Assembly (NCBI RefSeq): GCF_000955805.1
Contig: NZ_JYOA01000003.1
Span: forward strand, 87,540-151,539
Direction of reading: 5' to 3'
DNA length: 64,000 nt
From: Pseudomonas sp. 21
GTDB lineage: Bacteria > Pseudomonadota > Gammaproteobacteria > Pseudomonadales > Pseudomonadaceae
In this document: one piece after another, positions 1-64,000 of the stretch
How positions within the stretch are numbered: the stretch's first letter is position 1
Layout of the letters: each line of letters begins with the position of its first letter
Notes under the pieces: model-generated
Told to the model about the DNA's origin: nothing
Database searches by the model: none
Seen by the model: only the letters and a program-made list of their open reading frames with translations
Translations under genes and position numbers: made by a program

Positions 1-21
1 GCTTTGCGCACGGCGGTTGCC

Positions 22-53
22 GAAAGAAAGGGCCGCCGGGACACCCGGCGGCC
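22..53 (-). terminator. Rho-independent terminator of the dppA-like gene
   Basis: A perfect 10-bp GC-rich inverted repeat (31-40 with 44-53, 3-nt loop) lies just past the stop of the minus-strand gene. On that strand it is followed by a pyrimidine tract (CTTTCTTT). It would end transcription of the peptide-binding protein gene. Confidence 0.8.
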
Positions 54-60
54 GCTGGCC

Positions 61-1662
61 TTACTTGCCTACGCTGACGCCGTAGAACGAGTTCAGCGCG
101 AACGGGCTGATCTTGAAGTCCTGCACCGTCTTGCGCATCGGCTGGTACACGGTGGAGTGGGCGATCGGGGTGATCGGCACCTGCTCCTTGAGGATGTGCT
201 GGGCCTGCTTGTACAGCTCGGTGCGCTTGGCCTGGTCCGGGGTGCGCTTGGCATCCTTGATCAGCTTGTCGTAGGCCGGGTCGCACCATTTGGAGAAGTT
301 GTTGCCGTCCACGGCGTCGCAGCCGTAGAGGGTGCCCAGCCAGTTGTCCGGGTCACCGTTGTCGCCGCTCCAGCCGATCAGCATGGCGTCGTGCTCGCCG
401 CCCTTGGCGCGCTTGATGTACTCGCCCCATTCGTAGGTGACGATCTTCGCCTTGATGCCGACCTTGGCCCAGTCGGACTGCAGCATCTCGGCCATCAGCT
501 TGGCATTGGGGTTGTACGGGCGCTGCACCGGCATGGCCCACAGGGTGATCTCGGTGCCTTCGGCGACGCCGGCCTTCTTCAGCAGTTCCTTGGCCTTCTC
601 CGGGTTGTAGCCGGCATCCTTGATGCTGTCGTCGTAGGACCATTGGGTCGGCGGCATGCCGTTCACGGCGAGCTGGCCGGCGCCCTGGTAAACGGCGTCG
701 ATGATCGCCTTCTTGTTCACCGCCATGTCCAGCGCCTCGCGCACTTCGAGCTTGTCGAACGGCTTGTGGGTGACGTTGTAGGCGATGTAGCCAAGGTTGA
801 AGCCCGGCTGCGACGGCATGTTCAGGTTCGCGTCCTTCTTCAGCGACTCCAGGTCGGCGGGGCGCGGGAAGAGGGTGACCTGGCACTCGTTGGCCTTGAG
901 CTTCTGCATGCGCACCGAGGCGTCGGTGTTGATGGCGAAGATCAGGTTGTCGATCTTCACCTCGCCCTTGTTCCAGTAGTCCGGGTTGGCCTTGAAGCGG
1001 ATCATCGCGTCCTTCTGGTAGCGACTGAACACGAACGGGCCGGTGCCGATGGGCTTCTGGTTGATGTCGGCGGCCTTGCCCTGCTTGAGCAACTGGTCGG
1101 CGTATTCGGCGGACTGGATCGAGGCGAAGCTCATGGCCAGGTTCTGGATGAACGCGGCGTCGACTTCGTTGAGGCTGAACTTGACGGTGTGGTCATCGAC
1201 CTTCTCCACCTTGGCAATGTTCGCGTCCATGCCCATGTCGGTGAAGTAGGGGAATTCGGTCTGGTACGCCTTACGGAACGGATGGTTCTTGTCGAGCATG
1301 CGGTTGAAGGTGAACAGCACGTCGTCGGCGTTGAACTCGCGGGTCGGCTTGAAGTAGTCGGTGGTGTGGAACTTCACGCCTGGGCGCAGGTGGAAGGTGT
1401 AGGTCTTGCCGTCATCGGATACGTCCCACTTTTCCGCCAGACCGGGGATGACCTGGGTGCCGCCGCGCTCGAACTGGGTGAGGCGGTTGAAGACCGTCTC
1501 GGCCGAGGCGTCGAAGTCGGTGCCGGTGGTGTACTGGCCGGGATCGAAGCCCGCGGGGCTGCCTTCGGAGCAGTAGACCAGGTTGTTGGCGGCGTGGGCG
1601 AGCGGGGCGCTGGCGATCAGCCCAGCGGCAATCATGGAGCGGATGACGGCGTTCTTACGCAT
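61..1662 (-). CDS. dppA: ABC transporter periplasmic dipeptide-binding protein (DppA family)
   Basis: This 533-residue protein is a family 5 solute-binding protein (SBP_bac_5), the periplasmic receptor that delivers di- or oligopeptides to a Dpp/Opp permease. It begins with a Sec signal peptide (MRKN, a hydrophobic stretch, then a PLAHA cleavage region near residue 24). It continues with the family's typical N-terminal text (LVYCSEGSPAGFDPGQ). The length fits DppA. No permease or ATPase gene is next to it here, so partners must lie beyond the left edge or elsewhere; pseudomonads often carry several DppA paralogues. The gene is monocistronic or the last gene of its transcript, with a terminator right after it. 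The family is clear; the exact substrate (dipeptides, heme, other) is not. Confidence 0.85.
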   Translation of the reverse strand: MRKNAVIRSMIAAGLIASAPLAHAANNLVYCSEGSPAGFDPGQYTTGTDFDASAETVFNRLTQFERGGTQVIPGLAEKWDVSDDGKTYTFHLRPGVKFHTTDYFKPTREFNADDVLFTFNRMLDKNHPFRKAYQTEFPYFTDMGMDANIAKVEKVDDHTVKFSLNEVDAAFIQNLAMSFASIQSAEYADQLLKQGKAADINQKPIGTGPFVFSRYQKDAMIRFKANPDYWNKGEVKIDNLIFAINTDASVRMQKLKANECQVTLFPRPADLESLKKDANLNMPSQPGFNLGYIAYNVTHKPFDKLEVREALDMAVNKKAIIDAVYQGAGQLAVNGMPPTQWSYDDSIKDAGYNPEKAKELLKKAGVAEGTEITLWAMPVQRPYNPNAKLMAEMLQSDWAKVGIKAKIVTYEWGEYIKRAKGGEHDAMLIGWSGDNGDPDNWLGTLYGCDAVDGNNFSKWCDPAYDKLIKDAKRTPDQAKRTELYKQAQHILKEQVPITPIAHSTVYQPMRKTVQDFKISPFALNSFYGVSVGK

Positions 1663-1884
1663 ACGGACCTCTGTTTATTCTGGTTGTCATCGAGGGGCAG
1701 CCTCGTGAGCTGCGTTGCGTGAAACTATGCACGGCACATGCCGGGCGCAAGCTGCTGGCGGGGATGAGTGTAGAAGTTGTGACGCGGGTGCAAGGGAATG
1801 TCGCAATTTCGACAATGGGAACCGTGCAGTCGGGTGGCGGCGCCCCGGTCCCCGGAAGCGCCGCGCTGGTAGATGCCGCAGGTG

Positions 1885-2601
1885 TTACGGCATCTGCACC
1901 TCGATCGTGCCGTCGGCGCTGACGGTGACCTGGCTGGTGCCGGCTTCGATTTCCTGCGCCGGTGCCGAATCCATGGAGGCGAACTTGGCGGCGGCCATGC
2001 GCATCACCGGCATCGGACGTGGCGCGCCGGAGGTGTTCAGGTTCAGGCTGACCAGTTTGTAGCCCTTGCCGCCGAGCGCGTCGGTGAGTACCTGGGCGCG
2101 AGCCTTGAAGGCATCCACGGCGCCTTTCATCATCGCGTCCTCGTTCTTCGCGCGAGTGGCGTCGGCGATGCTGAAGTCCATGCTGCCCATCTTCAGCTTG
2201 CCCAGCAGGTCGGCGGTGAGTTGCGAGAGGGCGGCGAAGTCGGTGCTCTCCAGGCGAATTTCCGCGCGCTCGCGCCAGGCCGTGATCTTCTGGCCCTTGT
2301 CGTCATACACCGGGTAGCTGTTGCGGCTGCCCAGGCTGACGGTCACGCCTTTCACCTTGCGTGCCTGTTCCACTGCAGCGTTCAGCGCGGTGGTGGTCTC
2401 GGCGGCCAGCTTGGCCGGGTCGGTGCCCTGGCCTTCGTTGAACAGGGTCACGTGCATCAGGTCGTGGGCGACTTCCTGGCTGACCTCGGCGCGCAGCGAA
2501 ACCTGGTTGTAGCGAGGTTCGTCTGCCAGGGCTCCCAGGCTGGTGGCGCACAGGGCGATGGCGGCGGCGATGGCGGTGAAGGGTTTCTTCAGTACAGACA
2601 T
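1885..2601 (-). CDS. SIMPL domain-containing (DUF541) periplasmic protein
   Basis: This 238-residue protein has a signal peptide (hydrophobic run around residues 8-24, ending ALADEP) followed by a SIMPL/DUF541 domain over most of its length. Recognisable family features are the RYNQVSLRAEV start, a central region with DLMHVTLFNEG, and a C-terminal TVSADGTIEVQMP strand. SIMPL proteins are exported proteins of poorly defined role, some tied to oxidative stress. The gene is divergent from roxS with about 230 bp between them and lies upstream of the dppA-like gene on the same strand. The 222-bp gap to dppA suggests separate transcription. The family call is firm; the function is unknown. Confidence 0.8.
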   Translation of the reverse strand: MSVLKKPFTAIAAAIALCATSLGALADEPRYNQVSLRAEVSQEVAHDLMHVTLFNEGQGTDPAKLAAETTTALNAAVEQARKVKGVTVSLGSRNSYPVYDDKGQKITAWRERAEIRLESTDFAALSQLTADLLGKLKMGSMDFSIADATRAKNEDAMMKGAVDAFKARAQVLTDALGGKGYKLVSLNLNTSGAPRPMPVMRMAAAKFASMDSAPAQEIEAGTSQVTVSADGTIEVQMP

Positions 2602-2831
2602 GGATGACTCCTTGCTCCAGAAAATGTCCGGGCCACAGCTTAGTAGAGGCAGTGGCGAGGACTGTCAGACCCTTTGACGAGGATTGGTTCGAGTCCGGGT
2701 TAATGACCGATGTCACTAATTGTTTCGGGCCGGGGCGGCCGCCACAGGGCCTGCTGGAGTATGCTGTGGCGCTATGCCGCATTAAGGGGAGGGGGCTCTT
2801 GGCTATACTCGCGCAAATTCCGGAATTCACC

Positions 2832-4088
2832 ATGCGCCCACCGGTTTTCCAGCTGTCCGCCAGTCGTCAGAACCTTCTGCATCTGACGCTCATCCGTATT
2901 CTCGTCCTTGCCGCCCAGGCCGGTTCCGTCGGGCTCGCCTACAAGGCCCAACTGATCCAGCTGCCCTGGCTTGCGCTCGGCGTGACCATCGGCGTCTCCC
3001 TCGTGTTGTGCCTGGGTACCGCGCTGCGCCTGCGTGGCCCGTGGCCGGTGACCGAACTGGAGTACGCCGTCCAGCTCGCCTGCGACCTGGTCATCCACAG
3101 TGTGCTGCTCTACTACTCGGGTGGCTCGAGCAACCCCTTCGTCTCCTATTACCTGGTGCCGCTGACCATCGCCGCGGCGACCCTGCCGTGGCTGTACACC
3201 ATCGCCCTGGCCGGCCTCGCGCTGGCCAGCTATACGGTGCTGCTGGTGTGGTTCCACCCGTTGGAGATGGCCGCCGGGCAACGCGACAACCTGCTGATCT
3301 ACGGCATGTGGCTGAGCTTCGCGCTCGCCGCCGCGCTGATCACCTTCTTCGTCGCCCGCATGTCCGAGTCGCTGCGCCGACAGGAACAGTTGCAGGCTCA
3401 GCGGCGCGAGGAAGGCATGCGCGACCAGCAACTGCTGGCCGTCGCCACCCAGGCCGCCGGCGCTGCCCATGAGCTGGGCACACCGCTGGCGACTATGAGC
3501 GTACTGCTCAAGGAATTGCGCCAGACCAATGCGGACCAGCCGATGTTGCAGGAAGATCTCGCTCTGCTGCAGGAGCAGGTCAAGCTCTGCAAGACCACCC
3601 TGCAGCACCTGGTGCGCGCCGCCGAGGCGGATCGTCGCCAGGCGGTGGAAGAGCAGGGCGCCAATGAATGGGTCGAATCGGTGTTGCGTCGCTGGCACCT
3701 GATGCGCCCCGAGGCGAGCTATCGCTACCAGACGCTGGGCAAGGGCAAGGCGCCGCGGATGACTCCGCCGACCGACCTGAGCCAGGCGCTGCTGAATTTG
3801 CTCAATAACGCGACGGACGCCTGTCCGGACGACCTGGACATCCGCCTGGACTGGGATGCCGGTGAAATCTGCCTGAGCATCCGCGACCAGGGCCCGGGCG
3901 TGCCGCTGGCCATTGCCGAACAGCTCGGCAAGCCGTTCTTCACCACCAAGGGCAAGGGGTTCGGCCTGGGGTTGTTCCTCAGCCAGGCCAGCGTGACCCG
4001 CGCGGGTGGAACGGTGAAGTTGTATAACCATGAAGATGGCGGCACTCTGACCGAGTTGCGTCTGCCCAGAAGCTATGGCGTGGCCTGA
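2832..4088 (+). CDS. roxS: RoxS/PrrB/RegB-type redox sensor histidine kinase
   Basis: This 418-residue membrane histidine kinase senses the respiratory or redox state and phosphorylates RoxR. The N-terminal half has about six membrane segments and contains the quinone-sensing GGxxNPF signature of the RegB family (Gly97 to Phe103). The H-box is HELGTPLATM with His213 as the phosphorylated residue. Cys253, in EQVKLC, matches the redox-active cysteine position of RegB. A HATPase domain follows, with NLLNNATDA, DQGPGVP and GFGLGLFL. I chose ATG 2832 because the family text starts there; an open frame extends upstream without family sequence. A TATACT -10-like hexamer lies at 2804-2809. roxR starts 24 bp after the stop. 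Confidence 0.9.
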   Translation: MRPPVFQLSASRQNLLHLTLIRILVLAAQAGSVGLAYKAQLIQLPWLALGVTIGVSLVLCLGTALRLRGPWPVTELEYAVQLACDLVIHSVLLYYSGGSSNPFVSYYLVPLTIAAATLPWLYTIALAGLALASYTVLLVWFHPLEMAAGQRDNLLIYGMWLSFALAAALITFFVARMSESLRRQEQLQAQRREEGMRDQQLLAVATQAAGAAHELGTPLATMSVLLKELRQTNADQPMLQEDLALLQEQVKLCKTTLQHLVRAAEADRRQAVEEQGANEWVESVLRRWHLMRPEASYRYQTLGKGKAPRMTPPTDLSQALLNLLNNATDACPDDLDIRLDWDAGEICLSIRDQGPGVPLAIAEQLGKPFFTTKGKGFGLGLFLSQASVTRAGGTVKLYNHEDGGTLTELRLPRSYGVA

Positions 4089-4112
4089 TCGCCGCGCCCG
4101 CGAGGAAGTACC

Positions 4113-4673
4113 ATGAGCGAAGAGATCCTGTTCGAAGGCGAAGAACAGCCCCACCTGCTGCTGGTGGACGACGATGCCACCTTTACCCGCGTCATGGCCC
4201 GGGCCATGACCCGTCGCGGGTTGCGGGTGTCGGTCGCCGGCTCCGCCGAGGAAGGCCTGGCCATGGCCAAGGAAGATCTGCCCGACTACGCCGTGCTGGA
4301 CCTGAAGATGGACGGCGACTCCGGCCTGGTCCTGCTGCCCAAGCTGCTCGAGCTCGACGCCGAGATGCGTGTGGTGATCCTCACCGGCTATTCCAGCATC
4401 GCCACCGCGGTGGAGGCGATCAAGCGCGGCGCCACCAACTACCTGTGCAAACCAGCCGATGCCGACGATGTGCTCACTGCACTGCTGTCGCAACATGCCG
4501 ACCTGGAATCCCTGGTGCCGGACAACCCCATGTCGGTCGACCGCCTGCAGTGGGAACATATCCAGCGCGTGCTTGCCGAACATGACGGCAACATCTCCGC
4601 GACCGCCCGAGCGCTGGGTATGCACCGGCGCACATTGCAACGTAAGCTGCAGAAGCGCCCGGTGAGGCGTTAA
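4113..4673 (+). CDS. roxR: RoxR/PrrA/RegA-type response regulator
   Basis: This 186-residue response regulator is the partner of RoxS. The receiver domain (about residues 14-125) has the acidic pocket at VDDD, the phospho-acceptor Asp63 in VLDLKM, the switch residues in LTGYSS, and the Lys of the CKPAD motif. A short linker leads to a Fis-type helix-turn-helix at the C-terminus (GNISATARALGMHRRTLQRKL). This layout is that of PrrA/RegA/ActR, which control cytochrome oxidases and other energy genes in relatives. It is co-transcribed with roxS, with RBS GAGGAA before the ATG. A good terminator follows. Confidence 0.92.
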   Translation: MSEEILFEGEEQPHLLLVDDDATFTRVMARAMTRRGLRVSVAGSAEEGLAMAKEDLPDYAVLDLKMDGDSGLVLLPKLLELDAEMRVVILTGYSSIATAVEAIKRGATNYLCKPADADDVLTALLSQHADLESLVPDNPMSVDRLQWEHIQRVLAEHDGNISATARALGMHRRTLQRKLQKRPVRR

Positions 4674-4690
4674 GCGATCGATAAGACAAA

Positions 4691-4718
4691 GGAGCGCCAA
4701 TGAGCGCTCCTTTTTATT
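4691..4718 (+). terminator. Rho-independent terminator of roxSR
   Basis: The stem GGAGCGC/GCGCTCC (4691-4697 with 4704-4710) is followed by TTTTTATT. It lies 17 bp after the roxR stop and before the next gene on the same strand, so it separates the two units. Confidence 0.85.
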
Positions 4719-4740
4719 TCCAGCCGTGCGAGCCGACCCC

Positions 4741-6474
4741 ATGACCGACAGCGCCGAGTACCGGGCTGCGAACGACGCCGTTCGCAGCCGTTTCTTCCAC
4801 CGAGTCTGGCAACTCACCGTGCCCTACTGGCGCAGCGAAGAGAAGGGCATGGCCTGGCTGCTGCTGATCGTGGTGATCGCCCTGTCGCTGGTCGGCGTGG
4901 CCCTCAGCGTCTGGCTCAACAGCTGGTACCGCGACTTCTACAACGCCCTGCAGAACAAGGACCTGAAGAGCTTCATCCACCTGATGCTGATGTTCTGCGG
5001 CATCGCCGCGGTGTTCATCCTTACGGCGGTGTACCGGCTGTACCTCACGCAGATGCTCACCATCCGCTGGCGCCGCTGGCTCACGGAGAAGCACTTCGCC
5101 GCCTGGCTGGGCGACAAGAACTACTACCGGCTGGAGCAGCGCGGGCACACCGACAACCCCGACCAGCGTCTTTCCGAAGACCTCAACAGCTTCACCGACA
5201 CCACCCTGACCCTCGGCCTGGGACTGATCCGCAACATCGTCAGCCTGGTGTCCTTCTCGGTCATTCTCTGGGGGGTGTCCGGCAGCATCGAGCTCTTCGG
5301 TCTCAGCATTCCCGGCTACATGTTCTGGGCGGCGCTGCTCTACGCTGCGGTCGGCAGCTGGCTGACCCACCTCATCGCACGCCGCCTGATCGGCCTGAAC
5401 AACCGCCAGCAACGCTACGAGGCGGACCTGCGTTTCGGCCTGGTGCGGGTGCGCGAGAACGCCGAAAGCATCGCCCTGTACAACGGCGAGGCCAACGAAA
5501 GCAACCGGCTGATGGGGCGCTTCCGCAACGTCTGGGGAAACTTCTGGGAACTGATGAAGGTGCAGAAGCGCCTGACTTTCTTCAGCTCCGGCTATGCCCA
5601 GATCGCCACTGTATTCCCCTTCATTGTCGCCGCGCCGCGCTACTTCTCCGGACAGATCCAGTTGGGCGAACTCATGCAGATCAACTCCGCTTTCGGCAAC
5701 GTGCAGGACGGCCTGAGCTGGTTCATCGACGCCTACGCCAGCCTCGCCAGCTGGCGCGCCACCTGCGACCGTCTGCTGAGCTTCCGTGAGACCATGGACG
5801 AGACTGCCCACGAGTCCGCCAATATCGACGTGCGCAAGACCGGCGACAACCTGCAACTGCACAACCTGACCCTGAGCCTGGGCAGCGGCCGCGAACTGCT
5901 GCAGCCCACCAGCCTGGCGCTGAACCCCGGCGAACACGTGCTGATCGGCGGCCCTTCCGGCGGCGGCAAGAGCACCCTGCTGCGCGCCATGAGTGGCTTG
6001 TGGCGCTACGGCAGCGGCGTGGTGCAAATGCCCGACGCGCGCAGCCTGTTCGTCCCGCAGAAACCCTACCTGCCCATCGGTACCCTGGCCGAGGCGCTTT
6101 GCTATCCGGAGGCGGGCGACCGTCATGACCCCGAACAGATGAAACAGGTGCTGCATCTGTGCCGCCTGGATTCGCTGGCGCCGCGCCTGGATGAAGCCGA
6201 TCACTGGCAGCGCGTGCTCTCCCCGGGCGAGCAGCAGCGCCTGGCCATCGCCCGCGCGCTGCTCTACGCACCGCAGTGGCTGTTCCTCGACGAAGCCACC
6301 TCCGCGCTGGACGAAACCGACGAGGCCGCGCTCTATCAGGTACTGCTCGACCAGTTGCCAGGCGTGACCCTGGTCAGCATTGGCCACCGGGTCAGCCTGA
6401 AGCGATTCCACCCGCGCCAACTGCGCCTGGAAGAGCATCGTTTGCAGGAGATCGAGTCCGTTTTGCCGGCGTAG
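4741..6474 (+). CDS. ABC transporter, fused permease/ATPase (SbmA/BacA-YddA-like)
   Basis: This 577-residue half-transporter has an ABC_membrane_2-type transmembrane domain (about residues 30-330) and a C-terminal ATPase. The text LNSWYRDFYNALQNKD is characteristic of the SbmA/BacA/YddA family. The ATPase shows Walker A GPSGGGKST, a SPGEQQRLAIARALL signature, and Walker B LFLDEATSALDE. It probably works as a homodimer in the inner membrane. Family members move peptides (SbmA, BacA) or vitamin B12-like compounds, but substrate cannot be read from the sequence. ATG 4741 is preferred; a GTG at 4726 would add five residues. I do not recall this gene next to roxR in P. aeruginosa PAO1, so it may mark the left edge of an inserted block. 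Confidence 0.85.
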   Translation: MTDSAEYRAANDAVRSRFFHRVWQLTVPYWRSEEKGMAWLLLIVVIALSLVGVALSVWLNSWYRDFYNALQNKDLKSFIHLMLMFCGIAAVFILTAVYRLYLTQMLTIRWRRWLTEKHFAAWLGDKNYYRLEQRGHTDNPDQRLSEDLNSFTDTTLTLGLGLIRNIVSLVSFSVILWGVSGSIELFGLSIPGYMFWAALLYAAVGSWLTHLIARRLIGLNNRQQRYEADLRFGLVRVRENAESIALYNGEANESNRLMGRFRNVWGNFWELMKVQKRLTFFSSGYAQIATVFPFIVAAPRYFSGQIQLGELMQINSAFGNVQDGLSWFIDAYASLASWRATCDRLLSFRETMDETAHESANIDVRKTGDNLQLHNLTLSLGSGRELLQPTSLALNPGEHVLIGGPSGGGKSTLLRAMSGLWRYGSGVVQMPDARSLFVPQKPYLPIGTLAEALCYPEAGDRHDPEQMKQVLHLCRLDSLAPRLDEADHWQRVLSPGEQQRLAIARALLYAPQWLFLDEATSALDETDEAALYQVLLDQLPGVTLVSIGHRVSLKRFHPRQLRLEEHRLQEIESVLPA

Positions 6475-6666
6475 TGGCAGTTTGATTCACTGGGATTGTG
6501 TGATCGGGTTAGTGGGAAACATCTGAAAGTCTTCTCAGACATGATGATTTCTTCTTATTTATTTACATTTTTCAGTGTTTAGCCGCTGCGAAGTTTTCAA
6601 GAACAGGTACCCTGTGCAGCCCGGTCCGAGCAGGATCGGGTTTCGTAAGATTCAACGGTACCTCGC

Positions 6667-7635
6667 ATGAGCTTCCTTTCCCCTACCCGGCAGGCATTGA
6701 CCCGTTCGGACCTGCAGCTGATCGATCGGCGCCGGTTCCTGCTGGTGGCCGGCTGCACCGCGCTGCTGTTCGCCGTGGTGGCCTTCGTGGTCGGAATCTG
6801 GGTGGGGCGGGCCAACGTCGAGCCGCTACCGGTGCCCGTCGTCGCGAGTGCCCCCGACTCCTCGGAGGAGGATTCCGCTGAGCGCTTCGCAGCGGAGCGG
6901 ATAGGGGAGTTGGCCGGTCGCCTGCAAGTGCTGGAGAAAGACGCCACCTACCTGCTCAAGGCCGTCGACAGCCACGAGGAAATCGCGCGCAAACTGTCCA
7001 AGGTCGACCCTGAGCTCGCGCCAAAGCCCCAGGAGACGCCCGCCAAGGGCAAAGGTGGAATCCTGCTGCCGCCGCGCCCCTGTGCCGAACCGTTGCCCGC
7101 CTCCGGCGTCGATCTGGAGCGAAGCGAGCGCTCGGCAAAATGCCTGCGTCGGGTATTCGACCTGCTGATGGACCAGGTGGCGCGGCGCAACGCCGACTTC
7201 ATGGCCATTCCCGCCCGTCGCCCGATGGAGCAGGCGCGCCTGGGGTCGCCTTTCGGCAACCGGGTCGACCCCTTCAATCACCATCTGGCGTTCCACTCCG
7301 GCCAGGACTTCTCGGCGCCGACCGGCAGCCCGATCCATGCGGCAGCTGGTGGGCGCGTCATTGTCGCAGGGCCGAATCCTTCCTATGGCAATCGCGTGGA
7401 GATTGACCATGGCAACGGCCTGGTCACGCGCTATGCCCACGCCTCGAAACTGCTGGTGAAAGTGGGCGACGTGGTGCTGCCGGGGCAGGAGATTGCCAAG
7501 GTCGGCTCCACCGGGCGCTCCACCGGGCCGCACCTGCATTTCGAAGTGCTTTACCACGGCGAATTCGTCGACCCACAGAACTTCCTCTCTCTGGGAGGCA
7601 TGGAGATCGATAGCGATGGTATGGCCTCGGACTAG
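6667..7635 (+). CDS. M23 family metallopeptidase (membrane-anchored)
   Basis: This 322-residue protein has one membrane segment near residues 26-50, a periplasmic linker with a short coiled-coil-like stretch, and a C-terminal LytM/M23 domain (about residues 195-310). The zinc ligands are intact: His210 and Asp214 in HSGQD, and His289-x-His291 in GPHLHFE. It should therefore be an active endopeptidase that cuts peptidoglycan cross-links, not a degenerate activator. It is the first of three tightly linked genes, overlapping the next by 20 bp, and shares the transcript with a bactofilin. M23-bactofilin pairs are common and act in local cell-wall remodelling. A 192-bp AT-richer region upstream probably holds the promoter. 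Confidence 0.88.
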   Translation: MSFLSPTRQALTRSDLQLIDRRRFLLVAGCTALLFAVVAFVVGIWVGRANVEPLPVPVVASAPDSSEEDSAERFAAERIGELAGRLQVLEKDATYLLKAVDSHEEIARKLSKVDPELAPKPQETPAKGKGGILLPPRPCAEPLPASGVDLERSERSAKCLRRVFDLLMDQVARRNADFMAIPARRPMEQARLGSPFGNRVDPFNHHLAFHSGQDFSAPTGSPIHAAAGGRVIVAGPNPSYGNRVEIDHGNGLVTRYAHASKLLVKVGDVVLPGQEIAKVGSTGRSTGPHLHFEVLYHGEFVDPQNFLSLGGMEIDSDGMASD

Positions 7636-7993
7636 GAAACCCTCCACCCGCGACCTGCTGCGCGCCGAGCACCGCCCCCATGTTCCTCGTGGTTCCGCGA
7701 CGTTGGGCCGTGCGGCCTTGCTCCTGGTGCTCTTGCTGGCAGTGGCGCTGGCGGGCGTCTGGTTGATGCGTCACCAGGATGATGTGGCGGGGCGCGAGCA
7801 GGCCGATGAGCTCCAGGTGCTGCATGCGCAGCTCGAGCAATTGACCGCCGAACTGGAGGACAAGCGCCTGCAGGGCGACGAGGACCGCGCCAATCGTGAA
7901 CAACTGATGCAGCGGATCGACGCGATGTCCGCCGAAATCAAGAAACTCAAGACTGAGCTGGCCTTCTACCGCCAGCAGAAACCTGGCAAGTAG
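7616..7993 (+). CDS. Small membrane protein with coiled coil, unknown function
   Basis: The predicted 125-residue protein starts at ATG 7616 and overlaps the end of the M23 gene by 20 bp. It has a basic N-terminus, one transmembrane helix (about residues 31-50, rich in Leu/Val/Ala), and then a charged helical region with heptad-like spacing (DELQVLHAQLEQLTAELEDK and on) predicted to form a coiled coil in the periplasm. No catalytic motif is visible. The overlap and the position between an M23 peptidase and a bactofilin suggest a scaffold or adaptor that links them, which is inference. I do not recognise a named family. Confidence 0.7.
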   Translation: MVWPRTRKPSTRDLLRAEHRPHVPRGSATLGRAALLLVLLLAVALAGVWLMRHQDDVAGREQADELQVLHAQLEQLTAELEDKRLQGDEDRANREQLMQRIDAMSAEIKKLKTELAFYRQQKPGK

Positions 7994-8011
7994 TACGCGC
8001 GAGGAAGTGCG

Positions 8012-8446
8012 ATGTTCAGCAACAGCAAGAAGAAAGGCCCGCAGGTGTCGGTGGACAAGTTCTCCAGCCTGCTCTCGGGCAATGTCGATCTGGTCGGCGA
8101 TATGCAATTCCAGGACGGCCTGAAGATTCTCGGCACGGTGAAAGGCAATGTCTGCCACAAACCCGGCGCGGCCAGCCTGCTGGCGCTCAGCGCGGAAGGG
8201 CGGATCGAGGGTAACGTCAGCAGCTACGACGCCCTGATCGACGGCACCATCATTGGTGACCTCTATGTGGAACACCTGCTGGAGCTGCACTCCAATGCCC
8301 GCGTGGTCGGCAACATCCAGTACCGCCAGCTGAGCATGGAAAACGGCGCGACGGTGGACGGCAAGTTGACTCGCCTGGCCGACGGCGAGGCGCCCAGGCC
8401 GCTGGAGCTGCCGGCCCCAGTGCGTGAAGAAGAAGCCGAAGCCTGA
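8012..8446 (+). CDS. Bactofilin (polymer-forming cytoskeletal protein)
   Basis: This 144-residue protein has a central bactofilin domain (about residues 15-115) made of repeating short beta strands that fold as a right-handed beta helix, e.g. SGNVDLVGDMQFQDGLKILG and EGRIEGNVSSYDALIDGTIIG. Bactofilins polymerise without nucleotide and recruit cell-wall enzymes to defined places. The short N-terminal tail (MFSNSKKKG) may contact the membrane. It starts 18 bp after the coiled-coil gene and is the last gene of the M23 cassette. Its stop is only 6 bp from that of the convergent pbpC. Confidence 0.9.
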   Translation: MFSNSKKKGPQVSVDKFSSLLSGNVDLVGDMQFQDGLKILGTVKGNVCHKPGAASLLALSAEGRIEGNVSSYDALIDGTIIGDLYVEHLLELHSNARVVGNIQYRQLSMENGATVDGKLTRLADGEAPRPLELPAPVREEEAEA

Positions 8447-8452
8447 TCTTCT

Positions 8453-10753
8453 TCAGGGCAGGAATTCGACCTTGACCAGGCGCTCGCTGCTGCGGCCACG
8501 GTCATCGGTCACTCGCAGATGATAGTCGCCGGAGCGCGGCGGGCGCCAGTTGCTGCCATCCTGTGGGGCATTCTGCGCCACCAGGCTTTGCTCGGCGAAC
8601 CAGTAGAGCCGACGCGCATCGCCGGCTGCCGTGGCTGCCAGCGGAATGCTGTCCTCCGGATGAGAAAGGCGAAGGCTGTAGGCAACTTGCTGCAGAGGTG
8701 AGCGAATTCGCGGGCCTTCTTCGACCTGCACCGAGCTGGCCAGACAGTCTCGTGCTCCCTTGGGCAAGGGGCGGCGTGGCAGGCCGGCGGCGCGAAACAG
8801 CCGCTGCAGGTCGCTTGGCCAGAACTCATAAACCTCCTCGTGCCGGTACTTCGGATCGAGCTCGCCACACACGGCGCGCCCGGTACGGCTGTCGATCTGT
8901 ACCGGGCGGTGCAGGTCGGACACCTTGATCGGTGATACGCCGGGGATGTACCACGTCTTGCGGGTTTGCGGGCACCAGCGGTTGGGCAGGTCGCCGGAGG
9001 CTTGGCACACCTGGATGCGGGCAACTCCGGCTGGCGGTTTGTCCATCGGGTCCCGCTCATTCGGCAGCGCCAGTGGTAACGCATCGGCGATGCGGAAGAA
9101 CAGCGGAGCCGCGGTCTTCACGCCGACGAAGGCCGGATTGCCCCGTCCGTCGAAATTTCCCACCCACACCACCAGTACGTACGGCCCCACAAGCCCACTG
9201 CTCCAGGCATCGCGAAAGCCCCAGGAGGTGCCCGTCTTCCAGGCGCTACGCCATTGCCGGCCTCGGCCCTCCTGCGGCAGGCCGTCGGGGCGTGGGTTGT
9301 GGCGGAGCATGTCGCGCACCAAGAATGCCGCCTGGGGGCTGAGCAGGGCCTCTCCGCTACCCTGGGGCGTTTCGAGCAGGTAGCGCAACTGACGCAGCCG
9401 CCCGTCGCCGCCCAGTGCCAGGTAAAGCCGGCCGAGGTCTTCGGGCGTGACTTCCCCCGCGCCCAGCGTCAGCGCCAGGCCATAGTGCGACTCGGCACGC
9501 AGGCCCTGTACGCCGGAACGCTTGAGTAAGCCGTAGAGCGTCGGCGCGTGCAGTTGGCCAGCCAGGGTCACGGCGGGAATATTGCGGCTGCGCACCAGCG
9601 CGTCCTGGGCGCTGATCGGGCCGACGAAGCGCCCGTCGTAGTTTTCCGGCTGGAAGTAACCATAGGCGCTGGGCGCATCCTTAAGAACGCTCATGGGATG
9701 GATCAGCCCCTGGTCGATGGCCAGGCCGTAGAGGAACGGTTTGAGTGTCGATCCCGGCGAGCGCCGCGAGGTGATACCGTTGACCTGTCCATGGATGGAT
9801 TTGGAGGCGTAATCCGCCGAGCCCACCAACGCCTTGACGGACTGATCGCGCCGGTCGATCAGCAGGGCGACGGCGTTTTCCACGCCTTGTGGTCGCTGTT
9901 CGCTGATGTATTGTTCGATCAGTCGTTCCAGTAGTTGCTGCAGTGGCAGGTTCAGCGTGGTTCGCAACTCTCGCTGGGGATAGCGCTGGAGCAATTGTTC
10001 GCTGAGATGCGGCGCCAGGAATGGCAGCTGCGCTCGCGTGCGCGCTTGTAGTGGTAGCTCCAGCGGCCCGTCGTTGCGCGGATCATCCGGATAGTTCTCG
10101 CGCCAATTGGCGAGCAGGCGCAGGCGTGCGGCCTCCAGCGCGTCGCCGAAACGTGCGCGGCGCCCTGGTTGTTGAGGAATTACCGCCAGGGCCAGAGCTT
10201 CGGCAAGGGACAGTTGTTCGGCGGGCTTGCCGAAATAAATGCGGCTGGCTGCTTCGGCCCCTTCGATGTTGCCGCCCATGGGCGCCAGATTGAGATAGGC
10301 CTCAAGGATCTCGTGCTTGCTGTATCGCGCTTCCAGCCAAAGGGCCAGGGCCAGCTGCTGAACCTTGCCGGGAACCTGGCGGGTATTCAGCTCATAGATG
10401 CGGCGAGCCAGTTGCATCGTCAGGGTCGAACCGCCCTGACGCATGCCGCCGCTGTAGGTGGACTGCATGGCACGCAGCAACGCCAAGGGATTGATGCCAG
10501 GGTGCCAATGGAAGCGCCGATCTTCTTTCAGCTGGATCGCTTGCACCAGTGCCGGTGCCATGCGCTCCAGTGGAATCCATAGTCGATACTGCCCGTCGTT
10601 GGCGAGGGTCAGGCGCAGTAGCTCGCCGTGTTCGGCGAGTACTACGCGAGAGGAGGGCGCTACCGATTGCAGCGGAGCATGCGGCCAGAGCCGCAAGCTC
10701 GCCAGCAGGGCACAGGCCAGCACCGCGCCCAGGACGAGAGGGCGCCCTCTCAT
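8453..10753 (-). CDS. pbpC: Penicillin-binding protein 1C (PbpC)
   Basis: This 766-residue bifunctional class A PBP has an N-terminal membrane anchor (about residues 5-25). A GT51 glycosyltransferase domain follows, with EDRRFHWHPG and RQGGSTLTMQLAR. The transpeptidase domain has the catalytic Ser335 in STLK, then SRN and KTGTS, all intact. A C-terminal BiPBP_C domain lies over roughly the last 90 residues. PBP1C extends and may cross-link peptidoglycan in the periplasm. The gene begins 15 bp after the stop of the A2M gene, the classic pairing in which A2M is proposed to protect cells while PBP1C repairs the wall after a breach (established proposal of Budd and colleagues). It converges with the bactofilin gene. 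Confidence 0.93.
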   Translation of the reverse strand: MRGRPLVLGAVLACALLASLRLWPHAPLQSVAPSSRVVLAEHGELLRLTLANDGQYRLWIPLERMAPALVQAIQLKEDRRFHWHPGINPLALLRAMQSTYSGGMRQGGSTLTMQLARRIYELNTRQVPGKVQQLALALWLEARYSKHEILEAYLNLAPMGGNIEGAEAASRIYFGKPAEQLSLAEALALAVIPQQPGRRARFGDALEAARLRLLANWRENYPDDPRNDGPLELPLQARTRAQLPFLAPHLSEQLLQRYPQRELRTTLNLPLQQLLERLIEQYISEQRPQGVENAVALLIDRRDQSVKALVGSADYASKSIHGQVNGITSRRSPGSTLKPFLYGLAIDQGLIHPMSVLKDAPSAYGYFQPENYDGRFVGPISAQDALVRSRNIPAVTLAGQLHAPTLYGLLKRSGVQGLRAESHYGLALTLGAGEVTPEDLGRLYLALGGDGRLRQLRYLLETPQGSGEALLSPQAAFLVRDMLRHNPRPDGLPQEGRGRQWRSAWKTGTSWGFRDAWSSGLVGPYVLVVWVGNFDGRGNPAFVGVKTAAPLFFRIADALPLALPNERDPMDKPPAGVARIQVCQASGDLPNRWCPQTRKTWYIPGVSPIKVSDLHRPVQIDSRTGRAVCGELDPKYRHEEVYEFWPSDLQRLFRAAGLPRRPLPKGARDCLASSVQVEEGPRIRSPLQQVAYSLRLSHPEDSIPLAATAAGDARRLYWFAEQSLVAQNAPQDGSNWRPPRSGDYHLRVTDDRGRSSERLVKVEFLP

Positions 10754-10768
10754 GCGGCGCCCTCTGCA

Positions 10769-13700
10769 TCAAGGTGCTTCGATTTCAAGCTGTCCTGCCT
10801 GGCTGCGGCCTTGCAACTGGGTGTCGTAGAGCCCTTCGGCGTAGGCACCGGGCGTGATGAAGTGTCCAGCGTTGGTCGCCCGCACGCGGTAGACGAACGA
10901 CCGCACATCCCGGCTCACGTCGCCGTAGAGCACGATGCGGTCGTCGCGCACATCGACGAAGTCGGGCTTCCAATCGCTCAGCCGGTTGGTGCCCAACGGC
11001 GACTGCCAGGAGCTGTCCTCCTCCCCGTCGTCGTCTTCATCGCCGCTGTTGCGCCTGGGTGGCGATGGTGCCTGGGTTACCGGTTCGACGCCGCCGGGCA
11101 GAAGATCGACCATGGCCACCTGCGGGATATGGTTGCGCTCGACAGCGCGCAAGCGCAGGCGCACCAGGAACTCATCACCGACGCGGACTTTCTGTAGTGG
11201 CTGGCCACTTTCGTCGAGGAATTCGTGGGTGACTTCCAGGCCCTGGCGCAGCGCGTTGTTACTGCCCGTGCGGTCGAACCCGGCCTCGCTGAGTAGATAG
11301 AAGGCCGGCGTGTCACCCTGTTTACTCAGCTCCAGTGCGCTGACGCCCAGCGGGACCGCGCTGCGCGGAGGTTTTCCGGCGAGGGTGAGCAATTCGCTGC
11401 GCTCACCCAGCAGCGCTTTGGCTTGCAGCGACATGTTCGCCCCGGCGCGCTGGCCGTAGTCGTCCAGTGCACGCAGCAGCAATGCAGCCGAGAAGGAGTT
11501 GTAACGCTGCTGGTTCAGCCACTTGCCCAGGTTGTCGAACAGCTCGACGGGCACATCCTCCAATTGCTCGGGGAAGTGCCGGGCCAGCAGATGAAGGTGC
11601 TCGGCATCCTGTACCAGCGGATCGTAGTACAGACCGTCACTGCTCCAGGTATTGTCCAGGCTGCTCCAGGGCATGCTGCGAATCAACCGATCTGCCTGCT
11701 TGTCCTGTCGGCTCAGCTTGTAGCTGGCGGCGAGGTAGGCGCTGCCAAGGTCCTTTTCCCACTGTTTGGGGAAGTAGGTCTCGTAGCGCTCGCGGATGTC
11801 CGACAGCGCGCTGCCCACCTGGATTCCCTGTCGGCTCAACAGGTAGCTGGCATAGGCGCGATTGCGCAGCTCGCCCAGGCCGTTGCTGGGCGAATTGGCC
11901 AGCGTGCCCAGGTACATGTTGGCGCGCTCGAGTAGATCGGTCGGCACCTTGAAGCCGTGTTCCCTGGCCTGGATCAGGAAGTCGGTTGCGTAGAGGCTTG
12001 CGTACGACGCCGTTTCCGGTGAAACCGCCCACAGGCCGAAGCCGCCGCTCTGGTTCTGCCGCTGGCGCAGGATGGAAATGGCGCCGTCCACCTCGCGCTG
12101 TGCATCGGCGTTGGTGGAATCGCTCCACACCAGCGTAGGCATGCGTTTGGACACCAACTGCTCGGTGCAACTGTAGCCATAGTCGTCCAGGTAATTGCGC
12201 AGACCTTCGGCCCATACCAGAGGCGAGGCATCGAGGCCGACGTTCACCTTGCGCAACTGGCCGAACAGGTCGCGGCTGAGCGGCAGCTTGTGGGTCTTCT
12301 CATCGAAGCGGCCGAGGCTGAGCTGGATGCGGTGCTGCGAGGCGGGCCGGATGGAAATGGTCTCTCCGATCTGCACGCGCTTGCCGTCGGCCAGCTCCGC
12401 GACCAGCTTGAGGTCGGCCGAGCCCAGGCGCTCCAGAGACTTGAGGCGGAACTCAGCGGCGCCTTCACGGTTGGGCTCGATCTGCAGTTGCGGGTGGAGA
12501 TTCTCCACCAGTTGCAGACCCACGCCGGTCTCCAGTTGCACCTTCACCACGGCTGCGCCCGGCAGATTGTTGAAGACTCCAGCGCTGATGCTGAATTCGT
12601 CTCCCGGCGCGACGAAGGCCGGTACGTTGGGCGTCAGCACCAGCGCTCCGCGAACCTCGCTGCTGCCCTCGGCGACACCGATGCTGTTGTCGTCGACCGC
12701 CACCGCGAACAGGTGCAGTTTGCCATTGAAGCTGTCCGGCACTTTGTAATGCAGCGTCGTATCGCCGGCTGGCAGGTCGATCAGGCCTGACCACCAGGCC
12801 ACCGGCGGCTGGCGTTTGCGCTTGAACGGATTGAGATGGCTGGCCAGCGCGGCGTCGGCGTCACCACCCGGTGCAGCCGCACTCATCAGGCGGCTGAACT
12901 CCGGCAGGATCAGATCGAGAATCTGGCTGGTGCTGACTTCCAGGGCGCGTTTCTGGAAGAACAGGCCAAGGGGGTCGGGTGCCTGGTAGCGTGCTACCTG
13001 CAGGATGCCTTCGTCCACGGCGTAGACCACAGCACGGGCGGGCCGCGCGCTGTTGACGTGGATGTCCAGTGTCTGGCCTGGCTCCAGCTTCTCCACGCTG
13101 TCGAGCTTGAGCGTCAGGCGCCGTGCATCGAGGTTGATGCTGAAGGGCTGGACGCCGTAGGACAACGGGCTCATGTAGACCTCTGGCGACTGCGGGTCAC
13201 GGACGAACTGCACGTTGACGTAGGCGTTGCCTTCCATCCCTTCCGGTATCCGGATGTGCTGGACGCTGCTGGTGCTGTCGGCCTTGAACCATTGTTGGGC
13301 GTAGACCTTGTCACGCTCGATGGTGATAAGGCCGGCGCCGGCGTAGGGCGCACGGATGCTCACGGTAATCTCGTCGCCGCTGGCGTAGCTGCGCTTGTCC
13401 AGCTTGAGTTGCAGTTCGGCGTTGCGCTCCAGCGAGCGCGAGGTATTGGCCAGTCCCTGGACCTCGTAGTCGACCTGGTTGAGCAGCTTGTCGTTGGCAT
13501 CCTTGAGGCGCAGGGTGAAGCTGCCGGGGTTGCTGGTGTCCAGCATTTGCATGGCCTGGCCATCCTGCAGCACGAGCGGTTGCGCGGCGGCGACAAGGTC
13601 CTTGACCCGCGAGACGTAGCGGTATGTGCCGTCGGATTGCTTGACCAGCACCGAGACGTAGCGGTGTTCCACCAGTTCGGTATGCAGCCCGTCGACCGTC

Positions 13701-16567
13701 ACCGGTTCGAGCTGTGGGTCGACTGCCTGCCAGTGCACCTCACGCTTGGCGCCCTTGGCGATGTAGTCCAGCGGGTCACTGCTCTTGACGCCCACCAGGT
13801 AGGTCGCCGGAGAGACCAGCAGGGTGCTCTGTGCCGCGACGTTGCGACCGCCCTCGGCCTCGTAGACCTGCGCCAGAACCTGCAGTTGATAAGTACTGTC
13901 GGCGAAGCGCTTGAGGCCCAGATCGAGCGTGGCCTGCCCTTGGGCATCGGTCTTGCTCTCGGCGAGATCCTCCTGGTTGGCCTCGCTGAGGCTGTCGGCG
14001 ATCAGGAAGCGGTAGTCGGCGTAGCGCGGGAAGCTGACGTAGGTTGGCGACAGGACCATCCGCCCGGTGATGCGACGGTCGGAGGCGGGCGCGCCGAACA
14101 GATGCAACGCCTTGAGTCTGGCTGCGACTTGCTGCGGAGCGAGCCAGCCGGCAACCGGGACGTCGGACAGGCTGAGGCTGACCTTCATGCGATCCGGCTC
14201 GAAGTCGCGGACCTTGAAGCTGGTACTACCCAGAGCAATGCGCCGCTGGTCCTGGCCAATCAGGCTGAGATTGGCGGTGTAGTCACCCGCCGGGGCGACT
14301 TCGCTGCTGGCAAAGTCGTACGTCTCGAAGCCGCTGGCGGACAGGGTGAGGCGTTGCCGCACTATGGTCATGCCTCGTGGGTCGGTGATCTGTAGTTCCA
14401 GAGGCAGGCCTTGCAGCTGCCCTTTCCAGTCGCTCTGGCGGACGATCATGCCAAGATGCGCGGTTTCGCCCGGTCGGTAGAGGCCACGATCAGAGAACAG
14501 ATAGGCGGCCAGTCGCGTGCTGTCCCCCGCATCCTGCTTGCCACCGACATCGAAGCGCGACAGGTCCAGACGGTGGCTGTTCTGGTTGATCGGCAGGAAA
14601 GACTGATCGTTGCCACGACTGACGACGTACATCAGGGGCGTCTTTTCGCGGCGCAGTTCGTCGAGCTTGGCGAAGTGAGCACGGCCTTGCGCATCGGTTT
14701 TACCATTGGCGACCGGCAGGCCATTGCGGCCGATGATCTCGACCTCGGCTTCGGCGACGGGCTCGCCACTGGCAAGCGACTGGACGAAGACGTCGTGGCT
14801 GCCGTCGGCCCAGCGTTTGGCGATGATGCCCAGGTCAGTCACCACGATGAAGCGCAGATCGCGGGCGTCGTTGCTCCCGTAATCATCGAAGGTGAGCTTG
14901 CTCGGGGCATCGCCGGGGCTCAGCTTGAGCACGAAGATGCCCTTGCGGCCGCCGTTGGCGCTCAGGTACTGGGTGAGGTCGACGTTGTCGTAAAGGGTTT
15001 TCGCCGGATCGCCTGCCGCTAGCGGAACGTCCAGTGTCATGCGCTCCACCAGACGGTCGAAATACTCGTTGGAGAAGCTGGGGCGGGCAAAGTTGCCGTA
15101 GTTCTGGTCCACCAGATGATGAAGCTGGTTGGGCAACAGACGGGCGATTTCCACATGGGCGCCCTTTACCCCGCGGGCCATAATGCCCAAACGGCGTTCG
15201 CCGTTCAGGCTGAGCAATGCGCCGTCGGAGAGGAAGCGCAGCGTGCGTGGGTAGGCCGGCATGGTCAGCAGGCTATAGGTTGGATCCCTGCCCAGATAGC
15301 CGCCCACGGCCTCGATCTTGCCCGCCACTTCGACATACAACTGGCGCTTGGGTTGTCCGCGGAACTTGAAAGCATGGCTGCTGTTGAGCGGCTCCGCGCT
15401 GGGCACCTGGGTGAGCGTGACGGGCTCGGAGCGCTTGAGCATCGCCTCGTCGACTTCGCTCTGCGACCAGTTGCTCCAGCCGTTACTGCTCTCGGGCAGC
15501 AGCCAGGCCTTGACCTTTCCAGCCAGCGCTTCGTCGCTGACGGCACTGGAACTGCTGAACAGCAGCACCGGCTCCGGTTCCCCGCGATCATTGTCGGCGA
15601 AGGCGATGCTGGCGTGGCTGAAGCTTAGCTGGTAGCGACCAGGAACTGTCACAGAGGCCCTGAGGGAGCGTTCGGTACCCTTGCCGCCGGCTTTGGCGTG
15701 TACCCCGTCGGCCAGTGTCAGGTCGATCTGGCTGGCTTCCAGCGGCATGGTCAACGGTGCGGAGTGAACATAGGCGCTGAGGTGGGTCTCGTCGAAGCTG
15801 ATTTGCGGTGTGATGCCGGCCTGGGGGTCGCGGTAGCTCAGCCCCTTTCCGAGGTTGATGGCTACGCTTTCGCGCAGGCTTGCCTCATCGACGGGATGAC
15901 TGAAAGTCAGGGCGACTACCATCGTCTTCAGGCGGCTGTCGGTCGGGTCCTGGTAAAGCTCCTGGCGGCTCACGCGCCCGGAGAAGGCTGCGGTGGAAAA
16001 CTCGCTCTGGTACTGATCCAGCAGCACGCCGCCGGCCAGCAGGTCCTTTCTGCCAAGCGTTACTTCGTACTGCTGGCCGATGGGCCAATCTGCGGAAGGG
16101 GTGAACTGCAGGGTGCGATCGCTTGCCCAGTGCCAGGCACCAGCGACTTCGGGGCTGAGGCTCACGCCTTTTTCCACCGGCTTGCCGATCAGCTCCAGCG
16201 GCGCTACGGATTCTGCGAACACCACCCGCAGCGGATTGATCTGCGGGCCTTCCTTGCGGTAGTTGGTTACCGGCGGCGCCTGCACGCTGTACGAGACCTT
16301 GTGTGGTTGCGGTAGGTGGCTGTACCAGTACCAGCCATAAACGCCCGCGCCAACCAGGACCAGCAGCACGCCGAGAACGCCGGCCGAGTGGGCGGGGCGG
16401 GCGGCCATCGAGCGCCCCCAGGGCTGCAGCAGGTGACCGAGGCCACTCAGCCAGGCAGGTGCCTGCCAGCTGACGCCGAGCAGATGGCGAAGCAGCCAGC
16501 GCAAGATACGTAATGGCAGAAGCAACAGGGCGACGAGCAGGCTGAGGAAGCGACGTAGCTGCGACAT
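10769..16567 (-). CDS. Alpha-2-macroglobulin family protein, thioester (YfhM/ECAM) type
   Basis: This 1932-residue periplasmic protein is a bacterial A2M, thought to trap attacking proteases. The N-terminus has two hydrophobic stretches (about residues 8-30 and 53-75) that likely anchor it to the inner membrane. MG domains follow, then the complement-like thioester domain with the intact thioester motif Cys1467-Thr-Glu-Gln1470 (codons 12169-12158). A C-terminal MG10-like domain ends the protein. The motif lies 465 residues from the C-terminus, the same as in E. coli ECAM as I recall it; the N-terminal part is about 280 residues longer. ATG 16567 (MSQLRRF) is chosen because the 36 extra upstream residues look non-coding. 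It shares a transcript with pbpC. Confidence 0.92.
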   Translation of the reverse strand: MSQLRRFLSLLVALLLLPLRILRWLLRHLLGVSWQAPAWLSGLGHLLQPWGRSMAARPAHSAGVLGVLLVLVGAGVYGWYWYSHLPQPHKVSYSVQAPPVTNYRKEGPQINPLRVVFAESVAPLELIGKPVEKGVSLSPEVAGAWHWASDRTLQFTPSADWPIGQQYEVTLGRKDLLAGGVLLDQYQSEFSTAAFSGRVSRQELYQDPTDSRLKTMVVALTFSHPVDEASLRESVAINLGKGLSYRDPQAGITPQISFDETHLSAYVHSAPLTMPLEASQIDLTLADGVHAKAGGKGTERSLRASVTVPGRYQLSFSHASIAFADNDRGEPEPVLLFSSSSAVSDEALAGKVKAWLLPESSNGWSNWSQSEVDEAMLKRSEPVTLTQVPSAEPLNSSHAFKFRGQPKRQLYVEVAGKIEAVGGYLGRDPTYSLLTMPAYPRTLRFLSDGALLSLNGERRLGIMARGVKGAHVEIARLLPNQLHHLVDQNYGNFARPSFSNEYFDRLVERMTLDVPLAAGDPAKTLYDNVDLTQYLSANGGRKGIFVLKLSPGDAPSKLTFDDYGSNDARDLRFIVVTDLGIIAKRWADGSHDVFVQSLASGEPVAEAEVEIIGRNGLPVANGKTDAQGRAHFAKLDELRREKTPLMYVVSRGNDQSFLPINQNSHRLDLSRFDVGGKQDAGDSTRLAAYLFSDRGLYRPGETAHLGMIVRQSDWKGQLQGLPLELQITDPRGMTIVRQRLTLSASGFETYDFASSEVAPAGDYTANLSLIGQDQRRIALGSTSFKVRDFEPDRMKVSLSLSDVPVAGWLAPQQVAARLKALHLFGAPASDRRITGRMVLSPTYVSFPRYADYRFLIADSLSEANQEDLAESKTDAQGQATLDLGLKRFADSTYQLQVLAQVYEAEGGRNVAAQSTLLVSPATYLVGVKSSDPLDYIAKGAKREVHWQAVDPQLEPVTVDGLHTELVEHRYVSVLVKQSDGTYRYVSRVKDLVAAAQPLVLQDGQAMQMLDTSNPGSFTLRLKDANDKLLNQVDYEVQGLANTSRSLERNAELQLKLDKRSYASGDEITVSIRAPYAGAGLITIERDKVYAQQWFKADSTSSVQHIRIPEGMEGNAYVNVQFVRDPQSPEVYMSPLSYGVQPFSINLDARRLTLKLDSVEKLEPGQTLDIHVNSARPARAVVYAVDEGILQVARYQAPDPLGLFFQKRALEVSTSQILDLILPEFSRLMSAAAPGGDADAALASHLNPFKRKRQPPVAWWSGLIDLPAGDTTLHYKVPDSFNGKLHLFAVAVDDNSIGVAEGSSEVRGALVLTPNVPAFVAPGDEFSISAGVFNNLPGAAVVKVQLETGVGLQLVENLHPQLQIEPNREGAAEFRLKSLERLGSADLKLVAELADGKRVQIGETISIRPASQHRIQLSLGRFDEKTHKLPLSRDLFGQLRKVNVGLDASPLVWAEGLRNYLDDYGYSCTEQLVSKRMPTLVWSDSTNADAQREVDGAISILRQRQNQSGGFGLWAVSPETASYASLYATDFLIQAREHGFKVPTDLLERANMYLGTLANSPSNGLGELRNRAYASYLLSRQGIQVGSALSDIRERYETYFPKQWEKDLGSAYLAASYKLSRQDKQADRLIRSMPWSSLDNTWSSDGLYYDPLVQDAEHLHLLARHFPEQLEDVPVELFDNLGKWLNQQRYNSFSAALLLRALDDYGQRAGANMSLQAKALLGERSELLTLAGKPPRSAVPLGVSALELSKQGDTPAFYLLSEAGFDRTGSNNALRQGLEVTHEFLDESGQPLQKVRVGDEFLVRLRLRAVERNHIPQVAMVDLLPGGVEPVTQAPSPPRRNSGDEDDDGEEDSSWQSPLGTNRLSDWKPDFVDVRDDRIVLYGDVSRDVRSFVYRVRATNAGHFITPGAYAEGLYDTQLQGRSQAGQLEIEAP

Positions 16568-16776
16568 TGGGGTATCCGTCCGTTGGATCAGCGAAACAAG
16601 TGGGGCGCAATTCTGACGTCTGAAGTTGGCCGGAAGAATGAGATATGTCTGAGCAAAATGTGGCTTTGATCGCAATGTTTAGGCAGGCGATTGCCGAACT
16701 CGCATTGCAAACCGGCGTGCTTGTGCGGCGCAAGCCTTGATATCATCGCGGCCCCACTGCTCTTGCCGCCGCGCCC

Positions 16777-17718
16777 ATGCTAGTCCTGCTGCTCCAGACA
16801 CTCAGCATCACCGCTCCGGTGTTCGCCATGCTGTTCCTCGGGGTGCTGCTGCGCCGCGTGGGGGCGATCAACCCGGAATTCATCCAGACCGCCTCGGCAC
16901 TGGTGTTCAACGCCACCATGCCGGCGATGCTGTTCCTCGGCATCTACCACTCCGACCTGCACAGCGCGGCGCGCCCGGAAGTGCTGTTGTACTTCTGCGC
17001 GGCGACCCTGGTGGGTTTCCTGCTGGCCTGGGGCTGGGCGGCGTGGCGGGTGCCGCGTGAGGAGCGCGGCGTCTACGTGCAGGGCTCGTTCCGCGGCAAC
17101 AACGGCATCATCGGTCTGGCGCTGGCCACCAGCCTCTATGGTGACCATGGCCTGGCGCTCGGCTCGGTCCTCGCCGCCCTGGTGATCCTTTGCTACAACA
17201 CGCTGTCCTCGGTGGTGCTGGCGATCTACAGCCCGAGCATGAAGTCCGACCCGCTGAGCATCGCCCGCAACGTCATCTGCAATCCGCTGATCATCAGTGT
17301 GCTGGCCGCGCTGCCGTTTTCCTGGTTCGGCATCGGCCTGCCGAAGTGGCTGCTGACCTCCGCCGACTACTTCGCCCAGATGACCCTGCCGCTGGCGCTG
17401 GTGTGCATCGGCGGCACCCTGTCGCTGGCCTCGCTGCGCGAGAGCGGCGGGCTGGCGATCAGCGCGAGCCTGATGAAGATGGTCTGGCTGCCGCTGATCT
17501 GCACCTCAGTCGCCTGGGCATTGGGCTTCCGCGGCGCCGAACTGGGCGTGCTGTTCCTCTATTTCGCCAGTCCCACGGCGGCCGCCAGCTACGTCATGGC
17601 CCGTGCGGCCAACGGCAACCACGAGCTGGCGGCGTCGATCATCGTCATCACCACCCTGGTGGCGGCGCTGACCACCAACATCGGCATCTTCGTCCTGCAG
17701 TGGGGCGGCTGGATGTGA
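16777..17718 (+). CDS. AEC family transporter (auxin efflux carrier-like permease)
   Basis: This 313-residue inner-membrane protein has about ten hydrophobic helices and the family's typical start (APVFAMLFLGVLLRRVGAINPEF). The conserved YFASPTAAASYVMARAANGN segment near residues 265-285 is also present. AEC/Mem_trans carriers move malate, malonate or other organic acids in bacteria; the substrate is not readable here. It is divergent from the A2M gene with 209 bp between the starts, and 169 bp separate it from magA, so it is probably transcribed alone. It has no obvious link to the A2M systems on either side. Confidence 0.85.
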   Translation: MLVLLLQTLSITAPVFAMLFLGVLLRRVGAINPEFIQTASALVFNATMPAMLFLGIYHSDLHSAARPEVLLYFCAATLVGFLLAWGWAAWRVPREERGVYVQGSFRGNNGIIGLALATSLYGDHGLALGSVLAALVILCYNTLSSVVLAIYSPSMKSDPLSIARNVICNPLIISVLAALPFSWFGIGLPKWLLTSADYFAQMTLPLALVCIGGTLSLASLRESGGLAISASLMKMVWLPLICTSVAWALGFRGAELGVLFLYFASPTAAASYVMARAANGNHELAASIIVITTLVAALTTNIGIFVLQWGGWM

Positions 17719-17887
17719 CTTGGGGGAAGTCGAGATCCTTCCAATTGGTGTTGCGCAAAAGGCTATTCAGTTTGTAGGACATTTCTGAAAGATCGCCCTG
17801 AGTCGCAACGCCGCGCGAACGCCGTTCCGCGCGTCGACAAGACCGGTTACATTTGGCTCCCCCGCCATGCACGATCAAGGAATGTTC

Positions 17888-18700
17888 ATGCAGCTCACGC
17901 GTCGGATGGTTCGTGCCGTCTTTATTCTGTCAGCCAGTCTCCTGGCTGCGACGGTCGCTGCCGAACCGGGTGCGGAGCTTTCCAGCCCCACTGCCGGCTG
18001 GCGTTATTCCGGCCTGACCGATGATCCCAGCGTCCCGCGCGTGGCCTATCCCACGCCTCCCATCGACCGTGGTGACGTTCGTGGCCGCAGCCTGATCGAA
18101 GGGCACCTGCGCGAAGTCTCCGGCGTCGACCGTGCCCAGCGCCTGGTGGTCAACGGCAATCCCCTCCCGCTCTACACCGATGCCGAAGGAAAATTCGTTC
18201 GCCCCTACAACTTCGGTGCGGGTAGCAACAGCGTTGCGGTCAGCAGCGACCAGGGCAAATCCCTCAAGCGCGTGCAGTTCTATGAAGCCAACCATGGCCG
18301 CATCCCGCCGCGCATCCGCCTGGCCCTGGGCTGGAACGACCCCAAGGCCGAACTCGACCTGCATATCGTCACGCCCGATGGGCAGCATGCCTTCTGGGCG
18401 CAGCCGCGCCTGAGCAACGGCGGCGGCCTGGACCCGGATGGCGTCGACGGCCCCGGCCCGGAAATGTTCACCATGGCCGCGCCGCTGCACGGCACCTACC
18501 TGGTCTACGTGAACTACTGGGGCAACTACAACGCCAGCCAGGGTTACAACTTCCAGGAAGGCAATCACGAGCAGGACGTGATCACCGCCGAGATCAACCT
18601 GGTGTTCAACGAAAATACCGTCAACGAGAAGCGCGAGACCTTCGTGGTGCCCATGCGGACCATCGGTGATCTGGTGCTGGTGAAGACCTTCAACTACTGA
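17888..18700 (+). CDS. magA: MagA, DUF2135 periplasmic protein of the mag operon
   Basis: This 270-residue exported protein is first in the A2M operon. It has a signal peptide (basic LTRRMVR, hydrophobic core, ending VAAEP) and a C-terminal DUF2135 domain with ELDLHIVTPDG and GTYLVYVNYWG. ATG 17888 is preferred because AAGG is spaced about right from it; in-frame ATGs at 17882 and 17867 are alternatives. It is a distant paralogue of the last gene, magF, which shares the DLDLHLVTPDG and YLVYVNYYG signatures. The role is unknown beyond its constant linkage to MagD; in P. aeruginosa mag genes are reported to be under post-transcriptional RetS/Rsm-linked control. Confidence 0.85.
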   Translation: MQLTRRMVRAVFILSASLLAATVAAEPGAELSSPTAGWRYSGLTDDPSVPRVAYPTPPIDRGDVRGRSLIEGHLREVSGVDRAQRLVVNGNPLPLYTDAEGKFVRPYNFGAGSNSVAVSSDQGKSLKRVQFYEANHGRIPPRIRLALGWNDPKAELDLHIVTPDGQHAFWAQPRLSNGGGLDPDGVDGPGPEMFTMAAPLHGTYLVYVNYWGNYNASQGYNFQEGNHEQDVITAEINLVFNENTVNEKRETFVVPMRTIGDLVLVKTFNY

Positions 18701-18738
18701 ATTCGCCCCTCGCAGGGATGACACGGGACAAGCGATCC

Positions 18739-20490
18739 ATGAGCGACAATACGCCCTCCAGCAGCCAAGACAGCACCCCTTCGCCGACGCCGGCCCAGGC
18801 CCCGAGCCGTGGCCCGCTGATCGCCATCGGCGCGCTCGCCGCCGCGCTGGTCGCCGGTGGCCTGGCCCTGGCCTTTGGCCTGATTCCCGCCTTCCATTCG
18901 GCGCCGGTAGGCACTCTGGAGGCACCGGAAAACCCGGAAGTGGCCCGCGACCTCAAGCGCCCGGACGCGCTGATCGAGAGCGCCTCCCTCAGCCAACTGC
19001 CCAAGGCGGTGCTGGAAGTGCCGCTGCTGCGCGACGTGCTGACCGAGGACTTCGTCTTCTACTACGAGAACAACGCCGACCGCCTGGGCCTGACCGGTAC
19101 GCTGCGGCGCATCGTCTACGAGCATGACCTGACCCTGAAGGACAGCGTGATCGAGGAGCTGCTCGACCAGCCGGCCCAGGTCGCCCTGTGGCGCGGTGCC
19201 GATGGCCGTCTGCGCGACTTCATGGTGGTGCTCAAGCGCGGCGGCCTGGCCAAGGTGCTGGAGCCGCTGGCCAAGGTCGCAGCCGATGACACCCAACTGA
19301 AGAAGGTTGCGGACATCCAGGTGAAGGGCAGTGCCACGCCCGTCTACAGCCTGCGTTACGGCGCCGAGAAAACCTTGCTGTTCGTCTCCCGTGGCGACCA
19401 GATGCTGGTGCTGTCCAATCCGAAGATGCTCTTCCCCAACCCGGACTACGACAATCTGGGCGAGCCCGATGCTGCCATCGCCAAGGACCTGGGCAGCGCG
19501 CTGGAAGGTGAGCCGCTGTTCGCCAGGGACTTAGCCCTGGAGCCGCGCGGCGAGCTGAAGCAGCGCATCACCCTGAGCGCCGGCGTGCTCGCCATGGGCT
19601 ACCAGCGCTTGATCCCGACCTTCGCCGGTGTGCGCTTCGAACAGGGCAAGGACGGTTGGCACAGCTACCTGGCGCTCAATGAAGTGGCACGTCAGCCGGA
19701 CCTGGATTTCACCCCCGTCTGGCAGGCCATGCCCATGGGCGCCAGTGCCTGCGTCGCGCTGCCGGTTACGCCGGGGCTGTACGACAACATGCTGGTGAAG
19801 CTGGGCGCCGAGCAGAAGATGGCCGCGGCCTTCTCCGAGCACCTTTCCGGTGCTGCCGGCCTCTGCTGGTACCCGGAGTCGCGCCTGCACTCGCCGCTGC
19901 TCGCAGTGAAGCTCGACGCACCCGCCAGCCCCGAGCTGGACGATCAACTGGGCAAGCTGTTCGGCAGCATGATCGGCGCCTACGAGGCCAATGTGGAGGC
20001 GGGCGCCTTCGAGGTGGAAAGTCGTGCCGAAGGCGATGGTCGCCTCTGGCAGCGCCAGGTCAGCTCGCGCTTCGGCCAGTACCCGGCCAGCGAGGCGGAG
20101 AATCCCGACCAGGTCAGCGGCAACGGCTTCTTCCGTGTCAGCCTGCTGCGCGATGGCAACACCCTGCTGTTCTCCATCGACGACAAGCTGCTCGACAAGG
20201 CGCGCAATACCCTGGCCAAGCGCTACCCGCCGCTGGCCGACGTGCTGCCCAAGGATGCAGTGGTGCCGGCCTACCTGGCGCCCACGACGCTGTCCGAGCT
20301 GCTCAAGCGCGAAACCCTCGACAGCCTGCCGCAGGACCTCGAGCCGGTGTTCCGCAACGCCGCCGATACGCTGCTCCTGCCGCGCCTGAAGACGCTCGCT
20401 GGCAACGGCTCCTACGCCCTGACCCTGCCGGCCGGCAGCGAGCCGAGCGGCGAATGGGAGTGGCTGCCGCTGGACTGGAAGGCGCTGTGA
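18739..20490 (+). CDS. magB: MagB, DUF2138 protein
   Basis: The 583-residue product has a short cytoplasmic N-terminus rich in Ser/Pro/Thr, one membrane segment (about residues 26-48), and a large periplasmic domain of the DUF2138 family (YfaA-like). The text [23 protein letters not shown] is typical of the family. No catalytic motif is recognised. It starts 38 bp after magA; ATG 18718 would add seven residues. Its stop overlaps the GTG start of magC by 4 bp, which suggests coupled translation. It is known only as a fixed member of the YfaS-type A2M operon. Confidence 0.83.
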
Positions 20491-21119
20491 TCCGCAAACC
20501 CCTCACACTGCTTGCCGGTCTGCTTGTCGCCACGCTGGCGCACGCAACGGAGCCGGCGCTGGATGCACAGCAGACCCAGGTGTTCCGCGCCTGGTTCGTG
20601 CGCATCGCCGAGGAGCAGCTGCGCCGTGGGCCGAACCCGCGCTGGTATCAGCAGGACTGCGCCGGTCTCGTGCGCTTCGCCGCCAACGAGGCGCTGAAGG
20701 TGCACGACGCCAAGTGGCTGCGCGCCAACGGTATGTCCAACCGCTACCTGCCGCCGGAACTGGAACTGTCCGACGCGCAGCGCAATCTCGCGCAGACCTG
20801 GCAGCAGGGCGGCGGCAAGACCGGCCCCTACGTCAACGCGATCAAACTCGTTCAGTACAACAGCCAGTTCGTTGGCCGCGACCTCAATCAGGCGCGTCCC
20901 GGCGATCTGATGTTCTTCGACCAGGGCGATGACCAGCATCTGATGATCTGGATGGGCCGCGACATCGCTTATCACACCGGCACTCGTACGGCGACCGACA
21001 ACGGCATGCGCTCGGTCAGCCTGCAACAACTCATGACATGGAAGGACACCCGATGGATACCCGACGAATCCAATCCCAACTTTATCGGCGTCTATCGCTT
21101 GTCCTTCCTGACCCGATGA
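20487..21119 (+). CDS. magC: MagC, DUF1175 protein with NlpC/P60-like motifs
   Basis: This 210-residue exported protein (signal peptide to about ATLAHA) belongs to DUF1175 (YfaT-like). I see the layout of an NlpC/P60 papain-like peptidase: Cys58 in DCAGLVRF, then GDLMFFD, then His151 in DQHLMIWMG, and a possible third residue His163 in AYHTG. Such enzymes cut peptidoglycan peptides or related amides. This assignment is motif-based and not confirmed. The start is GTG 20487, overlapping the magB stop (GTGA); the stop overlaps the magD start (ATGA), so magB, magC and magD are translationally coupled. Confidence 0.82.
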
Positions 21120-24100
21120 ACGCGCTGCGCGGCATTGCCGCTGCCCTGGCCTGCGCCGGCCTGTTCGCCGCCGCGCCCGCGATCGTGCAGGCGGACGACG
21201 ACGTCCCTGCGAGCAACTACACGCCCATGGCCGGCGAGTCGTTCTTCCTGCTGGCCGACTCCAGCTTCGCTTCCGACGAAGTGGCCAAGGTGCGCCTGGA
21301 AGCGCCGGGCCGCGATTACCGCCGCTATCGCATGGAGCCTTACGGTGGCGCGGACATCCGCGTCTACCGCATCGACCAGCCGCTGGACTTCCTCAAGCGC
21401 CAGAAGAACCTGCACCGTGTGCTGTCCGAAGGGCAGTTCAAGGGCGAGGGCCTCTCCAACACCCTGGCCTACCTGTGGGACAACTGGTACCGCAAGTCGC
21501 GTCGGGTGATGCAGCGGACCTTCTCCTACGAGTCGCGCCAGCAGGTCACCGAAGTGGTGCCCGAGCTGAGGATGGGCAATACCATGCGTGCCCCGACGCC
21601 GTATGACCCACAGCCGCAGTACGCGCCGATCCCCGGCTTGCCGATGGTCAGCCAGTTCCGCTACCCGCTGTGGGACGCCAAGCCGATCCAGCCGCCCAAG
21701 GAAGTCACCCTGGCCGGCTCCTCCAGCGAATTCATCAACGTCGCTCCCGGCAACGTCTACGTGCCGCTGGGCAAGTTGAAGCCCGGCCTGTATCTGGTCG
21801 AAGCGCTGGTTGGCAAATACCGCGCCACCACCGTGGTGTTTGTTTCCAACAGCGTCGCGGTGAGCAAGATCGCCGGTAACGAGCTGCTGGTCTGGACCGC
21901 GCGCAAGCATGAAGGCACGCCGGTGGGCGGCGCCAAGGTGCTGTGGACCGACGGCCTGGGCGTGATGAGCAGCGGCAGCAGCGACGCCGATGGCCTGCTG
22001 CGCCTGCAGCACGTCAGCCCCGAGCGCTCCTTCGTGATCGGCGAGGACGAGGAGGGCGGTGTCTTCGTCTCCGAGAACTTCTATTACGACAGCGAAATCT
22101 ACGACACCAAGCTCTACGCCTTCACCGACCGCCCGCTGTACCGTCCGGGTGACTGGGTGTCGCTGAAGATTGTCGGTCGTGAGTTCAAGAACTCCCGCGA
22201 ATCGCAGGCTCCGCAGGCTGCCCCGCTGCGCCTGTCGGTGATCGACGCCGCCGGTACCACGCTGCAGACGCTGGACCTCAAGTACGACGCGAAAAGCGGC
22301 ACCAACGGCCGCTTCCAGCTGCCGGCCAATGCCGTCGCCGGCGGTTACGAGCTGCGTTTCGATTACCGCGACCAGACCTACAGCAGTGCCTTCCGCGTTG
22401 CCGAGTACATCAAGCCGCATTTCGAGATTTCCCTCGACCTGGCCAAGCCTGACTTCAAGACAGGCGAGCCGGTGAAGGGCAACCTGATCCTGCTCTACCC
22501 CGACGGCAAGCCTGTGGCCAACGCGCGCCTGGAGCTGAGCCTGCGCGCCCAGCAGCTGTCCATGGTGGACAACGAACTGCAGTATCTCGGCCAGTTCCCC
22601 GTGGAGCTGTCCAGCGCGCAGATCACCACCGACGCCCAGGGCCGCGCCGCGCTGGACCTGCCGGCGGCGGAGAAACCCAGTCGCTACATGCTCACTGTGT
22701 TCGCCAGCGATGGTGCTGCGTACCGCGTGAAGACCAGCAAGGAAATCCTCATCGAGCGTGGCGCCGCGCGCTATCGCGTGAGCGCGCCGCAGCGCTTCAG
22801 CGCCGCTGGCGACAAGGTCGAATTCAGCTACGCCGCCGAACAACAGACGCAGATTTTGCCGACCGCCTACCGCTGGCTGCGCCTGGAAGACCGCAGCAGC
22901 GGCGACGGCGCGGTGGCCGACGGCAAGTTCGCCATCACCTTCGACAAGCCCGGCACCTATAGCGTCGAGCTGCGCGACAAGGCCGGCCAATTGCTCGGCG
23001 GTACTGGCCACTCGGTCAGCGGCGATGGCGTGAAGGCCGTGCCGGGCACGGTGGAAATCGTCCTCGACAAGGCCGAGTACAAGGCCGGTGAAGAAGCGCT
23101 GGCGCTGATCACCTTCCCCGAACCGGTGGACGACGCGCTGCTGTCGCTGGAGCGCGACAAGGTCGAGGCCACCGCGCTGCTGTCCAAGGGCGGCGACTGG
23201 CTGAAGCTGGAGAAGCTCAACCCGACCCAGTATCGCGCGCGCATTCCGGTGAAGGCCGAGTTCTCACCGAACCTGACCTTCTCCGTGCTCTACACCCGCA
23301 GCGGCGACTACAGCTTCCAGAACGCCGGCATCAAGGTCGCGGTGCCGCAGGTGGAAATCGCCGTCAGCACCGACAAGGAACGCTACGAGCCGGGCGAGAC
23401 GGTCACCGTCAACCTCGACACCACCTATGCCGGCAAGCCCGTCTCCAGCCACCTCACCGTGAGCGTGGTGGACGAGATGATCTACGCGCTGCAGCCGGAG
23501 ATCGCGCCGGGCATCGACCAGTTCTTCTACCACCCGCGCCGCAACAACGTGCGCACCAGCGCCAGCCTCGCGTTCATCAGCTATGACGTGGCATTGCCGG
23601 GCACGCCCAGCGCCCCCGGCCGCGCCAACCGCAGCGAGCGTGGCGTGAAGGTGCTGGAGCGCCCGCGCCGCGAGGAAGTGGACACCGCCGCCTGGGAACC
23701 CGAGCTGGTCACCGACGCCAACGGCAAGGCCCAGTTCAAGTTCCGCATGCCGGATTCCCTGACCCGCTGGCGCATCACCGCCCGTGCCATGGATGACGAA
23801 GGCCAGGTTGGCCAGAAGAAACAGTTCATCCGCTCGGAGAAACCGCTGTACCTGAAGTGGAGCGGCCCGAAGCGCTTCCGCACAGGCGATGCGCCGGACC
23901 TTGGTCTGTTCGTCTTCAACCAGGGAGAGCAGGACACCAAGGCCGAACTGCTGGTCCGCGCCAATGGCGAGGAGAAGACCCAGGCGCTGGAGCTCAAGCG
24001 CGGCGTCAACTACATCGCCCTGCCCAAGCAGCCGCTCAGCGACGGCGACTGGAGTGTGGAACTGCGCCAGGACGGCCAGGTGCGCGACAGCCTTGGCGTG

Positions 24101-25669
24101 CACTTCAGTCTCGTGGCGGACAGCTGGCAGGTGCTGCAGTCCAAACCGTTGCAGGTCAACGCGCAGAACACGCCGCTGCAGCTGCCGGCGGATGCTCGCG
24201 ATGTGAGCCTGCGCCTGGATGACAGCGCCCAGGCGCTGCTGCGCGGCAATCTGGATTCGCTGCTCGACTATCCGTGGGGTGGCGTCGAGCAGACCGCCAG
24301 CCAACTGCTGCCGCTGAGCGTCGCCTACCCGATGCTGGCCAGTGGCGAGCCGCGTGTACGTGATCGCCTGCGCCTGATCCTGCAGACCAGCCGCCTGCGC
24401 CTGGTGCAGATGGCTGGCCCGGACGCCTACTTCACCTGGTGGGGCGGCGAAGACAACGACGCCTTCCTCACTGCGTATGCCTACTACGCCGACTGGCACG
24501 CCAGCCGCGCGCTGGAAATCCAGCTGCCGCCGGACCACTGGCAGCGTGTGCTGGAACTCTACTCCGCGCGCGCCAGCGCAACGCCGCTGCTACAGCGTGC
24601 GCTGATCCTGGCCTTTGCCCGCGACATGCAACTGCCGGTGCAGACCCTGGTCAGCGGCCTGCTCACCGACCTGGAAAACGCCGGCAACGGCGAGGCAGCG
24701 AAGTCCGTGAACGACTTCGACAGCGACGACAGCCTGGTCATGGGCCAGCCGGACTCCGAGCTGGGGCTGGCGGTGGCTCGCGTGCTGACCGCCAGCCTGG
24801 CCGAGCAGAACAAGGTCGCGCTGCCGCCGGGCTTCGCCAAGCAACTGGATGGCGCACGCCTGAAGCTGAACACCAGCGACCAGCCGTTCGCCCGCGCCGT
24901 GCAGCTCTACAGCGGTAGCGTGGACGCCAGCCGCGCTCGCGCACTGCTGCTGAGCCTGGCGCCGCAGCAGTCCACCGTCGAACGCGCCCTGGCGCTGACC
25001 TGGATGCAGCGCGCCGTGGCCGAGGCCCCGGCCGCCGAATTGCCCAAGCCGGTGGTGGACTGGAAGGAAGGCCACAGCACCACGGGTGACGCCTTCTGGC
25101 AATGGCAGGGCAAGGAGGTGCCAGCGCAGCTGGACCTGAGCGCCGCGCCGTCGCGTCCGCTCAATGCTTCCGTGACCTTCCGCAGCGCCGAAGCGCCGGC
25201 CAGCCCGTTGCCGGTGACCATCAAGCGCCGCCTGCTGCGCCTGGTGCCCGGCGAAGACGCCTTCGCCTTCAAGGCCGAGGAGCTGGGTGACAAACCGCTG
25301 TCCAGCGACGAGCTGTACCTGGACGAAGTAACCCTGACCACCGACCAGGCGCAAGCCCTGCGCTACGGCATGCTGGAAGTACCGCTGCCGCCGGGCGCGG
25401 ACGTCGAGCGCACCACCTGGGGCCTGCAGATCAGTGGCCTGGGCGGCGTCGAGGCGACCAGCCTGGAGCGCGCGCGCAACGAGCCGGGCGACCTGTTCTA
25501 CGGCGTGCCGGTGGATACCCTGGGCGGCGAGCTGCGCTTCCGGCATCTGGTCCGTTTCTCGCAGAAGGGCGAGTTCGTCCTGCCGCCGGCGCGTTACCAG
25601 CGCCTCTATGCGCCGCAGGAGCAGGCGCTGGAGCAGCAGCCGGCCCTGGCGAAGATCAAGGTCCAGTAA
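21116..25669 (+). CDS. magD: MagD, alpha-2-macroglobulin homologue (YfaS type, no thioester)
   Basis: This 1517-residue protein is the A2M of the mag operon. A signal peptide (ending about VQADDD) leads into MG domains, with [14 protein letters not shown] marking MG-type domains near residue 340. An A2M domain follows with [14 protein letters not shown], then a thioester-domain helix barrel. At the thioester position the sequence is GGVEQ (Gly1056-Val-Glu-Gln1059), so the reactive cysteine is absent, as expected for the YfaS clade. P. aeruginosa MagD is a periplasmic, protease-binding A2M homologue, reported in a complex with other Mag proteins. The start is ATG 21116, overlapping the magC stop. 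Confidence 0.93.
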
Positions 25670-25672
25670 TCC

Positions 25673-27316
25673 ATGCGCGCGCGCCTTGCCGGGCTGATCC
25701 TGCTGTTGCCGCTGAGCGCCCTCGCGGCGCCCGGGTCGCAAGAGCCGGCGCAGCTGGCCTGGCGCACTGCGCAGGGTGATGAGCTGCTGCGGCTCGGGCC
25801 GCAGCAGGTACTCGATCGCCAGCCCTTGCCGGCTGAGCTGAAAGCGCCGCTGGGCAGCCTGTGGAAGCTGTTTGTCTATGCCTGGCTGAACGACACCCAT
25901 CAGCAGGAGCCGGCCTATCAGTGCCGAGGCGAGAGCAAGGAAGAAGTCTATTGCTGCGCGGCCGGGCAGAGCATCGAGCGCGACGCCGCGCTGGTGAAGT
26001 CCTGCGGCCTGTACTTCCAGCCGCAGCGCCTGGGCATCGCGGGTTCGGTCTGGCAGCAATACTGGCAGGCGCGCCATGCGCCGGAATGGATCGTCCGGTT
26101 GGACAAGCTGGCGCCGCAAACCGAAGTGCCGGTCGCCGAGTTACTCGATCAACTTCAACATCTGCCGGCCCAGGAGCAGGCGCGAAAGGTCTTGCTCGAT
26201 GTCAGCCTTGCCGCCGATGACGGCCGCGCCCCCGCCGTTCTGGGTGGACGCCTGCGGGTGAAGACCTGGAGCTGGGATGAGAACGGCAGGCGCGAAGGCG
26301 GCTTTGCCGGTTGGCTGGTGGACGGCACGCCGCTCTGGGCGCGCGGACCGGGCACCAGCAAGACGGTGCTGGCGACGTACGGCACTGCCATCGGTGCCGC
26401 ACTGCCGGCCCCGTGGCCAAGCGATCCGGGCCGTTGCGTCGAGGTCGGGCTGTTCAGCCGCTATCCGCTGAAGGAGGTCTACGACGCGCGCAATCAACCT
26501 GCCGCCGAGGGCTTGCTGGCAGGCCGGCAGAACGTACTGTTCGCCAACGGGGTTCGCCTCGACGTGGACAGCCGCGGCGATCTGTTCCTCGAACGCAGCC
26601 CCCAGGGGCCGCGCCTGACTGCCCGTCTTTCCCGCGAGGAATACGTTGCACGAGTGCTGGATCGCGAGGCATCGGCCACGCCGCCGGAAGCCGCCAAGGC
26701 GCTGGCGGTGACCATCCGCACCTACCTGTTGCAGAACGGCGCCCCGCGCGGCGACTGCCTGAGCATCGACGACAGCAGCCAGCGCCAGCGCGTGGCGCCG
26801 CGACCGGCCAGCGAGGCGGCGCGCGGCATCGCCGCCTGGACCGCCGATCTGGTATTGGCTGGCGGTACTGTCACTTATCACTCGGACGAGGCAGGGCAGT
26901 CGAAACTCTCCTGGCGCGACGCCCAGGGGCAGGCCGCCAAGGGCCTGCGCTATGACGCGATCCTCGCCCGCGCATTCCCGCGCACCAGCCTGAGCCGCTG
27001 GAGCAACCCGACCGCGGCCTGCCAGCCGCTGCCGGAGGCCGAGCGCTGGCTGCAGGCGCAGCGCCGCGAATGGCGTCCGCGCCTGGAAACCGAGGCGGGC
27101 TACGAGGAATTGCAGTCCTTCGCCGTGTGTCGCCTGAGCAGCGGCCGGCCCTACGTCGACCGCGAACGCCAGCGCATCTTCGTGCGTGGCCTGTATTCCC
27201 AGCAGGACCGCCTCGACCTGGCTCACGAATACCTGCACCTGGCCTTCCAGGCGCACCCCAATGGACAAGACGAGGGCTACGTGGAAAGCCTGGCCCGTCG
27301 CCTGATACTGGAATGA
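25673..27316 (+). CDS. magE: MagE, DUF2300 protein, possible PBP-like/SpoIID-like fusion
   Basis: This 547-residue exported protein (signal peptide ending ALAAPG) is of the DUF2300 (YfaQ-like) family and starts 3 bp after magD. In the N-terminal half I see Ser62-Leu-Trp-Lys65, Ser110-Cys-Gly and Lys230-Thr-Val. Their order and spacing resemble the SxxK, SxN/SxV and KTG motifs of penicilloyl-serine transferases, but the second and third motifs are altered. In the C-terminal half, EEYVARVLDREAS followed by PPEAAKALAVTIRTYLL resembles SpoIID lytic transglycosylases, with Glu332 at the catalytic position. Both are inference from motifs. Its stop overlaps the magF start. Confidence 0.82.
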   Translation: MRARLAGLILLLPLSALAAPGSQEPAQLAWRTAQGDELLRLGPQQVLDRQPLPAELKAPLGSLWKLFVYAWLNDTHQQEPAYQCRGESKEEVYCCAAGQSIERDAALVKSCGLYFQPQRLGIAGSVWQQYWQARHAPEWIVRLDKLAPQTEVPVAELLDQLQHLPAQEQARKVLLDVSLAADDGRAPAVLGGRLRVKTWSWDENGRREGGFAGWLVDGTPLWARGPGTSKTVLATYGTAIGAALPAPWPSDPGRCVEVGLFSRYPLKEVYDARNQPAAEGLLAGRQNVLFANGVRLDVDSRGDLFLERSPQGPRLTARLSREEYVARVLDREASATPPEAAKALAVTIRTYLLQNGAPRGDCLSIDDSSQRQRVAPRPASEAARGIAAWTADLVLAGGTVTYHSDEAGQSKLSWRDAQGQAAKGLRYDAILARAFPRTSLSRWSNPTAACQPLPEAERWLQAQRREWRPRLETEAGYEELQSFAVCRLSSGRPYVDRERQRIFVRGLYSQQDRLDLAHEYLHLAFQAHPNGQDEGYVESLARRLILE

Positions 27317-28137
27317 TCGACATGAAACTTGCCCATGCGCTCCGCCTGTCTCTGCTCGCCAGCCTGATACCGCTGGGCGTGCAGGCCGCCGAATCGCCGA
27401 TCCGCCTGGATACTCCGCTGGGCGGCTGGCGTGCGGGCGACGGCGACAAGGCCGACTTCCGGCAGACGGTGAACTACCCGGCGTCCTCGGTGAACGCGCG
27501 GGACGACCAGTCCGATACCGCGCGCATCCGTGGCGAAATCCGTGGGTTGCCCAAGGACAGCAAGGAGCCGGCGCGTCTGGTGGTCAACGGCGTGGCCATG
27601 CCGATGCGGGTCGAGAACGATGGCAGGTTCGACCGTCCCTTTGCCTTCCCGGCCGGTTCCAACAGTGTCGAGGTCATCAGCCCGGACGGCCAGCAGCACA
27701 AGCGCGTGCAGTTCTACCACGGCGGCGGTGGCGGCGAGGTAGCGGCGAAGCTGCGGGTCTTGCTGTCCTGGGACTCGGACAACACCGACCTCGACCTGCA
27801 CCTGGTGACGCCCGATGGCGGACACGTCTGGTACGGCAACCGCTCACTGCCCAACGGCGCGGCCCAGGACGTCGACGTGACCACCGGCTACGGCCCGGAA
27901 ATCATCGCCAGCCCGACGCCGCTCAGGGGGCAGTATCTGGTCTATGTGAACTATTACGGCGGCGGCTGGAGCTCGGATGAAAGCTCCGGCGACGTGAACG
28001 CGGCCAAGCCGTTGACCACGGCGCAGGTGACCATCGTCACGGAGGAGGGCACGGTGAACGAGAAGCAGGAGTCCTTCCTGATCCCGATGCGCCAGCCGGG
28101 TGAGCTGACCCTGGTGAAGCGGTTCAGTTATCCGTAA
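27313..28137 (+). CDS. magF: MagF, DUF2135 periplasmic protein
   Basis: This 274-residue exported protein ends the operon. A signal peptide (MKLAHALR, hydrophobic core, VQAAE) is followed by a DUF2135 domain with DLDLHLVTPDG, GYGPEI and GQYLVYVNYYGGG. It is the paralogue of magA, so DUF2135 proteins bracket the operon. ATG 27313 overlaps the magE stop (ATGA) and is taken as the start; ATG 27322, three codons on, puts the basic MKLAHALR directly at the signal-peptide start and is an alternative. No terminator with a T tract follows; the palindromes at 28155-28225 may serve to end or stabilise the mRNA. Confidence 0.83.
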   Translation: MIDMKLAHALRLSLLASLIPLGVQAAESPIRLDTPLGGWRAGDGDKADFRQTVNYPASSVNARDDQSDTARIRGEIRGLPKDSKEPARLVVNGVAMPMRVENDGRFDRPFAFPAGSNSVEVISPDGQQHKRVQFYHGGGGGEVAAKLRVLLSWDSDNTDLDLHLVTPDGGHVWYGNRSLPNGAAQDVDVTTGYGPEIIASPTPLRGQYLVYVNYYGGGWSSDESSGDVNAAKPLTTAQVTIVTEEGTVNEKQESFLIPMRQPGELTLVKRFSYP

Positions 28138-28154
28138 CGGAAGCTGAACACCGC

Positions 28155-28225
28155 GTAGGAGCGGACTCTGTCCGCGATGGCATCCGGCGCGATGCGTACC
28201 TATCGCGGACGAAGTCCGCTCCTAC
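28155..28225. repeat. REPIN-like pair of inverted REP palindromes
   Basis: Two REP-type units (28155-28180 and 28199-28225) face each other across a short spacer. Each starts with GTAGGAGCGGAC on its strand and contains an internal palindrome (GCGGAC...GTCCGC). The form matches the GTAGGAGCGNRC class of Pseudomonas REP sequences. They sit between the convergent ends of magF and the CMD gene, the usual place for REPINs, and could fold into a long hairpin in RNA from either strand. Confidence 0.75.
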
Positions 28226-28237
28226 CTAGAGGTCGAG

Positions 28238-28627
28238 TCAGGCTTTCTGATCCGCCAGCCAGGCATCGATCACTTCCTGTGCCGCGCGGAAGGCGTCGAT
28301 GGCCGCCGGGACGCCGGCGTAGACCGCGCAGTGCAGCAACGCCTCGCGAATCTCTTCCACGGTGCAGCCGTTGTTCAGGGCGCCACGCACGTGGCCTTTG
28401 AGCTCCTGCGGGCATTTCAGCGCGGTCAGCGCCGCCAGGGTGATCAGGCTGCGGGTCTTGCGCGGCAGGCCTTCTCGGTTCCAGACGCCGCCCCAGGCGT
28501 GCTCGTTGACGAAGTCCTGCAGCGGTTGGGTGAACTCGGTGGCATTGCCCAGGGCGCGGTCGACGAAGGCGTCGCCCATCACTTCGCGGCGAACCTGCTC
28601 GCCGGCCTTGCGGTTGTCGTTGCTCAT
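28238..28627 (-). CDS. Carboxymuconolactone decarboxylase (CMD) family protein
   Basis: The 129-residue product is a single CMD/AhpD-like domain, with NEHAWGGVWNREGLPRKTRSLITLAAL and GCTVEEIREALLHCAVYAGVPAA. This is close to 4-carboxymuconolactone decarboxylase (PcaC) in pattern, but there are no other protocatechuate genes nearby, so a true PcaC role is not supported by context. There is no CxxC redox pair of AhpD. ATG 28627 (MSNDNRK) is chosen since upstream residues look non-coding and an RBS-like GGAGT precedes it. It begins 10 bp after the stop of the RlpA-like gene, so the two are probably one transcript. Confidence 0.82.
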   Translation of the reverse strand: MSNDNRKAGEQVRREVMGDAFVDRALGNATEFTQPLQDFVNEHAWGGVWNREGLPRKTRSLITLAALTALKCPQELKGHVRGALNNGCTVEEIREALLHCAVYAGVPAAIDAFRAAQEVIDAWLADQKA

Positions 28628-28637
28628 TCTGACTCCT

Positions 28638-29021
28638 TCAGAGACCTTCCAGGCGCACCGGCGCGGTGCCGGAGCGCAGCATGTTGAGTTGTTCGGCAGC
28701 GGCCTTGGAGACATCGATGATGCGGCCACGACCGAACGGCCCGCGGTCGTTGATGCGCACCACGACGCTGCGGCCGTTGTCGAGGTTGGTCACTCGCACC
28801 CGCGTGCCGAAGGGCAGGGTGCGATGCGCGGCGGTCAGGGCGTTCTGGTTGAAGCGCTCGCCACTGGCGGTGCGCTTGCCATGGTGGGCCTTGCCGTAAT
28901 AGGACGCGGTGCCTTCGGCGCGGTAGCCGCGGCCGGAGACTTCCGAGTCGCTGTCATAAGACGGGGTGCTACAGCCGGCCAGCAGGGCCAGGCAGCCGAC
29001 GAGGGCCATGGGTCGCAGCAT
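28638..29021 (-). CDS. RlpA-like septal ring lytic transglycosylase domain lipoprotein
   Basis: This 127-residue lipoprotein has a lipobox (LLAGC, Cys around residue 17) and a double-psi beta-barrel RlpA domain: [21 protein letters not shown], then [10 protein letters not shown] and VRINDRGPF. The conserved Asp of NDRGP is present. It lacks the C-terminal SPOR domain of full RlpA, so it is the short paralogue. It may cut naked glycan strands or be a structural barrel. Start ATG 29021 has a GGAGGT RBS just upstream. A terminator separates it from gatB. Confidence 0.85.
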
Positions 29022-29034
29022 CGAACCTCCGGAC

Positions 29035-29060
29035 GAAAAAACGCCGGGCAAGCCCGGCGT
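29035..29060 (-). terminator. Rho-independent terminator of gatCAB
   Basis: A perfect stem ACGCCGGGC/GCCCGGCGT with a 2-nt spacer (29041-29060) is followed on the minus strand by a T tract. It lies between the gatB stop and the RlpA-like gene. Confidence 0.85.
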
Positions 29061-29075
29061 CGTTGAAGTGTGGGC

Positions 29076-30521
29076 TCAGGCTTCGAGCTTCTTCTTCAGC
29101 AGTTCGTTCACTTGTGCCGGGTTGGCCTTGCCCTTGGCGGCCTTCATGGCCTGGCCGACGAAGAAGCCGAACATCTTGCCACGCTTGGCTTCGTCGCTGG
29201 CGCGGTACTGTTCGACCTGCTCGGCGTTGGCCGCCAGCACGTCGTCCAGCAGCTTCTCGACGGCGCCGCTGTCGGTGTTCTGCACCAGGTCCTTGGCCTT
29301 GATGATCTCGTCGGGCGAGCCTTCACCCTCGGCCAGGGCAGCGAACACGGTCTTGGCGGCCTTGCCGTTGATGGTGCCGTCCTTCAGGCGCAGGATCATC
29401 TGGCCCAGGTGCTCGGCAGAAACCGGCGATTGCTCGATTTCCAGGCCGTCCTTGTTGAGCAGGCTGGAGAGCTCGCCCATCACCCAGTTGGCGGCCAGCT
29501 TGGCGTCGCCGCAGATGGTCTGGACCTGTTCGAAATAATCGGCCATCTCGCGGCTGGCGGACAGCACGCTGGCGTCATAGGCGGACAGGCCGTACTGGCT
29601 CTCGAAACGCTCGCGCTTCTGGTCCGGCAGTTCCGGCAGCTGGCCGCGCAGTTCTTCGAGGAAGGCGCGCTCGATTACCACCGGCAGCAGGTCCGGGCAG
29701 GGGAAGTAACGGTAGTCGTTGGCTTCTTCCTTGCTGCGCATGGAGCGCGTTTCGTCCTTGTTCGGATCGTACAGGCGGGTTTCCTGCACGACCTTGCCGC
29801 CGTCCTCGATCAGCTCGATCTGGCGTTGCACTTCGTGGTTGATCGCCTTCTCGATGAAGCGGAACGAGTTCACGTTCTTGATCTCGGCACGGGTGCCGAA
29901 CTCGGCCTGGCCCTTCGGACGTACCGAGACGTTGCAGTCGCAACGCAGCGAGCCTTCGGCCATGTTGCCGTCGCAGATGCCCAGGTAGCGCACCATGGCG
30001 TGGATCGCCTTGACGTAGGCCACGGCTTCCTTGGCGCTGCGGATGTCCGGCTCGGAGACGATCTCCAGCAGCGGAGTACCGGCGCGGTTCAGGTCGATGC
30101 CGCTCATGCCGTGGAAGTCTTCGTGCAGGCTCTTGCCGGCGTCCTCTTCCAGGTGCGCGCGGGTGATGCCGACGCGCTTGACGGTACCGTCCTCCAGGGT
30201 GATATCCAGGTGGCCCTTGCCGACGATGGGGTGATCCATCTGGCTGGTCTGGTAGCCCTTGGGCAGGTCCGGGTAGAAGTAGTTCTTGCGGGCGAAGACG
30301 TTGCGCTCGGCGATCTCGGCGTTGATCGCCAGGCCGAACTGGCAGGCCATGCGCACGGCTTCCTGGTTCAGCACCGGCAGGGTGCCGGGCATCGCCAGGT
30401 CGATCAGGCTGGCCTGGGTGTTCGGGGCGGCGCCGAAGGTGGTGGCGCTACCGGAAAAGATCTTCGATTGGGTGGAGAGCTGTGCGTGGATTTCCAGCCC
30501 GATCACGGTTTCCCATTGCAT
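29076..30521 (-). CDS. gatB: Asp-tRNA(Asn)/Glu-tRNA(Gln) amidotransferase subunit B
   Basis: The 481-residue GatB subunit activates misacylated Glu-tRNA(Gln) or Asp-tRNA(Asn) with ATP so that ammonia from GatA can convert it to the amide form. It starts with the hallmark [24 protein letters not shown] and contains the metal- and ATP-binding kinase-like domain, with [18 protein letters not shown] and [12 protein letters not shown]. The helical and YqeY-like tail ends in [14 protein letters not shown]. Length is normal. It is third in gatC-gatA-gatB, 11 bp after gatA, and is followed by a terminator. Confidence 0.97.
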
Positions 30522-30532
30522 GTGTGTCGTCC

Positions 30533-31987
30533 TCAGAATCCAGCCGGTGCTTGTTTGTGCCAGTCGGTCGCCAGTTGGTATTGGTGCGCGACGTTGAGCA
30601 GGCGGCCTTCCTGGAAGTATGGCGCGAGCAACTGGACACCCACCGGCAGGCCGTCGACGAAGCCAGCGGGCATGGACAGGCCCGGAATGCCGGCGAGGTT
30701 GGCGGTGATGGTGTAGATGTCTTCCAGGTACTGGGCGACCGGGTCGTTGTTCTTCTCGCCCAGTTTCCAGGCCGGGTTCGGCGTGGTCGGGCCGAGGATC
30801 ACGTCGACTTCGGCGAAGGCGCTGGTGAAATCGTTCTTGATCAGGCGGCGAATTTTCTGAGCCTTCAGGTAATACGCGTCGTAGTAACCAGCGGAAAGCG
30901 CGTAGGTGCCGACCATGATGCGGTTCTTCACTTCAGCGCCGAAGCCTTCGGCGCGGGAGCGCTTGTACAGGTCCTGGAGGTCCTTCGGGTCTTCGCAGCG
31001 GTAGCCGTAGCGCACGCCGTCGAAGCGCGACAGGTTGGAGCTGGCTTCTGCGGGCGCGATCACATAATAGGCAGGGATCGCGTGCTGCATGTTCGGCAGG
31101 GAGATCTCCTTGACCACCGCGCCGAGCTGCTTGAGCTGCTCGACCACCTTCATCACCGCGTCGGCGATGCGGCTGTCCAGGCCGGCGCCGAAGTACTCCT
31201 TCGGCAGGCCGATGCGCAGGCCGGTCAGCGGCTTGGCCAGGGCGGCCAGGTAGTCGTCCACCGGCTGGTCGACGCAGGTGGAATCCTTCGGATCGAAGCC
31301 GGCCATGGCGCCGAGCATCAGCGCGCAGTCCTCGGCGGTGCGGGCCAGCGGGCCGCCCTGATCGAGGCTGGAGGCGTAAGCGATCATGCCCCAGCGGGAC
31401 ACGCGGCCGTAGGTCGGCTTGATGCCGGTGAGGTTGGTCAGCGCGGCCGGCTGGCGGATCGAGCCGCCGGTGTCGGTGCCGGTGGCGGCCGGGATCAGGC
31501 GCGCGGCCACGGCGGCGGCGGAACCGCCGGAGGAGCCGCCCGGCACGCGGGAGGTGTCCCAGGGGTTCTTCACCGGGCCGTAGTGGCTGGATTCATTGGC
31601 CGAGCCCATGGCGAACTCGTCCATGTTCAGCTTGCCCAGGCTCACGGTGCCGGCATCCGCCAGGCGCTCGACGACGGTGGCGTCGTAGGGCGAGACGAAA
31701 GCGTCGAGGATCTTCGAGCCGCAGCTGGTGCGCACGCCCTGGGTGCAGAACAGGTCCTTGTGGGCGATCGGTGCGCCGAGCAGGGCGCCGGTTTCACCTT
31801 TGGCGCGCCGCTCGTCGGCCGCCTTGGCCTGGGCCAGGGCGTTTTCCTCGGTGACGGTGATGAAACTGTTCAGCTGCGGGTCGAGCTGCTGGATGCGCGC
31901 GAGCAGGGCAGTGGCCAGTTCCTGGGCGGAGAATTGCTTGTCGGCGAGTCCGCGGGCGACTTCGGCGAGGGTCAATTGATGCAGCAT
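30533..31987 (-). CDS. gatA: Asp-tRNA(Asn)/Glu-tRNA(Gln) amidotransferase subunit A
   Basis: This 484-residue amidase-signature enzyme releases ammonia from glutamine for GatB. The Ser-cisSer-Lys triad region is clear: the Lys in [13 protein letters not shown], the Ser-rich [14 protein letters not shown], and the nucleophile Ser in [14 protein letters not shown] 31987 ([14 protein letters not shown]) is chosen because the upstream 40 residues in the same frame are not GatA-like. It lies 19 bp after gatC and before gatB, all on one transcript. Confidence 0.96.
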
Positions 31988-32006
31988 ATGTCCGTGTCCT
32001 TCTCGC

Positions 32007-32294
32007 TTACTCGATGACTTTCGGGACGAGGTAGAGGCCGTCTTCCACGGCCGGCGCGATGGCCTGGTAGGCTTCGCGGCGGTTCTCCTCGGTGACTGCG
32101 TCGGCACGCAGGCGCTGCGTGGCTTCCAGCGGGTGGGCCAGGGGCTCCACGCCGTCGGTGTCGACCGCCTGCATGGCGTCGATCAGGCCGAGAATGTTGT
32201 TCAGGGTGTCGGTGGTACGCGAAATGTCGGCTTCCGCAACGCCCAGGCGGGCGAGGTGGGCGATCTTTTCCACGTCGGAGCGTTCAAGCGCCAT
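32007..32294 (-). CDS. gatC: Asp-tRNA(Asn)/Glu-tRNA(Gln) amidotransferase subunit C
   Basis: The 95-residue GatC belts GatA and GatB together. It has the family's [18 protein letters not shown] helix and the C-terminal [12 protein letters not shown] tail. It is the first gene of gatCAB, and a plausible promoter lies about 130 bp upstream at 32423-32451. It is divergent from mreB. Confidence 0.95.
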
Positions 32295-32422
32295 CGGGAT
32301 CTCCAGCTAGAGCGGCCCGGTTCGAACTGGACCTGGCCGGAAGGAATGAGGGGGCGGGGAACAGAACCCGCGGCAGACGGTCGAAGGCCGCTGGGAAGGG
32401 CCTGCAGGCCCGAAAAACGAGG

Positions 32423-32443
32423 AATCTAGCATAAATTGCCGCC

Positions 32444-32451
<8 letters not shown>
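32423..32451 (-). promoter_or_regulatory. Predicted sigma-70 promoter of gatCAB
   Basis: On the minus strand a TTGGGC -35 hexamer (32446-32451) and a TAGATT -10 hexamer (32423-32428) are separated by 17 bp. The -35 overlaps the -35 proposed for the divergent mreB promoter. Read by eye. Confidence 0.5.
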
Positions 32452-33570
<1,119 letters not shown>

Positions 33571-33587
33571 GGTAGGAAAGCCCTGTA

Positions 33588-33635
33588 AAGGTCGGTTAAC
33601 GTTTCGCCCACGCTGGTGAATCCTCAACCGACCTT
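33588..33635. repeat. Inverted repeat in the mreB-mreC gap
   Basis: AAGGTCGGTT (33588-33597) and AACCGACCTT (33626-33635) form a perfect 10-bp inverted repeat with a 28-nt loop. No T tract follows, so it is not a standard terminator. It could be an mRNA stability element, attenuator or operator between mreB and mreC. Confidence 0.55.
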
Positions 33636-33702
33636 GCACAGCTAGGAGCCGGTCATCAAACCGATATTCTCCAAAGGGCCCTCGCTGGGCGCGCGCCTGC
33701 TG

Positions 33703-34725
33703 GTGCTCGCCGTCCTGTCGGTCGCCTTGATGGTGGTCGATGCCCGCTTCGATTATCTGAAACCGGTACGCAGCCAGATGGGCCTCGTGCTGAGTCCCTT
33801 CTATGGCATCGCCGATATCCCGGTTCGAGCCTGGGAAGGCGTGCGTGACCAGTTCACCAGCCGCAGCGAGCTGCTGGCCGAGAACGAGCGCCTGAAGGCC
33901 GAGCAACTGCTGATGCAGCGCCGCCTGCAGAAGCTGGCCACCCTCACCGAACAGAACGTGCGCCTGCGCGAGTTGCTCAACTCTTCCGCGCTGGTCGATG
34001 ACAAGGTGCTGGTGGGCGAGCTGATCGGTGTCGACCCGAACCCCTTCACCCAACGCATCCTGATCGACAAGGGTGAGAAGGACGGCGTGTTCCAGGGCCA
34101 GCCGGTGCTCGATGCCAGCGGTCTGATGGGCCAGGTGGTCGAGGTCATGCCCTACACCGCGCGCGTCCTGCTGCTGACCGATACCACCCACAGCATTCCG
34201 GTGCAGGTGAACCGCAATGGCCTGCGCGCCATCGCCGTGGGCACCGGCAACCCGGAGCGTCTGGAACTGCGCTACGTCGCCGATACGGCTGACATCAAGG
34301 AAGGCGACCTGCTGGTCAGCTCCGGCCTTGGCCAGCGTTTCCCGGCCGGTTATCCGGTGGCCGTGGTGAAGGAAGTGCTGCATGACACCGGCGGGCCTTT
34401 CGCCACCATTCGCGCCGTGCCGACCGCCAAGATGAACCGCAGCCGCTATGTGCTGCTGGTGTTCAGCGACAGCCGCACCCCCGAACAGCGCGCCACCGAT
34501 GCCGCCGAGGCCCAGGCCGAGGCCGACCGCAAGGCCGCCGAGTCCGGCACGCCGGCACAGCCTGCACCGGGCACCCCCGCAGCCCAGCCGCATGACGGCG
34601 CGCAGCCTGCCGCTCCCGCCGCTCCCGCCGCGCAGCCGGCGCACCCGGCCGGCACCAACGGTACGGCGCCTGCCGTGCCGGCCGCTGGCCCGGCATCGCA
34701 CCCGGATGCAAGGACCCGTCACTGA
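33703..34725 (+). CDS. mreC: Rod shape-determining protein MreC
   Basis: MreC is a membrane-anchored periplasmic scaffold of the elongasome. After the membrane segment comes a coiled coil (about residues 40-85, ending LRELLNSS). The beta-barrel MreC domain follows with VGELIGVDPNPFTQRILIDKG, then GLGQRFPAGYPVA. The last ~70 residues are low-complexity Ala/Pro. The start is uncertain: GTG 33703 is the first canonical start and gives 340 residues, but family-like sequence (IKPIFSKGPSLGARLL) extends upstream to 33655. A TAGGAG RBS at 33643-33648 is well spaced for a codon at 33652-33657, which reads GTC ATC. The true start may be the non-canonical ATC 33655. Confidence 0.9.
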   Translation: MLAVLSVALMVVDARFDYLKPVRSQMGLVLSPFYGIADIPVRAWEGVRDQFTSRSELLAENERLKAEQLLMQRRLQKLATLTEQNVRLRELLNSSALVDDKVLVGELIGVDPNPFTQRILIDKGEKDGVFQGQPVLDASGLMGQVVEVMPYTARVLLLTDTTHSIPVQVNRNGLRAIAVGTGNPERLELRYVADTADIKEGDLLVSSGLGQRFPAGYPVAVVKEVLHDTGGPFATIRAVPTAKMNRSRYVLLVFSDSRTPEQRATDAAEAQAEADRKAAESGTPAQPAPGTPAAQPHDGAQPAAPAAPAAQPAHPAGTNGTAPAVPAAGPASHPDARTRH

Positions 34726-35213
34726 TGGCGGCGCAGGGCTCGAACAACGGCTGGGCCATCTGGCTCACCCTGCTGGCGGCGCTGCTGCTGTCGGTGGCGC
34801 CGATGCCCAGCTTCATGGAGATCGGCCGCCCGCTGTGGCTGGCGATGTTCCTCACCTACTGGGTGCTCTACCTGCCACACAAGGTCGGCATGCTGACCGC
34901 CTGGGTGTTCGGCGTCGCCGAGGACGTGCTCTACGGCAGCCTGCTGGGGCAGAACGCCCTGATCCTGAGCCTGATCATCTGCCTGGTGCTGTCGCTGCAT
35001 CAGCGCCTGCGCATGTTCCCCATCTGGCAGCAATGCCTGGTTTTGCTGGTGGTCTACGGTCTTGCCCAACTGGTCCAGTTGTGGATCAGCGCCCTGACCG
35101 GCAACCGCCCGCCGACCCTGGTCTTCCTCCTGCCGGCACTGGTCAGTGCCTTGCTCTGGCCCTGGGTCTACACACTGATGCGGGCCCTGCGGCTGCGCCT
35201 GAACATCAACTGA
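34725..35213 (+). CDS. mreD: Rod shape-determining protein MreD
   Basis: This 162-residue inner-membrane protein has about five to six hydrophobic helices (LTLLAALLLSVAPMP, WLAMFLTYWVLYLP and others), typical of MreD. It completes the MreBCD complex that guides side-wall elongation. The ATG overlaps the mreC stop (TGATG), so the two are translationally coupled. A GC-rich hairpin follows the stop. Confidence 0.93.
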   Translation: MAAQGSNNGWAIWLTLLAALLLSVAPMPSFMEIGRPLWLAMFLTYWVLYLPHKVGMLTAWVFGVAEDVLYGSLLGQNALILSLIICLVLSLHQRLRMFPIWQQCLVLLVVYGLAQLVQLWISALTGNRPPTLVFLLPALVSALLWPWVYTLMRALRLRLNIN

Positions 35214-35237
35214 TCGCCCCCTTGCGGGGGAATCGCC

Positions 35238-35258
35238 GGGCCCGCGTTGCGCGGGCCC
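35238..35258 (+). terminator. GC-rich hairpin after mreD, weak terminator candidate
   Basis: A perfect 9-bp stem GGGCCCGCG/CGCGGGCCC with a TTG loop lies between mreD and maf. It is not followed by a T run, so it may only pause or trim transcripts; maf begins 15 bp later. Confidence 0.4.
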
Positions 35259-35273
35259 GCTTCGGAGTCCCTG

Positions 35274-35858
35274 ATGGCCCAGCTGTACCTCGCCTCCAGT
35301 TCGCCGCGTCGCCGCGAACTGCTCACCCAGATCGGCCTGCCGTTCCATATAGTGCCCGCGTCCATCGATGAAACGCCCGAGTCTGGCGAGTCGGCGCATG
35401 CCTATGTCGAGCGCCTGGCGCGCGGCAAGGCGCAGGCCGGGCTGAACTTCCTCGCCCAGCGCGCCGACGTCTGCGTGCTGGGCGCCGATACCGCCGTGGT
35501 GCTGGATGGCCGCATCCTCGGCAAGCCGGTCGATCGCGACGACGCCCTGGCTATGCTGCGAGCCCTGTCCGGCCGCGAGCACGAAGTGCTGACCGCCGTG
35601 GCGGTCGCCGACCGGGAGCACTGCGAAGCGCGCGTGGTCAGCAGCCGCGTGGCCTTCCGCGAGATTTCCGCCGAGGAAGCCGAGCGCTACTGGGAAACCG
35701 GCGAGCCGCAGGATAAAGCCGGTGGCTATGCTATCCAGGGGCTGGCGGCGGTCTTCGTCAGCCGCGTCGAGGGCAGCTACAGCGCCGTGGTCGGCCTGCC
35801 TCTTTGCGAAACCTCGGCATTGCTGGCTGACTTCTCCATCCCTAGCTGGCAGTCTTGA
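35274..35858 (+). CDS. maf: Maf family nucleotide pyrophosphatase (dTTP/UTP, YhdE type)
   Basis: The 194-residue Maf protein hydrolyses non-canonical or excess nucleoside triphosphates to monophosphates. The family signature [10 protein letters not shown] is at the N-terminus. The catalytic Asp lies in [17 protein letters not shown], and the [13 protein letters not shown] segment is present. This text fits the YhdE (dTTPase/UTPase) subgroup. ATG 35274 is chosen because the family sequence [11 protein letters not shown] starts there. The position between mreD and rng is conserved in gammaproteobacteria. Confidence 0.95.
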
Positions 35859-35905
35859 TCGGAAAGTAGCGCTGGCACGACTCCGGGCGCGATAAGGAAG
35901 GGCGC

Positions 35906-37363
35906 ATGAGCGAAGAGATCCTGATCAATATCACGCCGATGGAATCGCGCGTGGCGGTGGTGGAGAACGGCGTCCTGCAGGAGGTCCATGTCGAGCGCAC
36001 GCTGCGCCGCGGGATCGTCGGCAATATCTACAAGGGCAAGGTCGTGCGCGTGCTCCCCGGCATGCAGGCGGCCTTCGTCGACGTCGGCCTGGAACGCGCG
36101 GCCTTCATCCACGCTGCGGAGATTTCCACCCGCGAGGGCAGTGCCGTGGAAAGCATCGGCGCGCTGGTCCACGAAGGGCAGAGCCTGGTGGTGCAGGTCA
36201 CCAAGGACCCCATCGGCACCAAGGGCGCACGGCTGACCACGCACCTGTCGATCCCTTCGCGCTACCTGGTCTACATGCCGCGCACCAGTCATGTCGGGAT
36301 TTCCCTGAAGATCGAGGACGAGCACGAGCGCGAGCGCCTCAAGCAGGTGGTCGCCAAGTGCGTCGAGGCCGAGGGTATCGTCGAGCGCGGCGGGTTCATC
36401 CTGCGTACCGCGGCCGAGGGCGCGGGTGAGGACGAGATCCTCGCCGATATCCGTTACCTGCGCCGCCTCTGGGACCAGATCGACGCACAGATCCAGACCG
36501 TCGGCGCGCCGACGATGATCTACGAAGACCTTTCCCTGGCCCTGCGCACCCTGCGCGACCTGGTGAACCCGCGCATCGAGAAGATCCGCGTCGATTCCCG
36601 GGAGAACTTCCAGAAGATCACGCAGTTCGTCGAGGAACTGATGCCGGAAATCGCCGACCGCCTGGAGCATTACCCCGGCGAGCGGCCGATCTTCGACCTC
36701 TACGGGGTCGAGGACGAGGTGCAGAAGGCGCTGGAGCGCAAGGTGCTGCTCAAGTCCGGCGGCTACCTGATCATCGACCCGACCGAGGCGATGACCACCA
36801 TCGACGTGAACACCGGCGCCTTCGTCGGCCATCGCAACCTCGAAGAGACCATCTTCAAGACCAACCTCGAGGCTGCGACCGCCATCGCCCGCCAGCTGCG
36901 CCTGCGCAACCTGGGCGGGATCATCATCATCGACTTCATCGACATGGAAGACGAGGAGCACCGGCGCCAGGTCCTGCGGACCCTGGAGAAGCAGCTCGAA
37001 CGCGATCATGCCAAGACCAACATCATCGGCATCACCGAGCTGGGCCTGGTGCAGATGACCCGCAAGCGCACCCGCGAAAGCCTGGTGCAGGTGCTCTGCG
37101 AGCCCTGCCCGAGCTGCCAGGGGCGCGGCATGCTGAAGACTGCCGAAACCATCTGCTACGAGATATTCCGCGAGATCCTTCGCGAGGCCCGGGCCTACCA
37201 GGCCAATTCCTATCTGGTGCTGGCCAACCAGAAAGTGGTGGATCGCCTGCTCGACGAGGAGTCGGGCAACGTCGCTGACTTGGAGCTGTTCATCGGCCGC
37301 CCCATCAAGTTCCAGGTCGAGGCCATGTATTCCCAGGAGCAGTACGACGTGGTCCTGCTTTGA
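35906..37363 (+). CDS. rng: Ribonuclease G
   Basis: The 485-residue RNase G (CafA) is an endonuclease that matures the 5' end of 16S rRNA and degrades mRNAs. The N-terminal S1 domain (GNIYKGKVVRVLPGMQAAFVDVG) is followed by a 5'-sensor. The DNase I-like domain has catalytic Asp residues in VNTGAF and IIIDFIDMED. The zinc-link CPSC motif in CEPCPSCQGRG supports dimerisation. It has the short C-terminus that separates RNase G from RNase E. RBS AAGGAAGG is present. Confidence 0.96.
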   Translation: MSEEILINITPMESRVAVVENGVLQEVHVERTLRRGIVGNIYKGKVVRVLPGMQAAFVDVGLERAAFIHAAEISTREGSAVESIGALVHEGQSLVVQVTKDPIGTKGARLTTHLSIPSRYLVYMPRTSHVGISLKIEDEHERERLKQVVAKCVEAEGIVERGGFILRTAAEGAGEDEILADIRYLRRLWDQIDAQIQTVGAPTMIYEDLSLALRTLRDLVNPRIEKIRVDSRENFQKITQFVEELMPEIADRLEHYPGERPIFDLYGVEDEVQKALERKVLLKSGGYLIIDPTEAMTTIDVNTGAFVGHRNLEETIFKTNLEAATAIARQLRLRNLGGIIIIDFIDMEDEEHRRQVLRTLEKQLERDHAKTNIIGITELGLVQMTRKRTRESLVQVLCEPCPSCQGRGMLKTAETICYEIFREILREARAYQANSYLVLANQKVVDRLLDEESGNVADLELFIGRPIKFQVEAMYSQEQYDVVLL

Positions 37364-37521
37364 GCGGCGGATCGCACAACCTGGGATTCCGGCAGGAGGC
37401 CGTCGTGCAATGGGGTTTTTTGGAGCTTTGCCTGACGCACACTGTCAGACTTGGTTCGACATTGCCTGGCTGGGAGGCCGCTCGATGACCCTTCGCTTCA
37501 TTTCACAGGCAGCCGGCTGAC

Positions 37522-40500
37522 ATGGAGCGTGCCGGCCGGCTGTTCGCCACTTCCCTGCGCATCATCCTGGGCCTCCTGGCGCTGGGGTTGGTGCTGCTTG
37601 CGCTGTATGTCAGCCTCGGCCGGCAGTTGGTGCCGCTGGTGGCGGAGTACCGCGACGACCTGGCGCACAAAGCCAGCGAGCAACTGGGCCTGCCGGTGAC
37701 CATTGGCGCGCTGGAGGGGCACTGGCGTGCTTTCAGCCCGATCATCGTGGTGCGCGATATCCAGTTGGGCGAGGGCAATGACTCCCTGCGCCTGGAACGG
37801 GTGCGGCTGACTCCGGACATCCTCGGCAGCGTCATGGCACGCCAGCCGCGCATCGACAGCCTGGAACTGGAAGGCCTGCACCTGACCCTGCGCGAGGACG
37901 AGGACGGCAAGTGGCACGCCGACGGCCTGCCCAGCCGTGGCGGCGACACCGATCCGCGCAAGCTCATCGACCTGCTGCTCACCCCGCGTCGCCTGTCGCT
38001 GATGGACAGCCAACTGACCGTGCTGCCGCAGCAGGCCAACCCGCTGTCGCTGACCTACGTCGGCATGACCCTGCGCAGCGGTAGCCGCCAGCGCCTGGAA
38101 GCACGCCTCAGCCTGCCCGGCGGCGAGCCCCTGGCGGCGCGGCTGGAAACCCGCCTGAACCGTGATGACTGGGCCAAGAGTTCGGCCCAGCTGTACCTCA
38201 GCCTGCCGCAGGCTGACTGGGCCAAGTGGCTGCCCGAGCGCCTCACCGGCGCCTGGAAGCTGTCCCAGGCCAAGGCCGGCGGTGAGTTCTGGGCGACCAT
38301 CGACAAGGGCATGCCGGTGTCCGCGGCAGCGCGCCTGAACGCGCCGAGGATCAAAGCCGCGCTGGGCGACCGCAAGCCGGTGAACCTGAGTGACCTGGGC
38401 GTCAGTCTGTTCTTCCAGCGTAATGGCGACGATTTCGACCTGCGCGTCGCCGATCTGGCGGCGAACCTCGGCGAAACCCGCTGGGGCGAAGTGGAGCTGG
38501 AGCTGGCTCGCCGCATGAAGGGCGAGGAACACTGGCAACTGCGCGCCGACCGCCTCGACCTGACTCCGCTGGGGCCGACCATCACCGCCCTGGCGCCATT
38601 GCCGGACAAGGTCATCGAATGGCTTGACGGCCTGAAGCCGCAGGGCGTGCTGCACAACCTCAACTTCGACTACTGGCCGCAGCGCGAGGGTGCCGAGCGC
38701 GTTGCCTATGCCACCAACCTGGAGAAGGTCGGCGTCAGCGCCTTCCATGACGTGCCCGCCGTGGCCAACGTCGATGGAACTCTGCGCGGCAATCTGGAAG
38801 GCGGCACGCTGGATGCCAACGCCCAGGACTTCATGCTTCACCTGGCTACCCTCTTCCCGGAGCCCTGGCACTACCGCAGCGCGCACACGCGCATGTTCTT
38901 CAAGCTCAACGACGAGGCCTTCACCCTTGGCAGCCACCTGATGCAGGTGGAAGGCGAGGAGGGCACCATTGCCGGTGACATGCTGATCCGCCTGATGCGC
39001 GACCCGGCGCTGGAGGACTACATGGACCTGCGTGTCGGCATGAGCAATGGCGACGCGCGCTACACCGGCAAGTACCTGCCGACCGTCATCCCGCAGATGA
39101 GCAAGGACCTGGCCGCCTGGCTCAAGGGCTCGATCAAGAGCGGTCGCATCGAGCAGGGCTATTTCCTCTGGCAGGGCTCGCTGCAGAAGGGCTCGGCGCC
39201 CGAAGCCCACGCCATGAGCCTGTACTTCAAGGTCCACGACGGCGTGCTCGACTACCAGCCGGGCTGGCCCGGCCTGAGCAAGGCCGAGGGCGAGGTGCGG
39301 GTCGAGGACACCGGTGTCAGCATCAACGCAACCCGCGGGCAGATCCTCAACAGCCAGGTGCGCGATGTGTCGGTGGAGATTCCCCACTCGAATCCGGGCG
39401 AAGTCGCCCACCTGCACGTGAATGGCGACATCGACAGCAACCTCGTCGATGGCCTGAAGATCCTCCAGGATTCGCCCATCGGTGCGACGCACACCTTCGC
39501 CGGCTGGGAAGGCAAGGGCGACCTCAACGGCCACCTCAACCTCGACATTCCCCTGGCCAAGGGTGAGGCGAGCAAGGCGCGGGTGATCGTCGATTTCGAC
39601 ACCGACAAGGCACAGCTGAAGATCGCCAAACCCGAGCTGAACCTCGAACAGGTCAAGGGCAAGTTCCGCTACGACACCGACAGCGGCTTGAGTGGGCAGA
39701 ACATCGCGGCCCAGGTGCTGGGCGCTCGTGTCACCGGCAGCATTCGCGCCGAAGGCCGTAACGGCGTCCCGCGCACGAGGGTGCTGGTGGGTGGCCAGGT
39801 GCCGGTCAAGTCCCTGCTCGACTGGGGTAAGGTGCAGAAGCAGTTGCCGGTGGACGGGCGCATTCCGTTCCAGCTCAACCTGCTGCTCGACGGCAAGGAC
39901 AGTCAGTTGCAGGTCGCCTCGAACCTGCAGGGCGTCACCATCGACCTGCCGGCGCCACTGGGCAAGGCCGCGCAGGAAACCCGCGAGAGCGAATGGCGCA
40001 TGACGCTGGACGGCGCCGAGCGGCGTTACTGGGCGACCTATGGCGACCGCGCCAGCCTGGCCTACGCCGCGCCGGTGGAGCAGCCGCTGGCCGGGCGTGG
40101 CGTACTGCGCCTGGGCGGCGATCCGGCCGTGCTGCCCAACTGGAGCGGCGTGCAGGTGCGCGGCAAGATCGACGAGGTTGACGCCGACGCCTGGATGGCC
40201 GTCGCGAAGAAGTACTCCAACACCGGGGTCGAAGGCGCGGCTGGCCTGTTGCGCGGCGCGGACCTGCAGATCGGTCGCTTCAAGGGCTTCGGCCAGACCC
40301 TGGAAAACCTCACGCTGGATCTGGCGCGCGTCGACAGCAGCTGGCAGGTCGGGCTGGTCAGCTCGCTGGTGTCCGGCAAGGTCACCCTGCCGGACAGCAA
40401 GGTGAAGCCGATCCAGATCGCCCTGGACCGCATCGACCTGCCCAAGGGCGAGGCCATCGACTCCGAGAAGGCGGTGGTAGCGCCGGACCCGCTGGCGAAG

Positions 40501-41340
40501 ATCGACCCGCGAACCCTGCCACCGATGGATGTGACCATTCGCCAGGTGCTCAAGGCTGGCAAGCCGGTCGGCGCCTGGAGCTTCAACGTGCGTCCGACAC
40601 CCACCGGCGTTGGCTTCAACGACGTGAACCTGGACCTGCGTGGCCTGTCGGTGAAGGGCAACCTGCGCTGGGACGGCATGGAGGCCAGCGCGCGCAGTAC
40701 CTTCCAGGGCCAGCTCGAAGGCAAGAACCTGGGCGATGTACTCAAGGCCTGGGACTTCGCGCCCAGCGTGACCAGCGAGCGCTTCCGCGTGGACATCAAC
40801 GGCAACTGGCCAGGCTCCCCGGCGGCGCTGAACCTGCGGCGTTTCGGCGGCACCCTGGACGCCAGCCTGCGCAAGGGCCAGTTCGTCGAAGTGGAGGGCG
40901 GCGCCAATGCCCTGCGCGTATTCGGCCTGCTCAACTTCAACGCCATCAACCGCCGCCTGCGCCTGGACTTCTCCGACCTGCTCGGCAAGGGCCTGAGCTA
41001 CGACCGTGTGAAGGGCGTGCTCACCGCCACCGACGGCGTCTTCTTCACCCGAGAGCCGCTGCGCCTGGACGGTCCGTCGAGCAACCTGGAACTCAACGGC
41101 ACGCTGGACCTCGCCCACGATCAGATTGACGCCAAGCTGCTGGTGACCCTGCCGGTGACCAACAACCTGCCACTGGCAGCGCTGATCGTCGGTGCGCCTG
41201 CCATCGGCGGTGCGTTGTTCGTGGTGGACAAGCTGCTGGGCGACAAGGTCGCGCGTTTTGCCAGCGTGCAGTACAGCGTGCAGGGCCCATGGCAGAGCCC
41301 GGCGATCACCTTCGAGAAACCCTTCGAAAAACCCCATTGA
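37522..41340 (+). CDS. yhdP: YhdP family AsmA-like phospholipid transport protein
   Basis: This very large protein (1272 residues) has one N-terminal membrane helix (about residues 12-34). A long periplasmic region follows, made of repeated beta-rich DUF3971 and AsmA-like segments, e.g. KASEQLGLPVTIGALEGHWRAFSPIIVVRDIQL and the C-terminal LNFNAINRRLRLDFSDLLGKGLSYD. YhdP, TamB and YdbH are bridge-like lipid transporters that carry phospholipids to the outer membrane; this is known from E. coli. It sits 158 bp after rng in the usual mre-maf-rng-yhdP order. Start ATG 37522 immediately precedes the helix. Confidence 0.93.
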   Translation: MERAGRLFATSLRIILGLLALGLVLLALYVSLGRQLVPLVAEYRDDLAHKASEQLGLPVTIGALEGHWRAFSPIIVVRDIQLGEGNDSLRLERVRLTPDILGSVMARQPRIDSLELEGLHLTLREDEDGKWHADGLPSRGGDTDPRKLIDLLLTPRRLSLMDSQLTVLPQQANPLSLTYVGMTLRSGSRQRLEARLSLPGGEPLAARLETRLNRDDWAKSSAQLYLSLPQADWAKWLPERLTGAWKLSQAKAGGEFWATIDKGMPVSAAARLNAPRIKAALGDRKPVNLSDLGVSLFFQRNGDDFDLRVADLAANLGETRWGEVELELARRMKGEEHWQLRADRLDLTPLGPTITALAPLPDKVIEWLDGLKPQGVLHNLNFDYWPQREGAERVAYATNLEKVGVSAFHDVPAVANVDGTLRGNLEGGTLDANAQDFMLHLATLFPEPWHYRSAHTRMFFKLNDEAFTLGSHLMQVEGEEGTIAGDMLIRLMRDPALEDYMDLRVGMSNGDARYTGKYLPTVIPQMSKDLAAWLKGSIKSGRIEQGYFLWQGSLQKGSAPEAHAMSLYFKVHDGVLDYQPGWPGLSKAEGEVRVEDTGVSINATRGQILNSQVRDVSVEIPHSNPGEVAHLHVNGDIDSNLVDGLKILQDSPIGATHTFAGWEGKGDLNGHLNLDIPLAKGEASKARVIVDFDTDKAQLKIAKPELNLEQVKGKFRYDTDSGLSGQNIAAQVLGARVTGSIRAEGRNGVPRTRVLVGGQVPVKSLLDWGKVQKQLPVDGRIPFQLNLLLDGKDSQLQVASNLQGVTIDLPAPLGKAAQETRESEWRMTLDGAERRYWATYGDRASLAYAAPVEQPLAGRGVLRLGGDPAVLPNWSGVQVRGKIDEVDADAWMAVAKKYSNTGVEGAAGLLRGADLQIGRFKGFGQTLENLTLDLARVDSSWQVGLVSSLVSGKVTLPDSKVKPIQIALDRIDLPKGEAIDSEKAVVAPDPLAKIDPRTLPPMDVTIRQVLKAGKPVGAWSFNVRPTPTGVGFNDVNLDLRGLSVKGNLRWDGMEASARSTFQGQLEGKNLGDVLKAWDFAPSVTSERFRVDINGNWPGSPAALNLRRFGGTLDASLRKGQFVEVEGGANALRVFGLLNFNAINRRLRLDFSDLLGKGLSYDRVKGVLTATDGVFFTREPLRLDGPSSNLELNGTLDLAHDQIDAKLLVTLPVTNNLPLAALIVGAPAIGGALFVVDKLLGDKVARFASVQYSVQGPWQSPAITFEKPFEKPH

Positions 41341-41394
41341 GCAGACTGTCCGGGCATCGGTTAGCATGAAACCCAGGCATTACCGGAGCTAGCC

Positions 41395-42243
41395 ATGTCC
41401 ATTGCCGTCATCCAGATGGTCAGCCAGGACGATGTCCTGGCCAATCTCGCCGCCGCCCGTCGCCTGCTCGAACAGGCCGCCGAGGGTGGCGCACGCCTCG
41501 CCGTACTTCCGGAAAACTTCGCCGCCATGGGCCGCCGCGATCTCGCGGACATCGGGCGCGCCGAAGCCCTGGGCGTCGGGCCGATCCTGCCCTGGTTGAA
41601 AACCACTGCCCGCGACCTCAGGTTGTGGATAGTCGCCGGCACCCTGCCGCTGCCGCCCGAAGGCCAACCGGAAGCCAAGGCCAATGCCTGTTCGTTGCTG
41701 GTCGACGAGCGCGGCGAAGTGGCGGCGCGCTATGACAAGCTGCACCTGTTCGACGTGGACGTCGCCGACGCCCGTGGCCGTTATCGCGAGTCGGATGACT
41801 ACGCCTTCGGCCAGCGCGTGGTGGTAGCGGATACGCCGGTCGGGCGCCTGGGAATGACGGTCTGCTACGACCTGCGCTTCCCCGAACTCTACACCGCGCT
41901 GCGTGAAGCCGGCGCGGAGCTGATCAGTGCCCCGGCGGCCTTCACTGCGGTGACCGGCGCGGCCCACTGGGAAATCCTCGTCCGCGCCCGCGCCATTGAA
42001 ACCCAGTGCTACCTGCTGGCGGCCGGGCAGGGCGGTACCCACCCCAAAGGACGGGAAACCTGGGGGCAGTCGGCCATCGTCGACCCCTGGGGGCGTATCC
42101 TGGCCGAGCAGGCCAAGGGCGAGGCCGTGCTGCTGGCCGAGCGCGACAGCGAGGAACAGGCGGCGGTGCGGCAGCGCATGCCGATTGCCCGGCACAGAAG
42201 ATTTTTCCCGCCGGTCGAACCACGACCGGCGCGTACGGAGTGA
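41395..42243 (+). CDS. Carbon-nitrogen hydrolase (nitrilase superfamily, Nit-like amidase)
   Basis: The 282-residue enzyme carries the complete nitrilase triad: Glu40 (LPENF), Lys115 (YDKLHLFD) and Cys157 (VCYDLRFPE). Length and text place it with the Nit/YbeM type, which hydrolyses deaminated glutathione or omega-amides in metabolite repair. It starts 55 bp after yhdP and its stop is 2 bp before tldD, so it is in the same transcript. The exact substrate is not proven by sequence. Confidence 0.92.
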
Positions 42244-42245
42244 AT

Positions 42246-43688
42246 ATGAGCGAACTGTTGTCATCCGTCAGCCAGCACCTGCTGGCCCCCGGTGGTCTGG
42301 ATATCGACCAGCTGTCGCCGATCCTGCACGAGCTGAGCGGCCCCGGCATCGACGCCGCCGACCTGTACTTCCAGAGCCAGGTCTCCGAGTCCTGGATGCT
42401 GGAGGACGGCATCGTCAAGGAAGGCAGCTTCCACATGGACCAGGGCGTCGGCGTGCGCGCACAGTCCGGTGAGAAGACCGGCTTCGCCTACAGCAATGCA
42501 ATCAACCACGAAGCGCTGATCCAGGCTGCTCGCGCCGCCCGCTCGATCTCCCGAGCCGGGCAGAATGGCAAGGTACAGGCGTTCAAGGCCGTGGTGCCGA
42601 CCCGCCTGTATGCCGGCGAGAACCCGCTGGACGTGATGAGCCGCGCCGAGAAGGTGGAGCTGCTGCAGAAGATCGACGCCGCCACCCGCGCCCTTGATCC
42701 GCGCATCCAGCAGGTCACCGTCAGCCTCGCCGGTGTCTGGGACCAGGTACTGATCGCTGCGGCGGACGGTTCGCTGGCCGCGGACATCCGCCCGCTGGTG
42801 CGTTTCAACGTCAGCGTCATCGTCGAGCAGAACGGCCGCCGCGAGCGCGGCGGTCATGGCGGCGGCGGCCGCACGGATTACAAGTACTTCCTGCAGGAAG
42901 ATCGCGCCATGAGCTACGCCCGCGAGGCGCTGCGCCAGGCGCTGGTCAACCTCGAAGCCGTTCCCGCGCCGGCTGGCAGCCTGCCGGTGGTGATGGGCGC
43001 CGGTTGGTCCGGCGTGCTGCTGCACGAGGCCGTGGGCCACGGCCTGGAAGGCGACTTCAACCGCAAGGGCAGCTCGAACTACAGCGGTCGCATCGGCGAG
43101 AAGGTCGCTTCCAGCCTGTGCACCATCGTCGACGACGGCACCATCGCCGGTCGCCGCGGTTCGCTGTCGGTGGACGACGAAGGTACGCCGACCAACTGCA
43201 ACGTGCTGATCGAGAACGGTATCCTCAAGGGCTACATGCAGGACAAGCTCAACGCCCGCTTGATGGGCGTGGCGCGTACCGGCAACGGTCGCCGCGAGTC
43301 CTATGCGCACCTGCCGATGCCGCGCATGACCAACACCTACATGCTGGCCGGGCAGAGCGATCCGCAGGAAATCATCGCCAGCGTCGAGCGCGGCATCTAC
43401 TGCGCCAACCTCGGCGGCGGCCAGGTGGACATCACCAGCGGCAAGTTCGTCTTCGCCACCAGCGAGGCCTACCTGATCGAGAACGGCAAGATCACCCGCC
43501 CGGTGAAGGGCGCGACCCTGATCGGCAACGGTCCGGAAGTGATGAGCCGGGTGTCCATGGTCGGCAACGACCTGGCACTGGACAGCGGCGTGGGCACCTG
43601 CGGCAAGGACGGCCAGTCCGTGCCGGTCGGTGTCGGTCAGCCGACCCTGAAGATCGACGCGATCACCGTCGGCGGCACGGGCGCCTGA
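42246..43688 (+). CDS. tldD: Metalloprotease TldD
   Basis: The 480-residue TldD is the zinc-bearing half of the TldD/TldE peptidase, which unwinds and threads small peptides such as microcin precursors and CcdA in E. coli. The metal motif HExxxH appears in [13 protein letters not shown], with [16 protein letters not shown] upstream. The ATG starts 2 bp after the nitrilase stop. The partner gene pmbA (tldE) lies just downstream beyond the oppositely oriented darP gene, as in many gammaproteobacteria. Confidence 0.96.
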
Positions 43689-43728
43689 GGCCGTTGCCGG
43701 TGGGGCTGGAAGGGAAGGGCGCGGCCGC

Positions 43729-44253
43729 TCAGCGCAGGCCGCGTTTGAGCTCGTCCAGCTCGCGGATGTACTTGAAGATCTTTCGCGCCGCGGCCGGAGG
43801 CTTGTTGTGAGCGGCCTCGTGCTGGGCGTGGCGGATCAGCTGGAGCAGGTGCTGGCGGTCGCTTTCCGGGTATTCGCCGAAGAACGCCGACAGCGCTGCG
43901 TCACCGCCGGTGATCAGGTGGTCGCGCCAGCGCTCCAGAGCGTGGAAGCGTTCGTTGTACTGGCGGGTCGAGGTATCCACCTGTTCCAGCAGGGCGAGGA
44001 TGGCCTCGACGTCCTGGTCGCGCATCAGCTTGCCGATGAACTGCCGATGGCGCTTCTTGGCGGCGTTGGCCTTGTGCTTGGGTGCTTCTTCCAGCGCGCG
44101 GCGCAGCGGGTCGGTCAGCGGCATGCGGTCGAGCATGTCGGCCTTGAGCGTGGTCAGGCGCTCGCCGAGCTCCTGCAGCGCGTGCATTTCGCGTTTTACT
44201 TGCGACTTGCTCTTCTCATCGAAGGACGAGTCGTCATCGTGAATTTCAGCCAT
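43729..44253 (-). CDS. darP: Ribosome biogenesis factor DarP (YjgA, DUF615)
   Basis: The 174-residue acidic/basic helical protein is of the YjgA/DUF615 family, with [19 protein letters not shown], a helical core, and [13 protein letters not shown]. YjgA/DarP associates with late 50S precursors. ATG 44253 (MAEIHDDD) is chosen; the upstream 39 residues in frame are non-coding. It is transcribed against tldD and divergent from pmbA. Confidence 0.92.
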
Positions 44254-44369
44254 GGCGGGGGTCTCTTTGAAAACGCCGCCATGATAACGAGTCAGGGGCC
44301 GCTTGTCCGGCCCGCGCCGGTTGCCGCCGCCTGATGGCGGGGCCGGACCATGAACAGGAGAGGCATGCA

Positions 44370-45719
44370 ATGAGCGAACACAACCCGGCAGTGAGCCCGG
44401 AGGTCCTTCCCGAACTGCGCGAGCAGGTCGAGCGGATCATTGCCGAGGCTTCCCGGCAGGGCGCCAGCGCCTGCGAGGTGGCGGTGTCGGTGGAGCAGGG
44501 GCTGTCGACCTCGGTGCGCCAGGGCGAAGTCGAGACCGTCGAATTCAACCGCGACCAGGGCTTTGGCATCACCCTCTACGTCGGCCAGCGCAAGGGCTCG
44601 GCGAGCACCTCGGCGACCGGCGCGGACGCGATCCGCGAAACCGTGGCGGCAGCGCTGGCGATTGCCAAGCATGCCTCCGAAGACGACTGCGCGGGCCTGG
44701 CTGATCCAGCGCTGATGGCCCGCGACCTGCCGGACCTGGACCTGTACCACGGCTGGTCGATCACCCCCGACCAGGCCATCGAGCGCGCGCTGGCCTGCGA
44801 GGCTGCCGCTTTCGCCACCGACAAGCGCGTCACCAAGGCCGACGGCACGACGCTGAATACCCACCAGGGCTGCCGCGTCTACGGCAACAGCCACGGTTTC
44901 GTCGGCGGCTACGCCAGCACCCGCCACAGCTTGAGCTGCGTGATGATCGCCGAGCTGGAAGGGCAGATGCAGCGCGACTACTGGTACGACGTGAACCGTC
45001 GTGGCGAGCTGCTGGCCACCCCGGAGTCCATCGGCCGTCGCGCCGCCGAGCGTGCCGCCAGCCGCCTGGGCGCGCGCCCGGTGCCGACCGCCGAGGTGCC
45101 GGTGCTGTTCGCCCCGGAAGTCGCGGTCGGCCTGTTCGGCCACTTCCTCGGCGCCATCTCCGGCGGCAGCCTGTACCGCAAGTCGTCCTTCCTCGAGGGC
45201 GCGCTGGGCCAGCGGCTGTTCCCGGAATGGCTGACCCTGGACGAGCGCCCGCTGCTGCGCGGCGCGCTGGGCAGCGCCTCGTTCGACAACGATGGCCTGG
45301 CGACCTACGCCAAGCCCTTCGTCGAGGGCGGCGAGCTGGTGTCCTACGTGCTGGGCACCTACTCCGGGCGCAAGCTGGGCATGCCCAGCACGGCCAACTC
45401 CGGCGGCGTGCACAACCTGTTCGTCAGCCATGGCGACGAGGACCAGGCCGCCCTGATCCGCCGCATGGGCCGCGGCCTGCTGGTCACCGAACTGATGGGG
45501 CAGGGCGTCAACCTGGTGACCGGCGACTACTCCCGTGGCGCTGGCGGTTACTGGGTAGAGAATGGCGAGATCCAGTTCCCGGTGCAGGAAGTCACCATCG
45601 CCGCCAACCTGCGCGACCTGTTCCGCAATATCGTCGCCATCGGCAACGATGTGGAGTATCGCGGCAACCTGCATACCGGCTCCGTGCTCATCGAAAAGAT
45701 GATGGTCGCCGGCAACTGA
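44370..45719 (+). CDS. pmbA: Metalloprotease PmbA/TldE
   Basis: The 449-residue TldE subunit pairs with TldD to form the peptide-processing protease. It lacks the zinc motif, as usual for this half. Family text includes [41 protein letters not shown] and the C-terminal [27 protein letters not shown] 44370 has an AGGAGAGG RBS. A stem-loop follows the stop. Not linked to a peptide-toxin gene here, so the housekeeping role is likely. Confidence 0.95.
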
Positions 45720-45726
45720 TCCACCC

Positions 45727-45753
45727 GCCGCGGCCTTGCTGGCCGCGGCTTTC
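45727..45753 (+). terminator. Terminator of pmbA
   Basis: A perfect 9-bp stem GCCGCGGCC/GGCCGCGGC (45727-45735 with 45741-45749) with a 5-nt loop is followed by TTTC. The T run is short, but it lies between pmbA and the Fur-box promoter region of fagA. Confidence 0.65.
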
Positions 45754-45833
45754 AGTCCTTCTCGAAGCCCTTCTCCAGACAGGCCGTCCAGCGCATTGCG
45801 TTCGGGCGGCTTGTTTTTTTGTCTTTCGGAAAC

Positions 45834-45852
45834 AATAATCAATCTCATTGTC
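45834..45852 (+). promoter_or_regulatory. Fur box upstream of fagA-fumC-sodA
   Basis: By my count 13 of 19 positions match the Fur consensus GATAATGATAATCATTATC, and the site lies 15 bp before the fagA ATG. The same operon in P. aeruginosa is iron-repressed through Fur (established). Iron starvation should therefore induce the operon, switching to the iron-free fumarase C and Mn-type SOD. Confidence 0.75.
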
Positions 45853-45867
45853 GATTGAGAGATTGCC

Positions 45868-46243
45868 ATGTTCGCCGAAATCGACAGCTCGATCACCGAC
45901 CGCTGGTATCGCCTGGGCACGCGTATTCGCTGTGCGCTGGAGCCGAACGAACCGCGTCTGGTCGAGCAGTACCTAGGCGAGGCGCGCTACCTGGCGGCCT
46001 GGGAACCGGTGCCCGCCTGGCGCCTCTTCGAGAAGTGCTTCGGGCTGCTGCTCGACAGCAGCCGTGACATCGCGCTGCCCTGGCATTGGCGCGTGCTCTG
46101 CCTGGACCATGCCTATCTCCCCCTGCGTGAACTGCAACGCCTGGCGACTTCGACCGCCCAGCGCCAACGCCTGTGCCTGCTGGCCCGGCGCATGGCGCAG
46201 CAGGAGATGGCGCCTTCCCTGAGACTGCAAGAAGGAATCGAGA

Positions 46244-46251
<8 letters not shown>
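45868..46251 (+). CDS. fagA: FagA, Fur-associated protein of unknown function
   Basis: The 127-residue product is rich in Arg, Leu and Trp, with no signal peptide or known motif (starts MFAEIDSSITDRWYRLG). It matches FagA by position and size as the first gene of the iron-starvation operon. It overlaps fumC by 8 bp, suggesting coupled translation. Cys residues (Cys37-like, Cys52-like and near Cys90-100) are scattered and do not form a clear metal site. Function is unknown. Confidence 0.85.
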
Positions 46252-47620
<1,369 letters not shown>

Positions 47621-47649
47621 GTCCGCCCTACCCGCTGGAGGAACCTGCC

Positions 47650-48099
47650 ATGCGCCATTGGCAACGCACCATCGAACTGGGCAACCGCTGCTTCATTCGC
47701 AACGAGTTGATCGATGCCCGTGAGCACTACCTCCATGCGCTGGCGCTGGCCCAGGTCCTGCTGGATCGCTGGCACGACCCGGAGGAAGCCGTGATGGCGT
47801 TTGTCATCTCCCACCACAACCTCGGCGACCTGCACCTGCAACTGGGCCAGCCGGAGGAAACCGCCGAGTACCTGTGCGCCTGCCACGAGCGCCTGCTGGT
47901 GCTGGGCGAAGACCTGCGCAAATGCGCGGATCTGCGCGCCGCCGCGGTGCAGCACAGCCGCCGTACCTACGTCGAACTGCTCAACTTCATCGGCGAGCAC
48001 GGTACCTATCCGCGCACCCAGCGCCTGCTGCGCCGCCAGGGCGCGGTGGAGCTGCGCCCTGGGCTGTTCACCGCCGTGCACTCGATGCGTTACCACTAG
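47650..48099 (+). CDS. Conserved protein of the fagA-fumC-sodA operon (orfX)
   Basis: The 149-residue protein has two to three tetratricopeptide-like helical pairs, seen as [25 protein letters not shown] and [31 protein letters not shown]. It is the PA4469/orfX type by position and is found only with fumC and sodA in pseudomonads. The function is unknown; helical repeats suggest protein binding. The gene ends SMRYH-TAG and the next 18 bp encode SMRYH-TGA again in frame. An RBS GGAGG precedes the ATG. Confidence 0.85.
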
Positions 48100-48117
48100 T
48101 CGATGCGCTACCACTGA
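48082..48117 (+). repeat. Tandem 18-bp duplication across the orfX stop codon
   Basis: 48082-48099 (ending TAG) is followed directly by a near copy 48100-48117 (ending TGA). They differ at one internal base (T/C) and in the last two bases of the stop codon. Both encode Ser-Met-Arg-Tyr-His-stop. Confidence 0.85.
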
Positions 48118-48131
48118 AAGAAGGTTTGAAG

Positions 48132-48758
48132 ATGCCTCACGTCCTGCCCGCCTTGCCCTACGCCTACGATGCCCTAGAGCCGCACATCGATGCGCAGACC
48201 ATGGAGATCCACCACAGCAAGCACCACCAGACCTACATCAATAACCTCAACGCGGCGCTGGAAGGCACGGAGTTCGCGGAGATGCCGGTGGAGCAACTGC
48301 TGCAGCAACTCGACAGTCTTCCCGCCGCGTTGCGCGGGCCGGTGATCAACAACGGCGGCGGCCACGCCAACCATTCACTGTTCTGGACCGTCATGGCGCC
48401 GGGCGGCGGCGGTCAGCCCCAGGAAGAGCTGGGCCAGGCCATCAATGCCGAACTGGGGGGCTACGACGCCTTCTGCCAGGCCTTCACCAAGGCCGCGCTG
48501 ACTCGCTTCGGCAGCGGCTGGGCGTGGCTGAGCGTCGATCCGCAGGGCAGGCTGGTCGTCGAGAGCAGCGGAAACCAGGACAGCCCGCTGATGCAGGGCA
48601 ACCTGCCGATCCTGGGCCTGGATGTCTGGGAGCACGCCTATTACCTGCGCTACCAGAACCGCCGGCCGGAATACATCGCGGCTTTCTACAACGTGGTCGC
48701 CTGGCCGGAGGTGCTGCGTCGCTACCGTGTGGCCTTGCAGGCACGGGGCAACGGATGA
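48132..48758 (+). CDS. sodA: Superoxide dismutase, manganese type
   Basis: The 208-residue Mn-family SOD dismutates superoxide in the cytoplasm. Metal ligands are His27, His81, Asp164 and His168, seen in [18 protein letters not shown] and DVWEHAYY. The GGGGQP segment and an overall 24-25% identity-free eyeball match favour the Mn rather than Fe subtype, and the iron-starvation operon context agrees. It starts 33 bp after orfX with RBS AAGAAGG. It is followed 16 bp later by a ZIP transporter gene. Confidence 0.95.
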
Positions 48759-48774
48759 AATCGAAGGCCGCAGC

Positions 48775-49674
48775 ATGCGTCTGACCATGCAGAGTCTGCG
48801 TGAAAGCGGAGGGCGCAATTTGCGTTGGTTGCTAGGGCTGAGCATCGTCCTCGGTGGCGGAGTGCTCGTGGTCCAGCACCTGATGCTGTTGGCGCGATTG
48901 TCGCTGTCTCCGCCGATGTACCTGGCCCTCCAGGGCGGCATGCTTTGCGCGCTCGGGACCGCCCTGGGCGCGCTGCCCGTGCTGCTGGTGCGCAGCATGC
49001 CGGCGCGTATCGCCGACGCAATGCTCGGATTCGGCGCCGGCGTGATGCTGGCGGCCACCGCCTTCTCGCTGCTGCTCCCCGCGCTGGAGGCGGCGGAAGC
49101 TTCAGGGCGCCCGACCTGGCTGGCCTCGCTGCTGGTCAGTCTTGGCCTGGCGCTGGGAGCCTTTGGCCTCGCGGTGTTCGGGCGGGTGCTCGAAGAGGCC
49201 CAGGCGAATATCCAGGGCGCTGCCGAGGGCAAGGTGCCCGCGCGTATCTTGCTGTTCGTCGCTGCCATCGTTCTGCACAACATTCCCGAAGGCATGGCCG
49301 TGGGCGTTGCCGCCGGCGGAGAGGTGTCTGGCGCGAGCGGCCTGGCGCTGGGGATCGCGCTGCAGGATGTGCCCGAGGGGCTGGCGATTGCACTGGTGCT
49401 GGCCGGGGCGGGCGTTTCGCGCGGCAAGGCGGCACTGGCGGGGGCGGCTTCCGGGCTGGTGGAGCCGCTGTTCGCGGTGCTCTGTGCCCGGCTGATAGGC
49501 ATCTCGCGGATGTTCCTGCCCTGGGGGCTGGCCGCGGCGGCGGGTGCGATGCTCTACGTGGTGGTGCGCGAGATCATCCCCGAATCACAGCGGCGCGGCC
49601 ATGCGGCGCAGGCCACCCAGGGACTGATCATCGGCTTCTGTCTGATGATGGTGCTGGATACGTCGCTGGGCTGA
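48775..49674 (+). CDS. ZIP family metal transporter
   Basis: This 299-residue inner-membrane protein has about eight helices and the two ZIP metal-site motifs: HNIPEGMAVGV in one helix and QDVPEGLAIAL in the next. The second usually reads HxxPE-like; here Gln replaces His. ZIP proteins of this GufA type import Zn, Mn or Fe. It is 16 bp after sodA, so it is likely part of the Fur-controlled transcript and may supply Mn for SodA during iron starvation (inference). ATG 48775 is chosen; ATG 48787 is an alternative. Confidence 0.85.
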   Translation: MRLTMQSLRESGGRNLRWLLGLSIVLGGGVLVVQHLMLLARLSLSPPMYLALQGGMLCALGTALGALPVLLVRSMPARIADAMLGFGAGVMLAATAFSLLLPALEAAEASGRPTWLASLLVSLGLALGAFGLAVFGRVLEEAQANIQGAAEGKVPARILLFVAAIVLHNIPEGMAVGVAAGGEVSGASGLALGIALQDVPEGLAIALVLAGAGVSRGKAALAGAASGLVEPLFAVLCARLIGISRMFLPWGLAAAAGAMLYVVVREIIPESQRRGHAAQATQGLIIGFCLMMVLDTSLG

Positions 49675-49690
49675 TCGAAGGCCCGGCGCG

Positions 49691-49963
49691 TCACTCGCCT
49701 TCGTCGAAGTAGTTGTTGATCAGGTCGACCAGCGCCTTGAGCGCCTCGTCGTCCTGCTCACCCTCGGCGGCGAGGTGCAGATTGGTGCCCTTGCCGGCGG
49801 CCAGCATCATCACGGCCATGATGCTCTTGCCGTCCACCGTACTCTCCGGATTGCGACCCACGCGAACCTGGCAGGGGAAGCGCCCTGCTACGCCGACGAA
49901 TTTGGCCGCCGCACGGGCGTGCAGGCCAAGCTTGTTGATGATGGTGACTTCGAGGGCGGGCAT
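49691..49963 (-). CDS. ptsO: Phosphocarrier protein NPr (nitrogen PTS HPr)
   Basis: This 90-residue HPr-like protein has the active His in LHARAAAKFVGVA (His16) and the MMLAAGKG regulatory serine-type region replaced as usual for NPr. It relays phosphate from EI-Ntr (PtsP) to PtsN. It is last in the rpoN-hpf-ptsN-rapZ-ptsO cluster, 34 bp after rapZ. It converges with the ZIP gene. Confidence 0.95.
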   Translation of the reverse strand: MPALEVTIINKLGLHARAAAKFVGVAGRFPCQVRVGRNPESTVDGKSIMAVMMLAAGKGTNLHLAAEGEQDDEALKALVDLINNYFDEGE

Positions 49964-49997
49964 CGCGAGGGGCTGTCCTTTTGTTGTCTGTCGCTGC

Positions 49998-50855
49998 TTA
50001 GCTCAGGTCGCGGTGGCGAATCTGTACGTTGGTGAGGGTTTCCTTGAGGGCCTGACCAATGCGCTCGGCAATGTAGGTCGAGCGGTGCTGGCCACCGGTG
50101 CAGCCGATGGCGATGGTCACGTAGGCCCGGTTGCTCGCGGCGAAGCGAGGCAGCCATTTGTTCAGGTAGGCGAGGATATCCTGGTACATCTCCTCGACGT
50201 CCGGTTGCGCCGCCAGGTACTCCTGGACTTCCGTTTCCAGCCCGGTGTGCTCGCGCAGTTCGGGTTTCCAGTACGGATTGGGCAGGCAGCGCACGTCGAA
50301 CACCAGGTCCGCGTCCACCGGCATGCCGCGCTTGAAGCCGAAGGATTCGACCAGGAAGGCGGTGCCCAGTTCGGGCTTGTTCAGCAGGCGCAGCTTGAGC
50401 ACGTCGCGCAGCTGGTAGAGGTTCAGGTTGGTGGTGTTGAGCTTGAGATCGGCCAGGTCGGCGATCGGCGCCAGCAGGTTCGACTCGTCGCTGATGGCCT
50501 CGGCCAGGGAGCGGGTGTCGGTGGTCAGCGGGTGGCGCCGGCGAGTCTCGGAGAAGCGTTTGAGCAGCGTCTCATCATCGGCATCGAGGTACAGCACGTC
50601 GCACTGGATATGCTTGTCGCGGGCTTCCTGCAGCAGCTCGGGGAAACGCTGCAGCTGGCTGGGCAGGTTGCGCGCGTCGATGGACACCGCCACCTGCGGG
50701 TGCAGCAACTCGGTGTGCAGCAGCGCGCGCTGGGCCAGGTCAGGGAGGAGGCTGGCCGGCAGGTTGTCGATGCAGTAGAAGCCGTTGTCCTCGAGCACAT
50801 TGAGCGCGGTGCTCTTGCCCGAGCCGGATCTCCCACTGATGATGATCAGGCGCAT
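49998..50855 (-). CDS. rapZ: RNase adapter protein RapZ
   Basis: The 285-residue P-loop protein has Walker A GRSGSGKS at residues 8-15 and the C-terminal [16 protein letters not shown] motif. In E. coli RapZ guides RNase E to the GlmZ sRNA and adjusts GlcN6P synthesis for the cell wall. Whether the same RNA pathway exists in pseudomonads is not shown here. Its start is 2 bp from the ptsN stop. Confidence 0.95.
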
Positions 50856-50857
50856 GA

Positions 50858-51325
50858 TCAGTGCCCGTTGTTCTGGAAGTCCACGACGATCCGGTACAGG
50901 TCCTCGCCGTTGGCGGCGTGACGCAGGCGGTCGCGGACGTCGGAGCGGTCGAGCATGGAGGCGATCTGCCGCAGCAGTTCCAGGTGTTCCTCGGTGGCCG
51001 CTTCCGGCACCAGCAGCACGAACACCAGGTCGACCGGCGCGCCGTCGAGGGCGTCGAAGTCTACCGGATGATCAAGGTGCAGGATGGCGCTGATCGGCGA
51101 CTGGCAGCCGGGGAGGCGGCAGTGCGGAATGGCGATGCCATTGCCGAAGCCGGTGGAGCCCAGGCGTTCCCGGGCCACCAGGCTGTCGAAGATGTCTTGG
51201 GAATCGAAACCCGGCAGCTCGCGAGCCACCAGGTTGGCGATTTGTTCGAGGACACGTTTTTTGCTGCCGCCCGGCACGTTCACGAGGGAACGGCCGGGGG
51301 TCAGGATTTGCTCAAGTCGGATCAT
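50858..51325 (-). CDS. ptsN: PTS IIA-like nitrogen regulatory protein PtsN
   Basis: The 155-residue EIIA-Ntr has the phosphorylated His in [12 protein letters not shown] (His68 region) and the family start [27 protein letters not shown]. It is the terminal phosphate acceptor of the nitrogen PTS and controls potassium, nitrogen and carbon metabolism by protein contacts. Located 9 bp after hpf. Confidence 0.96.
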
Positions 51326-51334
51326 AGAGAGGGG

Positions 51335-51643
51335 TTAACGGACGCCAACACCTTGCTGGCGTTCGAGGTATTTTTCCTTGTGCTTGATCAGTTGGCGGTC
51401 GAGCTTGTCGGTGAGCAGGTCGATGGCCGCGTACATGTCTTCATGTTCGGCGCAGGCCACCACTTCGCCACCGGCGATGTGGAGGGTGGCTTCAATTTTC
51501 TGCTTCAGCTTCTCGACCTCCATGATGACCTGAACATTGGTGATCTTGTCGAAGTGGCGCTCCAGTCGGCCAAGTTTCTCGCCGACATAGTCGCGCAGGG
51601 CGTCGGTCACATCCAGTTGATGTCCACTGATGTTGACTTGCAT
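51335..51643 (-). CDS. hpf: Ribosome hibernation promoting factor (short form)
   Basis: The 102-residue HPF/YfiA-type protein (MQVNISGHQLDVTDALRDYVGEKL) binds the 30S subunit in stationary phase and promotes 100S dimers. It has the one-domain short form typical of gammaproteobacteria. Strong AAGGAG RBS. It lies between rpoN and ptsN, the usual order. Confidence 0.95.
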   Translation of the reverse strand: MQVNISGHQLDVTDALRDYVGEKLGRLERHFDKITNVQVIMEVEKLKQKIEATLHIAGGEVVACAEHEDMYAAIDLLTDKLDRQLIKHKEKYLERQQGVGVR

Positions 51644-51721
51644 ACCGCTTTCTCCTTGTTGCCCGTGTGTAAGTGGCAGGTTAGGGGGCCTGCCGCCGGA
51701 ACACCTTGGCGTGGATCAACG

Positions 51722-53224
51722 TCACACCAGCCGCTTGCGCTCGCTCGAGGGAGAGATTCCTAGGGACTCCCGGTACTTGGCGACGGTACGACGTGCCACT
51801 TGAATGCCCTGTGCCTCCAGTAAACCAGCGATCTTGCTGTCACTCAATGGCTTTTTCGGACTTTCCGCCGCGACCAGTTTCTTGATGATCGCGCGGATCG
51901 CGGTGGACGAGCACTCGCCGCCCTCGGAGGTGCTGACGTGGCTGGAGAAGAAGTACTTCAGCTCGAAGATGCCACGGGGCGTGTGCATGAACTTCTGCGT
52001 GGTGACGCGGGAGATGGTCGATTCGTGCATGCCCACCGCTTCGGCGATGTCATGCAGGACCAGCGGCTTCATCGCCTCTTCGCCGTATTCGAGGAAGCCG
52101 CGCTGGTGCTCGACGATCTGCGTCGCCACCTTCATCAGCGTCTCGTTGCGGCTCTGCAGGCTCTTGATGAACCAGCGCGCTTCCTGCAGCTGGTTGCGCA
52201 TGAAGGTATTGTCGGCGCTGGAGTCGGCACGGCGCACGAGACCCGCGTACTGCGAGTTCACGCGCAGACGCGGCACCGCTTCCTGGTTCAGTTCCACCAG
52301 CCAGCGGTCGTTGTTCTTCCGAACGATGACATCCGGGACGACGTACTCGGCTTCGCCGGACTCGATCTGCGAGCCGGGGCGCGGGTGCAGCGACTGGATC
52401 AGCTCGATGGTCTCGCGCAGCTCGTCTTCCTTGAGCTTCATGCGCCGCATCAGCTGGCTGTAATCGCGGCTGCCAAGCAGGTCCAGGTGATCGCTGACCA
52501 GACGGATGGCCTCGGCCAGCAGGTAGGTCTTGGTTGGCATCTGACGCAATTGCAGGAGCAGGCATTCGCGCAGGTTGCGCGCACCGACGCCAGCGGGTTC
52601 GAGCTGCTGCACGCGGCGCAGGACGACTTCCACTTCATCCATCTCCACGCCCAGTTCCGGGTCGATGGAGGCGAGGATGTCGTCGAGGGACTCGTCGAGG
52701 TAACCGTCATCCGTGATGCCGTCGATGATGCTCAGGGCGATCAGGCGGTCGGTGTCGGACATCGGCAGGAGGTTGAGCTGCCACAGCAGATGGCTCTGCA
52801 GGCTTTCGCCGGCGGAGGTGCGGGAGGTGAAGTCCCACTCGTCGTCATCGTTGCTGGGCAGGCTGCTGGCGCTGGTCTGGTAGATGTCTTCCCAGGCGGT
52901 ATCGACCGGCAGCTCGTTGGGGATGCGCTCGGCCCACTGGTCCTCGTCAAGGCTGTCGACGCTGGGTGTGGTGCTTTCCTGGAAATTGTCCTGGGAACTG
53001 CTGCTGGTGCCGTTGGCGCCAGACTCGGCACCGTCCGCCATGGGATCGCTGTTGTCGAAATCCTCGCCTTCTTCCTGGCGCTCCAGCATCGGGTTGGACT
53101 CCAGGGCTTCCTGGATTTCCTGTTGGAGGTCCAGCGTGGAGAGCTGGAGCAGTCGGATGGCCTGTTGCAGCTGCGGAGTCATCGTCAGCTGCTGGCCCAT
53201 CTTGAGGACTAGCGATGGTTTCAT
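51722..53224 (-). CDS. rpoN: RNA polymerase sigma-54 factor RpoN
   Basis: This 500-residue sigma-54 has region I ([29 protein letters not shown]), an acidic region II (residues about 50-115, rich in Asp/Glu/Ser), and the core-binding domain. The HTH and the RpoN box [10 protein letters not shown] near residue 475 complete it. It directs transcription of nitrogen, flagellar, pilus and virulence genes with enhancer-binding proteins. It is the first of the ptsN-type cluster; a 255-bp gap to lptB probably carries its promoter. Confidence 0.97.
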
Positions 53225-53448
53225 GGCTGGAACTAGGCACCTTGTTCGCTGGCGCGAAGCGCGCCATATCCACGACTACGGACACCGGGGTGCCGCGAGG
53301 AAGCAAATTATATGCCTGAGTTTGGACGCTTTGCCTAGGGGCTGTCGACCTTTCGTTACAACCCGGTTGCGCCGGCGCAGGACAGGCAGCCGGGTACGTC
53401 GCGGAGCGGCCGACGAGCCGCGCCACGCTTGGGGCAGAGGTGGAGCTG

Positions 53449-53470
53449 CCGCGCCCTGGCAAGGGCGCGG
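53449..53470 (-). terminator. Hairpin after lptB, weak terminator candidate
   Basis: A perfect 9-bp stem CCGCGCCCT/AGGGCGCGG with a 4-nt loop lies just past the lptB stop on the minus strand. No T run follows, so it may attenuate read-through into rpoN without fully stopping it. Confidence 0.4.
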
Positions 53471-53479
53471 TACAGGGCC

Positions 53480-54205
53480 TTAGAGGCGGAACTCGTGGCC
53501 CAGGTAGACTTCCTTCACCAGGTCGTTGGCGAGGATGCTCTCGGCGCTGCCTTCGGCGATCAGCTGACCGTCGTTGACGATGTACGCCGTTTCGCAGATG
53601 TCCAGGGTTTCGCGGACGTTGTGGTCGGTGATCAGGACACCGATGCCCTTGGCCTTGAGGTGATGGATGATCTGCTTGATGTCGCCCACGGAGATGGGGT
53701 CGACGCCGGCGAAGGGTTCGTCCAGCAGAATGAACTTCGGCGAACTGGCCAGCGCGCGGGCGATTTCCACGCGGCGACGCTCACCACCGGACAGGCTCAT
53801 GCCGAGGTTGTCGCGGATGTGGTGGATGTGGAACTCCTCGAGCAGGCCTTCCAGGGCTTCCTGGCGGCCGGCGCGATCGAGGTCGCTGCGGGTCTCGAGG
53901 ATCGCTCCGATGTTGTCCGCCACCGACAGCTTGCGGAAGATCGAGGCTTCCTGCGGCAGGTAGCCGATGCCGGCGCGGGCGCGGCCGTGCATGGGCAGGT
54001 GGGTGACATCCTGCTCGTCGATGCGCACGACGCCCTGATCGGCACGGACCAGGCCGACGATCATGTAGAAGCAGGTGGTCTTGCCCGCTCCGTTGGGGCC
54101 GAGCAGGCCGACGATCTGCCCGCTCTCGATGCTCATGCTGACGTCGCGGACGACTTGCCGGCTCTTGTAGCTCTTGGCGAGGTGCTGGGCGGTTAGCGTA
54201 GCCAT
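53480..54205 (-). CDS. lptB: LPS export ABC transporter ATP-binding protein LptB
   Basis: The 241-residue ATPase powers LPS extraction from the inner membrane with LptFG. Walker [10 protein letters not shown], signature [15 protein letters not shown] and Walker [13 protein letters not shown] are intact. The last gene of kdsD-kdsC-lptC-lptA-lptB, its ATG overlaps the lptA stop by 1 bp. Confidence 0.97.
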
Positions 54206-54741
54206 TACTGCGCTTGATCCTGCTTTTTCTTGGGCTGGATGACCATGTCGATACGCGGGCGCGGCGTGGTCACCTGGGAGCCGGTGGCGCGGCCTGCGTT
54301 GACGATCTGGCGCTGGGTGTCATAGACGATCTTCTCGCCTTCGAAGGTGTTGCCTTCCTGGATCACCTTGGCCTGGTCGATCAGGACGACGCGGTTCTGC
54401 GAGACGAAGTACTGGATGGTCAGGCCGTAGGCCTGGGTGATCTGCTTGTCCGGCGCCGGCTTCTGTTCGAAGTACGCGGGTTTGCCGACCGAGGTGACGA
54501 CCTCGATCTCGCCGTCCTTGTTCTGCTTGAGCGTAACGGTGTTGCCAGTCAGCTTCATGCTGCCCTGGGTTACCACCACGTCGCCGCGATACACGGCCAC
54601 GCCCTGCTTGTCATCCAGTTCGGCGCTGTCGGCCTGGACGCGGATCGGCTGTTCCCGGTCGGTGGGAAGAGCCCAGGCGGCAGAGCTGCCGATAGCGGCG
54701 GCGAGGCTGAAAAGAAGGGGGAGGGTGTTAACGAGCCTCAT
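54205..54741 (-). CDS. lptA: LPS transport periplasmic protein LptA (LptH)
   Basis: The 178-residue exported protein (signal peptide ending AAWALPTD) has the beta-jellyroll OstA/LptA repeats: [30 protein letters not shown]. It forms the LPS bridge across the periplasm; in Pseudomonas the protein is called LptH. It overlaps lptC by 14 bp. Confidence 0.94.
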
Positions 54742-55300
54742 GCTGACCTCTTACGTTGGACAGCAGGAGCATCCGGCTGTCTTTCAGATACGCTTTCATG
54801 CCAACTGCCGTGGTCACACCATTGGGTTCGGTGATCTTCACGGGCTGGTCAGTCTGCGCATAGTCCTTGTCTGGGAACACCGTCATGCGCGAGGTGTTGA
54901 GCAGGAGCGTGCGCTGCTGCGCGTCGGTGCGCGCGACGCGCACGTCGTCGATCAGCTCGACCTGCTTGCCTTCGGGGGCCACTTCGGCGCGAACGCTCTG
55001 GACATGCCACGGCTGAGGCTCATTCTCCCGGTGGAAGTAGAGGTCGGGCGTGGTGACCAGGGTCACGTCGCTTGCTTTCAGGTGTTCGAGTTTGTCGGCG
55101 GTCATCTCGTAGGCGAGGGAGCCGTCGACGCGGTACTGAACGCTCTTGGCATTCACCACATAGAAATCGATGGCGTCGCTGGTCTGCGACTTGAGTTGCC
55201 GCTCGTTGAAGTCCAGGCGCACGTTCCAGTAATAGCCGAGGGCGATCAGCCCGATGGCGATCAGGGCGAACAGCAGCTTCTGTTGGAATGTCTTGGGCAT
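54728..55300 (-). CDS. lptC: LPS export system protein LptC
   Basis: This 190-residue bitopic protein has an N-terminal helix (about residues 7-24) and a periplasmic jellyroll similar to LptA, with FYVVNAKSVQYRVDGSLAYEMTADKLEHL. It passes LPS from LptBFG to LptA. It overlaps lptA and lies 8 bp after kdsC. Confidence 0.93.
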   Translation of the reverse strand: MPKTFQQKLLFALIAIGLIALGYYWNVRLDFNERQLKSQTSDAIDFYVVNAKSVQYRVDGSLAYEMTADKLEHLKASDVTLVTTPDLYFHRENEPQPWHVQSVRAEVAPEGKQVELIDDVRVARTDAQQRTLLLNTSRMTVFPDKDYAQTDQPVKITEPNGVTTAVGMKAYLKDSRMLLLSNVRGQHEAR

Positions 55301-55308
55301 GTTCGGCT

Positions 55309-55833
55309 CTAGAGATACGCGTTCTGGGCAGCTTCGAGGTTGCCCTGGGCGCGCAGGATCAGTTCGCAGAACTCGCGGGCGGCGCCTTCGCCGCCACGGG
55401 CCTGGGTCACACCGTCGGCGTGCTGACGGACGAAAGCGTCGCCGCTGGCGACTGCCATGCCGAGGCCAGCACGGCGAATGGCCGGCAGGTCGGGCAGATC
55501 GTCGCCCAGATAGGCGACTTCTTCATAGCCTAGACCCAGTTCGGCGAGCAGTTCGTCGAGGGCGACCAGCTTGTCCTCGCGGCCCTGGAACAGGTGGTTG
55601 ATGCCCAGGTTCTTCGCCCGGCGCTCGACCACCGGGCTCGAACGGCCGGTGATGATCGCGGTGCGCACGCCAGCGTTCATCAGCATCTTGATGCCCTGGC
55701 CGTCCAGGGTGTTGAAGGTCTTGAACTCGCCGCCGTCGGGGAGGAAGTAGAGCTTGCCGTCGGTGAGCACGCCATCGACGTCGAATACCGCCAGGCGGAC
55801 CGCTTTCGCGCGTTGCAGCAGGTCGGAGGTCAT
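55309..55833 (-). CDS. kdsC: 3-deoxy-D-manno-octulosonate 8-phosphate phosphatase KdsC
   Basis: The 174-residue HAD phosphatase has motif I VFDVDGVLTDG and motif IV GDDLPDLP. It removes phosphate from Kdo-8-P to give Kdo for the LPS core. It is directly adjacent to kdsD with no gap (kdsD stop next to the kdsC start). Confidence 0.95.
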   Translation of the reverse strand: MTSDLLQRAKAVRLAVFDVDGVLTDGKLYFLPDGGEFKTFNTLDGQGIKMLMNAGVRTAIITGRSSPVVERRAKNLGINHLFQGREDKLVALDELLAELGLGYEEVAYLGDDLPDLPAIRRAGLGMAVASGDAFVRQHADGVTQARGGEGAAREFCELILRAQGNLEAAQNAYL

Positions 55834-56808
55834 TCAGATGACTCCAGCACGGGTCAGGTCGTGGACGTGCAGGACGCCGACCGGGTGGTCCTTGTCGTCG
55901 ACCACCACCAGTACGTTGATCTTGTAGTCGTCCATGATCTTCAGCGCTTCGGCGGCGAGCATGTCCGGGCGGGCGGTCTTGCCGTGCACGGTCATCACCT
56001 GGTCGATGGTCACCTGGCGGAAGTCCAGCCCCTTGTCCAGGGTGCGGCGCAGGTCGCCGTCGGTGAAGACCCCGGCCAGGCGGCCGTCTTCGCCGAGGAT
56101 GACGGTCATGCCCAGGCCCTTGCGGGTCATTTCCAGCAGGGCGCCGCTGAGCGAGGTGCCGGGGGAAACCTGCGGCAATGCTTCACCCACGTGCATGATG
56201 TTTTCCACTTTCAGCAACAATCGACGGCCCAGTGCGCCGCCCGGATGCGAGAAAGCGAAGTCTTCGGCGGTGAAGCCGCGGGCCTCCAGCAGGGCGATGG
56301 CAAGCGCGTCGCCGATCACCAGGGAGACCGTGGTGGAGGAGGTCGGTGCCAGGTTCAGCGAACAGGCTTCGTGCTCGACGCTGGCGTCCAGGTTGACTGC
56401 GGCGGCCTTGGCCAGCGGCGATTCGGCGTTGCCGGTCATGCTGATCAGGGTGATGCCCAGGCGCTTGATCAGCGGCAGCAGGGTAACGATTTCGGCGGTG
56501 GAGCCGGAGTTGGACAGGGCCAGGACGACGTCGTCCTTGGTGATCATGCCCATGTCGCCGTGGCTGGCCTCGGCCGGGTGCACGAAGAAGGACGGAGTGC
56601 CGGTGCTGGCCAGGGTGGCGGCGATCTTGCGGGCGATGTGCCCGGACTTGCCCATGCCGACCACGACCACGCGGCCCTTGCAGGCCAGCAGCAGCTCGCA
56701 GGCCTGGGAGAAATCGGCGCCAATGCGCGGCAGCAGAGCGTCCACCGAGTCACGCTCGAGGCGGATGGTGCGTTGTGCCGACTGGATGAAATCGTGTTTC
56801 TGGCTCAT
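55834..56808 (-). CDS. kdsD: D-arabinose 5-phosphate isomerase KdsD
   Basis: The 324-residue isomerase makes D-arabinose 5-phosphate from ribulose 5-phosphate for Kdo. An N-terminal SIS domain (GMGKSGHIARKIAATLASTG, LSNSGSTAEI) is followed by two CBS domains. ATG 56808 (MSQKHDF) is preferred over the upstream in-frame start. It is divergent from mlaF. Confidence 0.95.
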   Translation of the reverse strand: MSQKHDFIQSAQRTIRLERDSVDALLPRIGADFSQACELLLACKGRVVVVGMGKSGHIARKIAATLASTGTPSFFVHPAEASHGDMGMITKDDVVLALSNSGSTAEIVTLLPLIKRLGITLISMTGNAESPLAKAAAVNLDASVEHEACSLNLAPTSSTTVSLVIGDALAIALLEARGFTAEDFAFSHPGGALGRRLLLKVENIMHVGEALPQVSPGTSLSGALLEMTRKGLGMTVILGEDGRLAGVFTDGDLRRTLDKGLDFRQVTIDQVMTVHGKTARPDMLAAEALKIMDDYKINVLVVVDDKDHPVGVLHVHDLTRAGVI

Positions 56809-56934
56809 GTTCGAAAGGCGCGGGGCAAAATGAAGTGCGAGATTATAACGGGAAAGCGGCAAAGGCTTCATCACTGGCATCTCAATGTTGAGCGCATTTT
56901 GCTGAACTGTCCCTTAACAGTGGCTTAGCAGCGC

Positions 56935-56964
56935 TTGGGGCGTGGCTTCGCGGGGTGTTATAGT
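56935..56964 (+). promoter_or_regulatory. Predicted sigma-70 promoter of mlaFEDCB
   Basis: TTGGGG (56935-56940) and TATAGT (56959-56964) are 18 bp apart, in the 238-bp gap between kdsD and mlaF. Transcription would start near 56971, about 75 bp before the mlaF ATG. Read by eye. Confidence 0.5.
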
Positions 56965-57046
56965 TCGCGGCCGTTCGGCCTGCCGCGCCGTGTTTCTGCC
57001 GTGTGACAGACGGGGCAACGGACAGCGCCGTGATGAAAGGAGTTCT

Positions 57047-57856
57047 ATGAGCACCAATGACCAATACGCGGTCGAGCTGAAGGGCCTGAGCTTCAAGCGT
57101 GGCACGCGTAAGATTTTCGATAACGTGGACATCCGCATTCCACGCGGCAAGGTCACCGGGATCATGGGGCCGTCGGGGTGTGGCAAGACCACCCTGTTGC
57201 GACTGATCGCCGCCCAGCTGCGACCGGCGAGCGGTGAAGTGTGGGTCAATGGCCAGAACCTTCCCACGCTGGGCCGCAGCGATCTGTTCGACATGCGCAA
57301 GCAGTTCGGTGTGCTGTTCCAGAGCGGCGCGCTGTTCACCGACCTCGATGTCTTCGAGAACGTGGCCTTCCCGCTGCGCGTGCACACTGAGCTGCCCGAG
57401 GACATGATCCGCGACATCGTGCTGATGAAGCTGCAGGCCGTGGGCCTGCGCGGAGCGGTCGAGCTGATGCCGGATGAGCTGTCCGGCGGCATGAAGCGTC
57501 GCGTGGCGCTGGCCCGCGCCATCGCGCTGGACCCGCAGATACTGATGTACGACGAGCCTTTCGTGGGCCAGGATCCGATCGCCATGGGCGTGCTGGTGCG
57601 CCTGATCCGCCTGCTCAACGATGCCCTGGGGATCACCAGCATCGTGGTGTCCCACGACCTCGCGGAAACCGCGAGCATCGCCGACTACATCTATATCGTC
57701 GGCGACGGCCGCGTGCTCGGTCACGGAACGCCGGCCGACCTGCAGGGTCTCGATGATCCGCGGGTTCGCCAGTTCATGAAGGGCATCCCGGATGGTCCGG
57801 TGCCGTTCCACTATCCTGCTCGCGATTACCGCGCCGACCTGCTGGGAGAACGTTGA
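57047..57856 (+). CDS. mlaF: Phospholipid ABC transporter ATP-binding protein MlaF
   Basis: The 269-residue ATPase of the Mla system drives phospholipid movement between the outer and inner membranes. Walker [10 protein letters not shown], signature [15 protein letters not shown] and Walker [13 protein letters not shown] are intact. RBS AAAGGAG is well placed for ATG 57047. First gene of mlaFEDCB; its stop overlaps the mlaE start. Confidence 0.96.
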
Positions 57857-58653
57857 TGCGCAAGACTTCACCGCTCGAGCGAGTTCGCCTGCTCGGGCGC
57901 GCGGGCCTCGATGTCCTCGAGTCTCTGGGGCGTTCGACCCTGTTCCTGGTGCACGCCATCTTCGGTCGCCGCGTGCACAGCGGCGCCTTCCAGTTGCTGA
58001 TCAAGCAGCTGTATTCGGTGGGCGTGCTGTCGCTGGCGATCATCGTGGTCTCCGGCCTGTTCATCGGTATGGTGCTGGCCCTGCAGGGCTATAACATCCT
58101 GGCGAGCTACGGCTCCGAGCAGGCAGTCGGCCAGATGGTCGCGCTGACGCTGCTGCGTGAACTGGGGCCGGTAGTGACCGGTCTGTTGTTCGCCGGGCGT
58201 GCGGGCTCCGCGCTGACCGCCGAGATCGGCAACATGAAATCCACTGAGCAGCTGTCCAGCCTGGAGATGATCGGCGTCGACCCGCTCAAGTACATCATCG
58301 CCCCGCGCCTGTGGGCGGGCTTCATCTCGATGCCGCTGCTGGCAGCTATCTTCAGTGTCGTCGGCATCTGGGGCGGAGCCCTGGTCGCCGTGGACTGGCT
58401 GGGTGTGTATGACGGTTCGTACTGGTCGAACATGCAGAACAGCGTGCAGTTCACCAAGGACATTCTCAATGGCGTGATCAAGAGTGTGGTGTTCGCCTTC
58501 GTCGTGACCTGGATCGCCGTGTTCCAGGGTTATGACTGCGAACCCACCTCCGAGGGGATCAGCCGCGCCACCACCCGTACCGTTGTGTATGCCTCCCTGG
58601 CCGTGCTGGGGCTGGACTTCATCCTGACCGCCTTGATGTTTGGAGACTTCTGA
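57856..58653 (+). CDS. mlaE: Phospholipid ABC transporter permease MlaE
   Basis: The 265-residue MlaE permease has five to six helices and the family text [15 protein letters not shown] and [27 protein letters not shown]. The ATG at 57856 overlaps the mlaF stop (TGATG). It forms the membrane core with MlaF, MlaD and MlaB. Confidence 0.95.
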
Positions 58654-59126
58654 TGCAAACCCGCACCCTGGAAATCGGTGTAGGCCTGTTCATTCTGGCC
58701 GGCCTGCTGGCCCTGCTGCTGCTGGCCCTGCGTGTCAGCGGACTGACCATCGGCAATTCGGGCGATACCTACAAGCTGTATGCCTACTTCGACAACATTG
58801 CCGGCGTCACCGTGCGTGGCAAGGTCACCATGGCTGGCGTCACCATCGGCAAGGTCACGGCGGTGGACCTGGACCATGACAGCTATCGTGGTCGTGTGAC
58901 CATGGAGATCAATCGCCAGGTCAACAACCTGCCGGACGACTCCACCGCTTCCATCCTGACCGCCGGCCTGCTGGGCGAGAAGTACATCGGCATCAGCGTT
59001 GGTGGCGATGAAGAGCTGCTGAAGGAAGGCGATACCATCAAGGACACCCAGTCGGCACTCGTGCTGGAAGACCTGATCGGCAAGTTCCTGCTGAATTCGG
59101 TCAACAAAGACGACTCGAAGAAATGA
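58653..59126 (+). CDS. mlaD: Phospholipid transport MCE-domain protein MlaD
   Basis: The 157-residue protein has an N-terminal helix (residues about 8-28) and one MCE domain, with YFDNIAGVTVRGKVTMAGVTIGKV and AGLLGEKYIGIS. It forms the periplasmic hexameric ring of the Mla complex. It overlaps mlaE by 1 bp. Confidence 0.95.
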   Translation: MQTRTLEIGVGLFILAGLLALLLLALRVSGLTIGNSGDTYKLYAYFDNIAGVTVRGKVTMAGVTIGKVTAVDLDHDSYRGRVTMEINRQVNNLPDDSTASILTAGLLGEKYIGISVGGDEELLKEGDTIKDTQSALVLEDLIGKFLLNSVNKDDSKK

Positions 59127-59137
59127 GGACTCACTCC

Positions 59138-59785
59138 ATGTTGAAAACCTTGCGCCGTGGCTTCCTGGTTCTGCTCGCGATCCTGCCGCTGTTCGCCCAG
59201 GCCGAACAGACCGCCCAGCAGGTCGTGCAGCAGACCGTCGACAGTCTGCTGTCGGACCTTAAGACCAACAAGGCCAGCTACAAGGCCAATCCCCAGGCGT
59301 TCTACGACACCCTGAACCGCATCCTCGGCCCGGTCGTGGACTCCGAGGGCATTGCCAGGGGCGTGATGACCGTCAAGTACTCCCGCCAGGCGAGTCCGGA
59401 GCAGGTCAAGCGCTTCGAGGAAACCTTCAAGAACAGCCTGTTCCAGTTCTACGGCAATGCGCTGCTGGAGTACGACAACCAGGACATTCGCGTGCTGAAC
59501 ACCGGCAAGCAGGAGCAGGACCGCGCTTCGGTGAACATGGAAGTGGTCGGTGGCAGTGGTGCCGTCTATCCGGTGCAGTACACCATGGTCAAGCAGGGCA
59601 GCGACTGGCGCCTGCGTAACGTGATCATCAACGGCATCAACATCGGCAAGCTGTTCCGTGACCAGTTCGCCGATTCCATGCAGAAGAACCGCAACGACCT
59701 GGAAGCCACCATCGCCGGTTGGGGCCAGGTGGTCGCCAAGGCCAAGGACGCTGCCAAGGGCCAGCCGGAAGGCGGCGCAGAATGA
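59138..59785 (+). CDS. mlaC: Periplasmic phospholipid-binding protein MlaC
   Basis: The 215-residue protein has a signal peptide (ending LFAQAEQ) and the Tol-tolerance/MlaC fold, with NRILGPVVDSEGIARGVM and WRLRNVIINGINIG. It shuttles phospholipid between MlaA and MlaD. ATG 59138 has GAGG upstream; ATG 59123 overlapping the mlaD stop would add five residues. Confidence 0.93.
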   Translation: MLKTLRRGFLVLLAILPLFAQAEQTAQQVVQQTVDSLLSDLKTNKASYKANPQAFYDTLNRILGPVVDSEGIARGVMTVKYSRQASPEQVKRFEETFKNSLFQFYGNALLEYDNQDIRVLNTGKQEQDRASVNMEVVGGSGAVYPVQYTMVKQGSDWRLRNVIINGINIGKLFRDQFADSMQKNRNDLEATIAGWGQVVAKAKDAAKGQPEGGAE

Positions 59786-60090
59786 GTCAGGGCAGTATCA
59801 CGGAGCGTAGCGAGGGCGAACTGTCCCTCGCTGGCGTGCTGGACTACAGCACCGGCCCCGCGCTGCGTCAGCAGGGCGCCCGGCTGATTGCATCCAGCAA
59901 GGCCGGCGCGCTGCGCCTGGACTGCTCGGCAGTGGAGCGCTCCAGCAGCGTCGGATTGTCGCTGCTGCTGTCCTATACCCGTGATGCGCGCAAGGCCGGC
60001 AAGACGCTGCAGATCTCCGGCCTGCCCAAGGACATGCAGGAGATCGCCACGGTCGGCGAGCTCCTGGAGATCCTGCCGTTACAGCATTGA
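59782..60090 (+). CDS. mlaB: STAS-domain protein MlaB
   Basis: This 102-residue STAS-domain subunit binds MlaF in the cytoplasm and is needed for its ATPase activity. The SSVGLSLLLSYTRDARKAGKTLQISGLP segment is the typical STAS helix. The start overlaps the mlaC stop (ATGA). A terminator follows. Confidence 0.92.
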   Translation: MSQGSITERSEGELSLAGVLDYSTGPALRQQGARLIASSKAGALRLDCSAVERSSSVGLSLLLSYTRDARKAGKTLQISGLPKDMQEIATVGELLEILPLQH

Positions 60091-60098
60091 AACACTGA

Positions 60099-60155
60099 AA
60101 AGGCCCTCCGTCCGCGACTTCCCCTGCCGGGGTTCGCAGGCGGGGGGCTTTTTTG
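60099..60155 (+). terminator. Terminator of the mla operon
   Basis: An imperfect 16-bp stem (AAGGCCCTCC side pairing with CGGGGGGCTT side, with an inner CCCC/GGGG hairpin) is followed by six T. It lies between mlaB and ibaG. Confidence 0.7.
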
Positions 60156-60200
60156 TATCATGGCCGACCCGCGCGCGTAGGGCGCCGAACGAGGTTGAGC

Positions 60201-61728
<1,528 letters not shown>

Positions 61729-61742
61729 GGCTGAGCCAGACA

Positions 61743-62378
61743 ATGCTGACGATTGCCCTGTCCAAGGGCCGTATCCTCGACGACACCCTGCCGCTGCTTG
61801 CAGCGGCGGGCATCGTGCCGACCGAGAATCCGGACAAGAGCCGCAAGCTGATCATCCCCACCACCCTCGATGACGTGCGCCTGCTGATCGTGCGCGCCAC
61901 CGACGTGCCGACCTATGTCGAGCACGGCGCCGCCGACCTTGGCGTCGCGGGCAAGGACGTGCTCATGGAGTACGGTGGCCAGGGCCTCTACGAGCCGCTG
62001 GACCTGAAGATTGCCAACTGCAAGCTGATGACCGCCGGTGCGGTCGGCGCGCCGGAGCCCAAGGGCCGCCTGCGCGTGGCCACCAAGTTCGTCAACGTCG
62101 CCAAGCGCTACTACGCCGAACAGGGCCGCCAGGTCGACGTGATCAAGCTGTACGGCTCCATGGAGCTGGCGCCGCTGGTCGGCCTCGCCGACAAGATCAT
62201 CGACGTGGTGGATACCGGCAACACCCTGCGTGCGAACGGCCTGGAGCCCCAGGAACTGATCGCGCACATCAGCTCGCGCCTGGTGGTGAACAAAGCTTCG
62301 ATGAAGATGCAGCATGCTCGCATCCAGGCCCTGATCGACACCCTGCGCGAAGCCGTCGAAGCTCGACACCGTCACTGA
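61743..62378 (+). CDS. hisG: ATP phosphoribosyltransferase HisG (short form)
   Basis: The 211-residue catalytic subunit starts histidine synthesis by joining ATP and PRPP. It is the short form ([24 protein letters not shown]), lacking the C-terminal regulatory domain, so it needs HisZ, which is not in this window. The PRPP loop is in [16 protein letters not shown] small hairpin (62385-62402) without a T run follows the stop. Confidence 0.96.
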
Positions 62379-62500
62379 TACTCACCGCGACCCCGGTCGC
62401 GGCAGCCTATCCGTGTCATAGCCAAATTTTCTCGGGTGCCCGCACGGAAGGCTTGATAGTCTTGCGGCGCCCGAGATCATGCCAATTAAAGAGGCCAGCT

Positions 62501-63823
62501 ATGACCGCACCCTTCGCTATCCGTCGACTCAACGCCGCCGATCCGGACTTCGCGCGTCATCTGGACCATCTGCTCTCCTGGGAAAGCGTGTCCGACGAGT
62601 CGGTGAACCAGCGCGTGCTGGACATCATCGCCGACGTGCGCAGCCGTGGTGACGCCGCCGTGGTGGAGTTCACCCAGCGCTTCGATGGCGTCGATGCCAA
62701 GACCATGGCCGACCTGATCCTGCCGCGCGAGCGCCTGGAACTGGCCCTGACCCGCATCACCCCGGCCCAGCGCGAAGCCCTGGAAACCGCCGCCGAGCGC
62801 GTGCGCAGCTACCACGAGAAGCAGAAGCAGGACTCCTGGCGCTACACCGAAGCCGACGGCACCGTACTCGGCCAGCAGGTCACCCCGCTGGATCGCGCCG
62901 GCCTGTACGTGCCGGGCGGCAAGGCATCCTACCCGTCTTCCGTGCTGATGAACGCCATTCCGGCCAAGGTTGCCGGCGTCACCGAAGTGGTGATGGTGGT
63001 GCCGACCCCGCGCGGCGAGATCAACGAGATCGTCCTGGCCGCCGCCTGCATCGCCGGCGTTGACCGCGTCTTCACCATCGGCGGCGCCCAGGCCGTGGCC
63101 GCGCTGGCCTATGGCACCGAGAGCGTGCCGCAGGTGGACAAGATCGTCGGCCCGGGCAACATCTACGTCGCCACCGCCAAGCGCCACGTGTTCGGCCAGG
63201 TCGGCATCGACATGATCGCCGGCCCGTCGGAAATCCTCGTGGTCTGCGATGGCGGCACCGATCCGGACTGGATCGCCATGGACCTGTTCTCCCAGGCCGA
63301 GCACGACGAGGACGCCCAGTCGATCCTGGTCAGCCCGGACGCCGCTTTCCTGGATCAAGTCGCCGCCAGCATCGAGAAGCTGCTGCCGACCATGGAGCGC
63401 GCCGAGATCATCCGCACTTCGCTGACCAACCGCGGCGCGCTGATCCTCGTCGCTGACCAGGAGCAGGCCTGCCAGGTCGCCAACCGCATCGCCCCGGAGC
63501 ACCTGGAACTGTCCGTGGCCGATCCGGAAAGCTGGCTGCCGAAGATCCGTCACGCCGGCGCCATCTTCATGGGCCGCTACACCGCCGAGGCGCTGGGCGA
63601 TTACTGCGCCGGCCCGAACCACGTGCTGCCGACCTCCGGCACCGCGCGCTTCTCCTCGCCGCTGGGCGTGTACGACTTCCAGAAGCGCTCCTCGATCATC
63701 TTCTGCTCCGCGCCGGGCGCTTCCGAGCTGGGCAAGACCGCATCGATCCTGGCCCGAGGCGAGTCGCTGACCGCCCACGCGCGCAGCGCCGAATTCCGCA
63801 TCCTTGACGGCAAGAGTGAGTAA
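62501..63823 (+). CDS. hisD: Histidinol dehydrogenase HisD
   Basis: The 440-residue zinc and NAD enzyme converts L-histidinol to L-histidine in two oxidation steps. It has the family signature with [15 protein letters not shown] and [13 protein letters not shown], the Gln-His-type metal residues in this region, and [10 protein letters not shown] 62501 has an AAGAGG RBS. It is 122 bp after hisG and 3 bp before hisC. Confidence 0.96.
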
Positions 63824-63826
63824 CCC

Positions 63827-64000
63827 ATGAGCAAGTTCTGGAGTCCCTTCGTCAAGGAGCTGGTGCCCTACGTTCCGGGCGAACAGCCGAAGCTGGCCAA
63901 GCTGGTCAAGCTGAACACCAACGAGAACCCCTATGGCCCGTCGCCGAAGGTGGTTGCCGCAATCCAGGCCGAGCTGAACGACACGCTGCGCCTGTATCCG
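63827..64000 (+). CDS. hisC: Histidinol-phosphate aminotransferase HisC (partial, runs off the window)
   Basis: The first 58 residues are visible ([38 protein letters not shown]). [12 protein letters not shown] is the typical N-terminal substrate segment of the class I/II PLP-dependent HisC. It transaminates imidazole acetol phosphate. The gene is cut by the right end of the window. Confidence 0.93.

Follow-up and report, generated by a model that had tools for sequence, protein, structure and literature searches.

Published work on the mag genes (PMC5764988, PMC12663445) leaves two questions, namely by what route Type II bacterial alpha-2-macroglobulins mature and why the operon that encodes them guards against wall-cutting toxins. 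We approached them through magE, the fifth of six genes in a mag (Type II alpha-2-macroglobulin) operon in the window, that is, the whole 64,000-nucleotide stretch of Pseudomonas sp. 21 DNA that was analysed. The gene order is the magABCDEF order described for P. aeruginosa (PMC5764988), the source also of the name MagE for PA4488:

17867 to 18700, + strand: magA (DUF2135).
18718 to 20490, + strand: magB (DUF2138).
20454 to 21119, + strand: magC (DUF1175), start codon uncertain.
21116 to 25669, + strand: magD, alpha-2-macroglobulin, its likely start placed from a signal-peptide-like sequence inside the longer open reading frame 21038 to 25669.
25673 to 27316, + strand: magE, 547 aa, DUF2300 (PF10062), a real open reading frame whose product corresponds to YfaQ of E. 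coli and to MagE (PA4488) of P. aeruginosa.
25673 to 25729, + strand: putative Sec signal peptide of MagE, about residues 1-19, called by eye.
27313 to 28137, + strand: magF (DUF2135), its likely start overlapping the magE stop (ATGA).

MagE is 91-94% identical to the first six relatives listed, and its best relatives come from Pseudomonas. No phage-borne MagE was found in a protein scan of viral_contigs, and no PADLOC match linked MagE to a known defence family at E 1. The initial annotation described a two-part protein, a penicillin-binding-like domain fused to a SpoIID-like one. Both fold guesses stand in the predicted structures, but the modelled protein has three parts, a zinc-peptidase-like domain at the C-terminus having been overlooked. 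This architecture, as modelled, and the conservation of catalytic-type residues within it are well supported. The first domain and its motifs are located as follows:

25736 to 26416, + strand: domain 1, residues 22-248, class D beta-lactamase/BlaR1-sensor-like fold in the predicted model.
25856 to 25867, + strand: SxxK motif S62-L-W-K65, from the alignment.
26000 to 26008, + strand: second motif S110-C-G, a variant of SxN/SxV with G in the third position.
26261 to 26269, + strand: likely third motif K197-T-W, at the KTG place.
26360 to 26368, + strand: K230-T-V, the third motif of the initial annotation.

In the model of whole MagE (mean pLDDT 81.3, pTM 0.50), the penicillin-binding-like fold was recovered over residues 22-248 by both Foldseek and VIA. 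The first Foldseek row for this region was Lpg1618 (E 9.4e-06, no class label) and the second OXA-57 (2.7e-05); class A beta-lactamases and PBP domains ranked lower among the 50 rows listed. VIA matched domain 1 to OXA-1 with Z 14.9 (rmsd 3.2, 199 residues aligned) and to the sensor domains of BlaR1 and MecR1 with Z 14.1-14.3. Conservation was followed in 90 aligned full-length homologues, comprising 80 relatives, the window MagE, YfaQ, and five and three sequences from other searches; the 80 were the best of 384 relatives, 79 of them titled Pseudomonas, and the alignment is weighted to that genus. S62 and K65 are kept in all 90, as are S110, C111 and G112, and the two serines lie 48 residues apart, the spacing originally reported. 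The third motif fared differently. Every residue named in the initial annotation is where it was placed, K230-T-V included, but K230 is kept in only 13 of the 90 homologues and T231 in 16, and residues 229-243 form the last helix of predicted domain 1; on these grounds it was rejected. A better candidate is K197-T198, invariant in the 90, with W (87) or F (3) as the next residue; in the predicted model the motif lies on strand 194-203, where class D enzymes carry KTG. It starts 135 residues from S62, compared with 168 for K230. S-C-G and K-T-[W/F], the latter with the usual glycine replaced, are thus altered forms of the motifs, and the third lies elsewhere than first annotated.

The SxxK penicilloyl-serine transferases have SxN or SxV as their second motif and K[ST]G as their third. 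MagE shares their SxxK and, in the model, their fold, but S-C-G and K-T-[W/F] depart from both patterns, so it is not filed as a member. Domain 1 may still act as a sensor or binder of the SxxK fold, the altered motifs pointing to binding or a changed reaction, not to an ordinary beta-lactamase or transpeptidase. The weight that any motif can bear was gauged with 20,000 shuffles of MagE, using gap tolerances picked after the protein was seen. SxxK arose in 10,167 shuffles and is thus meaningless on its own; only combinations are rare. SxxK followed by Sx[GNV] at 44-52 residues arose in 853, which is still common, and the same pair with a later KT in 48, which is rare. A SpoIID-like E...EAx[KR]... 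pattern arose in 7, HExxH in 112, and HExxH plus Glu in 28.

Domain 1 filled the fold search with the whole model, and domains 2 and 3 were therefore folded apart (residues 251-547; mean pLDDT 87.4, pTM 0.66). The second domain comprises:

26423 to 27007, + strand: domain 2, residues 251-445, compact SpoIID/SleC-like fold, from the predicted model and Pfam.
26666 to 26668, + strand: E332, at the place of the SpoIID catalytic Glu101.

The proposal of a SpoIID-like C-terminal half held up in the predicted structure for residues 251-445. Within MagE 251-446, VIA matched the predicted domain to SleC (Z 13.1, 145 aligned) and to SpoIID (Z 12.9 with 139 aligned and 12.0 with 131 aligned), and the Pfam model SpoIID (PF08486) passed its cut-off with 29.1 versus 23 bits. 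The NCBIfam model SpoIID_LytB (TIGR02669) missed its own (16.9 versus 83.3 bits), and domain 2 is therefore called SpoIID-like and not filed under that model. SpoIID_LytB also gave weak matches in all six members of a MagE alignment (best E 1.3e-06), and a 48-sequence MagE profile searched against the PDB returned three matches up to E 10, all of them SpoIID and all weak (E 0.081, 0.42 and 0.46). E332, placed in the initial annotation at the position of the catalytic glutamate, aligns with position 101 of 5txu; in SpoIID of C. difficile, E101 serves as the catalytic glutamate (PMC6221140). Like S62 and K65, E332 is kept in 90 of 90 DUF2300 homologues. As modelled, domain 2 may cleave glycan. 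MagC is NlpC/P60-like, scoring just below the Pfam cut-off in the window (22.3 versus 23 bits) and above it in locus L119 (27). Its C69 is kept in 93 of 93 loci and its H162 and H174 in 92 of 92, which together give the mag operon a second candidate wall enzyme.

These two domains could suggest that MagE is purely a wall enzyme or remodelling factor, in which domain 2 would cut glycan, domain 1 would recognise stem peptides and domain 3 would be a structural remnant. Such was the view of the initial annotation, and it is close to that of PMC12282094, where a transpeptidase-like plus SpoIID-like reading of YfaQ was put into print in 2025. Both folds and the invariance of E332 fit it, as do the envelope links of the yfaQ deletion, which is reported to widen cells and to have a profile linked to those of mepS, mepK and nlpI deletions (PMC12282094). 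It also gains from the state of the locus in K-12 MG1655, where RefSeq annotates yfaS as a pseudogene, while yfaQ, yfaT, yfaA and yfaP are annotated as ordinary genes (L026/L027). If the yfaQ deletion strain is K-12-derived, YfaQ would act there without intact MagD. Against it stands the third domain:

27008 to 27313, + strand: domain 3, residues 446-547, minigluzincin-like zinc-peptidase fold in the predicted model; alone it constitutes the whole of MagE in distant mag operons.
27224 to 27238, + strand: HExxH motif, H518-E-Y-L-H522.
27272 to 27286, + strand: E534 and E538, E534 being the candidate third zinc ligand.

In the predicted model HEYLH lies on a helix, and the next helix carries E534 and E538. 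H518, E519, H522, E534 and E538 are kept in all 90 homologues, and a second alignment of 20 rows, which includes eight short forms of MagE described below, retains HExxH, E534 and E538 together with C450 and C486 in every row. The gluzincin arrangement of HExxH with a downstream Glu ligand is thus present at the level of sequence. A metzincin arrangement (HExxHxxxxxH, with H518, H522 and H528) was considered and disfavoured: residue 528, where a metzincin would have its third ligand, is Tyr in YfaQ, whereas E534 does not vary, and gluzincins head the list of fold matches. A Glu is thus the better third ligand. The best VIA match to domain 3 was abylysin (Z 7.0, rmsd 2.9, 80 aligned of 105), in a range that VIA grades ambiguous, below its clear range. 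It was followed by selecase (Z 6.5), IrrE (5.7), PprI (5.6), BepA (5.3), 3c37 (5.0), lethal factor (5.0), 6d2s (4.4) and an M61 peptidase (3.2). Modest as these values are, fourteen of the 15 VIA rows with Z at least 3 and a range within MagE 449-547 are, by name, zinc metallopeptidases or kin of IrrE/PprI; the other, 6d2s, is a transcriptional regulator. Foldseek likewise returned selecase, weakly (E 0.065).

Sequence searches gave fainter signals for this domain. No Pfam or NCBIfam peptidase model reached its cut-off on MagE. Weak Pfam hints to SprT-like (E 0.011) and Peptidase_M78 (E 0.11) appeared in one or two members of 17, where unrelated families reached similar values (FWWh 0.061, zf-C2HC_2 0.12, CBF 0.14). 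A PDB sequence search with domain 3 found selecase at E 0.31, with angiogenin chains ranked higher (E from 0.025). Angiogenin is a ribonuclease, and the printed matches begin only after the HE of HExxH; its ranking was therefore put down to chance. From the model and the conserved residues, domain 3 is a putative zinc-binding domain. The word ‘metalloprotease’ is absent from the main texts of PMC12282094 and PMC5764988.

Distant relatives include MagE proteins that consist of little else than domain 3. PF10062 was searched in 398 genomes drawn from the phylum, of which 16 had a match and 15 were counted; the match in G009 (L017) was dropped, as it fell below the cut-off and contained 5 in-frame TGA codons, and no HExxH-type domain appeared under table 4. 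Nine of the 15 genomes carry two PF10062 stretches, as in full-length MagE, and six carry one; in those six, PF10062, which also fits domain 1, gives no second match at E 0.001 anywhere in the same genome. With two from further searches, these make up the eight short forms, which are 35-48% identical to the window MagE over domain 3 and all of which keep HExxH, E534 and E538. For seven of the eight, the neighbouring genes could be read; in each of these loci domain 3 was the sole MagE domain found, occupying the magE slot beside magF, and it adjoins magD in the six where the contig reaches that far. A wider tblastn survey covered 95 loci, of which 86 have all three domains and 7 have domain 3 alone; the remaining two are pieces of one K-12 locus, and L027 holds yfaQ with all three domains. 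In none of the 95 was domain 1 or 2 found without domain 3. The 80 Pseudomonas-type loci in this survey are the best-scoring of 384, a choice that would under-sample shortened forms there. Judged by these loci, no part of MagE is as tightly bound to the mag operon as domain 3. The invariance of its catalytic-type residues in full-length homologues, its standing as the sole MagE part in the short-form loci, and the failure to find domains 1 and 2 without it among the 95 loci all argue against its being a remnant, and we consider a role confined to the wall rather unlikely.

Whether the short form is ancestral or arose by loss is a question on which the MagD tree (17 rows) does not discriminate: two changes are needed, 42% of bootstrap trees have one, and a single fusion cannot be told from loss. 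Because magA and magF both encode DUF2135, the MagA query of the tblastn survey matches magF as well, and its hits in short-form loci do not establish MagA there; in L117-L121, L125 and L126 the MagA and MagF queries match the same place, apparently a single DUF2135 gene. As a separate observation, MagF of the short-form operon L119 (8296-9363, - strand) carries an N-terminal LprI (lysozyme inhibitor) domain before DUF2135, scoring 24.7 bits against a Pfam cut-off of 22, and by eye MagF begins in a similar way in L120 and L121.

These domains also bear on the family name. MagE matches DUF2300 (PF10062) with 248.3 bits against a cut-off of 25, in two stretches, residues 86-204 and 411-530. A true tandem repeat was rejected: the hhalign probability between the stretches is below 1%, and they lie in different predicted folds. 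The RefSeq name ‘tandem DUF2300’ for YfaQ probably stems from this two-stretch match, and it looks misleading: PF10062 joins two unlike stretches, and the name hides three different domains, an annotation that the present analysis corrects. DUF2300 is not mentioned in the literature searched, and no report of a third domain, a minimal MagE, a corrected third motif or non-tandem DUF2300 was found there. What appears to be new here is the third domain, domain 3 as the minimal MagE, the K197-T198 motif and the non-tandem reading of DUF2300, the two-part reading of the protein being already known.

What, then, might such a protein do in the mag operon? Deletion of magE is reported to disturb the processing of MagD, high-mass MagD being seen in the deletion strain, and MagB too is needed for that cleavage (PMC5764988). 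For loss of the 100 kDa form, the Fig. 6 legend of that paper names the magB and magC deletions, whereas its text gives magC no pronounced effect (PMC5764988). The paper reports MagE as cytoplasmic from its authors' earlier work, found no stable MagD-MagE complex, and prefers a chaperone or signal-peptide role for MagE (PMC5764988). Along these lines domain 3 would keep a zincin-like fold as a scaffold devoid of activity, and MagE would serve MagD as a chaperone or in its export, which would account for the high-mass MagD. The eight short forms, in which the HExxH and Glu pair persist at 35-48% identity, tell against an inactive scaffold. The N-terminus of MagE is signal-peptide-like (model pLDDT below 50 over residues 1-22), and a Sec/SPI signal is reported for YfaQ (PMC12282094). 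Together with eight cysteines that all 90 homologues share (C84, C94, C95, C111, C255, C362, C450 and C486), this suits a periplasmic MagE better than a cytoplasmic one. An inactive helper of MagD is, in our estimation, a distinctly improbable account.

These considerations have led us to propose a model, advanced tentatively and at a little less than an even chance, whereby an exported, three-domain MagE attaches to wall that has been damaged and there matures MagD through its peptidase. Domains 1 and 2 would dock MagE on peptidoglycan, through stem peptides and glycan strands respectively, and domain 2 may cut glycan strands as well; the zinc peptidase domain would then cut a protein partner at the place of docking. 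Because MagD processing is disturbed when magE is deleted, MagD is the best candidate for that target. Export of MagE, its binding of zinc and of the wall, and MagD as its substrate are inferred. A different target was also weighed, namely that wall hydrolases, whether injected or invading, are trapped by MagD and then broken down by the peptidase, which would not mature MagD itself. MagD is reported to trap a protease without a thioester (PMC5764988), and magD confers protection from VgrG3, a wall-targeting T6SS effector, and in limited measure from Tae1, though it gives no protection against TseH and is dispensable against B. thailandensis; these protection data concern magD, not magE (PMC12663445). 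Degradation of trapped hydrolases leaves the altered MagD forms of the magE deletion unexplained and sits poorly with the lack of a stable MagD-MagE complex in PMC5764988, and we judge it quite unlikely. If the peptidase acts on MagD, as in the model we favour, wall sensing and a macroglobulin trap would be coupled within the one mag operon. A peptidase-type domain 3 that stands alone as MagE in some operons also makes the question of MagD maturation reducible to single residues.

Comparison with known systems places these features in context. The closest are YfaQ and PA4488 MagE (DUF2300), of the same family and operon place as the window MagE. In SpoIID and SleC the likeness is one of fold and of the catalytic glutamate position, but MagE carries a compact version, of which 139 residues align within a chain of 285 (5i1t), and has it fused to other domains; it also comes from bacteria that are not known to sporulate. 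The minigluzincins abylysin and selecase resemble domain 3 in size, fold and the possession of HExxH with a later Glu; domain 3 differs in being probably secreted, in its two kept cysteines (C450 and C486) and in its tie to an alpha-2-macroglobulin operon. BlaR1 and MecR1 provide a likeness of working only: each has a class D-like extracytoplasmic domain and a zinc metalloprotease domain in one chain. The protease domain of BlaR1 faces the cytoplasm, with transmembrane signalling (PMC9834060); MagE, by contrast, has no membrane segment apparent by eye past its signal peptide, carries a SpoIID-like domain in between, and has altered second and third motifs. MagE could be a soluble periplasmic counterpart of BlaR1, in which domains 1 and 2 would sense stem peptides and denuded or broken glycan as signs of wall damage and thereby turn on the fused zinc peptidase, which would activate MagD. 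We regard this more specific mechanism as unlikely; if true, it would make of the mag operon a bacterial ‘complement-like’ system gated by cell-wall injury, with sensor and protease joined in one chain as they are in BlaR1.
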